Source: Leptolyngbyaceae cyanobacterium HOT.MB2.61 (GTDB lineage Bacteria > Cyanobacteriota > Cyanobacteriia > Leptolyngbyales > Leptolyngbyaceae). From it: DNA of 45,792 bases. Each line of letters starts with the position of its first letter. The stretch's first letter is position 1. Shown piece after piece: positions 1 to 45,792 of the stretch. The notes under the pieces are model-generated. The model was not told where the DNA came from. It was given only the letters and a program-made list of their open reading frames with translations, and ran no database searches. The position numbers and the translations under genes are program-made. Location of the stretch: assembly GCA_023511615.1 (NCBI GenBank), contig JAIMBL010000012.1, positions 1 through 45,792 on the forward strand. Direction: 5' to 3'.

Positions 1-60
1 CAAGGGAGCAGGCATCTGGAATGGTAAGAAGGGATGAAGTTCTCACTATTTTATAAGTTT

Positions 61-279
61 CTATGGCAACTTACTTAAGACCTCTTTGATCTCATCAAGG
101 GTCAAACCTAATACTTTAGCACGAGTAATAAAGGCTAGCTGCTCTATGTCTGTCTCCTCGTACAAGCGGTAGCCTGATTCAGTTCTCTTGGGCTTTGGAA
201 TTAATCCAATGCGCTCATAGAAATATAGAGTTTGCGGATTGAGTCCCAGCTTGTGAGAGACTTCGCCAACTTGCAGCAT
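61..279 (-). CDS. MerR-family transcriptional regulator, short (probably C-terminally truncated)
   Basis: The 72-residue product is almost exactly a MerR DNA-binding domain: an N-terminal winged helix beginning MLQVGEVSHKLGL, the hallmark TLYFYERIGLIP segment, and the second helix-turn-helix ending GLTLDEIKEVL. MerR proteins bend and untwist promoters with over-long spacers to activate transcription. I chose the internal ATG at 277-279 because GGAGG lies 7 nt upstream (287-291) and the MerR fold begins there; a longer reading from 318 would run through the predicted -10 element. Family members are usually 110-150 residues with a C-terminal dimerisation helix and effector-binding part. Here the frame stops right after the DNA-binding domain, so the effector end is missing. 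It may be a recent truncation, a frameshift, or a genuine short regulator. The domain call is firm; function and effector are unknown. Confidence 0.75.
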   Translation of the reverse strand: MLQVGEVSHKLGLNPQTLYFYERIGLIPKPKRTESGYRLYEETDIEQLAFITRAKVLGLTLDEIKEVLSKLP

Positions 280-317
280 CCTAAATCCTCCACCGATGCA
301 GTTACCTGGATGCTCCA

Positions 318-349
318 AGAATAAACCTTATACCAAGGTACAAGGTCAA
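318..349 (-). promoter_or_regulatory. MerR-type promoter and operator with 20-bp spacer
   Basis: On the minus strand TTGACC (344-349) and TATTCT (318-323) are separated by 20 bp, the over-long spacing typical of MerR-activated promoters. The spacer contains a near-perfect 22-bp dyad (325-346) with arms ACCTTGTACC and GGTATAAGGT. It drives the adjacent merR-like gene, so autoregulation is inferred; no divergent target gene is visible on the other side. Confidence 0.6.
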
Positions 350-675
350 GCTGATTTTAGATTAAGTCTTGTATCGCCCAACTGATAACCTTGCGACTGC
401 GCCCTACCGACAACCCAGCAGTATAACAAACATTATCCCTATCCCACCTAAGAAAAATGATTTGCCCCCGAAAACTAACATATTGCGTAGTGCCCAAATC
501 ATAATGATTTTTGAGTTGTTAATGATGGTGGCTAGCGTCACTCATCATTACCTTGTTAGGTCTACCGATGAATGCAACTGACACAAGGTCAAAATTGGCA
601 TAACAAGGCATGAGATTTCATCAGGGGTTTCAGCCACTGATCTATTGCTTACTTCAGTGCTATTCATTTTGGGGT
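350..675. other. Intergenic region, no supported gene
   Basis: About 330 bases upstream of the MerR-type promoter. A 70-codon open frame on the plus strand (369-581) has no recognisable domain, no clear ribosome binding site and unusual composition, so I do not call it. I see no structured RNA or known repeat here. Confidence 0.4.
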
Positions 676-762
676 CTACTGGTATTCCGCCGAGAGAATT
701 TTGAGGGATCCTTGACCCCTCAAAATTCCCTTACCTATCAAATTTAATTTGACAGATCACTA
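676..762. mobile_element. MITE-like element, family A copy 1 (reverse orientation, degenerate)
   Basis: The reverse complement of this stretch aligns with the element at 7316-7417: both carry a CTGTCAAAT-type terminus, an internal hairpin of the TTTTGAGGG/CCCTCAAAA kind, and an opposite terminus around TTCCG. Terminal inverted repeats and flanking TA are consistent with a non-autonomous element mobilised by an IS630/Tc1-type transposase. The left end is degenerate and its boundary uncertain by several bases. The right end abuts the next element at a shared TA (761-762). Confidence 0.55.
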
Positions 763-863
763 GTACAGCAAAACAAAAGTTTTGTTGGGGGTTCAGGGGT
801 TTTACCCCTGCTTGGGGGCTTCGCCCCCAAACCCCATGTTGCAAAATTTAGTGTTTGCAACAC
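763..863. mobile_element. MITE-like element, family D, abutting the rbcS stop codon
   Basis: About 100 bp bounded by TA dinucleotides, with imperfect terminal inverted repeats (GTACAGCAAAAC on the left; GTGTTGCAAACA reading inward from the right). The interior contains nested palindromes: CAGGGGTTTTACCCCTG and GGGGGCTTCGCCCCC. It lies immediately after rbcS, so the internal hairpins may also serve as transcription terminator for the rbc operon. The palindromes resemble a GC-rich repeat near 39836-39890. No transposase is encoded. Confidence 0.5.
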
Positions 864-1210
864 TAGTAGCGGAAGGTGCTGCCACCCTGGTTGGGCTTGT
901 GAACGATGAAGCTCATCACCTGGCACTGCTTGATGTTGTCAAAAGCAACAACGCGGATGTAGCAGTGCCCATATTCCTGGCGACACTGTTGTACTTCGCT
1001 CAGCACCTCTTGAGGGCTGGAGCAATTGAACAAAGGCAGTTTCCACATCGTCCAGTAGTGGGTTTCTGCCGCAGAGTCTTCGTTAAATTCTATGCAAGGA
1101 ATATAGCCCTGGTCAATGGTGTACTGGATTTGTCGAGCGATTTGGGCATCACTCAGGGGTGGCAGATAGGAGAAGGTCTCGTAACGACGCTCTTTGGGTA
1201 ATGTCTTCAT
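863..1210 (-). CDS. rbcS: Ribulose bisphosphate carboxylase small chain
   Basis: Small subunit of form I RuBisCO; eight copies cap the L8 core in the carboxysome and stabilise the active holoenzyme for CO2 fixation in the Calvin cycle. The 115-residue product starts [19 protein letters not shown] and contains [11 protein letters not shown] and [14 protein letters not shown], which are diagnostic of the cyanobacterial small subunit. AGGA precedes the ATG. It is the last gene of the rbcL-rbcX-rbcS operon. The C-terminus after the conserved FIVHKP is a few residues longer than in common homologues and ends FRY. The TAG stop overlaps the first base of a MITE-like element, so the stop codon's third base appears to come from the insertion. 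Confidence 0.97.
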
Positions 1211-1255
1211 AGGTTCCTCAAATGAATAGGGACTGCTGGGGATAGTTGTTGGCGC

Positions 1256-1301
1256 TGGTCATGCATCATTTGTTTACCTGACAACTAATGATTAATGACC
1301 A
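1256..1301 (-). repeat. Stem-loop in the rbcX-rbcS spacer
   Basis: Inverted repeat with 15-bp arms (1256-1270 and 1287-1301), two central mismatches and a 16-nt loop, roughly 45 nt upstream of the rbcS start. Position inside the operon suggests an mRNA processing or stability element; this role is inference. Confidence 0.5.
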
Positions 1302-1319
1302 GTGACTGACAACCAAGGA

Positions 1320-1709
1320 TTACTCTTCAGAACTAGATTCTTGTTCGGGATGTTTGCCAACTGATGTTGGATCAATTTGCGTCATGCGTTCCAGTTGCTG
1401 GGTGCGTTGTTGCAGATTCGCTTGTTGAATACCTGTCCGCAGCATTTCGGGAAGATAATCGGCAATTTCCTCTGCAATATGCTCTCGTACAGTTAGAAGG
1501 CGAAAAGCCAGCCGCTGTTCTTCTTGAAACAGAGCTTTCAAAAAGGCTTCCCCATCCTGAATACTGACCCGGTAGGAGAACTGGCGCAACCAGTAAGCTC
1601 GCTTCGGTTCAGTTTCATCTAACTGAGCCAGCACAACCCTTAACGCCTGATAGGTCATGTAACTGATCAGCGTTCTGGTTGTATCTTTGGCAATTTGCTT
1701 CAGATCCAT
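1320..1709 (-). CDS. rbcX: RuBisCO assembly chaperone RbcX
   Basis: RbcX is a homodimeric chaperone that binds the C-terminal tail of newly folded RbcL and promotes assembly of the L8 core before RbcS binds. The 129-residue protein starts MDLKQIAKDTTRTLISYMTYQALR and continues with YWLRQFS and GEAFLKALFQE, all typical of RbcX; the helical core is about residues 1-105 and the remaining polar tail is disordered-looking and variable in the family. It lies between rbcL (87-bp spacer, containing a stem-loop) and rbcS (109-bp spacer) on the same strand, the classic cyanobacterial order. The client motif EIKFEFE is present at the RbcL C-terminus encoded next door, consistent with a working pair. Confidence 0.95.
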   Translation of the reverse strand: MDLKQIAKDTTRTLISYMTYQALRVVLAQLDETEPKRAYWLRQFSYRVSIQDGEAFLKALFQEEQRLAFRLLTVREHIAEEIADYLPEMLRTGIQQANLQQRTQQLERMTQIDPTSVGKHPEQESSSEE

Positions 1710-1731
1710 GGAGTTTTAAGTTTTGAGTTTT

Positions 1732-1778
1732 GAGTTATGAGTTCTAAGTTTAATGACTTCACTCAAAACTCATAACTC
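1732..1778 (-). repeat. Stem-loop in the rbcL-rbcX spacer within a short AACTCA-type repeat
   Basis: Perfect 12-bp arms GAGTTATGAGTT (1732-1743) and AACTCATAACTC (1767-1778) with a 23-nt loop, inside low-complexity DNA made of reiterated GAGTTTT/AACTC words. A similar low-complexity patch lies between fabZ and lpxA. Lying downstream of rbcL, it could protect or process rbcL mRNA so that RbcL exceeds RbcX; that is inference. Confidence 0.5.
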
Positions 1779-1796
1779 CTGACTCTCAACTCCTCA

Positions 1797-3227
1797 TCAA
1801 ACGGTATCAACAGCCTCAAACTCGAACTTGATTTCCTTCCACAGTTCGCAAGCGGCAGCCAGTTCTGGGCTCCAACGAGCAGCTTCACGAATGATGTCGC
1901 CACCTTCACGCATCAGGTCACGACCTTCATTGCGGGCCTGGACGCAGGCTTCCAGGGCAACCCGGTTAGCAGTTGCGCCGGGGGCATTCCCCCAAGGGTG
2001 ACCCAGGGTGCCACCACCAAACTGAAGCACGGCATCATCACCGAAGATTTCTACCAGAGCGGGCATGTGCCAGACGTGGATACCACCGGAAGCAACTGCC
2101 ATCACACCAGGCATGGAAGCCCAATCCTGGGTGAAGTAGATACCACGGGAGCGGTCTTGCTCGATGTAGTTTTCACGCAATAGGTCGATAAATCCAAGGG
2201 TGATGTCTTTATCCCCTTCTAATTTACCGACGACAGTTCCGGTATGGATGTGGTCTCCTCCAGACATCCGCAAGCACTTGGCGAGAACGCGGAAGTGCAT
2301 GCCGTGGATCTTCTGACGATCAATCACGGCGTGCATTGCACGGTGAATGTGAAGCAGCAAACCATTGTCGCGGCACCACTTCGCCAGTGTGGTGTTGGCG
2401 GTGAAACCTGCTGTTAAATAGTCGTGCATGATGATGGGCATTTCGAGTTCTTTGGCAAACTCTGCCCGCTTCAGCATTTCTTCGCAGGTGGCAGCGGTGC
2501 AGTTCAGATAGTGACCTTTGATTTCGCCGGTTTCAGCCTGGGCTTTGTGAATAGCTTCTGCAACAAACAGGAAGCGATCGCGCCAGCGCATGAACGGCTG
2601 AGAGTTGATGTTCTCATCATCTTTGGTGAAGTCCAGACCACCTCGCAGACATTCGTAAACAGCACGACCGTAGTTCTTTGCCGATAGACCGAGTTTAGGT
2701 TTAATAGTGCAACCCAGCAGGGGACGACCATATTTGTTGAGTTTGTCCCGCTCAACCTGAATACCGTGGGGAGGCCCCTGGAAGGTCTTCAAATAAGCAA
2801 CAGGGATGCGCAGATCTTCCAGACGGAGCGCTTTGAGGGCTTTGAAACCAAACACGTTCCCCACGATGGAGGTGAGCATGTTGGTAACAGAACCTTCCTC
2901 AAACAGATCGAGTGGATAGGCAATGTAGGCAATGAACTGGTTGTCTTCACCAGGAACAGGTTCAATATCGTAGCAGCGACCCTTGTAGCGATCCAGGTCG
3001 GTCAACAGGTCGGTCCATACAGTTGTCCATGTCCCCGTTGAGGATTCCGCTGCTACGGCTGCACCTGCTTCTTCGTAAGGAACACCGGGTTGTGGCGTAA
3101 CACGGAATGCTGCCAAGATATCGGTGTCCTTGGGCGTGTAGTCGGGGGTATAGTAGGTCAGCCGATATTCCTTTACCCCTGCTTGATACCCGGCTTTAGT
3201 CTGGGTTTTGGTCTGAGCGTATGACAT
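1797..3227 (-). CDS. rbcL: Ribulose bisphosphate carboxylase large chain (form IB)
   Basis: Catalytic subunit of RuBisCO, carboxylating or oxygenating ribulose-1,5-bisphosphate. The 476-residue length is standard for cyanobacteria. The carbamylated lysine sits in [10 protein letters not shown] (Lys202), loop 6 is [12 protein letters not shown], the substrate-binding [11 protein letters not shown] and the catalytic HIHRAMH segment are intact, and the RbcX-recognised tail EIKFEFE is present. The closely spaced rbcX and rbcS follow on the same strand. The ATG at 3225-3227 is preceded by GGAAGGGAGA, a good ribosome binding site. Sequence features match the plant-like green type (IB), consistent with a beta-cyanobacterium. 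Nothing is abnormal in the protein. Confidence 0.99.
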
Positions 3228-3712
3228 ATCTCCCTTCCTAGTTAACGACGTGGCAAAATTTTCCCGATCGCATCGGCCAGAAATCCCTCGAATGGCTTTC
3301 CAAGAGAATTCTGGATTCTCGACAATAACCCTATGTCAATGGAGGTGAAGCTACTAAAGTTCAACCCTGGGATTCCAGGAAACCTGAAGTGAACTCTGTT
3401 GAGCTTTGTTCACCCTATGCGTAAGGACGAGCTCACACAAAATAATATCAGCAATTTAATAAGCATCGCTTTAGAGATTCTGTATACTTCAATAAACTAT
3501 GATTATAAATTGAAACCTTGAAGCATGGTTTTGTAAAGGAAAGCTTAAGAATGCAACGTTTGACAACGGGATTGGAGATTGAGGGTTGCTATCTGTAGTT
3601 CAAAGCCTCATACTGCCTGGCATCGCCTGAATTATTACGTTTCCCAATGCTTTTCGTTCATTGCAATAACCATTCCCGAATGGTGAAGTGCGAAAATCGC
3701 TAAAACAACTGG
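3228..3712 (-). promoter_or_regulatory. rbcL upstream region and leader
   Basis: A 485-bp space separates rbcL from the end of the preceding gene on the same strand. The best promoter candidate is a minus-strand TATAAT at 3502-3507, implying a 5' leader of over 250 nt; no convincing -35 box accompanies it. A TTCAAT/ATTGAA dyad (3488-3493 and 3509-3514) overlaps it and could bind a regulator such as the LysR protein RbcR, but I cannot match a defined consensus. The part nearest the upstream gene (3540-3712) shows nothing recognisable. Confidence 0.35.
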
Positions 3713-6700
3713 CTAAAACATTTGTTTGAGTTGTTCTGGCGTAAAGGGATTGTTGCCTTTTCTCAGGGCTTGAATCCATTGTTTGCGCTCTACTTTGGTG
3801 TTTTCCCAATCGGGAGAATTTTCTTCTGTTGCATCCAGCCAGTCAATAAAGGCTTGAAAATCGGCGATCGCCCCCTGAAAGTCTCCCAGTTGGGCTCTGA
3901 CTACCCCGCGACTGTCCCGGTTATTGGCATTTTTAGGATCTAATGCAACGGCTCTTTCGCAGGCAGCGAGAACTTCTGTGGTGTAGCCTTTCAATGCTCC
4001 AAACCAGCACAGGTTATTCCAGGAGTCCGCAGAAATGCTGACTTGCGGATCCAGGGTTTGGGCTCTGGTAAAGGTCGTCAATGCCTGTTCAATTTCGTGT
4101 TTGGCCGTTAGCCTTTCTGCTTCCTGAACGAGGGCGATCGCGGCACTTTGTTTTGCCTTCGCTACCGGGTCAAAGCCCAGGTTGGGATGAAGCTTTAGTG
4201 CCCTGCGAAACTCTGCGGTGGCTTCTTTCAGTTTGCTCTTTGCTGCCAGTTCTTCACCCCTTTCCAGGGGAAGGGTGGCTGCAATCTGCTGGGCTTTGAG
4301 TTTGGGGTCAAAGTTCAAACCTGGATTTTGCTTAAGCGCCTGCTGAAAGCGAGCAGTGGCAGTGTCAATATCCCCTGTTCTGGCTAGCTCTTCGCCCTCG
4401 GCCATCCAGTCTCGTTCAACGCCGTTACAGAGCTGGCGATCGCCTTCACGCACGCTAGGGTTATGGGTCAAGAAATGTCTTAACCAATGGCAACTATGGG
4501 TCAAAACCGTATCAAAATCAAGGCTCCATAAAATGGCTGTGGCATCTTCACTAGAAGTTGCCAGCATGTTGCTATCAGGACTGAAACTCAGGCCAACCAC
4601 CGAATTGTGATGACCTTTCAAAGTTGCCATTTCCTGGCCTTCCAGACTCCAGAGCTTCACAGAGCCATCGCCGCTACCAGAAGCGATCATTTTGCCATCG
4701 GGGCTAAAGGTAATGCTGCTCACCCCACTGGTGTGACCCTGAAATGTTTTGAGTTCTTCTCCCTTGAGATTCCACAGCTTTACCGTCTTGTCTACACTGA
4801 CAGAGGCAATCTGTTTGCCATCGGGGCTGAAACTGGCAGCCAGCACTTCGGCTGTATGTCCCTTTAAGGTAGCCAGAAGTTGACCGGAGCGGTTCCATAG
4901 CTTGATAGTGCTATCCTGGCTGGGGGTTGCGATCGTCTGCCCATCTGGACTGAAACTGATTCGACGCACTCTGGCCTGATGCCCTTTAAGGCTGGCAAGC
5001 AGCTTTCCATCCAGATTCCAAACCCGCACCGTGCCATTTTCTCTGCCTACAGCAAAGATTTGTCCATCGGGGCTAAAACTAATAAATCGGCTCTCAATGT
5101 TGCTTGCTCCTGCTGTCTTCAACGATTGCCCCAACCGATTCCACAGTTTAATTTTGCCGTCCAGGCTGGCAGAAAAGAGGGTTTGTCCATCCGGGCTGAA
5201 ACTGATTGATTCAATATTGCCACTATGCCCCCTTAGAGTTTGGAGATAGGTTCCCTCCAAACTCCAAAATTTAATCGTCTGGTCAAAACTGGCTGTGACA
5301 ACAAGTTGGTGATCCGGGCTGAAGCGCACATCTCTCACTATGCCATTGTGTTTCAGGACGGGGCGCTCCCGGTTCCAAAGCCGGATGGTGTTATCCCGGC
5401 TGCCGAGGGCGATATTCTGTCCATCGGGGCTGAGGCTGATACTTGACACAGGCGTAAAAAAAGTGCCCAGAGTTTCCAATTCTTTCCCTTCTAAGTTCCA
5501 GCGCTTTACTGTTCTGTCGTTGCTGGCAGAAATCAATTCCTGGCTATCGGGACTGAAAGCCAATCCCCAAATCGGACGGTCATGCCCTTTAATGGTTTGG
5601 AGTTCCTTGCCATCCAGGTTCCAGAGTTTGATAACGCCATCAACGTCTGCTGAAGCGATGAGTTTACCATCGGGGCTAAACACGGCTCGTTTAACGTATT
5701 CGCGATGACTACTCAAAGTTGCCCGCAGTTCACCCGAACGGCTCCACAGTTTAATGGTTTTGTCGTCCCCACAGGAAACAATCTGGGTGCCATCTGGACT
5801 AAAGCTGGCATTTAAGGCACTTCCGGGGTGAGTGGCATCCAGTCGTTTCAGTTCTTTGCCCTCCAGGTTCCAGATCCGGATGGTACTGTCTTCTCCAGTA
5901 GAAATCAGTTGCCGACCATCCGGGCTGAAATTGACACTGTAGATTTCACCCGTATGCCCTTTCAGAGTTTGGAGTTCCTTCCCCTCCTGGCTCCAGAGCT
6001 TGATGGTTTTATCAAAACTGCCTGTTGCAATCAGTTTGTTATCAGGGCTAAAGCTCACCCAATCGACGGGCTTGGTATGACCTCGAAGGGTAGCCAGTTC
6101 TTTACCTTCCAGATTCCACAGTTTTACTGTGGTGTCTCTGCTGGCCGAGGCAATGGTTTTCCCATCCGGGCTGAAGGCAAGATGCCAGACCTGATCTTGA
6201 TGCCCTTCAAACCGATTGCGTTCCCGCATCTGGTTCAGTGCCTGTTGCAGAGCGGCAATGACCCGCAATTTGGTTTCACGGCTGACCCCTTCAATCTGCT
6301 GAAGCTTGCGGGCGGCTCGCAGGCCCTGCATCAAACCTTCCAACCCCTGATTTGAGCTTAAGAAAGCTTCGGCAGAGGTGCTGAGGGTATCAATCTGGCT
6401 GAGTTCAATTTCTTTGCGACGGGCTTCGGCGGTTTGATATTGGATAAAGGCGAGGAGCCCCAACCCAGTGGCCGCAATGAGTGCTGCTGTAACGGCTCCC
6501 AGCCACACCCGCTGCTGCCGGATTTCCTGCTTCTGGCGTTGAATTTCGGCTTCCTGGCGATCGCTCTCTGCCTTGCGGCTGGCATTAATGTAATCCCGTT
6601 GAATCTGGGTTGATCGCGGTTCTTTCTCTGCGCTCTGGGTAATCCATTGAATCACTGATTCCAGTTCGCTACCACGCAACAGCAGGTCAGAGTTCCGGCT

Positions 6701-7153
6701 TTTATGCTCCCACTCGATCGCCCTGACCAAAATGCGGGTGTGCTGTTTAACGTGGTCTAAGTCCGTGGCGATCGCCTCTAACAGCGAACGAAATGCTGAA
6801 TCAAAGTCATCGTTTTCCTGAAAAAAGAGCCAGTTGTGCTTCCTGAGAGAGGGATGGACCTGCTCCGTTTTGAAATCATCCCGCCGCACAATGGGCACCA
6901 GCCGCTTGTTATTTTTAACCGCATGCTCAATTTCCCGATAGCAGACTTTTGAAGCAACAGAGTCTGCACTGAGAACAAAGACAAACGTATCGGCTGACTC
7001 AATGCCGCGTTCAATCTCCTGCCACCAATCTGCGGTGAGGGGAATATCCTGCCAATCAACCCAGGCTTCGCGGTTGTGGTTGGCTAAGGCAGTATGGAGA
7101 GTTTTAACAAAATCCTTGTCCTTTCGAGAGTAGGAAATGAAGACATCAGTCAT
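3713..7153 (-). CDS. TIR domain - transmembrane - 14x WD40 - TPR protein
   Basis: A 1146-residue multidomain protein. Residues 1-130 form a TIR domain beginning DVFISYSRKDKDF; the segment SKVCYREIEHA places Glu74 where catalytic Glu sits in NAD-cleaving TIR domains, so NADase activity is plausible but unproven. A charged coiled coil (about 175-215) precedes one hydrophobic segment (about 216-239), predicting a membrane anchor. From about residue 313 I count 14 WD40 repeats, each with FSPDG and a (V/I)KLWN end, enough for two seven-bladed propellers. The last 230 residues are helical TPR-like repeats (for example ARFQQALKQNPGL). The gene stands alone with large flanking spacers. Such TIR-WD40 proteins recur in cyanobacteria as signalling or defence candidates; the actual role is unknown. 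The start codon at the conserved TIR beginning is secure. Confidence 0.9.
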   Translation of the reverse strand: MTDVFISYSRKDKDFVKTLHTALANHNREAWVDWQDIPLTADWWQEIERGIESADTFVFVLSADSVASKVCYREIEHAVKNNKRLVPIVRRDDFKTEQVHPSLRKHNWLFFQENDDFDSAFRSLLEAIATDLDHVKQHTRILVRAIEWEHKSRNSDLLLRGSELESVIQWITQSAEKEPRSTQIQRDYINASRKAESDRQEAEIQRQKQEIRQQRVWLGAVTAALIAATGLGLLAFIQYQTAEARRKEIELSQIDTLSTSAEAFLSSNQGLEGLMQGLRAARKLQQIEGVSRETKLRVIAALQQALNQMRERNRFEGHQDQVWHLAFSPDGKTIASASRDTTVKLWNLEGKELATLRGHTKPVDWVSFSPDNKLIATGSFDKTIKLWSQEGKELQTLKGHTGEIYSVNFSPDGRQLISTGEDSTIRIWNLEGKELKRLDATHPGSALNASFSPDGTQIVSCGDDKTIKLWSRSGELRATLSSHREYVKRAVFSPDGKLIASADVDGVIKLWNLDGKELQTIKGHDRPIWGLAFSPDSQELISASNDRTVKRWNLEGKELETLGTFFTPVSSISLSPDGQNIALGSRDNTIRLWNRERPVLKHNGIVRDVRFSPDHQLVVTASFDQTIKFWSLEGTYLQTLRGHSGNIESISFSPDGQTLFSASLDGKIKLWNRLGQSLKTAGASNIESRFISFSPDGQIFAVGRENGTVRVWNLDGKLLASLKGHQARVRRISFSPDGQTIATPSQDSTIKLWNRSGQLLATLKGHTAEVLAASFSPDGKQIASVSVDKTVKLWNLKGEELKTFQGHTSGVSSITFSPDGKMIASGSGDGSVKLWSLEGQEMATLKGHHNSVVGLSFSPDSNMLATSSEDATAILWSLDFDTVLTHSCHWLRHFLTHNPSVREGDRQLCNGVERDWMAEGEELARTGDIDTATARFQQALKQNPGLNFDPKLKAQQIAATLPLERGEELAAKSKLKEATAEFRRALKLHPNLGFDPVAKAKQSAAIALVQEAERLTAKHEIEQALTTFTRAQTLDPQVSISADSWNNLCWFGALKGYTTEVLAACERAVALDPKNANNRDSRGVVRAQLGDFQGAIADFQAFIDWLDATEENSPDWENTKVERKQWIQALRKGNNPFTPEQLKQMF

Positions 7154-7282
7154 GCCTGGTTCTTCAGTGAGGGAGCAATCAGTTTCACTGTACCAGGGCT
7201 TCTGGGCAACTGCCGTTACCCTTTGAGGTTAATTTATAACAGGAGGTAAGGTCAGTTATTAGTTGTTGGTTGTTAGTTGCAA

Positions 7283-7488
7283 GTTTCAAATGCATAAACC
7301 ACACTTCAGCCCCTAGTACTCTGTCAAATCAAATTTGACGAGTAGCGAATGCCCAGGGAGTTAATGGAGGTTAATTTTGAGGGTCTGCGACCCGTCAAAA
7401 TTTCCCTGACGGAACACTAGCCCCTAACCCCTTAAAGCCAGCTTCTGGCCCCTCAAAGTATGGCTAACTCAACTGAAAACCCCTGTAT
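7283..7488. repeat. Palindromic repeat family B copy 1, interrupted by a MITE
   Basis: The two halves (7283-7315 and 7418-7488) together match repeats at 24333-24400, 35694-35792 (reverse orientation) and 39902-39983: TTTCAAATGCATAAACCACACTTCAG-type left part and a right part reading AAAGTATGGCTAACTCAACTGAAAACCCCTGT. The core can fold, with CCACACTT pairing to AAGTGTGG in the best-preserved copy. The MITE at 7316-7417 splits this copy. Confidence 0.7.
7316..7417. mobile_element. MITE-like element, family A copy 2, with TA target duplication
   Basis: A 102-bp element flanked by TA (7314-7315 and 7418-7419). Terminal inverted repeats are GTACTCTGTCA and, from the other end, GTGTTCCGTCA. The interior has a TTTTGAGGGTC/GACCCGTCAAAA hairpin. 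Removing the element plus one TA restores the core of repeat family B as it appears at 39902-39983, which gives strong internal evidence for transposition into a TA site, as in IS630/Tc1-mariner elements. It has no coding capacity. Confidence 0.75.
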
Positions 7489-7594
7489 AAGTAAGGGGTG
7501 AGGTGAAAACTCAAAACTTATCCACTCATCTCCCCTCCTCTCCACTCCCCATCTCCCCATCCCCCTACTGCCCACTCCCCATCCCCTTTTTTAC

Positions 7595-9091
<1,497 letters not shown>

Positions 9092-9247
9092 TGTGTGTCA
9101 TCATATCACTCCTGGAGAAGGCCAGGGAGCGAGTTCTAAAAAGTTGACTTACAGGGTTTCTCAGTCGGATTAGCCACATTCTTCAGGGGGCCAGGGATAA
9201 GGGGCGAGGGATGAGCCTTCCGCCTTCTTCATTTGAGTTCGACTTCA
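9092..9247. other. Spacer between thiC riboswitch and the PCP-reductase-like gene
   Basis: The thiC promoter must lie here on the minus strand, but no clear -10/-35 pair stands out. I see no gene or repeat. Confidence 0.3.
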
Positions 9248-9433
9248 CTACTGACCAAACTCAGAACGGGCCTGATCGACAATCTCGGCAGTAACAACGT
9301 CCAGATCTGCTGCCCGTGCCAGATGTTCAATCCGCTGGCGTGCCTGCGATCGCACAAAAAAGGGAATATTTTTAAGTTTATTTTTTGCTTCAGGAGTCCA
9401 CTTAAGTCCGCCTGCCATGTCAAAGTCAGCCAT
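9248..9433 (-). CDS. Small PCP-reductase-domain protein
   Basis: A 61-residue protein whose core [31 protein letters not shown] matches the C-terminal domain found on the BchB/ChlB subunit of light-independent protochlorophyllide reductase (PCP_red family); W-T-P-E-A, an F-V-R turn and an R-x-x-I/V-E motif are characteristic. Cyanobacteria encode free-standing versions of about this size. The domain helps close the substrate cavity in ChlB, but the role of solo proteins is not established, so a function in chlorophyll synthesis is only suggested. ATG at 9431-9433 is the longest start; an alternative ATG five codons later is possible. It is divergent from the next gene, with only 49 bp between the two starts. 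Confidence 0.75.
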
Positions 9434-9482
9434 CGCTATTTAAAGTGTGAGATTAGACTTCATTCTACCGAAGGTCGTAACC

Positions 9483-9830
9483 GTGCCACAAAAACAGAAG
9501 TTTCCCCATCTAGTGGGTTCCAAATGGACGGCCTGCCAACCGCTGGAAGGATGGCGACATTTTCAAGTAGTTAACCGCAAAAACCAGGGAGATTGGGTGT
9601 TTGCCGAACTCGTCGCTGCCTGCGATCCCAGTGTCCGGTTCTGGGTAAATGCGAAACTGCTAAAGGAGCGATCGCTCTGGCAGGCGGGCTGGCAGTCATT
9701 CCATGAAAAGGATGAAGAAAAATCGGATGATGATGCCGCGATCGCAAAGTTGGGCTTAAATAGTGGAACCAGTAGCAACTCACCGGAATCGAGCGCAATC
9801 AGTCACCGACAGACGGCTTATGAAACCTGA
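9483..9830 (+). CDS. TIGR02450-type tryptophan-rich conserved protein
   Basis: About 115 residues. The N-terminal 75 residues carry the pattern [18 protein letters not shown], then a strand with [16 protein letters not shown] and a closing LWQAGW, which is the short tryptophan-rich TIGR02450 family, a conserved protein of unknown function. The C-terminal 40 residues are polar, Ser/Asp-rich and probably disordered. I choose the GTG at 9483 because GAAGG lies 10 nt upstream and the family homology begins six residues later; a GTG at 9447 would add 12 residues but lacks a binding site. The last 11 bp overlap the start of the following gene, suggesting cotranscription. Confidence 0.75.
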
Positions 9831-10617
9831 AGCAACCATAATTCGTAAGGTCATCCCTGCTGGCGTGGTAACCCTGCTCACGACCTTGAGTGTGGCAACC
9901 CCGGCGCAAGCAGAAAACTTTGAACATACCCAGCGACTTCTATCGACCCGCAAATGCCCCCGTTGTGAGTTAAGTAATGCAGGGCTGGTTTTTGCCAATC
10001 TTGCCAACGCCGAACTCAGTCAAGCAAATCTGGCCGGAGCAAACCTCAGCCGAGCAAATTTGCAGGGAGCCGATCTAAGAGGAGCAAACCTGACGGGGGC
10101 AAGCCTGTATGGTGCAAACCTGGTCGGTGCCAGGCTGGACGGTGCCAATCTAACGGCAGTAGACCTGCGGGGAGCCTATTTGATGGGTGCCTCTTTGATG
10201 CAAACTGTGATGAATGGGGCTCTATTACAAGGGGCTGTGGGCCTTTCCCCTTCTACCGGCTCAGCGGAGGAGTTTTATCAGTGGGCGCTACAGGATGAGC
10301 GTCGGAAGAATTATCCTGGAGCAATTGATAACTTTACCCAGGCGCTCATGCGTAAGCCTGATTTTGCCCAGGCCTATCTGGGTCGGGGGGTCGTCTTCCT
10401 GCAAAGTGGTGAGGATACGGCGGGGCTAGCAGATATTCAACAGGCTGAGCGGTTGTTTACGGTGCAGGGAAACCAGGAAGGAATGAAGATTACCCAGGAG
10501 TTGATTAAGCAACTCACCACCCCTCCTCCCGCACCGCCCAAGGGCAATGGTATTGGGATTGCTCTTCTGGGTTTGATTGGAACTGCGTTACAACTTTTGC
10601 CACTGTCAGTTTTTTAG
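9820..10617 (+). CDS. Secreted pentapeptide-repeat protein with C-terminal TPR
   Basis: About 265 residues from ATG 9820. A signal peptide (hydrophobic [16 protein letters not shown], cleavage after AQA) is followed by a CPRC motif and about 18 pentapeptides of the A(N/D)Lxx type ([18 protein letters not shown]), which fold into a quadrilateral beta helix. After a short linker come one or two TPR-like helices pairs ([29 protein letters not shown]) and a C-terminal hydrophobic stretch ([19 protein letters not shown]). Many cyanobacteria carry lumenal or periplasmic pentapeptide proteins with this layout; their function is mostly unknown. An in-frame earlier ATG at 9763 lies inside the previous gene and is rejected because the signal peptide begins at 9820. 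It overlaps the upstream gene by 11 bp. Confidence 0.85.
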
Positions 10618-10700
10618 GTGTCGCTGGCAAGCAAGGTGAATTGGAGCGAAGTTTCAAACACTCATTTCTTCTTCGTTCCCACCGATTCAGTTAGACCCTG

Positions 10701-11144
10701 TTAGGGGGCCGGTTGTCTGGCAGGTTTTGCCGGTTGACGCTGAGGTGCGATCGCCGCGTACACTACAGAAATCGCTTCCATATAAGCGCCCATTGTTCTT
10801 TGGGTGCCTTTGCCAGAACCAGAAGTTTGTGACTCCTGAGGGTTGGAAGAATCTGAGTTAGAAGCTGGCTGGGATTTCATACCTCGAGTCAAAACCGCAA
10901 TTGAATGGGCAAGTCTTTGTCTTTTGAGGCGCTCAATCTGCTGGCTACGATTTTCGCCGCGAACGAATGAGGTGCGTTCTGACGTTTGGGCGATCGACTG
11001 TTGGCTGGAGAACACAGAGAAGGAGGCCACTGACACCACACCTACAATACTAAAAACGGTAAGCCAGCCTACCACCATACCTTTCCTTCTGTTAGTAACT
11101 TCGTCTGTGAATGGAAATTTCAACGAAACAGGTTTGTGTGCCAT
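10701..11144 (-). CDS. Small single-pass membrane protein, unknown
   Basis: About 147 residues from ATG 11142-11144. One hydrophobic segment (MVVGWLTVFSIVGVVSVASFSVF, about residues 23-45) follows a basic NRRKG, predicting an N-in anchor, then a polar, Ser/Gln-rich and Pro-rich tail with RQQ-type basic patches. No domain is recognised. I prefer this ATG over one six codons upstream because the upstream region is a perfect 45-bp tandem duplication that looks regulatory. No strong Shine-Dalgarno is present. It converges on the pentapeptide gene. It is probably a real lineage-specific gene, but support is codon structure only. Confidence 0.5.
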   Translation of the reverse strand: MAHKPVSLKFPFTDEVTNRRKGMVVGWLTVFSIVGVVSVASFSVFSSQQSIAQTSERTSFVRGENRSQQIERLKRQRLAHSIAVLTRGMKSQPASNSDSSNPQESQTSGSGKGTQRTMGAYMEAISVVYAAIAPQRQPAKPARQPAP

Positions 11145-11145
11145 G

Positions 11146-11235
11146 GGGGTGGAGGAAACCATATAAACTGATAGATGTATCTACTAATAGGGGGTGGAGG
11201 AAACCATATAAACTGATAGATGTATCTACTAATAG
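11146..11235. repeat. Perfect tandem duplication, 2 x 45 bp
   Basis: Units 11146-11190 and 11191-11235 are identical. Each contains the dyad TAGAT-GT-ATCTA and a CATATAAAC word. The array begins 1 bp upstream of the ATG of the minus-strand gene, so each unit carries what is probably its promoter/leader. Identity of the copies points to a recent duplication. Confidence 0.85.
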
Positions 11236-11563
11236 TGTGCCTGTCACTACATTCACAAGTCTCTACTTTACGGAACTATGTCATCGAGTCTTATCAAAAC
11301 CAGGGTAAGCTTCGACAAATCTTTATACAGAGACGCTACACAGACGTTCGGCAGGCATTCTACTACGTTCTGCTGCTATGCCATTGTTGGTTGAATGCTG
11401 TATATAGGATTTCCGGGCACGCTAAACTATAGGCCTCGTTAAAGAACTCTGTTGCCCCTGCCTGAAGAGATCTTTATCGATTTAGCTCTTTTTTACCTGG
11501 TGGGTATCGCTCTCATGCTCCTAAGAGGGTTGCTGCTGAAGAAATTACTTGAGGGGCCTGGCA
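11236..11563. other. Intergenic region upstream of the sensor kinase
   Basis: About 330 bp between the duplicated repeat and the histidine kinase. It must hold the kinase promoter on the plus strand; a TATAGG-like word near 11430 is a weak -10 candidate. I see no gene, repeat or structured RNA. Confidence 0.3.
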
Positions 11564-14500
11564 ATGAACCCGGATGAGCCGAAAAGTTTTGGCTCTGGCG
11601 ACACTTCTAATCGACCATGCCTGGACTCTTGCCAAGATTCCAGGCGGGAAGAGCCTCATCGTCTCGTGCCGTTGTTGCAGGCAGAGCTAAGTGAGGTTTT
11701 GAACAGTGCGATCGCCTCTATCGGTCAATTTCGAGTGTTTGCAGACCATCACTGGGAATGTGAGTTTTATTCCACAGGCTGTGAACGACTGTTTGGGTAC
11801 ACCGCTGAAGAATTAGTGGCTAATAAACAGTTGTGGATCGCTCAGGTGCCAGAAGAAGATTTGCGCAGCCCAATTCTGTCAAGGATTGAGAACACCTTGC
11901 TTGAGCCTGCCGGTACAGTTGAATTCCGGTTTCGTCACAAAGATGGCAATATCCGCTGGATAGCAGGCACCTTCACAATTTACAGAGATGAAACCGAGGG
12001 ATGCTGGACTGTGACCATGCTCACCACCAATATTACGGAGCGCAAGCAGACAGAGATCGCCCTGCAAACGAGTGAGGAGCGGTATCGGCTGGCAACCCAG
12101 GCTGGTCGAGTGGGTGTCTGGGATTGGAACCTGAAAACCAATGAAATTTATGTAGACCCGAACCTGAAAACTATATTGGGCTATGACGATGGCGAAATTT
12201 CCGACAGCATCAGTGATTGGCATCGGTTAATCCATCCAGAAGATTTGCAATTAGTTTTGTCTGCTATAGATGCCTACCTGACTGGCAAAATACCAGAATA
12301 CGTAGTCGAATATCGGATGCAGCACAAAGATGGCAATTTCCGCTGGTTCCTGGCGCGGGGAGTGGTTTTTCGTGATGAAAGGGGGAAACCTGAGCGGATG
12401 CTGGGAACCCGGACAGATATTACAGAGCGCACACGGGTAGAAGAAGCTTTACGCCAAAAAGCAGACTGGGAAGGGTTGCTGCGGTCAATCACGCAGCGCA
12501 TGCGCCAATCCCTTGATCTCGACCAGATTTTAACAACTGCTGTAACAGAAGTACAGCAAACTCTGCGGGCAGACCGGGCACTGATCTTTCGTCTGAAACC
12601 GGATGGTTTGGGTCAAGTGATCAGTGAATCGGTTGCACCAGAATACCCCTCTACCCAGGAAATGTTCTGGGTTGATGAATGCTTTCCCTCAGAATGCTAT
12701 GAGTACTATTGTCAGGGAACTCCGCGGATTGTTCCGGATGTGGCAGCGGATGAATGGGCCGCCTGTCTGGCGGAGTTCATGCAAGAAGTTGGGGTCAAAT
12801 CTAAAGTAGTTGCCTCCATCACTCAAAATACTGAAAATGGCTCTGTGCGAGTTTGGGGTTTGCTGATTGTGCATGCTTGTTCTCACTATCGGCAATGGCA
12901 ACCAGCCGAAGCTGAGCTATTGCAGCAAATTAGCCATCAACTGGCGATCGCCATTCAGCAGGCTGACCTTTACCAGCAGTTGCAGACAGAGCTGGCTGAG
13001 CGCAAACAGGCTCAGCTTGGGATGCGGCAGGCAATTGAGCAAGAGCAGCAAACCAGAGAACGGGAACAATTTATTGCCACCATCGCCCAGAATATTCGCC
13101 AGTCCTTAGACCTGGATGAAATCCTGACTACTACAGTGAAAGAGGTTCAGCAATTTCTTGAAGTAGAGCGGGTTGTCATTTACCGATTTAATCCCAACTG
13201 GGGTGGCAAAGTGATTGCTGAAGCGCTGAATGTTCTCTCCTTTTCAATTTTGGGTCAGGAAATCTACGACCCCTGCTTTGCAAGCTCGATGGTGCATCCC
13301 TATTGCAAGGGCCGCATTCACGCCATTAACGATGTTTTAGCGGTTGACTTGCAGTCTTGTTATGCAGAGTTGCTAACCAGCCTTAATGTGCGGGCTCTCC
13401 TAGTTTTGCCAATTGTGGTGCAAGAAAATCTTTGGGGGTTGCTGATCGCTCATCAATGTACCGGTCCCCGCAACTGGCAGCAGGTAAGCTGGCACTTGCT
13501 GCGACAACTGAGCACCCAACTGGCGATCGGAATTTATCAGGCAGAACTCTATCAGCAGACCCAGCAACAGGCCGAAAAAGAGCGAGCAACGCACAGGGTC
13601 ATCCAGGCTATTCGCAACTCATTAGACCTGACAACCATCTTTACAACCGCCACCACTGAAATTGGCAAGCTGTTAAAAGTTGATCGGGCTGAAATTGTGC
13701 AGTATCAACCGGAGCGAGGGATCTGGCTTAATGTTGCCAGCTACCGTTGCACACCCGATTTACCCGATGCTTTAGGGTTAGTTATCCCAGATGAAGATAA
13801 CCAGTTTGCAGCCCAGCTCAAACGCCTGGAAATTGTGCAAATTAACAACTATCGTTTGGAGGCGGATGGCACCAATCAGCCTTTTGCTCAAACTTATCCC
13901 GGAGCCTGGTTGCTGGTTCCTCTACAAATGGGCTTTTCGATTTGGGGCAGTCTCAGCCTGAATCGGATTCGCCCTCGTGGTCTCTGGCAAACCTGGGAGG
14001 TAGAGTTAGCCAGTGCTGTTGCCGACCAACTGGCGATCGCCATTCAACAATCCGAACTTTATCAGCAGGTGCAACAACTCAATACAAACCTGGAAACGCA
14101 GGTGCAGGAGCGCACAAACAAACTAGAACAGGCATTAGAATTTGAAGCTCTGCTCAAACGGATTACCGATCATGTGCGCGACAGCCTGGATGAAGCGCAA
14201 ATCCTGAAAACGGTGGTGCAAGAACTTGCCCAGGGTTTGGATATTGCAGGTTGTGATGTCGCCTTACGCGATCTGCATCGAAATGTATCAGTCATTCGCT
14301 ACGAGTACCTTTCTGAAGGAGTTCCACCTGCCCAGGGAGGTATTATTCCGCTGGAAAACCCGGACGATATTACGTCTCAGATTTTGCAGGGAGAGACGTT
14401 TCAGTTTTGCCGATCAGAGCCTGATCCGGTGCGTCCGATTGAGCGGCTATTTTCTATATTGAGTTGTCCCATCATTGATAATGAGGGAGTTCTGGGTGAT

Positions 14501-15460
14501 TTGTGGCTGTTACGGGAGTGCGAACAGAGCTTTAGCGATTTGGAAGTGAGGTTGGTGCAACAGGTGGCCAATCAGTGTGCGATCGCCATTCGTCAGGCTC
14601 GTTTGTATGAGGCAGCCCAGGCCCAGGTAACCGAATTGGAACGATTGAACCGTCTTAAAGACGACTTCTTAAGCACCGTTTCCCATGAACTGCGAACTCC
14701 GGTTTCCAGCATCAAAATGGCTGCCCAGATGCTAGAAACGCTGCTATTCAGGGATGAGTATGGGGAAATTCGAGATCCGATGAGCGGAGTTCCGGTAACA
14801 CGGGAGTCTGCCTCCCTTCAGCGCCTGTCCCGCTACCTTCAAATTTTGCAAGATGAATGTCAACGCGAAATTAGCTTAATTAATAATCTGCTGGACTTAA
14901 CTCGTCTGGATGCTGAAGTAGAGCCCCTCGTCATCACCCCAATCAACCTCCAGGTTTGGATTCCTCACGTTGTTGAATCCTTTGTAGAACGACTTCAAAG
15001 CCATCAGCAGACGCTTTACTTTGATCTTCCAGCCGATCTTCCCCCCCTTGCCACCGATCTTTCCTACCTGCAGCGCATTCTGACTGAACTTCTGACGAAC
15101 GCCCACAAGTATACTCCCTCAGGAGAAACGATCACGATCGCAGCCAGATTTGTAAAGAGCGCAGCGAGCGGAAGAAAACGCCAATCCCCCTCCTCCCGTA
15201 AGGCTCCCCCCCCTTCCCCCTCCCCCCCTTCATTCCTTCTCATCAGCATCATCAACACAGGTGTTGAAATTCCCGACCAGGAATTATCCCGGATTTTTGA
15301 TAAGTTCTACCGTATTCCAAACAATGACCCTTGGCGCTACGGTGGCACTGGATTAGGGCTGGCACTGGTGCGAAAACTGGCAGAGCATTTGGGAGCCACC
15401 ATTGAAGTCACCAGTGCCAACATGGAGACTCGGTTCACTTTGCGCTTCGTGTGGACTTAA
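11564..15460 (+). CDS. Sensor histidine kinase: PAS-PAS-GAF x4-HisKA-HATPase
   Basis: A 1298-residue soluble kinase; no transmembrane segment. Two PAS domains (about 50-160 and 170-290, each ending in DITER/NITER PAC signatures) are followed by four GAF domains (about 315-475, 512-670, 685-835, 865-1015), a HisKA dimerisation domain with the phospho-accepting His1041 in STVSHELRTP, and a HATPase domain with N box LTELLTNAHKYTP and G2 box GGTGLGLALV. GAF2 has a Cys at the place used for bilin in cyanobacteriochromes, but followed by Tyr instead of His. The G1 box reads NTGVEI in place of DTGxGI, and a 25-residue Ser/Pro/Lys-rich insert precedes it. ATG 11564 is preceded by GAGGGG at 7 nt; the earlier TTG is less likely. 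No response regulator lies next to it, so it is an orphan. Confidence 0.92.
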   Translation: MNPDEPKSFGSGDTSNRPCLDSCQDSRREEPHRLVPLLQAELSEVLNSAIASIGQFRVFADHHWECEFYSTGCERLFGYTAEELVANKQLWIAQVPEEDLRSPILSRIENTLLEPAGTVEFRFRHKDGNIRWIAGTFTIYRDETEGCWTVTMLTTNITERKQTEIALQTSEERYRLATQAGRVGVWDWNLKTNEIYVDPNLKTILGYDDGEISDSISDWHRLIHPEDLQLVLSAIDAYLTGKIPEYVVEYRMQHKDGNFRWFLARGVVFRDERGKPERMLGTRTDITERTRVEEALRQKADWEGLLRSITQRMRQSLDLDQILTTAVTEVQQTLRADRALIFRLKPDGLGQVISESVAPEYPSTQEMFWVDECFPSECYEYYCQGTPRIVPDVAADEWAACLAEFMQEVGVKSKVVASITQNTENGSVRVWGLLIVHACSHYRQWQPAEAELLQQISHQLAIAIQQADLYQQLQTELAERKQAQLGMRQAIEQEQQTREREQFIATIAQNIRQSLDLDEILTTTVKEVQQFLEVERVVIYRFNPNWGGKVIAEALNVLSFSILGQEIYDPCFASSMVHPYCKGRIHAINDVLAVDLQSCYAELLTSLNVRALLVLPIVVQENLWGLLIAHQCTGPRNWQQVSWHLLRQLSTQLAIGIYQAELYQQTQQQAEKERATHRVIQAIRNSLDLTTIFTTATTEIGKLLKVDRAEIVQYQPERGIWLNVASYRCTPDLPDALGLVIPDEDNQFAAQLKRLEIVQINNYRLEADGTNQPFAQTYPGAWLLVPLQMGFSIWGSLSLNRIRPRGLWQTWEVELASAVADQLAIAIQQSELYQQVQQLNTNLETQVQERTNKLEQALEFEALLKRITDHVRDSLDEAQILKTVVQELAQGLDIAGCDVALRDLHRNVSVIRYEYLSEGVPPAQGGIIPLENPDDITSQILQGETFQFCRSEPDPVRPIERLFSILSCPIIDNEGVLGDLWLLRECEQSFSDLEVRLVQQVANQCAIAIRQARLYEAAQAQVTELERLNRLKDDFLSTVSHELRTPVSSIKMAAQMLETLLFRDEYGEIRDPMSGVPVTRESASLQRLSRYLQILQDECQREISLINNLLDLTRLDAEVEPLVITPINLQVWIPHVVESFVERLQSHQQTLYFDLPADLPPLATDLSYLQRILTELLTNAHKYTPSGETITIAARFVKSAASGRKRQSPSSRKAPPPSPSPPSFLLISIINTGVEIPDQELSRIFDKFYRIPNNDPWRYGGTGLGLALVRKLAEHLGATIEVTSANMETRFTLRFVWT

Positions 15461-15498
15461 CGGTACCCTATTCCCTACTAACCTTCGCCCCTGTTTCT

Positions 15499-16383
15499 AT
15501 GGAACGGATTGGATTTATTGGACTCGGCATCATGGGTAGGCCCATGGCACGGAACTTGCTCAAGGCAGGCTATCCTCTGGTGGTCTACAATCGCAGCCGT
15601 CTGGCGATGGAAGAACTGGCACAAGAGGGGGCGCTGATGGCTGCGTCTCCAAAGGATGTTGCACAGCAAGTAGATGTGGTGATTACCTGCGTTTCTGACT
15701 CACCCGATGTCGAGGCTGTGGTGTTGGGGGCGGATGGCATTATTGAAGGGGCGCGATCGCCCATGCTCTATATCGATATGTCCACCATTGCTCCAGCCAC
15801 AGCCCGCACAGTCTACCATGCCCTCAAGGCGAAGGGTGTTGCTGCACTGGATGCCCCCGTTTCTGGAGGAGATATTGGGGCACAGCAGGGAACCCTCTCA
15901 ATTATGGTTGGTGGGGACGAACCTGCCTTTCAACGAGCCTTACCCATTCTCAACGTGATGGGGGAAAACATTGTCTATATTGGTGAAGCGGGGGCAGGGC
16001 AGGTAACTAAAGCCTGCAATCAAATCGTAGTTTCCCTCACCATCCAAGCAGTTGCGGAGGCACTCACCTTTGCGAAAAAATCGGGTGTCGATGCCACCAA
16101 AGTCCGTGAAGCCCTGCTGGGTGGCTTTGCCCAGAGTCGCATTCTGGAAGTGCATGGCAAACGAATGCTGGAAGGTCAGTTTCAACCGGGATTCAAGCTC
16201 AACCTGCACCGGAAGGACATGAACATCGTTTTGCAAACGGCGCGGGAACTCAGCTTGCCCCTGTTGGGTTCGGCTCAGGTGACCAGTCTGATGGATGCGC
16301 TACTGGCTCAAGGTCAGGGGGAACTGGATAATGCTGCCCTGATTACCCTGTACGACAGACTATCTGAGCCTCCTGGAAGCTAA
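15499..16383 (+). CDS. Beta-hydroxyacid dehydrogenase, 2-hydroxy-3-oxopropionate (tartronate semialdehyde) reductase type
   Basis: A 294-residue NAD(P)-dependent dehydrogenase. The Rossmann motif GFIGLGIMGRPMARNLL opens the protein; the substrate-binding APVSGGDIGAQQGTL segment, the catalytic lysine region GQVTKACNQI, and the C-terminal LHRKDMNIVLQTA (cofactor/substrate helix) follow. This family includes GarR, 3-hydroxyisobutyrate dehydrogenase and succinic-semialdehyde reductases; the motif set best fits tartronate semialdehyde reductase, which would complete the bacterial-type glycerate branch of photorespiration in cyanobacteria. Substrate assignment is inference. The gene begins 38 bp after the histidine kinase; ATG 15499 is chosen because an upstream GTG would extend into the kinase gene with no homology. 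Confidence 0.88.
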   Translation: MERIGFIGLGIMGRPMARNLLKAGYPLVVYNRSRLAMEELAQEGALMAASPKDVAQQVDVVITCVSDSPDVEAVVLGADGIIEGARSPMLYIDMSTIAPATARTVYHALKAKGVAALDAPVSGGDIGAQQGTLSIMVGGDEPAFQRALPILNVMGENIVYIGEAGAGQVTKACNQIVVSLTIQAVAEALTFAKKSGVDATKVREALLGGFAQSRILEVHGKRMLEGQFQPGFKLNLHRKDMNIVLQTARELSLPLLGSAQVTSLMDALLAQGQGELDNAALITLYDRLSEPPGS

Positions 16384-16478
16384 TTTCTAAAGGAAAAAGG
16401 GGCGTTCTGTGACCAGGGTAGGTGAGGGTCTCATCGGTTAAGATAAACAGCCATGGGTAACTGAATCGTAGAGGGCAC

Positions 16479-16528
16479 CCGCGAAAAAGCACTCTGTTTT
16501 CCCCGTAATTCAGCAAAAATTTTCGCGG
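16479..16528. repeat. Inverted repeat CCGCGAAAA / TTTTCGCGG with downstream -10-like box
   Basis: Perfect 9-bp arms at 16479-16487 and 16520-16528 in the 275-bp gap between the dehydrogenase and a small gene. TATACT (16544-16549) lies just after and could be the -10 box for the small plus-strand gene, with the right arm covering the -35 region. It could instead be part of a terminator, but no U-tract follows. Confidence 0.4.
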
Positions 16529-16658
16529 AAACCCCTCAGTCAGTATACTGATCTTCAGAGGCTAACCGCCTGGAGTTGCTGTTTCGTCAGATTTTGTTCT
16601 CAGATTTTGTTCACAGAATTTACCCCTGGTTCTACAAAACTCAGGTTATAAACTGACT

Positions 16659-16898
16659 ATGCATCAATCCAATCCAGTTTCGCAGGAAAACTCTGGGCCA
16701 AAAGCACCAATTCCAGAGGATCTCATAAGCAATTATGAGATGGCAGTTCTTTCTACACTGTTTGAGCAGGAAGACTCCCATAAAGTGACGGAACTGGCAG
16801 CGCAATGGGGCTATCAGCAGGATTTTTTATACTCTGTATGGAAAGAAATCCATGCTGACATCATGCATCAGCAATCTCCCCCACCTTCAGAGTCCTAG
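16659..16898 (+). CDS. Small conserved-looking protein, unknown
   Basis: 79 residues, acidic, no signal peptide. The middle (YEMAVLSTLFEQEDSHKVTELAAQWGYQQDFLYSVWKEI) has the periodicity of a small helix-turn-helix or three-helix bundle, with VTELAAQWGY resembling a recognition-helix pair; this is a weak resemblance. It ends 9 bp before the convergent ABC permease. No Shine-Dalgarno is visible. I do not recognise the family. Confidence 0.5.
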   Translation: MHQSNPVSQENSGPKAPIPEDLISNYEMAVLSTLFEQEDSHKVTELAAQWGYQQDFLYSVWKEIHADIMHQQSPPPSES

Positions 16899-16907
16899 CA
16901 ATCCGGA

Positions 16908-17795
16908 TCAGGCAAGGGATCGACGCAATCTGGGTTGAATGCTCAACAAAACCGCTGCCGCAAAGCTAAGCAGGATCAGCAAAGCTGTCCCCAATGTCAC
17001 CTGGCCCCATGGTGCCTGCATTACGATGCTATTCAGAGACCAGTTGTCGTGAAGATAGATGTAGCGGATTGGTTCGATCGCGTAACTCAAAGGATTCAAC
17101 GTTGCCACCCACTGGAGCCAGATGGGCATGAAAGCCAGGGGCACCAAGGCCGTACTGGCAAACAGCAGGGGCAAATTGGTGACAAAAATGACCGCAATCA
17201 GCTCAATGTGTCCGGGAAGGGAAAAAGCTAACCCCAGGCTCAATGCTGTCACCCCAACCACAAGCAGTAGCACAATCAGCGCCACCAGACCCAGACCCAG
17301 GGCATCTGGCAGTCCCGCTCCCAAGAAAGCACTCATCGCTACAATCGCTGCCGTCTGGATCAGACTCATGGCTGTGATGAAGATAGCCGATGCTGCCACG
17401 ATGGAATAGCGGGAGGAGAGGGGCGCAACCAGCAGGCGATTGAGGAAACCAAACTCCCGGTCAAACATGACGGGCAGACCGGCGTTGAGCGCCCCGCCAA
17501 AGGCTGTGAACACAATCACCCCTGCCCCCAGAAATTGCCCGTAGTTCACGTTATCGCCAAACAAACCCTGGGGAGCATTTTGAAACAGTGCACCAAACAG
17601 AATCAGCCACATCAGCGGCTGGATGATGCCTGCAATCAGAGTTGAAGGACGGCGCTGAAGCTGGATGAACAGCCGTCGGGTGAGGGCGATCGTTTCCTGG
17701 AAAAAATCACCCACCGGATTAGCCGAAGAAGGCGTCTGGGCAACAGCGACTTTTCCATTGAGGCTGGCTTTGGTGGATGTCATAGTGCTACTCAT
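16908..17795 (-). CDS. ABC-2 type transporter permease (DrrB-like)
   Basis: A 295-residue inner-membrane protein with six hydrophobic segments, preceded by a cytoplasmic 35-residue tail. The signature region of ABC-2 permeases is present: PLMWLILFGALFQ, FDREFGFLNRLLVAPLSSR and the late NPLSYAIEPIRYI. It pairs with the ATPase encoded 55 bp upstream on the same strand to form an exporter of the DrrAB/NodIJ type. The substrate is unknown. In this window the pair follows ctaA-ctaB on the same strand, so a link with cytochrome oxidase or heme handling is possible but only by context. Confidence 0.92.
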   Translation of the reverse strand: MSSTMTSTKASLNGKVAVAQTPSSANPVGDFFQETIALTRRLFIQLQRRPSTLIAGIIQPLMWLILFGALFQNAPQGLFGDNVNYGQFLGAGVIVFTAFGGALNAGLPVMFDREFGFLNRLLVAPLSSRYSIVAASAIFITAMSLIQTAAIVAMSAFLGAGLPDALGLGLVALIVLLLVVGVTALSLGLAFSLPGHIELIAVIFVTNLPLLFASTALVPLAFMPIWLQWVATLNPLSYAIEPIRYIYLHDNWSLNSIVMQAPWGQVTLGTALLILLSFAAAVLLSIQPRLRRSLA

Positions 17796-17850
17796 AAAAG
17801 TCTCACAGCCCTCCGAATCTAAAGTTCAACGTTTCTAAGGAATAGGGCCG

Positions 17851-18876
17851 CTACCGCATACTCTTCTTGCGTTCTGCCTTTTCATCGCGGGTTCCAGCAG
17901 CGGCAATTTCGGCATCCAGCAATGTACGCCCGGTAGCTGCCAGGTAAACATCATCCAGACTGGGGCGCGATTGGGCAATGCCAAAAGTGGGTAGACCTGC
18001 CTCCTGAAGCACTTTCTGAACAGTGAGCAGGGCATCGCTCTGAGGCGAAACGACCAGATTAAGAGAATTCCCCTGGGAACTGTTGATAATGACTTCTTGA
18101 ACGGTGGGAATGGTTTGAAGCAGGGATTTTGCTTTTTCAGCTTCTTCCAAAGGAGCAAATTCACGGATACGAAGGGTGATGCGATCGCCCCCCACCCGGT
18201 CTTTCAATTCAGAAGGCTTGCCACAGGCGATGACTACTCCCTGATCAATGATAGCAACGCGGTCAGCCAGGACATCGACCTCTTCCAGATAGTGACTGGT
18301 CAGCAGTACAGTTGTGCCCTGTTCCCGCAGGCGACGCAAAAAGTCCCAGACGGCAAGTCGGCTTTCAATATCCAACCCCACCGTGGGTTCATCTAAAACA
18401 AGGACATCGGGTTGGTGCAACAGCCCTGCTGCCAAGTCAAGGCGCTTTTTCAAACCACCGGAATAGGTGCCGGTCTTCTTGTCGGCATAGTCCTGTAAAC
18501 CCAGCAGGCTGAGGACACTCTCAATCCGATCGCTGATAACTGCACGAGGCAGGTGGTAGAGTGCTGCTTGAAGCTGGAGCAGTTCCCGCCCAGTCAGCAC
18601 CTTATCCAGCGCAATTTCCTGGGCAACATAACCAAGCCGCTGGCGAGCCAGCCTGGGCTGCTCAGTCACGGAAATTCCAGAAACCTCAATCCGCCCTGAG
18701 TCAGGTTCGGTCAATGTACAGAGGCAGCGAAGCGTTGTCGTTTTGCCAGCACCGTTTGGTCCCAGCAAACCAAAGATTTCTCCCGGTTCTATCTGAAACG
18801 ACACATCCTTAACGGCTTCGACTGTGCCGTAGCGCTTTTGCAACTTCTCGATTAAAACAGCAGGAGTCATACCCAC
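17851..18876 (-). CDS. ABC transporter ATP-binding protein (DrrA-like)
   Basis: A 341-residue ATPase. Walker A GPNGAGKTT (residues 39-47), signature YSGGLKKRLDLAAGLL, Walker B VLVLDEPTVGLD and the switch His in LLTSHYLEE are intact. The C-terminal 110 residues carry the extension found in daunorubicin-exporter-type ATPases, ending in PSLDDVYLAATGR, a motif typical of DrrA-like proteins. It energises the permease encoded next. Residues after 320 are a basic, poorly conserved tail. The start is MGMTP; the second ATG two codons on is an equally good choice. Confidence 0.94.
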   Translation of the reverse strand: MGMTPAVLIEKLQKRYGTVEAVKDVSFQIEPGEIFGLLGPNGAGKTTTLRCLCTLTEPDSGRIEVSGISVTEQPRLARQRLGYVAQEIALDKVLTGRELLQLQAALYHLPRAVISDRIESVLSLLGLQDYADKKTGTYSGGLKKRLDLAAGLLHQPDVLVLDEPTVGLDIESRLAVWDFLRRLREQGTTVLLTSHYLEEVDVLADRVAIIDQGVVIACGKPSELKDRVGGDRITLRIREFAPLEEAEKAKSLLQTIPTVQEVIINSSQGNSLNLVVSPQSDALLTVQKVLQEAGLPTFGIAQSRPSLDDVYLAATGRTLLDAEIAAAGTRDEKAERKKSMR

Positions 18877-19016
18877 TCCCCATCAGATCGATACAAATCT
18901 CAACTTTCATTGTAATGGGGCGATCGCGCTTACGGTTCCCAGTTGAAGTGTTTCCTTTTCAGGTAAGGGGTGAGGAGTGAGGGAAGCAGCAGGGTGGGGC
19001 ATTGCCCACCCTCCAG

Positions 19017-20015
19017 TCAAAAGACCCTGGCTGGTGCGATCGCTGAAAGTGTACTCACCCAACTTTGCCAGTTGGTTGCCACCAGATTGACAACCTGATG
19101 GGTTGCAGGCAGGCTGTCCAATCCCATCCCGGCGCAGAGCAGCATCAGGTAAAGAATTGAGTACTTAAAGACGGAACGGGCCAGGCCGAGATCGGAGGAA
19201 TGGCGCATCAGTTGCCAGGCTTTCTTCACAAAAATGCCACCCAGCAGCAGGGCGATCGCCCCATAAACTGCTCCCATTACATGGAGCGGGAAAACCAGCA
19301 GCAGTGTCACCGGAATCAACGCCAGAGTGTAGTAGAAAATCTGGCGGGCAGTAGGTTCTTCTCCCTCTACCACAGGCAACATTGGCACCCCTACCCTGGC
19401 GTAATCTTCCCGAATCATCACTGCCAGGGCCCAGAAATGGGGTGGTGTCCACAAAAAGATGATGGCAAACAGCACCCAGGCCGCCCAACTCAGCTCACCC
19501 GTGACCGCTGCCCAGCCAACCAGTGGTGGAATAGCTCCAGCCGCCCCTCCAATGACAATGTTTTGGGTGCTGTGGCGCTTTAACCAGTGGGTATAGACCA
19601 GGACGTACACCCCAATCCCAGTCATTGCCAGACAGGCGCTTAGCAAATTAGCAAATGCCGCCAGCAGAGAAAAAGACAGGAGGGTGAGGGCAATCGCAAA
19701 CAGCAGAGCATCCCTTGGCTGAACCCGCCCAGAAGGTAACGGACGGTGACGAGTCCGCTCCATAATGTAATCGATATCACGGTCATAGAGGCAATTGATT
19801 GTATTGGCGGCACCCGCAGCACAGGCTCCGCTTACCAATGTCACCAGCAGCAGCACTGGATTCACCTGACCTTCTGCGGCGATCCACATTCCCCCAGCCG
19901 TTGTAATCAATAACAGCAGAATGATTCGGGGTTTGGTCAGTTGCCAGTAGCTTTGAATAACCTGTAGAAAATTGTCGTGTCGGCGGGAAATACCCGCCAG
20001 GGTTGTCTCTTGCAT
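19017..20015 (-). CDS. ctaB: Protoheme IX farnesyltransferase (heme O synthase)
   Basis: Integral membrane prenyltransferase that adds a farnesyl group to the heme B vinyl side chain, giving heme O, the precursor of the heme A used by aa3-type cytochrome oxidase. The 332-residue protein has about eight to nine hydrophobic helices and the UbiA-superfamily aspartate-rich motifs: [18 protein letters not shown] followed by RPLPSG, and [15 protein letters not shown] in the second loop. It lies 89 bp downstream of ctaA, whose product uses heme O as substrate, so the two work in sequence. The N-terminal 20 residues are variable and the ATG at 20013-20015 is the only good start. Confidence 0.96.
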
Positions 20016-20104
20016 TCGCTCGTTTCCTTACAAAAAAAGATACTGAGGCCAATGAGCCGGACGGCAATAGGTGAGGCGATCGCTCCAGCAAGGGAGGGGA
20101 ATGG

Positions 20105-21085
20105 TCAGACAGGCAGGCTCTTTGTGCCATCGTCCCGCATAGACTCAGACAGGAGAGGACGGGATGGAACTACCTGAGAAATAGAGGCAGGCACGTCGCG
20201 TAACGCCAGCACCGTAAAGAGCACCAGAGTTCCCAGCAACCCTGCCCCCACAGCCTGGTGAGCAACAGTCAGAGGTTCTACCTGAAGCCGCAGTTTAAAC
20301 GTGGCAACTCCCAACAGAATCTGGAGGATAACCAGACCACCAGCTAGGTTTGCCAGTCGTCTCAGAGTTGGATGCAGTGCGGGTGTCCGCCAAGCCATCA
20401 CTACCAGCGCCAACGTTCCCCCAGTGGCAGGCACAACTCCCGCGATATGGCTGTTCATAACCCGACAGAGGTTTGCCATGCTGAGGCATTGATGCAACGC
20501 CCACTGAGAGGCAACCAGGGCACCCAGGATGCTTTGCAGGTAGACCATCACAGCCGCAAACAGAGCGACCCAGCGTAGTTTGCCAGCACTGCCTGTACCC
20601 CGATAGGGAAGAAGGAACCCTCCAATCGTCAGGAGGGTGATGAAAAACAGCAAAGCCGTTGCCAGGTGGGCCGTCACAATATCAAACCGAAGTAGTTCGG
20701 TAACTGTCAATCCACCCAGGACCCCTTGAAAGACAATCAACCCCAGTGCCAGGGTGGAGGCCCAGGGTAGCCAGCCAGGAAGAGCGCGTCGATGCCACCA
20801 GGAGAGGATCACAAGGGCGATCGCAAACACCCCCATTGAAGAAGCAGTGAGGCGATGAAACCATTCTAGAAATACCTGAAAATTCATCTGCTGATGGGGA
20901 ACCAGTTCTCCATAACAAAGGGGCCAATCTGGGCAGGCAAGTCCTGCATTCATGACTCGCGTTGCACTGCCTAGCGCCATCAAAAACAGGGTTTCCAGCG
21001 CCATACCCAGTACTAAGCGGCAAATGAACTCTCGTGGGCGGGAGGGTTCAACTTCAAAGCGATGGAAAAAAACGTCCGTCATCAA
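20105..21085 (-). CDS. ctaA: Heme A synthase (Cox15/CtaA type)
   Basis: Membrane protein of 326 residues with eight hydrophobic helices in two four-helix halves. Heme-ligating histidines are seen in EWFHRLTAS and TAHLATALL in the first half and NSHIAGVV and VAHQAVGAG in the second. Cysteine pairs typical of one CtaA class occur in the loops CPDWPLC and CLSMANLC. The enzyme oxidises the C8 methyl of heme O to the formyl group of heme A. It is the first gene of the ctaA-ctaB-ABC ATPase-ABC permease series. Its upstream region is shared with the divergent nfi gene (220 bp). The first ATG is followed two codons later by no better alternative, so I keep it. Confidence 0.95.
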   Translation of the reverse strand: MMTDVFFHRFEVEPSRPREFICRLVLGMALETLFLMALGSATRVMNAGLACPDWPLCYGELVPHQQMNFQVFLEWFHRLTASSMGVFAIALVILSWWHRRALPGWLPWASTLALGLIVFQGVLGGLTVTELLRFDIVTAHLATALLFFITLLTIGGFLLPYRGTGSAGKLRWVALFAAVMVYLQSILGALVASQWALHQCLSMANLCRVMNSHIAGVVPATGGTLALVVMAWRTPALHPTLRRLANLAGGLVILQILLGVATFKLRLQVEPLTVAHQAVGAGLLGTLVLFTVLALRDVPASISQVVPSRPLLSESMRDDGTKSLPV

Positions 21086-21305
21086 AAACCTTCAGAAAAT
21101 CAAAAATTAAACTTAATGAATCCTGAGTCAAAGCTCACCGTTTACGAAACACATGACCGCTAATTGCAATCCTAGCTATTACTTTAATGACCCTGCTGAT
21201 AGACCCCTCTTCCTTTAGGAATTTCTTCGGATTGAGATTTACGTGCAGTGTTGAGATTTGTACAAATTCTTAAATCTTTCGATCACTTAAACGACCGATA
21301 CATGG
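21086..21305. other. Divergent intergenic region between ctaA and nfi
   Basis: 220 bp containing the promoters of both divergent genes. The AT-rich centre (near 21100-21190) probably holds them, but I cannot assign boxes confidently. Confidence 0.3.
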
Positions 21306-22034
21306 ATGAAGATTGAACAACGCCATGACTGGTGCCTGACGGCGGAGGAGGCGATCGCGATTCAACAAGCCCTCTGGGGCGAGGTCATAACCACTGATCA
21401 GTTGGATGAGGTGCGTTATGTGGCGGGTGTTGATGTGGGGTTTGAATCGGAAGGAACCGTCACTCGTGCAGCGGTCGCAGTCCTCAGTCTGGAAACCTTG
21501 CAGTTACAGGACAGAGCCATTGCCCGCTGCCCCACCACCTTCCCCTACATTCCTGGGTTTCTTTCCTTTCGAGAAGTTCCCGCGGTGCTGGATGCCCTCC
21601 AGAAGCTGACAGTTTCACCGGACTTGCTGCTGTGTGATGGACAGGGAATTGCCCATCCCCGTCGCTTTGGGATTGCCTGCCACTTGGGGTTGCTCACCAA
21701 TTTGCCCACCATTGGTGTAGCCAAATCCTTACTCGTAGGCACCCATGCCGAAGTGCCAGATGAGCGAGGCTCCTGGGTTCCCTTAACCCATAGGGGAGAA
21801 ATGATTGGGGCAGCATTGCGAACTCGCCCCAAAACCAAACCTGTTTATATTTCCACTGGACACCGGGTCAGTCTGGAAACGGCGATCGCCTATGTCATGC
21901 GCTGCACCACAAAGTACCGCCTTCCCGAAACTACTCGCTTTGCCCACAATCTGGCATCGGGTCCGGCGATCGACCAATCCCTTTCTCAGTCAGCTGAACC
22001 GCCTCAACAGTCTGAGCAAATGAGGCTGTTTTAA
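21306..22034 (+). CDS. nfi: Endonuclease V (deoxyinosine 3' endonuclease)
   Basis: 242 residues. Endonuclease V nicks DNA one phosphodiester 3' of deoxyinosine, starting repair of deaminated adenine. Metal-binding and catalytic residues are in GVDVGF (Asp43), SFREVP (Glu90) and LLCDGQGIAHPRRFG (Asp111, with His117); the wedge motif PYIPG is present at 81-85. Catalytic and hypoxanthine-pocket segments are complete, so the enzyme should be active. An ATG 4 bp upstream is out of frame and quickly terminated. The last 25 residues are a non-conserved Ser/Gln-rich tail. Single gene. Confidence 0.95.
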   Translation: MKIEQRHDWCLTAEEAIAIQQALWGEVITTDQLDEVRYVAGVDVGFESEGTVTRAAVAVLSLETLQLQDRAIARCPTTFPYIPGFLSFREVPAVLDALQKLTVSPDLLLCDGQGIAHPRRFGIACHLGLLTNLPTIGVAKSLLVGTHAEVPDERGSWVPLTHRGEMIGAALRTRPKTKPVYISTGHRVSLETAIAYVMRCTTKYRLPETTRFAHNLASGPAIDQSLSQSAEPPQQSEQMRLF

Positions 22035-22081
22035 TCGCTTATTCCACTCAAGAATGGGATTTCTGACCCTTTCCCCTTTCC

Positions 22082-23155
22082 TCAACTCATGCTTAAAATC
22101 TCTTGCTGGGCTTTGCGAATGTGCTGCCCTGCCTGATACCAGATGGTCCAGGCAGCGAATCGCAGGGAAATCTTGGTGCCATCAGAATAGGTCTTGATCC
22201 CGTATTTTTGAACAAGGGTAGTGATGTCCTGAAAGGGAAGAGGCACTAGCTGATTGAAAACATCGTCATAGAGCCATTGGGAGTTGTCTTGTTTGTATTC
22301 GAGGTAGGCCTGCCAGAGTTTTGTCACCGTTTTGAAGTCTGCGATCGCCTGTTCCAAATTAGGGTAGATAAGGTGGTTTTTTCCGCCTGGTTGTCCCGCA
22401 AGTTCAGCTAGAGAGCTTTCTAATTTTTGAACCAGGCTGACGTACTCCGGATAACTGATACCAATCTGATTCGTACTGGAATCAGCGGACGCACGGTTTG
22501 GAATATTGTTGAGCTGAACCGCCAGTTCCGAAAATTGCTTCAATGTTTTTAATGCCTGAGTCTCAGTGGCGATTCGCTGATTAATGGCGCGGTAATTGCT
22601 GCGGTAGGTTGCCAGCTTTTCCTGGCTTTGAGTGTAAACAGAGGTGGTGTCTGGAATGGCTTCGAGAAGGGCGATCGCCTCCTGCCACTTGAGGCTGGCC
22701 CGCTGCCACACCCGCAATGAATGGGGCGGATCTTGCACCGTTACAGCCGCCTGCCAGGCCAAAGTTTGGGCCTTTTTCCATTGTTCAGCGGCGGCCTCCT
22801 CAGTCTCCAGGCGACGATTAATCGCTGCATAGTGAGTTCGGTAAGTCGCAAGCTTTTCCCTGGCTTGAGCCATTACCGATTCACCTGGTGGAATATCCTC
22901 CAACAAACGAATTGCCTGCCGCCATTTGACCCGCGCCTCCTGCCAGGTGCTAACTGGATGGGGTGGGTGCTGTACCATCACAGCCGCTTCCCAGGCGAGA
23001 CGGCGGGCAAATACATAACGATCCAGCGCAGAGGAGGGTTGAGAGGGAAACGCTTCTGGGGTGGAATTAGCCGCAATGGGCTGCTCAACCAGAGCGCACC
23101 CACCCAGCAGAAAAGCACCAGCTGACAGCGTAACCGTCAATTGCGGAAGTTTCAT
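22082..23155 (-). CDS. Lipoprotein with internal 70-residue duplication, unknown function
   Basis: About 357 residues from ATG 23153-23155. The N-terminus is a lipoprotein signal (LTVTLSAGAFLLGGC, lipobox LGGC), so the mature protein should be membrane-tethered. Two tandem copies of a roughly 70-residue helical unit follow (LAWEAAVMVQHPPHPVSTWQ and LAWQAAVTVQDPPHSLRVWQ), each continuing with KW.QAI.LLE.IP, EKLATYR.(N/H)Y.AIN.R and a final TE; similarity suggests a duplicated coiled helical hairpin. The C-terminal 150 residues are unrelated and contain aromatic-rich WYQAGQHIRKA. I do not recognise the family; the tandem unit resembles a motif seen in cyanobacterial envelope proteins. An upstream start at 23185 adds ten residues without signal features. 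Confidence 0.8.
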   Translation of the reverse strand: MKLPQLTVTLSAGAFLLGGCALVEQPIAANSTPEAFPSQPSSALDRYVFARRLAWEAAVMVQHPPHPVSTWQEARVKWRQAIRLLEDIPPGESVMAQAREKLATYRTHYAAINRRLETEEAAAEQWKKAQTLAWQAAVTVQDPPHSLRVWQRASLKWQEAIALLEAIPDTTSVYTQSQEKLATYRSNYRAINQRIATETQALKTLKQFSELAVQLNNIPNRASADSSTNQIGISYPEYVSLVQKLESSLAELAGQPGGKNHLIYPNLEQAIADFKTVTKLWQAYLEYKQDNSQWLYDDVFNQLVPLPFQDITTLVQKYGIKTYSDGTKISLRFAAWTIWYQAGQHIRKAQQEILSMS

Positions 23156-23362
23156 CCAGACATCACCGTTAGGGACTCTAGCCAATTAAAGCAAAAACAG
23201 CGGATTGAAAGAGATTGAAATGTATCTGGAGAGATCTAAAACAATAGGGAATTTTGAGAGAGCTACAATTTAAATCCTGGAACTGTTGGGTAGAAAAACG
23301 CCGTAGTTCTTCCCCCATATTCCTGGATACTCGAAAAAATCCAACTTCATTACAATTTCTTC

Positions 23363-24091
23363 ATGATTGTTCGTCAAAAACTTTATGAAGGGAAAGCGAA
23401 AATTCTCTACGCTACTGATGATCCAGAAGTGCTACTGACCTACTTTAAAGACGATGCCACCGCTTTTAACGCCCAAAAGCGAGGCAGCATTGAAGGGAAA
23501 GGAGCCATCAATTGCGCGATTTCCAGCCATCTGTTTCGGGTGCTGGAAGCAGGGGGCATTCCGACTCACTTTGTTGCTCAGGTGAGCACCAATGAAATGC
23601 AGGTGCGGGCAGTTAAGATCGTACCGCTCGAAGTGGTTGTCCGAAATATTGCGGCTGGCAGTCTGTGCCGGGAAACAGGGCTACCCATTGGGACGGTACT
23701 ACCAAAACCTCTGGTCGAGTTTTACTACAAAAACGACTCATTGGGCGACCCACTCCTGACACGCGATCGCCTGTTTCTGTTGGAACTAGCAACTCCGAAG
23801 CAGGTTGACCATCTGCAAACCCTGGCTTTGCGCATCAATGATATTCTGACTGCTTTCTTTCAGGATTGTGGAATTACCCTGGTAGATTTCAAGCTGGAAT
23901 TTGGCATTGACCGAAATGGTCAATTAATCCTGGCAGATGAAATCAGTCCAGATACCTGTCGCCTGTGGAACCAGACAGAAGACGACCCGACCAAACGAGT
24001 CCTGGATAAGGACCGCTTCCGCCATGATCTGGGTAATGTGGAAGCCGCTTACCAGCAGGTTCTGGAGCGAGTTTTAAATTCAAAACTGTGA
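23363..24091 (+). CDS. purC: SAICAR synthetase (phosphoribosylaminoimidazole-succinocarboxamide synthase)
   Basis: 242 residues. It joins CAIR and aspartate with ATP to give SAICAR in purine synthesis. Family landmarks are YEGKAKILY with the ATP loop, FKDDATAFNAQK, EVVVRNIAAGS, LVDFKLEFG and ADEISPDTCRLW. Length and motifs are standard for the bacterial short form. It is cytoplasmic. It begins the cluster that also holds bamA and the lipid A genes on the same strand, though 471 bp of repeat DNA separates it from bamA and they may be separate transcripts. Confidence 0.98.
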   Translation: MIVRQKLYEGKAKILYATDDPEVLLTYFKDDATAFNAQKRGSIEGKGAINCAISSHLFRVLEAGGIPTHFVAQVSTNEMQVRAVKIVPLEVVVRNIAAGSLCRETGLPIGTVLPKPLVEFYYKNDSLGDPLLTRDRLFLLELATPKQVDHLQTLALRINDILTAFFQDCGITLVDFKLEFGIDRNGQLILADEISPDTCRLWNQTEDDPTKRVLDKDRFRHDLGNVEAAYQQVLERVLNSKL

Positions 24092-24095
24092 GTAT

Positions 24096-24230
24096 CTAGA
24101 CGGTTTTCCTGGCTTGCCGGTGAAAGAGTAGCGTAAGCTAATCTTTCATCTCAAACAAAATCCCTGGAGTATTGATTTCGCTTTGGTAATAAGCGACGCC
24201 TATCACCAAACTCTCAGGAGAGCCATCTAG
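24096..24230. mobile_element. MITE-like element, family C copy 1
   Basis: 135 bp bounded by CTAGACGG and CCATCTAG with terminal inverted repeats of the form CTAGAYGGYTYTCCTG. Inside are two hairpins, one around AAAGAGTAG/CTAATCTTT and one around TTTGGT...ATCACCAAA. It is about 80 percent identical by eye to 35420-35555, and part recurs near 39110-39160. No coding capacity. Confidence 0.6.
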
Positions 24231-24275
24231 ACTGGGGAACAATTTAGACTGTCCAGGACTCATTACTCCATCACT

Positions 24276-24313
24276 AAAGTCCAAAGCCCAAAATAAAGTC
24301 CAAAGCCCAAAAT
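24276..24313. repeat. Tandem duplication, 2 x 19 bp
   Basis: The unit AAAGTCCAAAGCCCAAAAT occurs twice without interruption. It lies in the repeat-rich spacer between purC and bamA. Confidence 0.85.
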
Positions 24314-24332
24314 CCTGCAGCCAGCTTCAGCG

Positions 24333-24400
24333 GCATAAACCACACTCTAGTCCCCAGCCCCTAATCCCTTAAAGAGTGTGGCCACCTGAATTAAATGAAA
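24333..24400. repeat. Palindromic repeat family B, copy 2 (partial)
   Basis: Contains GCATAAACCACACTCTAGTC and AAAGAGTGTGGCCACCTGAA, aligning with the repeat at 39902-39983. CCACACTCT pairs with AGAGTGTGG across a CCCTAAT-rich loop. The end of family B that reads ACTGAAAACCCCTGT is not preserved here. The remaining sequence to bamA (24401-24562) shows no gene. Confidence 0.6.
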
Positions 24401-24562
24401 AATTCCGTAAATCCATAACTGACCACTCAGGTTAGGTATTGGTACCCAGCTATGCGGTAAAATTTCAAGGTTTACATCAGGTTACATTTTTGCCTGATAC
24501 TGTTTGTTGAACCTGCATTAAGCAGACTTCGGTGTGTGGACGTGCCAACCAGCGTGAACAAA

Positions 24563-26893
24563 ATGCGTTTTTCCCCGGTTTTAGTGGCTTTCCTTGCCAC
24601 CGCAGCAACTCTTGGTTTGTCTAACTCTGCAAAAGGGCAAACCGCCCATTCTCCCTCTTCTGAGGAGGAACCCTCCCACTTCCACCCGGTAACAACAGGG
24701 GGGCCACCTATTTTCAAACCCATCAATGTTGGAGTTGGCACTTCGATTGGATCTCCAATAAAAGTAAAACCTGCTCCTAGCCCCCTCGGCGCAGGGGTAT
24801 CTCCGAGCCGTTTGCTTCAAGCTCAGGGACCAGGAACCCCCAATCCAATCTCTCCAGGGGACGCAGGCACACCCTTACAAGCAACGCCTGATCAAATTCA
24901 GCTAACTCCCAGACCTGCTTCACCTCCACCTACCCTCCAGGCGCCAGAGGAACTGAAGCCTGAGCCAACCTCTCCTACAACACCGCCCCAACCCACTCCA
25001 ACCCCCGAACAGCCAGTTCCAACTCCTCCAGCAGAAGAGACGAAGGAACCTGAACCGGAACCCAGAGTGCTGGTTGCCGAAGTTGAGGTGAGGGGAGTTG
25101 AAGGGCCAATCCAGGAAGAAGTTTACAAGGTCATCCGGACTCAACCAGGGCGAACCACAACCCGTTCTCAACTTCAGGAAGACATCAACGCCATCTTCGC
25201 CACAGGCTACTTTTCTAATGTGCGGGCAGTGCCAGAGGATACCCCGTTGGGTGTAAGAGTCACATTTGAGGTGGCCCTGAACCCGGTGCTGCAAAAAGTT
25301 CAGGTGGAAGGGGCAACGATGCTGCCCCCATCGGTTGTTGAGGATGCCTTCAAGGATCAGTACGGCAGTGTACTGAATCTGGTGCAACTCCAAGAGGGCA
25401 TCAAACAAGTCAACAAGTGGTATCAGGACAACGGTTACGTCCTGGCCCAGGTGGTTGATGCTCCCAGGGTCTCTCCGGACGGGGTTGTCACGCTGGAAGT
25501 TGCGGAGGGAGTGGTTGAAGATATCCAGGTCCGCTTTGTCAACAAGGAAGGGGAAGATAAGGACGCTAAGGGTAATCCAATTCGGGGTAAGACTCGTCCG
25601 TTTATTATTACCCGTGAGTTTCAGACCAAGCCAGGGGATGTGTTTAACCGGGCCCAGGTTGAACGGGACCTGCAACGGGTGTTTGGCCTGGGGATCTTTG
25701 AGGATGTGAAACTGTCCCTTCAGCCAGGAGCCCAGGATCCGCGTAAGGTAGTTGTGGTAGCCAATGTAGCGGAAAGGAATACGGGTTCGATCGCCGCCGG
25801 TGCTGGTATCAGCTCTGCCAGCGGTTTGTTTGGAACGGTGAGCTTCCAGCAGCAGAACTTTGGTGGAAATAACCAGAAACTGGGAGCCGAGGTTCAAATT
25901 GGTCAGCGGGAACTGCTATTTGACCTCAGCTTTACCGACCCCTGGATTGGGGGCGACCCCTTCCGAACGTCCTATACCCTGAATTTATTCCGACGCCGGA
26001 CGATTTCGCTGATTTTTGATGGCGGCGACCCAGAGGTGAGGTTGCCAGCAGATCGGGATGGCGATCGCGATCGCCCCCGTGTTGTCCGTACCGGAGGAGG
26101 CATTAGCTTTTCACGCCCATTGAATGGCAACCCTTACCAGCGGGCGGAATGGTCTGCATCCCTGGGGCTCCAATACCAGCGAGTAAAAATTACCGACTCT
26201 GAGGGTGACATTTCACCCAGAGACGAGCTTGGCAATTGCCTCAGCTTTCCATCCAGTCGGTGCCGGGGAAAGAACGACCTGTTCAGCGTTCAGTTTGGCA
26301 TTGTGCGCGACTTGCGGGATGATCCCCTCCGTCCCACCCGTGGTTCGATTTTCCGGGCAGGAACCGAGCAGTGGCTACCTCTGGGGTTAGGCAGTGTCTT
26401 TGGTAACCGGGTAAGGGCAGGCTACAGCTTCTACATTCCAACTCAGTTCGTCAAATTCACCCAGGGTTGCCGAGGGAAGAACCCTACAGGGGCTCAATGT
26501 CCCCAAGCCTTTGCCTTTAATATTCAGGCTGGCACAGTCATCGGTGACTTGCCTCCCTATGAAGCATTCGCTCTGGGAGGATCAAACTCGGTTCGGGGAT
26601 ATGATGAAGGCGATCTGACAGCGGCTCGTTCCTATCTGCAGGCAACAGTCGAGTATCGCTTTCCGATCTTCTCGATTATCTCCGGAGCATTGTTTGTAGA
26701 TGCTGCAACCGACTTTGGCAGTCAGGACAATGTGCCTGGTAATCCCGGCGGTGTTCGAAATAAGCCAGGGAGTGGAATTGGTTATGGTGCCGGGGTGCGG
26801 GTTCAGTCTCCTCTGGGACCGATCCGGATCGACTTTGGTATCAATGACCAGGGAGATACTCGGTTTCACTTTGGGATTGGGGAGCGCTTCTAA
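24563..26893 (+). CDS. bamA: Outer membrane protein assembly factor BamA (Omp85)
   Basis: About 776 residues. BamA inserts beta-barrel proteins into the outer membrane; cyanobacterial homologues also gave rise to chloroplast Toc75. A signal peptide ([20 protein letters not shown], cleavage after AKG) is followed by a long proline-rich, low-complexity region (about residues 75-175) typical of cyanobacterial Omp85 and then three POTRA domains (about 180-430), with characteristic GYVLAQV and [13 protein letters not shown] turns. The barrel occupies the rest, with [14 protein letters not shown] near the L6 VRGF/Y loop and the C-terminal strand ending [10 protein letters not shown]. The first GTG at 24536 would add nine residues; I choose the ATG because the signal peptide starts there. 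lpxC overlaps its stop by one base. Confidence 0.95.
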
Positions 26894-27801
26894 TGGAGGT
26901 TGAAGTCGGTCATCAGGAATCCCTTGGTAGCTATTCATCTTTAGAGTCTGAACCGGATCAGGTTCAATCAACAGTAGCGGTTCCCATCACCTGCCAGGGG
27001 GTGGGCCTGCATACAGGGGTGTCCGTGCAGGTGAAGATCATGCCAGCACCTGTGGGGCGGGGGCGCTACTTTGTTCGAGTTGATTTACCCAAACAACCAG
27101 AAATCCCGGCAAGGGCGGAGTCAGTGGTGCAAACCACGCTTTCAACGGAGTTGGCGCAGGGCGAGGCACGGGTGCGGACTGTGGAGCATTTACTGGCGGC
27201 CATGGCGGCTATGGGCGTGGACAACGCACGGATTGAACTGGATGGACCGGAAGTGCCTCTACTGGATGGGTCTGCTAGGGAATGGGCTGAGGCGATCGCC
27301 CAAGCAGGTCTAATTCCTCAAACAGAACCTCGCTCAATTTATGCCGTTCAAGAACCACTCTGGATTCAAGAGGGCGACGCCTTTGTAGCGGCTTTGCCTG
27401 CAAGCGAGACCCGCTTTACCTATGGCATTGATTTTGATCTGCCTGGGATTGGCAACCAGTGGCACAGTTGGGCTCTCAACTCCAGGTTTAATGAGGAAAT
27501 TGCCCCTGCCCGCACGTTTGGTTTGCTCCATCAAATTGAATACCTGCGTCACCAGGGACTCATTAAAGGCGGCAGTCTGGAGAATGCCCTCGTTTGCGGG
27601 CCTGACGGTTGGTTAAATCCACCTTTAAGATTTGCAAATGAGCCAGCACGTCATAAACTTTTAGACTTAGTGGGAGACTTAAGTTTACTGGGGTACTTTC
27701 CCGTTGCCCATTTTTTGGCCTACAAGGCCAGTCATCACCTGCATACCCAACTTGCGCGATCGCTGACTTCTATCATGACTGGCCGCCAGAGTGGTTACTA
27801 G
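26893..27801 (+). CDS. lpxC: UDP-3-O-acyl-N-acetylglucosamine deacetylase
   Basis: Zinc enzyme performing the committed step of lipid A synthesis, removing acetate from UDP-3-O-acyl-GlcNAc. The 302-residue protein has zinc ligands His99 (RTVEHLLAA), and His254 with Asp258 (HKLLDLVGD), and a catalytic-His segment [10 protein letters not shown] near the end. The active site pattern [12 protein letters not shown] is intact. Its ATG overlaps the bamA stop (TAATG), indicating translational coupling, and GGGGAG precedes it. fabZ follows 91 bp later. Confidence 0.97.
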
Positions 27802-27892
27802 TCAAACCTCCTGCAACTTCCCCCGTAACACGAACCACCCCTTCCAGAATTCCATAGCCAACTCTTTCAACTATCTAGCGAAGACCCAGCCC

Positions 27893-28438
27893 ATGTCGAT
27901 TCTTACTGACCTCAACACTTCCGGTGCAACCTCCAATCATATCCAGACTACCGTAGCCGAAGAAACTGGAGATCTCACGTCTAGGCATTCCTCGACTACC
28001 CATAAGACACTGATTCCAGTAGAGGAAATTCATAAATTGTTGCCCCATCGCTACCCCTTCTCGCTGGTTGACCGAATCATTGAATACGTTCCAGGCGAAC
28101 GAGCCGTTGGCATTAAAAACGTCACCTTTAATGAACCCCACTTTCAGGGGCATTTTCCGGGACGTCCGATTATGCCAGGGGTGTTGATTGTTGAAGCAAT
28201 GGCACAGGTCGGTGGCGTTGTTCTCACCCAGATGAAGGATGTGCAAGAAGGGCTATTCATGTTTGCAGGAATTGATAAAGTCCGATTCCGTCGTCCGGTT
28301 GTCCCCGGGGATCAATTGGTGATGACAGTGGAACTGCTGTGGGTTAAGAAACGTCGATTTGGAAAGATGCAGGGCCGGGCTGAAGTGGATGGGCAACTGG
28401 TCGCTGAAGGCGAATTGATGTTTTCTCTGGTCGATTAG
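27893..28438 (+). CDS. fabZ: 3-hydroxyacyl-ACP dehydratase FabZ
   Basis: Hot-dog-fold dehydratase of fatty acid elongation that competes with lipid A synthesis for 3-hydroxyacyl-ACP, which explains its place between lpxC and lpxA. About 181 residues: a non-conserved 40-residue N-terminal extension, then [16 protein letters not shown] and the catalytic helix [23 protein letters not shown], whose His87 and Glu101 are 14 residues apart as expected. ATG 27893 was chosen over a GTG at 27791 that overlaps lpxC and lacks homology. The extension makes it longer than E. coli FabZ but is common in cyanobacteria. Confidence 0.95.
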
Positions 28439-28439
28439 G

Positions 28440-28528
28440 CGGAATTTTGAGTTTTGAGTTTTGAGTTCCTTGCCATAACTCAAACGATCTCATCATTCAC
28501 GACTCATGATTCATAACTCAACATTCCT
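28440..28528. repeat. Low-complexity GAGTTTT/AACTCA-type repeats between fabZ and lpxA
   Basis: Reiterated GAGTTTT words (about 28445-28468) are followed by ATAACTCA and CTCATGATTCATAACTCA words, similar in style to the rbcL-rbcX spacer. It can form imperfect hairpins. Function unknown. Confidence 0.5.
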
Positions 28529-29359
28529 ATGACAACCCTCATTCATCCTACGGCTGTAATCCACCCCAATGCAGAACTGCATCCCACTGTCCAGGTAGGG
28601 GCCTATGCAGTCATTGGGCCAAAGGTGAAAGTCGGTCCAGGAACTACCATTGGGCACCATGTGATTCTGGACGGATGGACAGAGATTGGAGCCAGGAATC
28701 AAATTTTTCCAGGAGTGGCGATTGGGCTCGAACCTCAAGACCAGAAGTATGACGGTTCGGAAAGCCTGGTCAGAATTGGGGACGACAACTATATTCGGGA
28801 GTATGTCACCATTAACCGGGCTACAGGAGCCGGAGAAGCGACGGTGATCGGCAATGGTAACTGGTTGCTGGCCTACGTCCATGTTGCCCATAACTGTGTG
28901 ATTGAAGACCAGGTTGTGATTACCAATGCGGCTTCGCTGGCAGGTCACGTTTGGGTGGAGTCAAGGGCAAGAATTGGGGGGATGGTGGGCATTCACCAGT
29001 TTGTCCATGTGGGTCGCCTGGCAATGATTGGGGCAATGGGACGCATTGATCGGGATGTGCCACCCTATACCCTGGTAGAGGGGCACCCCGCTCGCGTGCG
29101 ATCGCTCAACCTGGTTGGGCTAAAACGGGCAGGCTTCGCCGAAAACGGAGGGCAGGCACTCCGCTCGCTCAAAAAAGCGTTTCGCATTCTCTATCGCTCC
29201 GGATTAACCTTCAACGAAGCTCTGGAGCAACTTGACGGTTTGTCAGATAGTGAGCATGTCCAGCACCTCTACCAGTTTTTGCAAAAGTCCCAGAAACCAG
29301 GACGGCGGGGAGTGATTCCCGGTAAGCGAATCAAAATTGGCGAAGAGGATGAAGCATAA
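28529..29359 (+). CDS. lpxA: UDP-N-acetylglucosamine acyltransferase
   Basis: First enzyme of lipid A synthesis: transfers a 3-hydroxyacyl chain from ACP to UDP-GlcNAc. The 276-residue protein begins with hexapeptide repeats of a left-handed beta helix (LIHPTAVIHPNAELHPTVQVG), includes the catalytic His121 in YVHVAHNCVIED and the LpxA-specific IGGMVGIHQFVHVGRLAMIG, and ends in a helical C-domain (LVGLKRAGF, ALEQL). The last 11 bp overlap lpxB. The order lpxC-fabZ-lpxA-lpxB is conserved in cyanobacteria; lpxD is not in this window. Confidence 0.97.
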   Translation: MTTLIHPTAVIHPNAELHPTVQVGAYAVIGPKVKVGPGTTIGHHVILDGWTEIGARNQIFPGVAIGLEPQDQKYDGSESLVRIGDDNYIREYVTINRATGAGEATVIGNGNWLLAYVHVAHNCVIEDQVVITNAASLAGHVWVESRARIGGMVGIHQFVHVGRLAMIGAMGRIDRDVPPYTLVEGHPARVRSLNLVGLKRAGFAENGGQALRSLKKAFRILYRSGLTFNEALEQLDGLSDSEHVQHLYQFLQKSQKPGRRGVIPGKRIKIGEEDEA

Positions 29360-30599
29360 GCGACGCATCTTCATCAGCACTGGGGAAGTTTCCGGCGATC
29401 TCCAGGGAGCCCTGTTAATTGAGGCCCTCAAGCGGCAGGGAGAGGCAATGGCCCTCGACCTGGAAATTTTGGCTCTGGGGGGCGATCGCATGGCCGCTGC
29501 TGGGGCCACTCTTCTGGGTTATACCAGTGCGATCGGTTCGATGGGCATCTTTGAATCCCTGCCTTACATGCTGCCGACCTTCAAGATTCAACACCAGGCA
29601 AAAAAGTATTTAAAGCAACACCCACCCGATCTCGTGGTGTTGATCGATTACATGGCCCCCAATATTGCCTTCTGTAATTACCTGCCCAAACACCTGCCAG
29701 GGGTACCGATCGTTTACTATATTGCGCCCCAGGAGTGGGTCTGGTCAGTGAGTGACTACAACACCCGACGCATTATTCAGGCTGTTGATCGCATCCTGGC
29801 AATTTTCCCCGAAGAAGCCAACTATTACTATCGTCAGGGAGGCCAGGTTATCTGGGTAGGGCATCCCTTAATCGACCGGATGCAGAACTCTCCAACTCGC
29901 GAGAGTGCCCGTGCTATTTTGAAAATTCCACCAGAACAGACAGCAGTCGTGTTGTTTCCTGCCTCACGCCAGCAGGAGTTGAAATATTTGATGCCCACCA
30001 TGTTTGAGGCTGCCCAGCAGATTCAGGCAAAAATTCCCCAGGTTCACTTCTGGATTCCCCTGGCACTGGAAAAGTATCGTCAACCGATTGAACAGGCCCT
30101 TCAACGCTATGGGCTAAATGCTACTGTACTGGCTGATCCCTCACTTCCAAAAGCAGCCAGTAGAAATGACGCTTCAGTTGCTCTTCAGGCGATTGCCGCC
30201 GCCGATCTGGCCATCACTAAATCGGGTACTGTCAACCTGGAAATTGCACTCCTCAACGTTCCTCAGGTGGTTCTTTACAAGCTCAATCCCTTGACTGGCT
30301 GGATCGCCCACCGCCTGCTTAAATTTTCTGCCCCCTTCGTTTCCCCAGCCAATTTGGTGACAATGAAACCCATTGTGAGGGAGTTTTTGCAGTTTCAGGC
30401 CACCCCAGACGCGATCGCCCAAGAATCCCTGGACCTACTACTCAACTCAGAGTACCGCCGGAAAATGATAGCAGACTACCAGGAAATGCGTCAGGCATTG
30501 GGAAAAGTGGGAGTGTGCGATCGTGCCGCCCAGGAAATTCTACGACTTTTGAACGAGGAGACACGGGAAGCGGGGGAAATCGGCTACACAAATGATTGA
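29349..30599 (+). CDS. lpxB: Lipid-A-disaccharide synthase
   Basis: Family GT19 glycosyltransferase joining UDP-diacylglucosamine and lipid X. The 416-residue protein starts MKHKRRIFISTGEVSGDLQGALL, carries the catalytic-site SGD motif, then YIAPQEWVWS and the donor-binding FPASRQQEL and ATKSGTVNLE-type AAADLAITKSGTVNLEIAL. The ATG at 29349 overlaps lpxA by 11 bp and has GAAGAGG just upstream. An earlier TTG (29337) is possible but less likely. A peripheral membrane protein. Confidence 0.96.
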   Translation: MKHKRRIFISTGEVSGDLQGALLIEALKRQGEAMALDLEILALGGDRMAAAGATLLGYTSAIGSMGIFESLPYMLPTFKIQHQAKKYLKQHPPDLVVLIDYMAPNIAFCNYLPKHLPGVPIVYYIAPQEWVWSVSDYNTRRIIQAVDRILAIFPEEANYYYRQGGQVIWVGHPLIDRMQNSPTRESARAILKIPPEQTAVVLFPASRQQELKYLMPTMFEAAQQIQAKIPQVHFWIPLALEKYRQPIEQALQRYGLNATVLADPSLPKAASRNDASVALQAIAAADLAITKSGTVNLEIALLNVPQVVLYKLNPLTGWIAHRLLKFSAPFVSPANLVTMKPIVREFLQFQATPDAIAQESLDLLLNSEYRRKMIADYQEMRQALGKVGVCDRAAQEILRLLNEETREAGEIGYTND

Positions 30600-30636
30600 T
30601 TAGTCCATCTGCCCCTCACTAAATAACTAAACAACT

Positions 30637-30727
30637 ATAGCTGTTCTAAATTGTTGGTGAACAATGGGAATTGTGAAAGTCTTTCCCTGACAGGAAGCCC
30701 TTTCACAATCCAAATAGGATTGCTATA
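30637..30727. mobile_element. Small palindromic element bounded by TATAGC / GCTATA
   Basis: About 91 bp. Outer termini TATAGC (30637-30642) and GCTATA (30722-30727) are inverted; an inner perfect 10-bp stem ATTGTGAAAG/CTTTCACAAT spans 30670-30709. The layout and TA ends resemble a common class of short mobile repeats in cyanobacteria. It sits in the lpxB downstream gap and could act as a terminator. Confidence 0.5.
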
Positions 30728-30812
30728 ACAACTAACAAATGTCTTCACCAAACCTGTGATATCCCGGAGGCGATGGGAATACTTAAGCTAAGGTTCAGCA
30801 CTTGATACGCGC

Positions 30813-31247
30813 ATGTGGCGACGGCTCCAGAACATTTTCTATAGCTTGAGAACCTACGCTGACCTCAGCCCTGATATCCAGACGCGACAGCGTATCAATC
30901 GGTTCTTGCGAAGCCGTTCTCCTTTGAGTGCGGAGGAATGGTTTGAGCAGTTTTGGAGCGATCGCAAAATTTTTAAGCAGGTTGCAGATTTCGTCTACAC
31001 TCACATGTCTAACTACAGTGGCCTGGAGTTTTCCAGGGTAAGACCAGAGGATCGCCTGAACGAAGATTTGCAATTTCCTCTGGTCTGCTGGTTTGACTGG
31101 CAACTCTCCCTGTGCGAAGACTTCTTCCAGAGTTTTGGAGTGGACATGAGCGATCGCTTCGACCCGGAAACTCTCTCCACCATCGAAGACCTGGTTACTT
31201 ACCTGAATCATCAAGTTCTTTCAGTCAACCACTCGAATGGGCAATAG
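30813..31247 (+). CDS. Conserved-looking protein with possible ACP-like C-terminal half, unknown function
   Basis: 144 residues, acidic/aromatic, no signal peptide. The N-terminal 50 residues are arginine-rich and helical. The C-terminal half (RPEDRLNEDLQFPLVCWFDW, then FFQSFGVDMSD and PETLSTIEDLVTYL) has the helix pattern of an acyl-carrier-like fold, but the position of the phosphopantetheine Ser (usually DSL) reads QFPLV, so it cannot be a normal carrier. That resemblance is by eye only. No operon partner; the tRNA-Gln gene follows. Confidence 0.6.
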   Translation: MWRRLQNIFYSLRTYADLSPDIQTRQRINRFLRSRSPLSAEEWFEQFWSDRKIFKQVADFVYTHMSNYSGLEFSRVRPEDRLNEDLQFPLVCWFDWQLSLCEDFFQSFGVDMSDRFDPETLSTIEDLVTYLNHQVLSVNHSNGQ

Positions 31248-31336
31248 TCAGGGCGTTGCACTAACAACCAACAATGCCCCTTTCCAGGGTTGACACGCCG
31301 CCCTCCAAAGCTGTTAAGATAAGCAAAGTCATGCGT

Positions 31337-31408
31337 TGGGGCGTCGCCAAGCGGTAAGGCAGCGGATTTTGGTTCCGCCATCCCTAGGTTCGAATCCTAG
31401 CGCCCCAG
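31337..31408 (+). tRNA. tRNA-Gln (anticodon UUG)
   Basis: 72 nt. The acceptor stem TGGGGCG pairs with CGCCCCA; the D-arm, anticodon stem CGGAT-TTTGGTT-CCG with anticodon TTG and the T-arm CTAGGTTCGAATCCTAG are all recognisable. The T-loop TTCGAAT is canonical. CCA is not encoded. Confidence 0.95.
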
Positions 31409-31609
31409 TTTTCCGAAATTGCATTGTGAGTCTGTGTAGTTTAGCTATCTCCCCAGCTCTGGTTGATACTGGAATTGGGTCATTTGGTTTAATGGTTTCA
31501 GCGGGCGGCTCTGCCGATTTCCAATCCAGAATTGGGAAGCATTTAGAGAGCCTGTACATGCAGGAGCAGTTTTGGGAATTCTGCTTACATAGGCTAAGGA
31601 AACGCCATC

Positions 31610-33691
31610 ATGCTTGTTTGTCCCAATTGCCAGTTTGAAAATCCAAACACCAATAAATTTTGTCAAGAGTGTGGCACTTCTCTGACTCAAAATACCTGTC
31701 CTGAATGCGGTAGCCTGGTTCCGTTTGATTCGGTGAACTGTCAGGACTGTGGTGCGATCGCAGGGGTGATTTGGTGGGCAATTGTAACAGGTAGCCTCCA
31801 GGAATCTGGAAATTCAGCTTCAGCAGGAGCTACTTTTGCTGAAAGCCCAGCAAGCTCAAATCCCTACCTGGACACGCAGAAGCGTTACCGGATTCTGGAA
31901 TCGTTTGCCCCTGCCAGCGAAACTGCTTCGGAGAAATGGCTAAAAGTTTTGGATTGCCAGCCTTTTCAGCTTTCGATGTTGGAAGCCCTTACCAAGCAAG
32001 AATTGGAAGCGGCTGCCATCGAATCTTCAATCTCGTTCAAGAACCAGGTTAAAGAAACTGACAGCTCAGTGGCAGACCTCAAGCCATTGCCTTCTGTTCG
32101 GTCAATCACCCTGCCAGAAATTGCCCAACCCTATTTGGCGCTACAGGATAAGTACTGCCAGGCGCTTCCGATGCTTCACGATGCCTGGCAGCAAAATGGG
32201 CAGCAGATTTTATTGTTGGAAGACCGTTCTCAGTTTCCCCTGCTGTCTGACCTGTGGCAGAACGAAGAACTTGCTATTCCTCAACTTCAGCTACTGCACT
32301 GGTTCTATGAAATGGTGGAGCTTTGGCCCATTTTAGAAACGGTTCATTGTCAGCAGAGCCTGTTGGAAGTTTCGAATCTACGGGTGGACGAAGATCAGGC
32401 AATTTCGCTACAACGGCTCTATCCAGGTTCGGCCAATGCCTCACCCACCTTGCAACAACTGGGCCAGTTCTGGCATATGTTGTTTTCTCAGTCCGAACGA
32501 ACCCAACTGGGTGCCGTTTCACTAATGCTGGCTGACCTGGAAGCCGGTAATTTAATCACGATTGCCGACCTGCGATCGCGAATTGAAGCGATCGCCCACG
32601 ACCTCCAGGCTCCCCCCAACTCCACTATGATGCCCGACTCCGAAACCCCGGATCTCCCCGATTCCACCGAATTGCCTGCCACAATCCCTCCATCTGAAGT
32701 AGAAGCGGACTGCCCCGCTGACATCAGCACTCCCGTTTCCTCAACCCGGTTAGAAACTCCCCTGGATGAGTTAGCAGCCGTTGGAGAAGACGAAGGTGAA
32801 AGCGAAAGCGACGATCTGCCAACGGTTGTTTTGCCGATGCAGTTGTTCAGCCTAGAAGATGCCGGTCGTACAGATATCGGTCGTCAACGGGATCACAATG
32901 AAGATTACTTTGGGATTGAAACCCAGGTAAGTCGTCTAGAAAGCCCCTCAGGCAAAACCATTCATGCTCGCAACCTTTACATTCTGTGTGATGGTATAGG
33001 GGGACATGCGGGAGGAGAAGTTGCCAGTGCCTTAGCCGTCGATACCCTGCGACGCTTCTTTCAAGAAAAATGGCAAAGTTCACCTTTCTTTCCGAACTCA
33101 CCAGGAAATTTACCCGGTCCCGAGGTACTGAATGAGGCGGTGCAACTGGCCAACAAGGCAATCTTCGATGTGAATCAACAAAACGCCCGTTCTGGCAGCG
33201 GACGAATGGGAACAACCTTAGTGATGGTTCTCATTCAGGACACCGAAGCCGCCGTTGCCCATGTGGGTGATAGCCGCCTTTACCGCTACACTCGCAAGCG
33301 TGGCTTAGAGCAGCTAACCGTCGATCACGAAGTGGGTCAGCGCGAAATTCAGCGGGGAGTCGATCCAGAGATTGCCTATGCTCGCCCCGATGCCTACCAG
33401 CTTACCCAGGCTCTGGGTCCCCGTGACGAGCACTTCATCAAACCTGATGTGCAGTACTTTGAACTCAACGAAGACTCGCTCTTACTCTTGTGCTCCGATG
33501 GATTATCGGATAATGACCTGCTGGAGAACCATTGCAAGTCCCACCTAGAACCCTTGTTAAGCTCCCAGATGAATCTTGACCAGGGGGTGGGTCAGTTGAT
33601 TGAACTTGCAAACCAATACAATGGGCATGACAATATTACGGCGATCGCCATCCGTGCTAAAGTCCGCCCCAATTTAGATCATCTCCGCTAG
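31610..33691 (+). CDS. PP2C-type Ser/Thr phosphatase with N-terminal double zinc ribbon
   Basis: 693 residues. Two CxxC...CxxC ribbons lie at Cys4/7/18/21 and Cys30/33/44/47. A central 360-residue region is poorly conserved, acidic and probably a helical adaptor. The C-terminal PP2C domain (about 412-690) shows the metal-binding set: RDHNEDYFG, CDGIGGHAGG, GDSRLYR, SDGLSDN and GHDNIT. It dephosphorylates Ser/Thr proteins with Mn/Mg. The stop is 6 bp from the start of an FHA/Ser-Thr kinase, so the two are translated from one transcript and probably set phosphorylation of shared targets. Start at ATG 31610; no strong Shine-Dalgarno is visible but MLVCPNC begins the ribbon exactly. Confidence 0.93.
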   Translation: MLVCPNCQFENPNTNKFCQECGTSLTQNTCPECGSLVPFDSVNCQDCGAIAGVIWWAIVTGSLQESGNSASAGATFAESPASSNPYLDTQKRYRILESFAPASETASEKWLKVLDCQPFQLSMLEALTKQELEAAAIESSISFKNQVKETDSSVADLKPLPSVRSITLPEIAQPYLALQDKYCQALPMLHDAWQQNGQQILLLEDRSQFPLLSDLWQNEELAIPQLQLLHWFYEMVELWPILETVHCQQSLLEVSNLRVDEDQAISLQRLYPGSANASPTLQQLGQFWHMLFSQSERTQLGAVSLMLADLEAGNLITIADLRSRIEAIAHDLQAPPNSTMMPDSETPDLPDSTELPATIPPSEVEADCPADISTPVSSTRLETPLDELAAVGEDEGESESDDLPTVVLPMQLFSLEDAGRTDIGRQRDHNEDYFGIETQVSRLESPSGKTIHARNLYILCDGIGGHAGGEVASALAVDTLRRFFQEKWQSSPFFPNSPGNLPGPEVLNEAVQLANKAIFDVNQQNARSGSGRMGTTLVMVLIQDTEAAVAHVGDSRLYRYTRKRGLEQLTVDHEVGQREIQRGVDPEIAYARPDAYQLTQALGPRDEHFIKPDVQYFELNEDSLLLLCSDGLSDNDLLENHCKSHLEPLLSSQMNLDQGVGQLIELANQYNGHDNITAIAIRAKVRPNLDHLR

Positions 33692-33697
33692 GCGTTC

Positions 33698-34981
33698 ATG
33701 GTCATTCTGACCCTACTTCACCCCCAACAGCGAACGCCTCTCAAACAGTGGCAGTTTGAGAACGAGTCCCTGATTCGGATTGGTCGAGCGCCTGGAAACC
33801 ATGTGATTCTCGAAGACTTACTCGTTTCCCGTTCCCATCTGGAATTGCATCGGATTGACTTACCCGTGTCGTCGGTTGAGACCCGGACGGGATGGCATCT
33901 GATAAACCACAGTGTCAACGGCACCTTTGTCAACGGCTACCTGATGTCCCAGGGCATCATCTCGGAAGATGCTTTAATCCAGCTAGCTCGCAGTGGCCCT
34001 CTGCTACAATTCCAGATTCTGGAGACTTCCAGTTCTTCCCTGTTGAGCAAATCACCCCAACTTCCAGTCATTGCCAGAACCACCACCAGCATTCCGGGTC
34101 AGCAACTCTCGATCTGCACCCACGAAGGGAATACTCCAGAGAACCTTTTTTGCATCCACTGCGGGCAGCCTGTTCAAGTTCAGCAGACGATTCGCCAGTA
34201 TCAGGTGTTGCGGGTGTTGGGTCGGGGCGGGATGGGCACGACCTATCTGGTATGGAACCCCAGTATCACTGCTCCATCCGGACATTTGCAGGGTGGAGTA
34301 CAGGTGCTGAAGGAAATGAATGCCGACATGGCCCGGATTCCAAAGGCACAGGAGCTATTTGAGCGAGAGGCAAATACCCTTAAAACCCTCAATCATCCTG
34401 GAATTCCCCGGTTCTATGACTTTTTTATTGAGAACGGGAAAAAGTACCTGGTGATGGAATTGCTGCACGGCAAGGACATGGAGAAGTGGGTCCGTTACAA
34501 AGGACCCGTTGGAGCAGAGCAGGCTGTAACCTGGATGATTCAAACCTGTGAGGTACTGGAGTACCTGCACGATCGCGAAGTCCCCATCATTCATCGCGAC
34601 ATCAAACCAGGCAATCTGTTAGTGCAGACTGTCTCCCATCGGGTTGTGGTGCTGGATTTTGGAGCGGTCAAGGCTTTAGGAATGCCTTCCAGAACCCGTA
34701 TTGGCGCAGAGGGCTATAGCGCCCCAGAACAAACCCTGGGACGACCTGTGACCCAATCTGACTTGTATGCTGTTGGAGCTAGCCTGATTTACTTACTGAC
34801 TGCCGATAGCCCAATTCGCTACTACAAAAAGCGGCATCAGGGGCACGGATTTGCGCTGGAAAGAATCCCTGCCATGTCTCCAGCACTGCGAGCCGTTGTA
34901 GAACGGGTGACCCAGTATCGACCCCGCGATCGCTACCAGACCGCCAGAGAGTTGGCAAACGCCCTTAAAAGTTGTCTTTAA
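33698..34981 (+). CDS. FHA domain - zinc knuckle - Ser/Thr protein kinase
   Basis: 427 residues. An N-terminal FHA domain (about 20-105) carries the phosphothreonine-binding landmarks RIGR (27-30), SRSH and NGT. A Cys-rich linker (Cys140, Cys152, Cys155) matches half a zinc ribbon of the kind present in the neighbouring phosphatase. The kinase domain starts about residue 168 with glycine loop GRGGMG, Lys205, the catalytic HRDIKPGN (Asp301), DFGAVK (Asp320) and SAPEQ; it is complete and should be active. No transmembrane helix. Its partner is the upstream PP2C gene. The last 4 bp overlap the end of a convergent small gene. Confidence 0.95.
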   Translation: MVILTLLHPQQRTPLKQWQFENESLIRIGRAPGNHVILEDLLVSRSHLELHRIDLPVSSVETRTGWHLINHSVNGTFVNGYLMSQGIISEDALIQLARSGPLLQFQILETSSSSLLSKSPQLPVIARTTTSIPGQQLSICTHEGNTPENLFCIHCGQPVQVQQTIRQYQVLRVLGRGGMGTTYLVWNPSITAPSGHLQGGVQVLKEMNADMARIPKAQELFEREANTLKTLNHPGIPRFYDFFIENGKKYLVMELLHGKDMEKWVRYKGPVGAEQAVTWMIQTCEVLEYLHDREVPIIHRDIKPGNLLVQTVSHRVVVLDFGAVKALGMPSRTRIGAEGYSAPEQTLGRPVTQSDLYAVGASLIYLLTADSPIRYYKKRHQGHGFALERIPAMSPALRAVVERVTQYRPRDRYQTARELANALKSCL

Positions 34982-35202
34982 CTATCTCCATCTTCCCAAC
35001 TTTCCACAGCCAGCAACTCGCTAACCGGATCCTGCATCGTAAAGTCGTAGGCAAGCAGTTCCTGCTTCAAGAAGGACCAATCGTCTCCGTATAGAAGGGC
35101 AATTTTCCAGATGCTGTCGGTGGGTTTTAGCAGCTTGGAGTCAATCAGCTTTTGCACTTGGCGCTGCAACTTAACCATTGGGTGAAGAACCTGCTGGCTC
35201 AT
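34978..35202 (-). CDS. DUF4327 family protein
   Basis: 74 residues, cyanobacterial family of unknown function. The conserved core MVKLQRQVQKLIDSKLLKPTDSIWKIALLYGDDWSFLKQEL and MQDPVSELLAVESW is clear. It is acidic at the C-terminus and soluble. The stop codon overlaps that of the kinase on the opposite strand. Members are short and often single-gene; the real start might be the later Met-Val-Lys-Leu nine residues in. Confidence 0.8.
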   Translation of the reverse strand: MSQQVLHPMVKLQRQVQKLIDSKLLKPTDSIWKIALLYGDDWSFLKQELLAYDFTMQDPVSELLAVESWEDGDS

Positions 35203-35419
35203 ACTGTTTCGTGTGTCCTAAATTTTGCAAAGACCTTTCCAAAGCTTCCTAATAGTGGATCGAAAATGCGTCTCGGAAATGTATAGAAACGGCGTCTTTG
35301 GAGGAAGCAACTTTTCCAGCTATTGATATTAACACACTACAGGATCCTAGCAAGGTTTTTCAGCCCAAGTTTGTTGGGAGATAACCGAACACAACCGTCT
35401 GATGTCAGGCGTCTAATGT
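35203..35419. other. Intergenic DNA without supported features
   Basis: First part of a 780-bp gap. An AT-rich stretch near 35325-35345 could hold a promoter for the DUF4327 gene, but I cannot assign it. Confidence 0.3.
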
Positions 35420-35555
35420 CAGGATGGTTCTCTCGGCTTGCCGATAAAAGAGTAGTGTAAGCTACTCTTTTATCTAAAACAAAATCCCTGGAATATTGAT
35501 TGTGTTTTGGTGATAAGCATCGCTCATCACCAAACTCTCAGGAAAGCCGTCAGGA
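35420..35555. mobile_element. MITE-like element, family C copy 2
   Basis: Aligns with 24096-24230. It has terminal inverted repeats related to GGATGGTTCTCTCGG and, inward from the other end, TCCTGACGGCTTTCCTG. It contains a perfect 13-bp stem GATAAAAGAGTAG/CTACTCTTTTATC and a second hairpin TTTGGTGAT/ATCACCAAA. No coding capacity. Confidence 0.65.
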
Positions 35556-35693
35556 TTACCTGTAGATTGGTTGTTGATTGTTAGTGGTTAGAGAGGTTTG
35601 AGGGGGCGGTACGAGTGATGGAGGATGGAGCAGGAGGGTGATCTGTACGCTATTTCGATAGCATGGCATCATAAGCTTGACTTGCTGACCCTC

Positions 35694-35792
35694 CTTACAG
35701 GGGTTTTCAGTTGACTTAGCCACACTTTAAGGGGCTAGAAGCTGGCTTTAAGGGGCTAGGGGCTGAAGTGTGGTTTATGCATTTGAAACTCG
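35694..35792. repeat. Palindromic repeat family B, copy 3 (reverse orientation)
   Basis: The best-preserved family B copy, in reverse orientation relative to the others: its reverse complement reads TTTCAAATGCATAAACCACACTTCAG and ends AACTGAAAACCCCTGT. CCACACTT and AAGTGTGG form the outer stem. The rest of the gap to 35985 shows no gene besides the leader of the next one. Confidence 0.7.
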
Positions 35793-35985
35793 CTGTAAGT
35801 TGATCCGACACTTCTTGGGTTCAGGGAGATGCTTTAGCCGCCTTAGCTAACCGGATAAATTTTGAAGGTATTATTTTCACGGGTCTGGAGGTACTAGTAG
35901 TCGTGCATGATAGGGAACTGAATCTGTTTCTTCCCACTGGAAACCCCGCACCTCTAGCTGTAATTAGGGAAATAGGGAGACATCG

Positions 35986-36477
35986 ATGAGCACTCAAATT
36001 CAAACTCAGGCAAACAAACTCGTAAAAACCATTACTGATCCATCCACTGCCAGTACCTATAAGCAGACACTTGCTGTAACCTGGACTATCCTCAAAGAGA
36101 CGGGATACCTGCTCTGGCTGGTTGTGTGTCTGGTTCTGGTATTTGGTGAATGGATCTGGAAAACTGGCTACCGGACGGGCTGGAACTTTCGGGGGTGGGT
36201 TAACAGTCTCAATACTGAAAAGCCAAGTGCGGATCAGGTGCTGAGTGAAACGGGTAAATCCTTACTTGAAGTTGGGAAAAGTGCGGCTGCATCTGCGATC
36301 GCCGCAGCCAAAAACCAGTTAGGGATCGAAAACAAGCCGGATCCCCCACTGGTTATGAGTTCCCCTCCCGTTCCCAAGACCGCTTCGGAGCCTGCTAAAG
36401 CTGAAACCTCCCCACCCGACCCAGCGTCTGTTCCTCAATCACCTGCGCCTGTAAAAGAAACTGAGGATTCGGACTAA
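35986..36477 (+). CDS. Single-pass membrane protein, unknown function
   Basis: 163 residues with a good ribosome binding site (GGGAGA) 7 nt before ATG. One hydrophobic segment (GYLLWLVVCLVLVFGEWIW, about residues 40-60) is flanked by a charged KTGYRTGW. The N-terminal 35 residues are polar; the C-terminal 70 are Pro/Ala/Glu-rich and predicted disordered, with an Ala-rich amphipathic helix (AAASAIAAAKNQL) in between. I do not recognise the family. The start is secure, but biological role is unknown. Confidence 0.7.
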   Translation: MSTQIQTQANKLVKTITDPSTASTYKQTLAVTWTILKETGYLLWLVVCLVLVFGEWIWKTGYRTGWNFRGWVNSLNTEKPSADQVLSETGKSLLEVGKSAAASAIAAAKNQLGIENKPDPPLVMSSPPVPKTASEPAKAETSPPDPASVPQSPAPVKETEDSD

Positions 36478-36584
36478 GGGTCTGCCAGGCAGATCTGGCA
36501 GGGTTTCAATCTCTGCAAAACTCCATCACCCGATTTTTCTGAGTTTAGCCAACCAAGCAAAGTTCCTTCCTGACGAATTGGGGG

Positions 36585-36851
36585 AATTTGGTGGTGGGAC
36601 AGAACCTGACCCTGGATGCCGATCGCTTGGATTTGCAAAGGCAATTACAGATCCAGACGAGACTTAAACCTGTGGGCAACCGATACGGTACAGGTGCGAG
36701 ATACGCCCACAACGGCGTTTCTGGCTCAGGCTATCTAGCGGAAACCTCAAGGTTCGCAGCGATCGCGGCATCGATATTCCGGCACTAAACCATCCTGACC
36801 AGATTCCCTTTCAAAGCGGCGGCAATCTCAGCTTGATTAGCAATGGGGTAA
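36585..36851 (+). pseudogene. Remnant of a filamentous-hemagglutinin-like (two-partner secretion) exoprotein
   Basis: Three consecutive reading frames together give the signature of cyanobacterial hemagglutinin-type beta-helix proteins: NLVVGQNLTLDADRLDLQ, then (after a frameshift) DLNLWATDTVQVRDTPTTAF, then (after another) GNLKVRSDRGIDIPALNHP and SGGNLSLISNG. Two frameshifts and missing flanks show decay. Only about 90 residues of a normally 700-1500-residue protein remain. The fragment is cut at about 36851, where a ZIP-transporter-like remnant on the other strand begins. Confidence 0.65.
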
Positions 36852-36983
36852 GACCCCACCCCCCAACCCCAGCAGAATTGCTTCTGCCCGCTGAGTAATA
36901 GTTGGAATGCATAGAACGGGCAATGCCCCAACAACCGTCCCCAGCCCAACAAGGAGGCTGGCGATAAGTTCAATCCAAATCAT
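36837..36983 (-). pseudogene. Fragment resembling the N-terminus of a ZIP-family metal transporter
   Basis: A 48-codon frame starting ATG 36981-36983 reads IELIASLLVGLGTVVGALPV, then TQRAEAILLGLGGGVL, matching the first helix and the start of the second of ZIP (Zn/Fe) transporters, and stops just after entering the hemagglutinin remnant. The full transporter (about 240-270 residues) is absent. Similarity is by eye. The remaining interval to 37120 shows no gene. Confidence 0.45.
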
Positions 36984-37120
36984 GGATATTTAGCGAATCA
37001 AGCTCTGAATGCCAAGTCGGTCTTTGAGCACAGAAACTTCTCCACCAGCCGCGCAGCCGCCAGGTGAACACTAAACACTATGATTGAATGAAGGATGAGC
37101 CACATTAAATCGTGAATTTT

Positions 37121-37732
37121 ATGAGTTTCCTTCGACGGCAGTTACTTCAAGGAAGTGTTTCTGCTATCCGTCTTCAGGGTTGGCGAGGTCCAGGTCGTCT
37201 TCTTTCCCTGCTCCTGGCGGTCTTGAGTTGTTGGATTGTGATGGGTACCAGTTCTGCAATGGCGGGGCTCCATGACGATCGCTTTGATGGGGATATCTTT
37301 GCCCTTTATGCCGGAAATGGGTCTCTAGTTCCTCCCAGAGTAACCCTGGCAGAAGCATTTCAGCGTAAACGTCCGATTCTACTGGTCTTTTACATTGATG
37401 ACAGCCGGGACTGCAAAGAATACTCACTGGTTATTTCTCAGCTTCAGCAATTCTATGGGAAAGCGGCTGAGTTCATGCCATTCCGGGTGGATGCTCTGCC
37501 TTCAAAGGGATCTAACGATCCCACGGAGCCGGGCTACTACTACAGGGGTTTGGTGCCCCAAACAATTTTATTCGATACATCCGGCAAGATTGTGCTAAAC
37601 GAAATTGGGCAGGTGCCGTTTGAGCAAATCGATGATGTTTTCCGAGAAGTGTTTGATTTACTGCCGCGATCGGAGTCGGTTGAGCTGAAGCGGCGATCGG
37701 TCAACGAATTGACCACTGAGCTTGTGAATTAG
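37121..37732 (+). CDS. Thioredoxin-fold thylakoid protein, photosystem I accumulation factor-like
   Basis: About 203 residues from ATG 37121. A hydrophobic segment (LLSLLLAVLSCWIVMG, about 25-45) ending in a possible SAMA cleavage site suggests export or anchoring in the thylakoid. The remainder is a thioredoxin-like domain: VTLAEAFQRKRPILLVFYID, then DSRDCKEYSLVISQLQQFYG, with a cis-proline-like LVPQTILFD. It matches the cyanobacterial family annotated as thylakoid photosystem I accumulation factor (Slr1796-like). Only one Cys is present where thioredoxins have CxxC, so disulfide exchange is unlikely or monothiol. A GTG three codons earlier is an alternative start. Confidence 0.7.
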   Translation: MSFLRRQLLQGSVSAIRLQGWRGPGRLLSLLLAVLSCWIVMGTSSAMAGLHDDRFDGDIFALYAGNGSLVPPRVTLAEAFQRKRPILLVFYIDDSRDCKEYSLVISQLQQFYGKAAEFMPFRVDALPSKGSNDPTEPGYYYRGLVPQTILFDTSGKIVLNEIGQVPFEQIDDVFREVFDLLPRSESVELKRRSVNELTTELVN

Positions 37733-37991
37733 TCCGTAGAAATGATGTGCTAAACCTGAAGTCTTTTGTAGAGCTTTCCACAGAGGGTTTCTACAGAGGA
37801 AGACAACCCCTCTAAAAGCTCTTCTCGGCAAGTAGCGATCCCTGAAATTTCAACAAAATCTATTGACGATAAAGGAAGGGACGTTCAATATACATAGGTG
37901 AAGGGAACGTAGACTGCTGAAAGACTGATTTGTAAACGGTTTGCTTACCGTCTATCAAACAATCGCGACAACATCGACTAGGGATTGCCTG

Positions 37992-38603
37992 ATGTCAATG
38001 GTCTACACCACCGAGGATTTGATCAAAATTCTGGCAAATGAACGCCGTGCCTGCATCAACGGTCAACGCCTGAGCTTGAAAGCGAGCCCAACGGGGTTCA
38101 GTCCCTTTATTGACATGTTTCTAAAAACGGACGGCATTCAAAAATTCACTGCCTACAACGACTTTCGAGCAGCCGTTCACGAGTACCAGCGAGAGCACCA
38201 GATTTCAGGGATCATCTGGCAGACGCTGACTATTCAGGGTAAGACACTTTGTTTTCCTAAAGTGGATGATCAGTTGATTGGGCTGCCCAGCGATGTGGCT
38301 ATCTTAAAAGCTGCCAAGGATACAGTTATTTCCTTCTGGCGTGAGGTAACAGCAGAAATGGATCTCTACCTCAGCTTGAACGCTGGAAAATTTCACCAGA
38401 AAATCACAGCAGCAGATGTGGAGCGAATTGTACAACGAACTGAATGGGCAAGTCTCTGTAAGTTGGGAAAAGGAGACTCTGCCGAACTCATCTTGCAATT
38501 AGGTTGGGGTAAACCGGAACAAGCTGCCTACCGCCAGGGTTGGCCGGAATCCGGCAGCGAATATGTTCATGCCGTAGCCCCTGGAATCCAACCAATTGGA
38601 TAG
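37992..38603 (+). CDS. Conserved cyanobacterial protein, unknown function
   Basis: About 203 residues from ATG 37992 (or 37998). The opening MVYTTEDLIKILANERRACINGQRLSL, the FTAYNDFRAAVHEYQREHQISGI core, and the ending GWPESGSEYVHAVAPGIQP are strongly patterned and I recognise them as a conserved cyanobacterial family without known function. No signal peptide or membrane helix. A TTG 51 bp upstream extends the frame without homology. It is followed by repeat DNA. Confidence 0.75.
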   Translation: MSMVYTTEDLIKILANERRACINGQRLSLKASPTGFSPFIDMFLKTDGIQKFTAYNDFRAAVHEYQREHQISGIIWQTLTIQGKTLCFPKVDDQLIGLPSDVAILKAAKDTVISFWREVTAEMDLYLSLNAGKFHQKITAADVERIVQRTEWASLCKLGKGDSAELILQLGWGKPEQAAYRQGWPESGSEYVHAVAPGIQPIG

Positions 38604-39021
38604 GGCTGACAGCTATCACTTCCTGCTGGATGAGCGGATGGGTGGATGGGAGATGAGTTTTGAGTTTTAGTGGCTGGGTGCAACTAAATTAAAGATGGTT
38701 TTTAAAGATGGTTTTGGGGGGTGTGGAGGGGGTGAAACTCCCTGCCTGAGGGCAACGCCCCTACTCCCCTTGCTTCTAATTAATTATGTCTACCTACTTA
38801 TTGAATTTTCAATAGTCGTGTCGGCACAGAAATACCACACTTTTGGGCTCGTCCAATTGGGTGAATTTGAGGCGACAGCACAAAGCAAAAAGTAAAAGAT
38901 ATAGGGCTAGAGATGGGTTTGACGCATTCAGATTTGAAACATCCTGCAATCGGGTGACCCACCCGGACGAGGTGGATTTTACTGAGTGAATCATACTCTA
39001 GACCTATGCCGGACTTACCTG
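38604..39021. other. Repeat-rich intergenic DNA
   Basis: Contains GC-rich short palindromes near 38710-38775 (GGGTGAAACTCCC-like and GGGCAACGCCCC), similar to those inside family D and near 39836-39890. A 66-codon open frame at 38695-38895 is low-complexity at its start and has no homology; not called. Confidence 0.4.
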
Positions 39022-39079
39022 GAAATCGGGCTTCATTAGCATTCTTACTTGCTTGACATTATGTCCGAAGCCCGGTTTC
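39022..39079. repeat. Inverted repeat GAAATCGGGCTTC / GAAGCCCGGTTTC
   Basis: 13-bp arms (39022-39034 and 39067-39079) with one mismatch and a 32-nt spacer. Related arms are common in cyanobacterial intergenic repeats. Just downstream (39123-39155) is a partial family C hairpin, CTGGTGAT...ATCACCAAA. Confidence 0.55.
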
Positions 39080-39262
39080 TTTCATATCTTTTCGGGTTCT
39101 TTATCTTTTGGGTTCTTTCAGGAGCCTGGTGATAAGCAATACTCATCACCAAATTGTATAGATATTGCAGGGGTGTGCATGGGGTAAGGAGTATCTTACG
39201 CTACTTATTTCAAAGGCTGAAAGAGCCTTTCTGTAGCCCTGATATCTGTGGAGAGTGCCTGG

Positions 39263-39316
39263 TTGTTATTTTGTCCCAATTTGTTATTTTGTCCCAATTT
39301 GTTATTTTGTCCCAAT
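39263..39316. repeat. Tandem triplication, 3 x 18 bp
   Basis: Unit TTGTTATTTTGTCCCAAT is perfectly repeated three times (39263-39280, 39281-39298, 39299-39316), about 85 bp before the peptidoglycan-binding gene. It may affect spacing of that gene's promoter. Confidence 0.9.
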
Positions 39317-39400
39317 TGGAGTAGCCAATTTTGATGCTTTTGGGGTTGCTTCTACGCCTCTCCTACCAGTTGCCCAACCCAGTTTCAAGGAGAAGTTGCA

Positions 39401-39796
39401 ATGACGTATTCACTAAGTCAGTTCAAAGAGGTTCTGGACGGTTTGGGATTTCATCTGGGACCAGATGGACTCAATGGCAACAATGGAAATATTTTAGATG
39501 TTCATACTCAATCAGCAATTCGCGAATTTCAATATCAGTACAAACTGCCAGTTACGGGCAGGTTAGATTCTGCCACTGATGACAAAGCTCAGAAAATTAT
39601 GCGGAATCTGCAATACAGCCTGAACCTTACGGTCAATGCCCAACTGCCCGTGAATGAGTTTTACGGCCCCCAAACTCTACAAGCAGTGAAGAGTTTTCAA
39701 AAAGTTTACGGCCTGCCAGTGACCGGAATTGCAACATTGATGGTTCGGCAAAGAATCGACCAGGAGGTTAGAAACCGAACAACAGCCAGTGCTTAG
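39401..39796 (+). CDS. Protein with two peptidoglycan-binding (PG_binding_1-like) repeats
   Basis: 131 residues with AAGGAG 9 nt before ATG. Two copies of the three-helix repeat are seen: the first with LDVHTQSAIREFQYQYKLPVTGRLDSAT, the second with FYGPQTLQAVKSFQKVYGLPVTGIATLM. No signal peptide is visible, so localisation is unclear; it may be non-classically exported or act as a cytoplasmic protein. No catalytic domain is attached. No operon partners. Confidence 0.85.
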   Translation: MTYSLSQFKEVLDGLGFHLGPDGLNGNNGNILDVHTQSAIREFQYQYKLPVTGRLDSATDDKAQKIMRNLQYSLNLTVNAQLPVNEFYGPQTLQAVKSFQKVYGLPVTGIATLMVRQRIDQEVRNRTTASA

Positions 39797-39835
39797 CCTG
39801 AAGTATAGCTATGGCCAGATTGGTTAGGACACCGG

Positions 39836-39890
39836 GTTTAAGGGAGTGTGGGGGCGAAGCCCTCAGCCAGGGGTTCTACCCCTGCACCCT
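39836..39890. repeat. GC-rich nested palindromes, family D-like
   Basis: GGGGGCGAAGCCCTC and CAGGGGTTCTACCCCTG occur as adjacent hairpins, as in the interior of the element at 763-863 (opposite order). It lies downstream of the peptidoglycan-binding gene and could terminate it. Confidence 0.5.
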
Positions 39891-39901
39891 GTCCTGCAGC
39901 T

Positions 39902-39983
39902 AATTTCAAATACATAAGCCACTCTTTAGTCCCTAGCCCCTAACCCCTGGCCTTTGGCTAATTCAACTGAAAACCCCTGTAAG
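39902..39983. repeat. Palindromic repeat family B, copy 4 (uninterrupted)
   Basis: Contains TTTCAAATACATAAGCCACT, GTCCCTAGCCCCTAACCCCT and ATTCAACTGAAAACCCCTGT. The central CCCTAGCCCC is the site at which copy 1 (7283-7488) carries a MITE, so this copy serves as an empty site. Confidence 0.7.
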
Positions 39984-40090
39984 TTTAGTCGCTACGGTTA
40001 TGTCTCTTTGATTTCCGTAATTAGAAAATTGTATTTGAAGTTATCTCTGGCGAGCAATTGCTTTAGTGAACAGAATAATGGTTTCCTCTA

Positions 40091-40124
40091 CCTGTGGAGT
40101 ACGCGTCTTCTCCACAGGTTTTTT
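40091..40124 (+). terminator. Rho-independent terminator without an assigned gene
   Basis: Perfect 9-bp stem CCTGTGGAG/CTCCACAGG, 10-nt loop, then six T. The nearest plus-strand gene ends 295 bp upstream and repeats intervene, so it may instead end a small RNA transcribed across about 39985-40124. No such RNA was recognised. Confidence 0.75.
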
Positions 40125-40235
40125 GTTGAGTTTTACTCTCTTAAGCAGCCATTCAGTACCATCACTCTTTCATCGGCGAGATGGAAGATCATTTCTCGTA
40201 GGCAGGAAAGCAATTTTAATGCTGAAATATAAAGC

Positions 40236-42557
40236 ATGGGGTTAACGCGGCGGGATTTTCTAGAACGAACGGGTTTGGCGCTGGCAGTCTGGGGTGCTGG
40301 CGATATGGGATTGTCCATATTGGTCAACCGCTACCGAAAGGTACTTGCAGAGCCCACCCGTCGCAAGCTGGCACTCCTGGTTGGGATCAATCAATATCAA
40401 GGAGTAGCCCTCAGCGGTTGCGTGACGGATGTTGAACTGCAACGGGAATTACTGATTTACCGTTTTGGATTCCAACCCCAGGACATTCTGACGCTGACCG
40501 ATCAGCAGGCAACGCGAGCGGCGATCGCAACGGCCTTTATCTCCCACCTGACGGAGCAGGCACAATCCGGTGATGTGGTCATTTTCCACTTCAGTGGCTA
40601 CGGGGGCACTGTGGCAACGGGAGCGAGTTTAGAAGAGATGCAGCCCAGCCTGGTACCTGTGGATGGATTGGTTGGGGACGGGGAGAGTGCTGTTTCCAGT
40701 GATTTGCTGGAAGAAACCCTGGGGTTATTGGTGCGATCGCTCCAGACCGACAAAGTTACCACTATCCTTGACACCAGCTACACCTATCCTGGCAAGTCTC
40801 TACTCGGCAATCTGCGTATTCGTACCCGTCCCACCACTTCCCCCATCCAACCCGATAAGGCAGAGCTTGTCTTCCAGGAACAACTCCTCAACAAAATTTC
40901 TCCCCGTCTTCACCTGTCCCGATCCAGTCAGTCTTCCCTTCCCGGCATCCACCTCGCTGCTACGACGCCTAGCCGGATGGCTACCGAAGTCCGCTGGAAT
41001 GGGTTCAGTGCTGGACTTTTCACCTGCGCCCTGACCCGCCACCTCTGGCAGGCTGCCCCAGCAACCTCCTTACAGGTGATCTTCAGCCGCACGAAAACCC
41101 AGGTAGAACAACTGGCAGGTCAGGAACAGCAACCCCAATTGAGCGGCCAAAAGAGCCAGGAAGTCTCCTTACAACCGTACAATCTACCCGTCACCACTCC
41201 AGGAGTCGATGGGGTTGTGACTGAAGTGGAAGATGGTGGTAAAGCGGCCCAGATCTGGCTGGCTGGATTACCTGCTCCCTTGCTGGAGCACTATGGTGTT
41301 AATTCTCTTTTCACACTGGTGGAATTCTCCTCTACTGGGGAAAACCAATCGCCCGTGTATCTGCAATTGACTGCTAAAGAAGGGCTAACTGTCAGAGCAA
41401 AACTGTACCGGGTTGACTCCGCTCCAGAGGCTTTGGAAGCTGCGCCTGTGATAAAAGTTGGGCAGTTTGTCCAGGAGCGAGTGCGGGTGCTGCCCCGTAA
41501 CATCGGGCTGACGGTGGCACTGGACAGCAACCTGGAGCGAATTGAACGGGTGGATGCGATCAGTGCGTTTACGGCGATTCCACGGGTGTCTTCGGCGATC
41601 GCAGGTGAACAATCCGCCGACTACCTGTTCAGCAAAATCCAGACCACCCCATCAACCCAGGTTGCTGCGGCAACCAATCTCTCTGGCATCATGGCCACCC
41701 CCACCCCTGCTCAGAGCGCCTACGGGCTGTTTTCTCTGGGACAGGATGCTATCCCCAACACTGCCGGAGAGGGAGGAGAAGCAGTCAAGTTTGCGGTTCG
41801 CCGTCTGATTCCTAAGCTACAAACTTTGCTGGCTACCAAACTGCTAAATCTGACAGTCAATGAAACCTCGTCCCAGTTGGCTGTACGCATGACCCTGGAA
41901 CGGCTCAATCCCCAACCCCAAGCTCTTCTGCGTAAGGAAACGTGGGTGTTGTCCCAGGCTGCAAAACCAGGCAGCACACCAACCCCAGCAGAAACGGGTG
42001 GGTTGCTTAGCCTTCCAATCGGTAGTCGGATTCAGTATCGAATGGAAAACCGCAGTGACCATCCCTTGTATCCCGTTTTGTTAGGGTTAGACAGTAGCAG
42101 CAACTTAATTGCCCTCTATGCTCCCCCTACTCAAACAGCCGATCACCCGACGGCCCAACCAGCATTAGCAATGGATCAACCCGATGGGCAGACCGTAGCC
42201 TTGATGCCGCCAGTTTTTAGAAGCATTGCTCCGGGTGAGGTGTTGACCTTGCCTCCCACCTTCCCTTCCTTCCAGTGGGCCCTGAATGGTCCCCCCGGAC
42301 TGATGGAAACCTATCTCATTTGCAGCCGCGCACCCCTGACTCAGACCCAAACCATTCTTGAAACCGCCCTTCACTCGGCAGGAAACAATCCCGCGTTTTA
42401 CCCCTTACCCAACCCGATGGAAGTTGCCCAGGCAGTTTTGCAAGATCTTCACCAGGCAAGCGATACGGCGGCAAAAGTGGTTGGGACAACACCCGACTTC
42501 TTTGCGCTGGATGTGACAGCCTGGGCCAGTCTTCGTTTCGTTTATCAGGTAGTTTGA
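40236..42557 (+). CDS. Tat-signal caspase-fold protein with substituted catalytic dyad (pseudo-orthocaspase)
   Basis: 773 residues. The N-terminus has a twin-arginine motif (TRRDFLERTG) followed by a hydrophobic stretch. Residues about 43-190 form a caspase-like p20 domain (KLALLVGINQYQG, DILTLTDQQATRAAI, VVIFHFSGYGG). The dyad is altered: the His of the usual FHFSGHG is Tyr122, and the Cys of DxCHSG is Ser181 in LDTSYT. Hydrolysis by the normal mechanism is therefore excluded. The C-terminal 580 residues are a large unknown region with a beta-rich look and no known motif. Tyr-Ser orthocaspase homologues are known from cyanobacteria, with suggested links to photosynthesis. The next gene overlaps its stop by one base. 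ATG 40236 starts the Tat motif. Confidence 0.85.
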   Translation: MGLTRRDFLERTGLALAVWGAGDMGLSILVNRYRKVLAEPTRRKLALLVGINQYQGVALSGCVTDVELQRELLIYRFGFQPQDILTLTDQQATRAAIATAFISHLTEQAQSGDVVIFHFSGYGGTVATGASLEEMQPSLVPVDGLVGDGESAVSSDLLEETLGLLVRSLQTDKVTTILDTSYTYPGKSLLGNLRIRTRPTTSPIQPDKAELVFQEQLLNKISPRLHLSRSSQSSLPGIHLAATTPSRMATEVRWNGFSAGLFTCALTRHLWQAAPATSLQVIFSRTKTQVEQLAGQEQQPQLSGQKSQEVSLQPYNLPVTTPGVDGVVTEVEDGGKAAQIWLAGLPAPLLEHYGVNSLFTLVEFSSTGENQSPVYLQLTAKEGLTVRAKLYRVDSAPEALEAAPVIKVGQFVQERVRVLPRNIGLTVALDSNLERIERVDAISAFTAIPRVSSAIAGEQSADYLFSKIQTTPSTQVAAATNLSGIMATPTPAQSAYGLFSLGQDAIPNTAGEGGEAVKFAVRRLIPKLQTLLATKLLNLTVNETSSQLAVRMTLERLNPQPQALLRKETWVLSQAAKPGSTPTPAETGGLLSLPIGSRIQYRMENRSDHPLYPVLLGLDSSSNLIALYAPPTQTADHPTAQPALAMDQPDGQTVALMPPVFRSIAPGEVLTLPPTFPSFQWALNGPPGLMETYLICSRAPLTQTQTILETALHSAGNNPAFYPLPNPMEVAQAVLQDLHQASDTAAKVVGTTPDFFALDVTAWASLRFVYQVV

Positions 42558-43768
42558 TGAAACTGATCCGCTGGCTGACAACGGCTCTTTTGCTGTCGTG
42601 CTTAATGTTGTATCTGGTAATGGGTGCGGCGATCGCCCAAACGGAACAAGCTCCAACCTCTGGCAGTTCAAAGCAAGCAATTACCCCATCTCCCACCCAT
42701 CTGAAAGACCCCTCTCCCTACACCAACTCCTTCTGGGAAAAACTAGAGCGATTGCGGGAAGACCGCCAGCTTCAAGAACTGGTTGAAGAGGACCTGGAAA
42801 AAAGTTTTACCATCCGGGCCCAAATTCAAGAAGAGGTCGATCGCGCCTTCAGCCACACCACCAGCTTGCTCAACGTGTTGCTGGGTGTATTAACTTTTCT
42901 GCCCGTTCTGGCGGCTGTCAGCGTCTGGTTCATCCGCCGCAGCGTGATCACCCAGATTTTAGGGGAAACGAAGAAACAACTCCAGGAAGAAGTCGAAAAG
43001 CAGTTTGACCAGGAAATAGCCGCCGAGATGAAACAGCAGGCAGAGGCGTTTAAGCAGGAAATTGAAAAGCTGAGGGATGAGTTCAAGGATCAACTTTCCC
43101 AGCTAAAAATTCTGGTTCTAGATGCCCAGAACGAAAAAGACCAGATCATTCAGGAGCTTTCCCAGATTACCCCTTCACCCATTCGAGAAACAGCCCCACC
43201 GGAAACCCAGCAGAAAATCCATGCCCTCACTCAACAACTGGAACTGCTGAAATCAACTAATGCCCAGCTTTCATTTACGGCTAACGACTATGTAGAGCAG
43301 GGAAAAGCCCTTTATTTTGAAGGCCGCTACGAAGAGGCAATCACCTTCTACGATAGGGCAATTCAGATGGAACCCGAAAATCCCAGAGCCTGGTTTGGTC
43401 GGGGAGCCGCTTTAGCCAGGATGCAGCAGATGGAGGAAGCGATCGCCGCCTATGATCGGGCAATCCAGATTAAGCCAGATTCTTCCGAAGTGTGGTTTGG
43501 TAAAGGTGCGGCTCTGGCAAAAATGCAGCGATTAGAAGAAGCAATTTCTGCCTATGACAAAGCGACCCAACTCAAACCCGATTTCTTCCTTGCCTGGTTT
43601 GGTAAAGCACGCTGCCATTCTCTCCAGGGCAATGTAGAATCAGCACTGGAAAGTTTTCAACAGGCAGTCAGCCTAAACCCAGAAAAAAGTCGGGAAGTCG
43701 CCAAAACCGACTCCTCCTTCGACTTACTTCGAAACAATGACCAGTTCAAACAGATTCTTGAAGAATAG
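42557..43768 (+). CDS. Membrane protein with coiled coil and C-terminal TPR repeats
   Basis: 403 residues from ATG 42557, which overlaps the TGA of the pseudo-orthocaspase gene (TGATG), so translation is coupled. Signal peptide-like N-terminus (LIRWLTTALLLSCLMLYLVMGAA) and a second hydrophobic helix (about 104-126, ending WFIRR) come first. A long heptad-patterned coiled coil follows (about 130-240). The C-terminal 140 residues are about four TPRs with AWFGRGAALARM, VWFGKGAALAKM and AWFGKARCHSLQ. Positive residues after the second helix put the coiled coil and TPRs in the cytoplasm if the first segment is cleaved. It probably scaffolds a partner, likely the preceding gene product, though Tat export of that product would place them on opposite sides. 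Confidence 0.85.
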   Translation: MKLIRWLTTALLLSCLMLYLVMGAAIAQTEQAPTSGSSKQAITPSPTHLKDPSPYTNSFWEKLERLREDRQLQELVEEDLEKSFTIRAQIQEEVDRAFSHTTSLLNVLLGVLTFLPVLAAVSVWFIRRSVITQILGETKKQLQEEVEKQFDQEIAAEMKQQAEAFKQEIEKLRDEFKDQLSQLKILVLDAQNEKDQIIQELSQITPSPIRETAPPETQQKIHALTQQLELLKSTNAQLSFTANDYVEQGKALYFEGRYEEAITFYDRAIQMEPENPRAWFGRGAALARMQQMEEAIAAYDRAIQIKPDSSEVWFGKGAALAKMQRLEEAISAYDKATQLKPDFFLAWFGKARCHSLQGNVESALESFQQAVSLNPEKSREVAKTDSSFDLLRNNDQFKQILEE

Positions 43769-44061
43769 GTGAATATTTTCTAATAACTCAAAATGAAGGA
43801 GGCGATATTGAGAGGAGGGTAAGGGGAGGTTAAAAACGGGATTCTGACTACTTGAAACCCAGATTCCCTTAATTCCTTTTCCAGGATTGCCACAAGAAAT
43901 ATTGACAAACCCGAAGACAAGGAGTGATAGCTGTTACCCCTGTTCCTCTCACCTATCGCCTCTTGCCTCTTGCTTTTCCCTCCCGGCTTCTCCCTCCCCT
44001 CTCCTTCATGAAAATCCGGTAACGAAGTCAAAGTGTCCTGACGCCCTAGTGGACAATTGGA
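43769..44061. other. Intergenic region between the TPR gene and the M23 peptidase
   Basis: 293 bp with purine-rich GGAGGGTAAGGGGAGG near 43814-43829 and pyrimidine-rich CTCCCTCCCCTCTCC near 43990; these complementary tracts might pair in the transcript. No gene is seen; a promoter for the peptidase is expected but not identified. Confidence 0.35.
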
Positions 44062-45702
44062 ATGAAACCACTGTGTACTTTGGTAGCCGCTCTTTGCATG
44101 TTTGACGTTTTACTCTCTGCCCTTCCCCCCCAGGCATCCCAACTGGCTGAATCTACCCCGGTTGCACCCCCGACGGTTGAAAAAGTTGTTCCAAAGCAAG
44201 TCCAGAGTCCTTCACCAAAGCCCACAGTCAGTGCTCCAGAGGCTATACCATCAGAGCTTCCAGTACGGCGACAGACGGCAGGATTGAGCTTAATTGGAGC
44301 CAGACCCGCCGCGGCTGCTACTTTATCTGTTCAACAGGTCAGGGCAGAATTCTCCCCGATTTCCCAAACAAACGTCAGCAAGCCTGCAGAAGAACCTGAA
44401 AAGACTTCTCAACCGATTGAAACTGAGGCAAAGCAAATTTCAGATCCGGTGGTTGGCCAGATTAACCAGAAAGCTAATCGGGCGATCTCCCCCACGACTC
44501 AAAAACTGAGCCCTCCCCAAAACAACTCTGATCAGCGAGCTACGGTCGCTAAGCAAGCCTCAAAAATGCCAGCCACTACCCGGCGCGTTAAGCCCAAAAC
44601 ATCCCAGAAACTGGCAGACCTGTCCCTTGCAAAACCTGCCAGCGTCCAGGAAGCTGATAGTACAACTACTCCGTTCATCCAACCACCCAACCCATTGCCT
44701 TCTTCAACTCCACCACAAAATCAGACGACACCACAAGAAGACGCCAGACGCAAGGCATTTGAAGCGGCTAAAGCAGAGCGATTGAAGTTACTAGAGCAAA
44801 AGCTGGCAGAAATTGTTGCCAGGGAAAAGCCGTTGAAAGAGGAACGAATGCGGGAAAACTTGCGGGCGATCGCCATCAGGCAGGCCGAGGCCGGGCAACT
44901 GGAACAGGCTCGCAAAACCGCTCAGGATCTGGTGTTGAGCCAGGAAGAGCAAATTAAACTCCGCACCCAGATTGATGCCCTGGCAAAACGCCAACCAGTC
45001 GCTAAGAAACCTACTCCCCAGCAGTCACTCCGGGCAGCCGCAACCCAACTCAACCAATCCCGGCCTGTGGTGCAAGGGGCTCTCAGCTATCCAACCTATG
45101 TCCTTCCGGGTCCGGTATTGGGCAGCAACCTTCGCCTCAGCCAGTTGGGTCTGCGTCTGGGTAATGGGAACCTCAGACTGGCGTTCCCGCTGCCTTTCCC
45201 TGCCCAGTTGACCTCTGGCTTTGGTTGGCGGACTCACCCAATTTCGGGCGAACGCCGCTTCCACCGGGGGGTTGACTTGGCTGCCGCCTATGGTACTCCA
45301 GTTATTGCCGCTTTTTCAGGAAAGGTAGAGGTTGCCGATTGGATGGATGGCTACGGCATGACCATCATTCTGACCCACGAGAACTCTACCCAAACCCTCT
45401 ATGCCCATCTGTCAGAAATCTTTGTTAAGCCTGGAGATGCGATCGAACAGGGAGCTTTGATCGGACGCATCGGAAGCACCGGGCTTTCAACCGGACCTCA
45501 CCTCCACTTTGAACTTCATCAATTAGTAGACGATAGCTGGATCGTAATTGACCCACTCATTCAACTAGAAGTTGCCCAGGCACGCCTACTCCAAGCGATG
45601 CAAACGGCTCAGGTGCCTTTTCAGGCCACACCTCCGCCCCAACCCTTTGCCGCCATTCCACCCCCACCCACACAGAGGTTCGACTACCTGCATAACTTCT
45701 GA
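44062..45702 (+). CDS. M23 family metallopeptidase (peptidoglycan endopeptidase)
   Basis: 546 residues. A hydrophobic N-terminus (PLCTLVAALCMFDVLLSALPP) suggests export. A long Pro/Gln/Thr-rich linker (about 25-230) with a helical, Lys/Glu-rich coiled coil (about 232-320) precedes the LytM domain (about 370-495). The zinc ligands are intact: H401xxxD405 in RFHRGVDLAA and the HxH pair H480/H482 in GPHLHFEL. The family cleaves peptide cross-links in peptidoglycan and functions in division or wall remodelling. A Pro-rich tail closes the protein. It lies 293 bp after the TPR gene; whether it belongs to that operon is unclear. Confidence 0.92.
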   Translation: MKPLCTLVAALCMFDVLLSALPPQASQLAESTPVAPPTVEKVVPKQVQSPSPKPTVSAPEAIPSELPVRRQTAGLSLIGARPAAAATLSVQQVRAEFSPISQTNVSKPAEEPEKTSQPIETEAKQISDPVVGQINQKANRAISPTTQKLSPPQNNSDQRATVAKQASKMPATTRRVKPKTSQKLADLSLAKPASVQEADSTTTPFIQPPNPLPSSTPPQNQTTPQEDARRKAFEAAKAERLKLLEQKLAEIVAREKPLKEERMRENLRAIAIRQAEAGQLEQARKTAQDLVLSQEEQIKLRTQIDALAKRQPVAKKPTPQQSLRAAATQLNQSRPVVQGALSYPTYVLPGPVLGSNLRLSQLGLRLGNGNLRLAFPLPFPAQLTSGFGWRTHPISGERRFHRGVDLAAAYGTPVIAAFSGKVEVADWMDGYGMTIILTHENSTQTLYAHLSEIFVKPGDAIEQGALIGRIGSTGLSTGPHLHFELHQLVDDSWIVIDPLIQLEVAQARLLQAMQTAQVPFQATPPPQPFAAIPPPPTQRFDYLHNF

Positions 45703-45753
45703 TAAGTAGCTGGGTACGTGATGTGCAACTTAAAGAAAGCCCTCATCCCCCAG

Positions 45754-45780
45754 CCCCTTCTCCCAAGTAGGGAGAAGGGG
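45754..45780. repeat. Palindromic hairpin CCCCTTCTCCC / GGGAGAAGGGG
   Basis: Perfect 11-bp stem with a 5-nt loop (AAGTA), preceded by CCCTCATCCCCCAG. It is a typical cyanobacterial dispersed palindrome and sits 50 bp after the M23 gene, so it may also terminate it. The window ends just after. Confidence 0.75.
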
Positions 45781-45792
45781 AGCAAGATATTT

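Follow-up and report, generated by a model that had tools for sequence, protein, structure and literature searches.

A pseudo-orthocaspase with a twin-arginine signal and its recurrent gene pairing with a predicted TPR membrane protein in some cyanobacteria

Cyanobacterial pseudo-orthocaspases of the Tyr-Ser (YS) type have already been described (Klemencic et al., 2019; PMC6426788), and the protein studied here is like them in its p20 domain, its Tyr-Ser dyad, its acidic pocket and its long C-terminus, as well as in an N-terminal extension of about 30 residues with RR and AxA, the feature that PMC6426788 presents as chiefly setting YS apart from active forms. It departs from that description in three respects: only a third of its orthologues are YS, its C-terminus weakly resembles DUF4384, and the active-type paralogues found here share both the Tat signal and the C-terminus. 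A search of PMC6426788 found a neighboring gene mentioned nowhere, and Nostoc sp. T09 (locus L100), one of its model strains, carries the caspase-TPR gene pair considered below. Another pseudo-orthocaspase, the Tyr-Gly protein SyOC (sll0148) of Synechocystis sp. PCC 6803, is present in single copy, and its deletion raises H2O2 tolerance (PMC7889975); we liken it to the present family by its dyad, YG being the second commonest here, and not by orthology, and that paper describes no TPR partner for it. Alphaproteobacterial FS pseudo-orthocaspases (PMC6426788) also associate a dead p20 domain with TPRs, but carry these at the C-terminus of the same chain, whereas here they are found in a separate membrane protein. 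Finally, the pairs cFLIP-L/caspase-8 and TbMC4/TbMC3 (discussed in PMC6426788) place a dead (meta)caspase beside an active relative; they differ from the present case in being eukaryotic and cytoplasmic, without Tat export or a TPR membrane partner.

The window, i.e., the whole stretch of 45,792 nucleotides that was analyzed, contains a pseudo-orthocaspase gene (40236..42557; 773 aa, stop TGA included) and the gene of an SP-TM-coiled coil-TPR protein (42557..43768; 403 aa, stop included), both seen as open reading frames and, like all features below, located on the + strand. The second gene starts inside the stop codon of the first (TGATG, 42555..42559), as an earlier note on this DNA had pointed out. 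A terminator-like perfect 9-bp hairpin (CCTGTGGAG / CTCCACAGG) with a 10-nt loop, followed by six T, is found at 40091..40124, about 110 nt 5′ of the caspase start; it was recognized by reading the sequence, since its loop exceeds the limit of 8 that was set for the hairpin scan. This T-run hairpin suggests that the two genes may form their own transcription unit.

The p20 (Peptidase_C14) domain spans residues 43-304 of the first protein (40362..41147; Pfam PF00656, E 1.1e-20), and its predicted fold resembles that of metacaspases (Z 18-19.5; best Z 19.5 over 213 residues, 3.3 A), the structural match covering residues 38-277 only. Within this fold, Tyr122 (codon TAC, 40599..40601) takes the place of the catalytic His and Ser181 (codon AGC, 40776..40778) that of the catalytic Cys. 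In the alignment with L238, an intact paralogue from the same genome, SG-Y122-G and D179-T-S181-Y stand opposite SGHG and DSCHSG (SGYG and LDTSYTY vs. SGHG and LDSCHSGG in their wider context), and in plant metacaspases of solved structure, including metacaspase-9, the residue paired with Y122 is likewise the histidine of SGHG. The kept caspase-like fold and the two replacements that the earlier note had read are thus borne out, and the possibility it had raised that the dyad lies elsewhere and is intact falls away, the residues of the window protein at the dyad positions being Y122/S181 and not the His-Cys of active orthocaspases (family C14). PADLOC and PHROG searches returned no specific match, the only match of the window caspase being the generic "caspase" model of PADLOC.

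Pseudo-orthocaspase orthologues are present in 78 of 97 relatives' genomes (E <= 1e-20; paralogues included). Across the 123 orthologues that form the class-wide caspase set with genomic context, the aligned dyad is YS in 40, YG in 26, LS in 18, LG in 14, FS in 8 and HG in 5, with FG (4), YC (3), CS (2), LA (2) and CG (1) being rarer, and is HC in none. Asp65, Ser120, Gly121 and Asp179 are invariant in all 123. Two aspartates line the basic-residue pocket of orthocaspases (PMC6426788), and alignment suggests that D65 and D179 are their counterparts. As the catalytic residues are lost and the pocket is kept, the pattern is the one expected of a binding pseudoprotease. Conservation thus gives good support to a role in binding and not in cutting, as had been proposed from the window alone, and the protein fits a pseudoprotease that binds rather than a new Tyr-Ser enzyme. 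Tyr-Ser homologues are indeed known from cyanobacteria (PMC6426788), as had been stated, but Tyr-Ser is not a fixed trait of the family.

Judged from its sequence, the caspase begins with a typical Tat signal that includes a signal-peptidase motif (residues 1-38, 40236..40349), with RR at positions 5-6 and predicted cleavage after VLA38. The RR pair, which had been noticed before, is kept in 121 of 121 scorable orthologues, two of the 123 being gapped there; position 36 holds A or V in 115 of the 123 orthologues, and position 38 holds A in 117. At the other end of the chain, residues 311-773 (41166..42554) form, according to AlphaFold2, a folded, beta-rich region of several sub-domains. This part was refolded alone with 80 orthologues because a full-length model from 26 sequences (pLDDT 68) was poor beyond p20; the resulting model, beta-rich with several helices, reaches a mean pLDDT of 87.6 and a pTM of 0.88. 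A DUF4384-like segment at residues 648-700 (42177..42335) scores 24.9 bits in the window protein, below the Pfam cut-off of 27, and DUF4384 is matched by 20 of 26 orthologues (best E 6e-10). The C-terminal region, given earlier as 580 residues of unknown nature, hence shrinks to about 460-470 residues after the p20 match, with a confidently predicted fold and a domain recognizable in most of those 26 orthologues. Foldseek found no match for it among solved structures at E <= 0.001, and we do not claim homology to the F1-ATPase N-terminal beta-barrel (Z 8.6, 73 residues), a resemblance that lies near the level of common arrangements.

The second protein matches TPR_1 (E 1.1e-35) and NCBIfam TPR_END NF047558 (E 6.9e-26). 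TPR models match four stretches (Pfam repeats at about 241-379), and the array with its TPR end cap occupies residues 241-403 (43277..43765). It is preceded by a charged, heptad-like stretch at about 128-235 (42938..43261), taken as a coiled coil from sequence inspection and conservation; both the coil and the number of repeats agree with the earlier note. That note had also described a two-helix membrane protein. Two hydrophobic segments are present, but the first (residues 3-30) ends in the A-x-A motif AIA|Q and looks like a Sec signal peptide (predicted residues 1-27, 42557..42637), which would leave one membrane span. This span (about 105-127, 42869..42937) corresponds to a conserved hydropathy peak at 100-127, with an acidic stretch before it and RR after it, on the predicted cytoplasmic side. 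Between the two lies a short N-terminal segment (residues 28-104, 42638..42868) that is predicted to be exported; in an alignment of 20 homologues its conserved part is the juxtamembrane IQxEVDRAFSHTT, the rest being poorly conserved, and the segment is far shorter in Nostoc homologues. If the first helix is a cleaved signal peptide, then residues 28-104 would share the compartment of the caspase and the coil and TPRs would face the cytoplasm, an arrangement that we infer from hydropathy and charge. The conflict seen earlier, with the two products on opposite membrane faces, comes from taking this signal peptide for a membrane helix. The topological problem mostly dissolves on this reading, what remains of it being whether residues 28-104 touch the exported caspase; this segment is short and poorly conserved off the membrane, and would therefore offer little surface for specific contact.

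The two genes are paired beyond the window. The TPR orthologue adjoins the 3′ end of the caspase gene, its start codon overlapping the stop, in the window's genome (G000) and in two relatives (TAATG in G001, GGATGA in G006), and a fourth genome (G037) has a paralogous TPR gene about 160 nt downstream of the caspase. Throughout the 123 class-wide caspase loci, the TPR profile detected the partner in G000, G001 and G006 only, plus a weak match in G089, absences that are soft in that they hold among the limited number of candidates scored per genome in the profile searches. The G089 protein (554 residues, encoded 70 nt downstream of the caspase) shares the layout of the window's TPR protein, with a signal peptide, a membrane span, a coil and a TPR, and a soluble TPR protein is found at the same place in G196. 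The pairing is not limited to the window's genus, as became evident from the sequences flanking TPR relatives on GTDB contigs: in 10 of 48 GTDB loci with a relative of the N-terminal half of the TPR protein, a caspase orthologue lies immediately upstream. These belong to Nostoc 106C, T09, KVJ20 and LEGE 12450, Calothrix brevissima, Anabaena catenula, Argonema antarcticum, Phormidium LEGE 05292, Trichocoleus FACHB-40 and the MAG PMM_0008. In a sample of 118 Nostocaceae genomes, five of seven strong TPR matches are directly downstream of the caspase, and a sixth is separated from it by one inserted gene. With G343 and G392, apparently the same genomes as Nostoc T09 and Calothrix brevissima, counted once, the pair occurs in at least 17 species (G000, G001, G006, G037, the ten GTDB loci, G396, G325 and G384). 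This is far above chance: a rough estimate, assuming 5,000 genes and one TPR copy in 45% of genomes, gives about 0.006 adjacencies in 123 caspase loci.

In the TPR gene tree, the linked genes of Nostocales and of Oscillatoriales-type genomes form one clade, which is consistent with an old pair; the TPR genes of the window's lineage and of G037 group with unlinked genes in other parts of the tree. The pair is either ancestral and often broken, or was formed several times, and both histories speak for a functional tie between the genes. Pairing is by no means general: few of the 123 caspase loci have the TPR gene immediately 3′ of the caspase, whereas an obligate two-gene system would show it wherever the caspase occurs. 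In Stenomitos, Scytolyngbya, Pantanalinema and others, TPR orthologues with 57-72% identity do not share a contig with the caspase, and in further genomes of the class the two genes are on different contigs or far apart. The coupling of the caspase gene to a gene for a TPR membrane protein, seen earlier in a single stretch, recurs across several lineages: it is absent or lost in most near relatives, and present in a sister species, in another genus and in distant orders. The word "dedicated", applied earlier to the partner, is too strong, because most caspase orthologues have no TPR gene downstream and many genomes carry that gene elsewhere. Searches of open-access text found no report of the caspase-TPR pair, of linkage to the ATP sulfurylase gene (sat; see below) or of Tat-exported His-Cys paralogues, so that the gene pair apparently is unreported, the kind of protein being already known.

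The genome of the window also encodes L238 (G000:C373, 734 aa), the full-length paralogue used above, with a Tat signal and an intact His-Cys dyad. Its group separates from the pseudo group with a support of 0.97 in a midpoint-rooted tree. Sampled as one homologue from each of 21 genomes, this second group has an intact HC dyad in 17 members and YG or HG in the remaining four, and all 21 have RR and the same full-length architecture. The same cell thus also encodes an active-type relative built in the same way (HC, RR and a shared C-terminal region), as in the cFLIP type of arrangement.

Taken together, these observations lead us to put forward tentatively, at somewhat less than an even chance, that an exported dead caspase acts by binding and is paired, in a subset of cyanobacteria, with a single-pass TPR adaptor. 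The dead orthocaspase would be exported in folded form via the Tat pathway to the periplasm or the thylakoid lumen, where its retained acidic pocket would probably hold, uncut, proteins or peptides with basic residues. In the subset with the pair, it would be made together with a membrane adaptor consisting of a cleaved signal peptide, a short segment in the caspase's compartment, one span and a cytoplasmic coil with TPRs, and the pair might anchor the exported pseudo-orthocaspase or report its state to cytoplasmic partners. Such a two-protein machine is a plausible hypothesis. We counted against the adaptor that most orthologues are unpaired and many TPR relatives unlinked; the caspase therefore works without the TPR protein in most species.

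These same unlinked TPR relatives, which function apart from the caspase in many genomes, agree with a different and less likely view, in which the genes are co-transcribed without physical contact of their products and the TPR protein shares only regulation or a pathway. The gene sat encodes a cytoplasmic enzyme and was recognized by inspecting the sequences and by homology to the c2 cluster. In 76 of 116 assessable caspase loci (about two thirds; 7 loci with <1.2 kb of upstream sequence were excluded) it is located 5′ of the caspase gene and on the same strand, and all ten GTDB pairs are ordered sat-caspase-TPR; the window itself has no sat. As it is an even commoner neighbor than the TPR gene, neighborhood alone does not equal contact. 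However, the TPR tree shows the pairing on no fewer than three distinct branches, with gene order and strand constant throughout, and the corresponding position in G089 and G196 is taken by two TPR proteins that look unrelated; both observations speak against this view. Tat signals can act as anchors, and the caspase might be retained in this way, or the two helices of the TPR protein might form a hairpin, so that TPRs and p20 would be on one face of the membrane. This is quite improbable given the conserved A/V-x-A site of the caspase, the lack of any 19-residue window above 1.5 (Kyte-Doolittle) in its Tat h-region and the A-x-A that closes the first helix of the TPR protein.

The function of the caspase itself might also be read differently from binding in association with an adaptor. 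The main task of the pseudo-orthocaspase might be to regulate the exported paralogue of active type, much as cFLIP-L acts on caspase-8, with the TPR protein as an accessory. This is suggested by L238 in the window's own genome and by the 17 of 21 intact relatives, all with RR; we consider it unlikely, and such a role cannot be general, because only pseudo forms are found in small unicellular cyanobacteria (PMC6426788, PMC8283722). Least probable is a new hydrolase site formed by Tyr122 and Ser181. Every linked caspase with a scorable dyad is Tyr-Ser, but YS is also the dyad of 14 of the 15 sampled Nostocaceae, and we do not claim an association between Tyr-Ser and TPR pairing because it is confounded with lineage. 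Tyr-Ser catalysis is rejected because both sites drift among the 123 orthologues, the first to L, F, H and C, the second to G, C and A, leaving YS in only 40. Binding by an exported dead caspase, with an adaptor in some species, is the reading that we favor. An extended form of it, which we regard as unlikely, would be a transmembrane signaling unit in which basic peptides are sensed or captured by the dead caspase, which also restrains the live His-Cys paralogue and reports through the TPR adaptor.

Few caspase relatives are as widespread in cyanobacteria as the pseudo-orthocaspases, which have no known mechanism; a knock-out ties one of them to oxidative-stress tolerance (PMC7889975). The recurrent gene pair provides a concrete candidate partner, together with strains in which to study it, Nostoc sp. 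T09 and Calothrix brevissima NIES-22, and a second, unexplored hint at function lies in the sat neighborhood. Because the window's genome also encodes an intact exported paralogue, a dead and a live caspase can be tested as a pair in bacteria. If the signaling unit were true, these cyanobacteria would possess an exported sensor in the periplasm or thylakoid lumen, with TPRs recruiting cytoplasmic partners.

The genome from which the window derives also encodes an orthocaspase paralogue (L238, contig C373, 175-2376, reverse strand) that is full-length, carries a Tat signal and keeps its His-Cys dyad intact, and a second copy of this kind is present in most of the genomes checked.

Within the window, the pair formed by the pseudo-orthocaspase gene and the TPR gene directly downstream is flanked by the genes of a peptidoglycan-binding-domain protein (39401-39796) and, on the other side, of an M23 peptidase (44062-45702), and a terminator-like hairpin of nine pairs with a six-T tail (40091-40124) lies shortly upstream of the caspase gene. 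On the same upstream side, about 2.5 kb from the caspase gene, is found a gene for a thylakoid photosystem I accumulation factor of the slr1796 family (37112-37732, forward strand; NF038096, 240 bits). In 76 of the 116 assessable cyanobacterial loci (including L064, L041 and L070), the gene immediately before the pseudo-orthocaspase gene, in the same orientation, encodes ATP sulfurylase (sat); the window contains no sat gene.

The TPR family also occurs in other arrangements. Scytolyngbya carries, away from the caspase, a tandem of two members (L044, 3964-6447), one from each of two paralogous groups. In genome G360, caspase and TPR genes are separated by an opposite-strand gene (L266, 1984-3108), whose product is predicted to be a multi-span membrane protein, acyltransferase-like by inspection.

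Elsewhere in the window (3713-7153, reverse strand), a 1146-residue protein has, as judged by inspection only, an N-terminus of TIR-like sequence (MTDVFISYSRKDKDFVK) as well as WD40-like repeats and a C-terminus that looks TPR-like, a putative architecture that resembles those of bacterial conflict systems.
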